Below, piece by piece: positions 1 through 9,493 of a stretch of 9,493 bases of DNA. How positions within the stretch are numbered: position 1 is the first letter of the stretch; the number at the start of each line of letters is the position of its first letter. Both the position numbers and the translations under genes were made by a program. This DNA comes from Deltaproteobacteria bacterium RBG_13_61_14 (GTDB taxonomy: Bacteria > RBG-13-61-14). Under the pieces are notes generated by a model. It did not search any database, was not told the origin of the DNA, and saw only the letters and a list, made by a program, of their open reading frames with translations. Location of the stretch: assembly GCA_001797815.1 (NCBI GenBank), contig MGQK01000055.1:1-9493 (forward strand), read 5' to 3'.

Positions 1-80
1 GGGCTTGACAAGCGACTTCAGAAGTGACCCCAATCCACAATCCACCCCCCAATGGAGGTGGGCAAGGACCGGGGAAAGAA

Positions 81-109
81 TTGACAGCCTGAGGACCTCA
101 GGTTATGAT
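81..109 (+). promoter_or_regulatory. Sigma70-type promoter of the AhpD-like selenoprotein gene
   Basis: The -35 box TTGACA (81-86) is a perfect consensus match. The -10 box TATGAT (104-109) differs from consensus at one base, and the spacer is exactly 17 bp. Transcription would start near 116, giving a leader of about 90 nt before the ATG at 207. The promoter also rules out the upstream in-frame ATG at 105 as a start codon, because that ATG lies inside the -10 box. No riboswitch or other recognisable structure was seen in the leader. The match is read directly from the sequence; its activity is inferred. Confidence 0.75.
88..102. promoter_or_regulatory. Perfect 15-bp palindrome in the promoter spacer, candidate operator
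   Basis: CCTGAGG-A-CCTCAGG is a perfect 7-bp inverted repeat around a single central base. It fills the spacer between the -35 and -10 boxes almost completely. A dimeric regulator bound here would exclude RNA polymerase, so repression is the natural reading. The 17-bp spacer is normal length, which argues against MerR-type activation, where spacers are 19-20 bp. I do not recognise the motif as belonging to a particular regulator family. Confidence 0.5.
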
Positions 110-206
110 TGGTCCCAACTGCAACCTTTTGGGTATCCAATTTGATTTTCTTCAGTTTGAAATAAACCAGTCCATCGGGGCATTTTTTCCTGAAAAGGGG
201 GACCCG

Positions 207-860
207 ATGAAGGTGAAGGTTGGGAATCGGTTCGGGGTCATCCTGGCTTTTACCCTGATGTTGGCGGTCGGTGCGGCCCAGGAAAAGGAAAACTCGGAGC
301 ACTTCGGCACCCAGATGAACCACCCCAAGTTCAAAGGCCCGGGAGACTTTTTCGGCTCCTTCGCGCGAGTGGCCAAGATCTTCCTCTTCAAAAAGCTCGA
401 CGGCCAGCGCGTGCTCCGGCCCTGGGTGGACAACCACGGCTGGCTTACCCCTGCCTTCCGCGAGCAGTTGTGCCTGGTGGTGACCCTCAACAACCATTGC
501 GTGGGTTGACACAAAGCGCACTCCCAGTTTGGGAGACAGGCGGGATTAAGCGAAGAGGACATGGTCAAGCTGACCGACCTTGATCCCAATGATTTCGAGC
601 GCAGGACCTGGATCGCCCTGGCCTGGGCCCGGGATTGGGCCCTGTTTCGGGGAGTGATGCCGGACCAGGGGTTGGTGGCCGAGTTCGAATCGTCTTATAC
701 CGAGCAGGAGCGCCGGGACATTTTGGCTACGGTCACCGCCATGGACTTTGCCAACAGGTTCATGAACACCGGCACCGGAGATTTCCTGGTGCCGCCGACT
801 AAAAATTCCAAGGCAAAAATAATCCGGAAAAAAGAATTGCGCGGGGTCGACCAGGGATAA
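207..860 (+). CDS. AhpD-like (carboxymuconolactone decarboxylase family) selenoprotein, Sec101 encoded by in-frame TGA
   Basis: This is a single frame of 217 residues if the TGA at 507-509 is read as selenocysteine. The motif is C98-V-G-U101-H-K-A-H105, matching the AhpD/CMD signature CxxCxxxH. A Glu (E86) sits 12 residues before the first Cys, the same spacing as the proton-relay Glu in mycobacterial AhpD. Sec replaces the second, peroxidatic Cys. The part after TGA has the usual helical second half of the family (FERRTWIALAWARDW, then TEQERRDILATVTAMDFANRF). Residues 1-24 look like a Sec signal peptide: basic MKVKVGNR, a hydrophobic stretch, then GAA before Q25. The ATG at 207 follows an AGGGGG Shine-Dalgarno at 196-201. 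Likely role: extracytoplasmic thiol/peroxide redox enzyme; the exact substrate is unknown. An alternative is a nonsense-mutated pseudogene, but the SECIS-like hairpin and intact downstream frame argue against it. Confidence 0.85.
521..535 (+). promoter_or_regulatory. Bacterial SECIS-type stem-loop for selenocysteine insertion
   Basis: CTCCCA (521-526) pairs perfectly with TGGGAG (530-535) around the loop GUU (527-529). The loop begins with G followed by U, the bases known to matter for SelB binding in the E. coli fdhF SECIS. That G lies 17 nt after the last base of the UGA, inside the window known for bacterial SECIS elements and close to the fdhF spacing. A weak lower extension is possible between CGC (517-519) and GCG (540-542). 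The hairpin lies inside the coding sequence, as bacterial SECIS elements do. Function is inferred from geometry. Confidence 0.75.
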
Positions 861-889
861 AAATAGTCAGGCCGGCATCGGAGCGCTGT

Positions 890-2047
890 TTACACCGAGC
901 GCGCCTGCACCAGCTCCGCCAGGTCCATCACCCGGAGCGCCGATTCCAGGGCCTCGGCCTTGACCGCGTCTTCCAGCATCTTGGCGCACTTGGGACAGGC
1001 CACGGCCAGGACTTGGGCGCCGGTGGCCGCGGCCTCCCGCACCCGGACCCGGGAGGAACTGTCCGGGCCGCTGCCCAGGAGGTCGGTGAAAAAGTTGCCG
1101 CCGCCTCCGCCGCAGCAGAGCGCGTCCACCCGGGCGCGGTCCATTTCCGCCAGTTCCACCCCAGGCAAGGCCGCCAGCACCATCCTCGGGGTCAGGTAAT
1201 CCTGGTTGTGCCGGCCCAGGTAGCAGGGGTCGTGGAAGGTGACCGTGAGCGGGGTGTCCGCTCCCTGGTCCTTCCCTTTGCTCATCATCCTGGCCAGCAC
1301 CTGGCTGTAGTGGAGCACCTGGAAAATCCCGTTGAACCTGGGGTAGTAGTTCCTGATCGCGTGATAGGCGTGGGGGGAGAGGGTGATGATCTTGACAACG
1401 CCCGCGTCCAGGAACTTGGCGATGTTATGCCGGGCAATCTCTTCGAACAGTCCGGCCTCGCCCATGGCCCGGACCTCGTTCCCGTCGCAGCGCTCTAAAG
1501 CGCCCAGGATCCCGAAGGACACTCCCCGGTCCTGGAGAAGGCCGGCCACGGCGCGGGCCATCTTCCGGCCCCGCTCGTCGTAAGAGCCGGCGCACCCGGC
1601 GAAAAAGAGATATTCCTGCCCGCGATACGGCTCCAGCCCCAAACCCTTGGCCCAGGCTCCCCGATCCGCCTCGGGCAGCTTATACGGGTTGCCATACAAG
1701 TGGATGGCCTTGAAGAAATCCGACACCCGCCGGGGAACCGAGCCCTCGTTGACCAGTTCCCCCCGGCCGGCGGTGATGGCGTTTAAGACGTCGGCCTTGA
1801 ACTTGGGGAACACGCAATGCTCCACGCAGTTGCCGCAAGCGGTGCAGGAAAACAGGATCTCTTGCAGGCGGGCGCTGGTGGGGATCTCCTCATCCAGCCA
1901 GGCCCGGAGCAGCCACATGCGGCCGCCGGGCGAGTAGGTCTCGAACCGGTATTGCAAATAGGAGGGGCAGTTCAGGTCCTGGTAGGAGCCGGGCAGCTTG
2001 CAATATCCGCAGCGGAAACAGCGGTGCAGGATTTCCGCGTGTTCCAT
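890..2047 (-). CDS. CCG-domain (HdrD/GlcF-like) iron-sulfur oxidoreductase subunit
   Basis: This 385-residue cytoplasmic Fe-S protein belongs to the HdrD/GlpC/GlcF type. The N-terminus carries two ferredoxin-like cysteine sets: C10, C13, C16 and C27 (the last spaced by ten residues, which is unusual), then a regular set C68, C71, C74, C78. Two CCG domains follow. The first is degenerate (FAGCAGSYDERGR at about 149-161, ERCDG at 185-189, SPHAYH at 224-229). The second is complete: C275, C311-C312 and CPKC at 351-354, a pattern known to bind a non-cubane [4Fe-4S] cluster in HdrB. No membrane segment is visible, unlike DsrK partners or HdrE systems. It is the last gene of a three-gene operon, its ATG lying 1 bp after the stop of the FAD gene, with GGGAGG at 2054-2059 as ribosome binding site. 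Likely role: electron-transfer subunit of a flavin dehydrogenase. Confidence 0.85.
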   Translation of the reverse strand: MEHAEILHRCFRCGYCKLPGSYQDLNCPSYLQYRFETYSPGGRMWLLRAWLDEEIPTSARLQEILFSCTACGNCVEHCVFPKFKADVLNAITAGRGELVNEGSVPRRVSDFFKAIHLYGNPYKLPEADRGAWAKGLGLEPYRGQEYLFFAGCAGSYDERGRKMARAVAGLLQDRGVSFGILGALERCDGNEVRAMGEAGLFEEIARHNIAKFLDAGVVKIITLSPHAYHAIRNYYPRFNGIFQVLHYSQVLARMMSKGKDQGADTPLTVTFHDPCYLGRHNQDYLTPRMVLAALPGVELAEMDRARVDALCCGGGGGNFFTDLLGSGPDSSSRVRVREAAATGAQVLAVACPKCAKMLEDAVKAEALESALRVMDLAELVQARSV

Positions 2048-2048
2048 G

Positions 2049-3425
2049 TTAGGCCTCCCAGTTTCCGGGGTTCATGATGCCCTGGGGGTCGAGGACCGCC
2101 CGCAGGCGGTTCATCAGCGCAAAGGTATTCGGGTCCATCTTCTTGATGATCTGCTTCTGGGCCGGGGTCTCGGCTTTCCAGGGGATGCCGCCCATTTCCA
2201 GGACCATGGCATTGGTATCCTCCAGGGCCGTCTGGGCCCGCCTCACGTCCGCCTGGTCCGCGCGGTTGAAGGCATAGGCGTAAAAGAACATCATGCAGTG
2301 GGCCAGGCCCACGATCCGCGCGCCCAGGGAGTAAGGGACCTTGCGGCTCTCCGCGATCTCAAGGCCCTTGCGAAAGGCCGGGGCAAAGAGTTCGACGGGC
2401 ATGATGGCTCCCACGTATTCGAAGCCGCCGCCTTTGTTCACGTCGGCAAAGACCGCCAGGGTGGATTGGGGCGCTTCCAGGAAGCGCACTTTCATGTCCG
2501 GGGGCAGGGGCATGAATCCCCCGACCTTCCGCTCGAGGTAGGGGCGAACCGACTCGCGGATCAGGTCCCGCTTCAAGGTCAGTTCGGCCTTGGTCTCGGC
2601 GCCGTAGGCGATGTTGATCATCTGGAAGCCTTTTGCCCAGTCCGGCTTGGGCGACATCCAGGCCAGGATGTCCTCCGCCACCTGCACCCGCGCCAGCCGA
2701 CGGATGATGTCCGGGGCCAGTTCCGGGTCTTCGATCACAAAGATGCCCACGTCGTTCCAGGGCCGGGCCGGGAAGAGCTTGATCGCGAGTTTGGTAACCA
2801 CCCCGGTGGTCCCGTGCCAGCCGAGAAACAGCCCGGCCAGGTCCGGGAGCGGCGATCGGGAAAACCAGTAGGGGGAAGCGGAGCAAGACCCGATCCGCGC
2901 CACTTCGCCGGTGGGCAGAACCACTTCCAGCCCGTTGAGCATTTCCGAGTGAAAGCCGCCGGCGGCCGAGAGATGACCCGAACCGTGGATGAGCACGTTG
3001 CCGCCGATGGTGGCGATGGGAGGGGCATCCGGGATGGAATGCTTGAGCCGGGGGTGATGTTTTTTCAAGTAGGCCTGGAGCATGCCCTGGGAGGCGCCCG
3101 CCTCCACCACCACGTAGCTGCTCGCCTCGTTCACCTCCAGGATCCGATTCATGCGTTTCATGTCCAGCACCATGCCCCCTTGCAGGGGCCGGGAAAGGCC
3201 GGACAGGACCAGCCCTCCGCCCATGGGCACCAGGGGGATCTTCTGGCGGTTCGCCAAGCGCACGATCTTTTGCACTTCCTCGGTGGTATTCGGCATCACC
3301 ACCCAGTCCGGCGCATGAGGCTCCATGGTCCCGGGATCACGCGAATACAGGAACCGCTCTTCCGGCTGATTCGAAACGAAGCGTTCCCCCACGATCTTGA
3401 CCAGTTCCCGGTAAATCTCCTCCAT
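2049..3425 (-). CDS. FAD-binding oxidase/dehydrogenase of the VAO/PCMH (GlcD-like) superfamily
   Basis: This is a 458-residue flavoprotein. The FAD-binding PCMH fold lies in about residues 35-210, with P45-N-T-T-E-E-V, the pyrophosphate loop VPMGGGLVLSG (66-76) and a glycine-rich ATIGGNVLIHGSGH block. The C-terminus ends in a typical FAD-oxidase tail, DPQGIMNPGNW. The metal/substrate motifs HxGDGNxH and EHGxG of GlcD and D-lactate dehydrogenases are not visible. The tail MDPNTFALMNRLRAVLDP instead recalls the 4-cresol dehydrogenase/vanillyl-alcohol oxidase branch. A 2-hydroxyacid substrate should therefore not be assumed. Between two CCG Fe-S genes, it probably oxidises an organic substrate and hands electrons to them, as GlcD does with GlcF. 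It starts 4 bp after the stop of the upstream Fe-S gene and ends 1 bp before the next start. The fold is confident; the substrate is unknown. Confidence 0.85.
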   Translation of the reverse strand: MEEIYRELVKIVGERFVSNQPEERFLYSRDPGTMEPHAPDWVVMPNTTEEVQKIVRLANRQKIPLVPMGGGLVLSGLSRPLQGGMVLDMKRMNRILEVNEASSYVVVEAGASQGMLQAYLKKHHPRLKHSIPDAPPIATIGGNVLIHGSGHLSAAGGFHSEMLNGLEVVLPTGEVARIGSCSASPYWFSRSPLPDLAGLFLGWHGTTGVVTKLAIKLFPARPWNDVGIFVIEDPELAPDIIRRLARVQVAEDILAWMSPKPDWAKGFQMINIAYGAETKAELTLKRDLIRESVRPYLERKVGGFMPLPPDMKVRFLEAPQSTLAVFADVNKGGGFEYVGAIMPVELFAPAFRKGLEIAESRKVPYSLGARIVGLAHCMMFFYAYAFNRADQADVRRAQTALEDTNAMVLEMGGIPWKAETPAQKQIIKKMDPNTFALMNRLRAVLDPQGIMNPGNWEA

Positions 3426-3429
3426 GAAA

Positions 3430-4461
3430 TCACCCCCAGAACCCTTCGCCCAGAGCGATCCGGCAAAGGTCGCTGATCAGGATCGGGGTCATGCCCCGCT
3501 CCGCCACCATCCCTTTCAAGGTCATAAAACACATCGGGCAATTGAACACGCAATAGCGGGCGCCCACCGCGGCCATGTCGTCCAGGTTTCGCTTTTGAAT
3601 AGCATCGGCCCGGTCGTCCCGCTGCGCCGCCTGGACCACCATCCCGCAGCAGAGCGCGTTTTCCCCCTCGTATTCGCGCGCGGGCCGGATGGCGCCGATC
3701 AGCTTGAAGATCTCATCCACCCAATGCTGGGTCTCCGGGACCAGGCGGTTGGAGCAGGGCCGCTGGTAGGCCACCTTGGCGTTGATCGGCCGGATCTCCT
3801 TTTTGAGCTCGGTCAGCTTTTTCGTGAGATATTCGAAGAGGTGGATGGGCTTGAAGGGAACCTCGATGCCAAAGGCCGGAGCCAACTGGGTGTAGGTCCC
3901 GAAGCACTCGTCGTGAAAACAGATCAGCTCGTCCACCCCGCTGACCTTGAGATAATAATCCATGAGGTTGTTGATCACTTTCGGAAGGCGCTCCCGGATC
4001 ACCGAGTTCTTGGCGAAATGAAGCCACATGATGTTGCAGAAAAGATCGTTGCCGCCGATGATCGAGGCCCCGGCGAAGAGCTTGCCCTGGATGCTGCCGG
4101 CCAGCATGGGAAAGGAGCAGAGGTTGATCACCGGCGCGGAAACCTTTTGGGCGACTATCTGCCCCTTGGGCGCCATCATGGCGATCTGCTGCTTGGTGAG
4201 CGGGACCGGCACCGGCCACGCTGAAAGTTCTTCCTGCCGGTCCACGATCAGGTAAAAAGGGTGGTTGTGGTAAGGGCAATACTCCTCGCAGGCGTAGCAG
4301 GTCAGGCACTCGTGCAGCACCCGCGAGTCCCGGCCGGCCAGGATCTTCATCCACTCCTGCCGCGCCTCTTCCAGGTCCAGGGCGATGTGCTGGCAACGGG
4401 TGAGACAATCAATCTTCTCGCACTTCGTGCAAATCTTCTGATCATATTTCAATTCAGACAC
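3430..4461 (-). CDS. CCG-domain (HdrD-like) iron-sulfur protein, first gene of the FAD/Fe-S operon
   Basis: This is a 343-residue soluble Fe-S protein. Two N-terminal cysteine sets are visible: C11, C14, C19, C23 (CxxCx4Cx3C, slightly atypical) and a standard C52, C55, C58, C62-P. One complete CCG domain lies at C236, C271-C272 and CPMC (308-311), giving Cx34CCx35CxxC. The upstream half has only a degenerate counterpart (C181, C186). It resembles HdrD/DsrK-type subunits without a membrane anchor. Translation starts at GTG, supported by a strong AGGAGGGGG Shine-Dalgarno just upstream on the minus strand (about 4466-4474). It leads the operon, followed after 4 bp by the FAD oxidase. It shares domain plan but little obvious sequence with the 385-residue protein at the operon end, so the pair probably form two distinct electron-transfer subunits of one complex. 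Confidence 0.85.
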   Translation of the reverse strand: MSELKYDQKICTKCEKIDCLTRCQHIALDLEEARQEWMKILAGRDSRVLHECLTCYACEEYCPYHNHPFYLIVDRQEELSAWPVPVPLTKQQIAMMAPKGQIVAQKVSAPVINLCSFPMLAGSIQGKLFAGASIIGGNDLFCNIMWLHFAKNSVIRERLPKVINNLMDYYLKVSGVDELICFHDECFGTYTQLAPAFGIEVPFKPIHLFEYLTKKLTELKKEIRPINAKVAYQRPCSNRLVPETQHWVDEIFKLIGAIRPAREYEGENALCCGMVVQAAQRDDRADAIQKRNLDDMAAVGARYCVFNCPMCFMTLKGMVAERGMTPILISDLCRIALGEGFWG

Positions 4462-4576
4462 TGCTCCCCCTCCTTAGCGGCGGGCCTCCGAATGGACGAA
4501 GACGAGTGGATATGGATTGGCGGTCCAGGCGTTACGTTACACCAGGCCCTGAAGCAGCGCAAGCGGATTCTCAATC

Positions 4577-4712
4577 TTGCCCTCCCGCAGTTTTCCGGTA
4601 AACCGGGGGTAGGGGCGCGATTTATCGCGCCCTTGCCGGGACTGGGCGCAATGAATTGCGCCACTACGAAGGCCGAAAATATGCGGTGCGGAAAAAAACT
4701 GAGGGAGGGCAA
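4577..4712. repeat. MITE-like palindromic element, 136 bp, with inverted ends and flanking direct repeats
   Basis: The ends are an 18-bp inverted repeat with one mismatch: TTGCCCTCCCGCAGTTTT (4577-4594) against AAAACTGAGGGAGGGCAA (4695-4712). Directly outside, GGATTCTCAATC occurs as a 12-bp perfect direct repeat at 4565-4576 and 4713-4724, resembling a target-site duplication, although 12 bp is long for one. Inside are three palindromes: CCGGT-AA-ACCGG (4595-4606), GGGCGCGAT-TT-ATCGCGCCC (4613-4632) and GGCGCAAT-GA-ATTGCGCC (4645-4662). An outer GTAGGGG/CCACTAC pair (4609-4615, 4661-4667) brackets the last two. There is no transposase, so it would be non-autonomous. It could also be a REP-like or transcriptional structure. 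Confidence 0.65.
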
Positions 4713-4798
4713 GGATTCTCAATCTCCGGCTCTGAACTTCGGTTATCCGTTGTCTGATCCACGCTTGGCCTTAGCCGGGGATGGAGGGGGACTTTTAC

Positions 4799-4827
4799 TT
4801 GCTTTTTCAACAAGGTTTTGCTATTTT
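4799..4827 (+). promoter_or_regulatory. Weak sigma70-like promoter candidate for the kor operon
   Basis: TTGCTT (4799-4804) and TATTTT (4822-4827) are separated by 17 bp in an AT-rich stretch that contrasts with the GC-rich surroundings. Each box matches four of six consensus bases. The leader to korD would be about 120 nt. Matches of this quality arise by chance in AT-rich DNA. Confidence 0.25.
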
Positions 4828-4949
4828 TAAAAATCAAGATTAAACTGAGCCGGCATATCCAAAGGGCATTCTGGAATCCACCAGATACCTTCTTTCAGAT
4901 GATGTAGCTTACCGAACACTTCAACCCGTAGCGAGAAGAAGGAGAAAGA

Positions 4950-5216
4950 ATGAAATATTGGAGAGTTCCCCTTGACCTTGGAACGATCCCGGCGAGCCGG
5001 GGCAAGGTCATGGTCATCGAGGAGAGGTGCAAGGGCTGTGAATATTGTATCGAATTCTGCCCGCGCGAGGTGTTGCAGATGTCCCGGGCCTTTAATCCCA
5101 AGGGTTACCATTTCCCCGAGGTGGGGGACGAGTCCAAGTGTGTCAACTGTCATTTTTGCGAGGTGCTCTGTCCGGAGTTTGCCATCTTTTCGCTGGCGGA
5201 GCCGGCGGTTGCCTAG
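4950..5216 (+). CDS. korD: 2-oxoacid:ferredoxin oxidoreductase, delta (ferredoxin-like) subunit
   Basis: This 88-residue protein carries two [4Fe-4S] motifs: C27, C30, C33, C37-P and C64, C67, C70, C74-P. It is the small 2[4Fe-4S] subunit that carries electrons between the catalytic alpha/beta subunits and free ferredoxin or another acceptor. Size and the pattern KGCEYCIEFCP fit KorD/VorD-type subunits. Translation starts at an ATG preceded by AAGGAG (4939-4944) with a 5-nt spacer. It is the first gene of the kor operon, 37 bp ahead of the alpha subunit, and the order delta-alpha-beta-gamma is the usual one for four-subunit Kor/Vor enzymes. It is cytoplasmic. Confidence 0.9.
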   Translation: MKYWRVPLDLGTIPASRGKVMVIEERCKGCEYCIEFCPREVLQMSRAFNPKGYHFPEVGDESKCVNCHFCEVLCPEFAIFSLAEPAVA

Positions 5217-5253
5217 ATGATAAAGCTTCAGGAAACATGACAGGGGGAGCGAC

Positions 5254-6411
5254 GTGGCTGGCAAAGCGGTCTTGACCGGAACTTATTTCATGAACGGCGA
5301 CGAGGCCTGCTGCGAGGGGGCCCTGGCCGTGGGCTGCCGGTTTTTTGCGGGTTATCCGATCACGCCGGCCACCGAGGTGGCGGAGCGGATGTCCTGGCGT
5401 CTGCCCGAAGTGGGAGGCATCTACATCCAGATGGAGGATGAGCTGGCCTCCATGGCCGCGATCCTGGGCGCGAGTTGGGGCGGGGTCAAGGCCATGACCA
5501 GCACCTCGGGCCCGGGCTTTTCCCTGATGATGGAAAACATCGGCCTGGGATTATGCACGGAAACGCCCTGCGTGGTCTGCAACGTCCAGCGCGCCGGTCC
5601 CAGCACCGGGCTCCCCACCCTGGTGGCGCAAGGGGACATGATGCAAGCGCGCTGGGGCGCGCATGGGCATTATGAAATCATCGCGATCGTGCCGTCCTCC
5701 CCGCAGGAAATGTTCGACTTTACCATCCGGGCTTTCAACCTTTCTGAACAATACCGCCTGCCGGTCCTGATCATGGCCGACGAGGTGGTGGGCCACATGA
5801 ACGAGCGGGTGGTAATCCCGCCCGCGGACCAGATCCAGGTGGTGTCCCGGAAAAAGCCCTCGGTCCCTCCGGACCAGTATCGGCCCTATCAGCCGGGCCC
5901 GGACGGAGTCGCGCCCATGGCCGACTTCGGGGACGGCTATCACATGCATGTGACCGGGTTGACCCACGACGAGCGCGGCTATCCGGTGATGGATGCCGCG
6001 ACCCAGGAGCAGATGATCAACCGGATCGTGAGTAAAATCCGGGACCATGCCCATCAAATCATCAGCTATGACGCCATCGCCATGGATGATGCGGAGGCGG
6101 CGGTGGTGGCTTACGGGATCAGCGTCCGGTCTGCCCGGCGGGCCGTGGCCGAGGCCCGCGGCCGCGGGATCCGGGCCGGGCTGATCAAGTTGAACACGGT
6201 CTGGCCCTTCCCGGAAGAGATGATCCGGGACCTGGCCGGCCGGGTCCGGGCCCTGGTGATGCCGGAGATCAACCTGGGCCAGATGGTGCGGGAACTCGAG
6301 CGCGCCGCGGCCGGCCGCTGCCGGGTCCGGCTGGTGCCCCATGCCGGCGGAAGCATCATCCGGCCCGGAGCGATTGTGCAGGCCGTCGAATCGGCGCTCA
6401 AGGAGGCGTGA
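5254..6411 (+). CDS. korA: 2-oxoacid:ferredoxin oxidoreductase, alpha subunit
   Basis: This 385-residue subunit has the family hallmarks. The N-terminus reads GTYFMNGDEACCEGAL. YPITPATEV (34-42) is the YPITP motif involved in substrate/CoA handling. QMEDELASM follows at about 59-67, and TSTSGPGFSLMME after that. The C-terminal third holds the second transketolase-like domain (VVAYGISVRSARRAV, LIKLNTVWPFPEE). With KorB it makes the thiamine-diphosphate-dependent core that oxidises a 2-oxoacid to acyl-CoA and CO2, or the reverse. The sequence does not by itself separate 2-oxoglutarate from branched-chain 2-oxoacids; the gene order suggests Kor or Vor. It starts at GTG with AGGGGGAG (5242-5249) as ribosome binding site. 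Its TGA stop overlaps the korB ATG by one base, indicating translational coupling. Confidence 0.9.
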   Translation: MAGKAVLTGTYFMNGDEACCEGALAVGCRFFAGYPITPATEVAERMSWRLPEVGGIYIQMEDELASMAAILGASWGGVKAMTSTSGPGFSLMMENIGLGLCTETPCVVCNVQRAGPSTGLPTLVAQGDMMQARWGAHGHYEIIAIVPSSPQEMFDFTIRAFNLSEQYRLPVLIMADEVVGHMNERVVIPPADQIQVVSRKKPSVPPDQYRPYQPGPDGVAPMADFGDGYHMHVTGLTHDERGYPVMDAATQEQMINRIVSKIRDHAHQIISYDAIAMDDAEAAVVAYGISVRSARRAVAEARGRGIRAGLIKLNTVWPFPEEMIRDLAGRVRALVMPEINLGQMVRELERAAAGRCRVRLVPHAGGSIIRPGAIVQAVESALKEA

Positions 6412-7307
6412 TGAGCACGAAAAAGAAAAAGCCGGACGCGCCGCATCCTCACGATGAGCTGTTGCGGACGGACCGGATGCCCCATATCTGGTGCACGGGC
6501 TGCGGCATCGGCACCGTGTTCAGTTGCGTGCTTTCGGCCGTGGAGAAATCCGGGACTCCCTTGGACGACGTGGCCATGGTCTCCGGGATCGGCTGCACCG
6601 GCCGGATGGCCGGCTACCTGAAACTGGATTCCTTCCACACCACCCACGGCCGGGCCATCCCCTTTGCCACCGGGTTGAAGCTGGCCCGGCCCCAGGGATG
6701 CGTCATTGTCGCTTCGGGCGACGGCGACCTGCTCGCCATCGGCGGCAACCACTTCATCCATGCCGCCCGGCGCAACCTGGATCTCACCGTCATCTGCGTC
6801 AACAATTTCAACTACGGCATGACCGGCGGGCAATTGGCGCCGTCCACTCCGTTTGGGGCCAGGACGACCACCAGCACCCAGGGCTGCTCGGAAGAACCCT
6901 TCAACTTCTGCGCGCTGGCCGCGGCCTGCGGCGCGGTGTATGTGGCCCGCTGGACTTCCCTGCACATCCGCCGGCTCACCACCTCGATCGGCGAGGCCAT
7001 GAACAAGCGCGGCTTTTCTTTCGTGGAGGTCCTGACCCCTTGCCCGACCTCTTTCGGCCGGCACAACAAGATGCGCAAGCCGCTCGAACTGCTCAAGTTC
7101 TACCATGAGCGGTCGGTGATCCGGAACTATATTGATCCCAAGGACGCCGTCCTCGACTTCAAGAAAAATTTGGTGGTGGGCAAGTTCGTGGACATCGAGC
7201 GGCCCACCTTCCTGGACAATTACCGATTGCTCAACCGCGGAGAGCTGGGGGATTGGCCCGATCTGGAGCCAAAGCTGCCGCGGCCGGAAAAGCAGGCGTC
7301 AGGATGA
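6411..7307 (+). CDS. korB: 2-oxoacid:ferredoxin oxidoreductase, beta (thiamine diphosphate) subunit
   Basis: This 298-residue subunit binds thiamine diphosphate and an [4Fe-4S] cluster. The TPP/Mg motif is G103-D-G-D through N131-N132 (GDGDLLAIGG ... VNNFNYGMTGGQ). Cluster cysteines are recognisable as C28 and C31 (WCTGCG), C62 (GIGCTG) and C211 (TPCPTS). THGRAIPFATGLK is also typical. I chose the ATG at 6411, which overlaps the korA stop and lies 4 nt after AGGAGG (6401-6406). A GTG at 6408 is in frame but only 1 nt from that site. The N-terminus (SKKKK-rich, about 20 residues) is a variable extension. The next gene overlaps its stop as ATGA. Confidence 0.9.
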   Translation: MSTKKKKPDAPHPHDELLRTDRMPHIWCTGCGIGTVFSCVLSAVEKSGTPLDDVAMVSGIGCTGRMAGYLKLDSFHTTHGRAIPFATGLKLARPQGCVIVASGDGDLLAIGGNHFIHAARRNLDLTVICVNNFNYGMTGGQLAPSTPFGARTTTSTQGCSEEPFNFCALAAACGAVYVARWTSLHIRRLTTSIGEAMNKRGFSFVEVLTPCPTSFGRHNKMRKPLELLKFYHERSVIRNYIDPKDAVLDFKKNLVVGKFVDIERPTFLDNYRLLNRGELGDWPDLEPKLPRPEKQASG

Positions 7308-7903
7308 TGACCATGCCGGCACGCAACGAAAAAGAAATTTTGATCACCGGATTCGGGGGCCAGGGGATTGTGCTGACCGGCAGCATCCTGGGCAAGGCCG
7401 CGACTCTGTATGACCGCCGGCACGCCACCATGACCCAGTCGTATGGGCCGGAGGCCCGGGGAGGTTCCTGCTCGTCCCAGGTGATCATCAGCGAGGAAGA
7501 GATCCTCTTCCCCTATGTGGAACAGCCGCAGGTCTTGATCTGCATGAGCCAGGAAGGCTATGACAAGACCAAAGCCTCCCTGGTCCCCGGCGGGCTTTTG
7601 ATCTGGGACACGGACCTGGTGACGACCCGCGAGCTGGAGCCGAGCTGGACCGCCTACCAGATCCCGGCCACCCGGTTTGCCGAGGAATTGGGCAACAAGA
7701 TGATGGCCAACATTGTCATGCTCGGCTTCTTGTCCGCGGTGAGCGAGCTGGTGGGCGTTGATTCCTTGCGCCAGGCGGTGCAAAGCTCGGTGCCGGCCAA
7801 GACCCGGGACACGAATGCCAAGGCCTTTGAACGGGGCCGGGAGTATGGCGAAAGCCTGCTCAAGAGCCGGGCCAAAAAAGACCAGGGTCAGGAGCAGGCG
7901 TGA
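7304..7903 (+). CDS. korC: 2-oxoacid:ferredoxin oxidoreductase, gamma subunit
   Basis: This 199-residue subunit belongs to the POR/KOR gamma family. ITGFGGQGIVLTG (about 14-26) is the glycine-rich family signature, and TQSYGPEARGG (44-54) is the second conserved block. The gamma domain contributes to CoA binding and to the assembly of the catalytic dimer. Possible starts are ATG at 7304, 7307 and 7313. I chose 7304 because it forms the ATGA overlap with the korB stop and lies 7 nt behind AGCAGG (7291-7296). The frame is open further upstream but only within korB. The C-terminus is charged (RAKKDQGQEQA). The stop overlaps the GTG of the next gene. Confidence 0.9.
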   Translation: MMTMPARNEKEILITGFGGQGIVLTGSILGKAATLYDRRHATMTQSYGPEARGGSCSSQVIISEEEILFPYVEQPQVLICMSQEGYDKTKASLVPGGLLIWDTDLVTTRELEPSWTAYQIPATRFAEELGNKMMANIVMLGFLSAVSELVGVDSLRQAVQSSVPAKTRDTNAKAFERGREYGESLLKSRAKKDQGQEQA

Positions 7904-9493
7904 GCGAAGCGAAAACATCCGCGGCGCCCGCGACCGCGGTCTTGATCGCCGGCTCGGGCTACGGCGCCCTCAAGGTGGCCGAGGATCTCGCCCAATCCGG
8001 AATCCCGGCGGTCTGGGTGACCCGGGCCCAGCATTTCCTTAAGCTGCCGGCCGGGATGGAATACCTGCCCGAATGGCCCGAGGACTTGAGCTTCCAGTTC
8101 CGGCCGCTCTACCTGCGGGTCACCCGCCATCCCCTGGTGACCCCGCTCACCCGATCGCGGATCGAATCCATCGAAAAGACCGGAGACAATTTCCGGGTCG
8201 TGGTGGAACAAGATCCCCACTTCATTGATTATGACCTGTGCAGCGGCTGCGGCCGCTGCATGGAAATCTGCCCGCTGCGCGAAAGCCCGCATCCGCCCCT
8301 GACCCGCACCCCGGCCTATTGCCCCTCCCGCGCCCTGGAACTGGACAAGCGACCGATCAGTCCTTGCCGGCTCGAGTGCCCGTTGGGGGTGAACGTCCAG
8401 GCTTACCTGGCGCTGACCGCGGCCGGCCGGTTTGAAGAGGCCTTGGCCGTGATCCGGGAAGACAATCCTTTGCCCAGCATCTGCGGCCGGGTCTGCCCCC
8501 GTCCCTGCGAGGCATCCTGCCGCCGGCGCGAGCTGGACCAGCCCCTGGCCATCCGAGACATCAAGCGCTTCCTCGCCGACTATGTTCGGGAGCACGGATC
8601 CAGCTTGCCGAAAGCGCCTCCTCCTCCCCGGCGCCGGGAACGGGTGGCCGTGGTCGGGTCCGGCCCGGCCGGGCTGACCGCGGCTCATTTTCTCTGCCGG
8701 GCCGGTTTCCCGGTTACCATCTTCGAGGAATTGCCCGAGCCCGGCGGCATGCTGCGCTGCGGCATCCCGGCCTATCGCCTGCCCCGCGACGTCCTCGATC
8801 GGGAAATCCAGGACATCCTCGCCGCGGGGGTAGAACTCCGCGCCGGCGTCCGGGTGGGCCGGGAAATCAGCTTTGACCAGTTGGTTCAGGAGTTCGACAT
8901 CATCTTCCTGGCCGTGGGCGCGCACCAGAGCTATGCCCTGAATATTCCGGGCGAGGATGCGGAAGGGGTGCTCGGCGCGGTCGAGATGCTGCGGGCCTAT
9001 CACCTGGGCCGGAATTTCCAAATCGGGAAGAAGGTGGCCGTGATCGGCGGCGGCAACTCCGCGATTGACGCGGCCCGGACCGCGATCCGGCTGGGCGCGG
9101 ACTCGGTCACCGTCTACTACCGGCGCGAGCGCAAGGACATGCCGGCGCAGGAGCCCGAGATCCAGGCGGCCGAGGCCGAGGGAGTTGAGATCGAGTATCT
9201 GGTCGGTCCCGCCCGGGTGAAGGTCACCGACTCCAAGGTTTCGGGCCTGCAACTGATCCGGATGAAATTGGGCCGGATGGGCCCGGACGGCCGGCGACTG
9301 CCGGAGCCGATCCCGGGCTCGGAATTCTTGGTGGAGGCGGACACCATCATTTCCGCCATCAGCCAGAGCGCGGACCTCGAATTCCTTCCGGAAACCAGCC
9401 GGGTGGAAAAGACCCGGAATGCCATCAAGGTGGATGAGGCGTTCCGCACCTCGCGGCCGGGCGTGTTGGCCGCCGGCGACGGGGTGACCGGGC
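7900..9493 (+). CDS. HdrA/GltD-type FAD-dependent oxidoreductase with Fe-S domains (partial, runs off the window)
   Basis: The frame stays open for 531 codons from a GTG (7900) that overlaps the korC stop; AGGAG (7890-7894) lies 5 nt upstream. N-terminal about 110 residues: a glycine-rich nucleotide-binding start (VLIAGSGYGALKVAEDL), as in HdrA-like proteins. Then a ferredoxin motif C114, C117, C120, C124-P. Residues 150-220 form the GltD/DPYD-type Fe-S domain: C156, C160, C195, C199, C203, C207 with ICGRVCPRPCEASC. Next come an FAD Rossmann motif G253-S-G-P-A-G with the EEL-PGGMLRCGIPAYRLP block, and an NAD(P) motif G383-G-G-N-S-A followed by YYRRERKDMPA. The end approaches the GltD tail (GVLAAGDGVTG), so little of that domain is missing; further domains may follow. 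Likely role: electron exchange between ferredoxin/Kor and NAD(P)H, possibly related to Nfn- or Hdr-type flavin chemistry. Substrate specificity is inferred from context only. Confidence 0.85.
   Translation, partial: MSEAKTSAAPATAVLIAGSGYGALKVAEDLAQSGIPAVWVTRAQHFLKLPAGMEYLPEWPEDLSFQFRPLYLRVTRHPLVTPLTRSRIESIEKTGDNFRVVVEQDPHFIDYDLCSGCGRCMEICPLRESPHPPLTRTPAYCPSRALELDKRPISPCRLECPLGVNVQAYLALTAAGRFEEALAVIREDNPLPSICGRVCPRPCEASCRRRELDQPLAIRDIKRFLADYVREHGSSLPKAPPPPRRRERVAVVGSGPAGLTAAHFLCRAGFPVTIFEELPEPGGMLRCGIPAYRLPRDVLDREIQDILAAGVELRAGVRVGREISFDQLVQEFDIIFLAVGAHQSYALNIPGEDAEGVLGAVEMLRAYHLGRNFQIGKKVAVIGGGNSAIDAARTAIRLGADSVTVYYRRERKDMPAQEPEIQAAEAEGVEIEYLVGPARVKVTDSKVSGLQLIRMKLGRMGPDGRRLPEPIPGSEFLVEADTIISAISQSADLEFLPETSRVEKTRNAIKVDEAFRTSRPGVLAAGDGVTG

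Follow-up and report, generated by a model that had tools for sequence, protein, structure and literature searches.

The locus lies at the start of contig MGQK01000055.1 of Deltaproteobacteria bacterium RBG_13_61_14, the first 9493 nt of which were analysed and are referred to here as the window. An AhpD-like gene occupies positions 207–860 of the forward strand, in a frame that opens with the ATG at 207, closes with a TAA at 858–860 and is preceded on the same strand by a good to strong ribosome-binding site (AAGGGGGA, 195–202). The frame contains an in-frame TGA at codon 101 (507–509) and, with this codon translated as selenocysteine (Sec, U), gives a product of 217 residues. The initial annotation had claimed that the two halves, ending in LNNHCVG and resuming with HKAHSQF, join without a break, and translation confirms the motif C98-V-G-U101-H-K-A-H105 (Cys98, the opening residue of CxxU, 498–500; His105, 519–521) together with the Glu, here Glu86 (462–464), that was said to lie twelve residues N-terminal to Cys98. 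The statement that the korA-, korB- and korC-like genes ordinarily end in TGA is also correct, and since TGA is a normal stop in four other genes of the window, general recoding is not the explanation for codon 101. The rest of the window (890–9493) contains a cluster of genes for CCG-domain Fe-S, FAD-oxidase-like, ferredoxin-like and korABC-like 2-oxoacid oxidoreductase proteins; a long oxidoreductase gene follows this cluster and extends beyond the window (7900–11268 in L023).

In the GC-rich genome of the host, a TGA is followed by 116 or more open codons in 7.6% of cases. Because such frames are in themselves not rare, the case for a selenoprotein is built on homology rather than on the length of the frame. 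The Pfam CMD domain (PF02627) is matched by residues 77–120, a stretch that spans the TGA, with 23.8 bits against a cut-off of 23, and a profile search of PDB sequences produced an alignment with PA0269 (2IJC/2O4D; E about 2e-7) that includes the motif and puts a Cys opposite the Sec; homology across the TGA, the lack of which the initial annotation had regarded as fatal to its reading, is present. Profile searches covered 386 genomes sampled across the domain and 377 genomes of one phylum. Among 38 of the matches from other genomes, a few of which are weak (e.g. L051) and four of which lack the His, the position of U101 is occupied by Cys in 34, by a TGA codon in four and by nothing else in any, which agrees with the earlier expectation of Cys or Sec at this position. 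Cys98 is matched by Cys in all 38 and His105 is conserved in 34, and the column of Glu86 is conserved in most homologues. Of all the evidence, we give most weight to this Cys/Sec exchange among the homologues. A tRNA-Sec above the Rfam cut-off is present in each of the four genomes that have the TGA form (G086, G354, G152 and G276); none above that cut-off was found in the two nearest Cys-form genomes checked (G289, whose phylum is represented by only two genomes, and G375) or in two order-mates of the host. The TGA-form AhpD-like genes of other genomes are located at L040:1381–1962, L029:1480–2010, L038:1468–2004 and L045 (about 1501–1794), with the TGA at the CxxU position. Only two other genomes could be reached through the host's order, class and phylum, and neither has a homologue. 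Protein-pattern scans of genome contigs and viral contigs yielded no relative, which is weak evidence of absence because the words used were 7–8 residues long, one of them reading Sec as Cys.

The host genome has a paralogue of the window gene on contig C45, with 48% identity, a TGA at the same codon (its motif reads CAAUYQVH) and a score of 30.1 bits against PF02627 (cut-off 23). Comparison of the post-TGA parts of the two paralogues gave dN 0.38 and dS 1.48 (NG86), values from which we judge that purifying selection acts on this part of the gene. In the tree the two paralogues pair (99/97), and most proteins of the clade that holds them have Cys. That Sec arose only once within the sampled tree is unsupported, the Sec rows needing five changes of which at least two are forced by well-supported branches. 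If the TGA were instead a genuine stop, or a mutation in a pseudogene, the locus would encode a truncated AhpD-like protein followed by an independent or dead frame; neighbouring genes do usually end in TGA, but nothing else speaks positively for this explanation, and against it stand the sharing of the TGA by two diverged paralogues at the same catalytic codon, the purifying selection downstream of it, the occurrence of only Cys or TGA at that position in homologues, and the loss of most of the fold from a product cut off ahead of the second catalytic residue. We consider such a stop very improbable, and positions 207–860 very probably constitute a single selenoprotein gene whose product has an AhpD-like (CMD) fold.

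A predicted bacterial SECIS hairpin (CUCCC-AGUUU-GGGAG, 521–535 of the forward strand, loop 526–530) is conserved in the paralogue as CUCCC-GGUCC-GGGAG at an equal distance from the TGA, both copies having a stem of 5 bp (CTCCC/GGGAG) and a G-U loop. The loop geometry matches the bacterial SECIS pattern N1-G-U-N-N2 (PMC13188914), and the N1–N2 closing pair is A-U in the window gene and G-C in the paralogue, a compensatory difference that changes both amino acids. The stem requires the Arg codon AGA or AGG, and Arg110 is AGA in both copies, a codon that accounts for one of the 194 Arg codons across the other window genes. Where the two copies encode the same residue, the codons are identical at nine of ten sites in the first 17 codons after the TGA, as against 19 of 42 later (Fisher p 0.011). 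The hairpin alone has an energy of −7.3 kcal/mol in the window gene, just short of the published SECIS limit of −7.5 kcal/mol (PMC13188914), and of −8.1 kcal/mol in the paralogue. As background, about 10% of the TGAs in the host genome pass a loose SECIS model and 0.9% have a G-U loop with a 5-bp stem. Because minimum-energy folding of a longer window stretch preferred an alternative structure and gave no clear signal (z −1.4), the element is argued from its position, conservation and codon use.

The presence of selA, selB, selD and tRNA-Sec in the host, which the initial annotation had left to be checked, is established: all four lie within about 6 kb in one cluster on contig C7 (selD 373 bits, selA 562 bits, selB 355 bits, tRNA-Sec 68 bits with anticodon TCA). 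The selD gene is itself a selenoprotein gene, with an in-frame TGA (L053:1531–1533) within CKASGU, where this enzyme usually has its Sec, and a SECIS-like hairpin is found 16 nt past this TGA, a spacing nearly the same as in the window gene. The assembly is fragmented (132 contigs), so that a Cys codon might in principle have become TGA through sequencing or assembly error, but two genes that lie on separate contigs would then have to have acquired the identical change at the same codon, both with the conserved hairpin downstream and both in a genome that has a complete Sec system; the probability of such an error is negligible.

Judged by sequence and by modelled structure, the window protein belongs to the CMD/AhpD-like superfamily (PF02627). 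The AlphaFold model is all-helical, with the CxxC/U motif at a helix start and core pLDDT values mostly above 90, and in a Foldseek comparison with the PDB the best matches are AhpD-like, with PA0269 first (probability 1.00, best E value only 1.4e-3). PA0269 of Pseudomonas aeruginosa (2IJC, 2O4D, 7XW1), the best match in both structure and PDB sequence, differs from the window protein in having Cys in place of Sec, a shorter chain that lacks the hydrophobic stretch at the N-terminus, and Tyr50 in place of Gly100. The relay residues of PA0269 and Mycobacterium tuberculosis AhpD (Glu36/118, Cys48/130, Cys51/133 and His55/137; PMC3141380) map to Glu86, Cys98, Sec101 and His105. The window protein accordingly has four of the five residues that make up the relay in M. 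tuberculosis AhpD, and the fifth, His132 (the counterpart of Tyr50 in PA0269), is Gly100 here and Ala in the paralogue. By alignment to Cys133, position 101 would be the peroxidatic one. M. tuberculosis AhpD (1GU9, 1KNC) thus has Glu118, Cys130, Cys133 and His137 in common with the window protein, but it is a weak fold match (rank 36, E about 1), possesses the His132 that the window protein lacks and, unlike the latter, is not a selenoprotein. It is a cytoplasmic protein, a peroxidase that is reduced by a redox partner.

That the class itself is not new, as the initial annotation stated, is correct: AhpD-like or CMD-like selenoproteins with CxxU have been described since 2005, when they were found in the Sargasso Sea metagenome (PMC1088965), followed in 2008 by 'AhpD-like 2' (pfam02627, CxxU) in the GOS metagenome (PMC2398784), and such proteins are tabulated in a 2026 review (PMC13188914). 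Compared by published description, these metagenomic proteins share with the window protein the CMD/AhpD fold, a CxxU motif with Sec in second position, Cys homologues and a post-UGA hairpin, whereas the N-terminal signal or anchor and the occurrence of two copies in the one host genome set the window protein apart. The class is known, and apparent export is the sole unusual point of the window protein. Every curated Sec-AhpD family that matched did so with a score under its cut-off. With NF053654 (YciW-related (seleno)protein; cut-off 310) the window protein scores 13.2 bits and the paralogue 30, a distant homology around CxxU that lies so far under the cut-off that the window protein is not a member; a literature search on this family yielded nothing specific. 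TIGR01926 (peroxidase-related enzyme) gave 19 bits against a cut-off of 81.8, and TIGR00778 (AhpD core domain, cut-off 27.8 bits) gave 23.5 bits for the window protein and 29 for the paralogue. The NCBIfam Sec-AhpD models NF041047, NF041238 and NF041537 did not match either copy among the matches listed.

Residues 1–24 (MKVKVGNRFGVILAFTLMLAVGAA, encoded by 207–278 of the forward strand) form a predicted N-terminal signal peptide or anchor, with a positive N-region, a hydrophobic core and a possible cleavage site, VGA-AQ, as judged by hydropathy; the hydrophobic 12-mer VILAFTLMLAVG has a mean Kyte–Doolittle value of 2.6, and residues 8–24 are helical in the model. The signal peptide described in the initial annotation is, by these features, plausible. 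The window protein appears to be exported, and the N-terminus of the paralogue is likewise hydrophobic. In the nearest homologues (L025, L026 and L040) the arrangement is seemingly opposite to that of the window protein, with a hydrophobic segment at the C-terminus and no signal at the N-terminus, and several proteins of the mainly Cys-containing clade around the paralogues seem to bear such a C-terminal segment instead. The likely start codon of the paralogue, an ATG at L019:2094 within ATGA, overlaps the stop codon of a thioredoxin-like gene (PF13098, CRQC; L019:1456–2666, minus strand) whose product has a signal-like N-terminus. This overlap suggests translational coupling of the two genes and, together with the signal-like and hydrophobic N-termini, suggests that the thioredoxin-like protein and the paralogue are exported as a pair. 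No thioredoxin neighbour of the window gene is visible because the contig begins at window base 1, 206 bases upstream of the frame.

We propose that SelB and Sec-tRNA decode the UGA at 507–509 as selenocysteine, directed by the hairpin directly 3' of it, a step to which both sequence and comparison lend support. The N-terminal signal would then export the protein from the cytoplasm or anchor it in the membrane, where the selenolate of Sec101, activated by Glu86 and His105, may attack a peroxide or disulfide and Cys98 may resolve the product by forming a selenenylsulfide. This bond would be reduced again by a thioredoxin-like protein outside the cytoplasm, the best candidate reductant being the product of the thioredoxin-like gene that overlaps the paralogue. 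Taken jointly, we hold the proposed chemistry and location to be about evenly balanced between right and wrong; a role as an extracytoplasmic selenol peroxidase or oxidoreductase is likely. It is quite possible, if somewhat doubtful, that Sec is correctly assigned and yet the protein is no peroxidase but an extracytoplasmic thiol-disulfide (or other redox) oxidoreductase working with a thioredoxin-like partner. The predicted export of the N-terminus, the coupling of the paralogue to a thioredoxin-like gene and the absence of the AhpD relay His132 would fit such an activity, as would the different chemistry of some AhpD-fold proteins such as the debrominase Bmp8, whereas the Glu, Cys, Sec and His of the peroxidase relay are otherwise retained.

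The selenoprotein reading repairs a gene that standard annotation would divide in two. It also supplies two paired, well-supported selenoprotein genes for a lineage that has been little sampled. The arrangement at the paralogue suggests that Sec-containing AhpD-like proteins can act outside the cytoplasm with a thioredoxin-like partner. More tentatively, and with a confidence that falls just short of even, the two paralogues may represent a separate extracytoplasmic Sec-AhpD subfamily, outside every curated family, with a dedicated secreted thioredoxin-like reductant; if this is true, they would form part of a redox pair in the cell envelope that is based on selenium.
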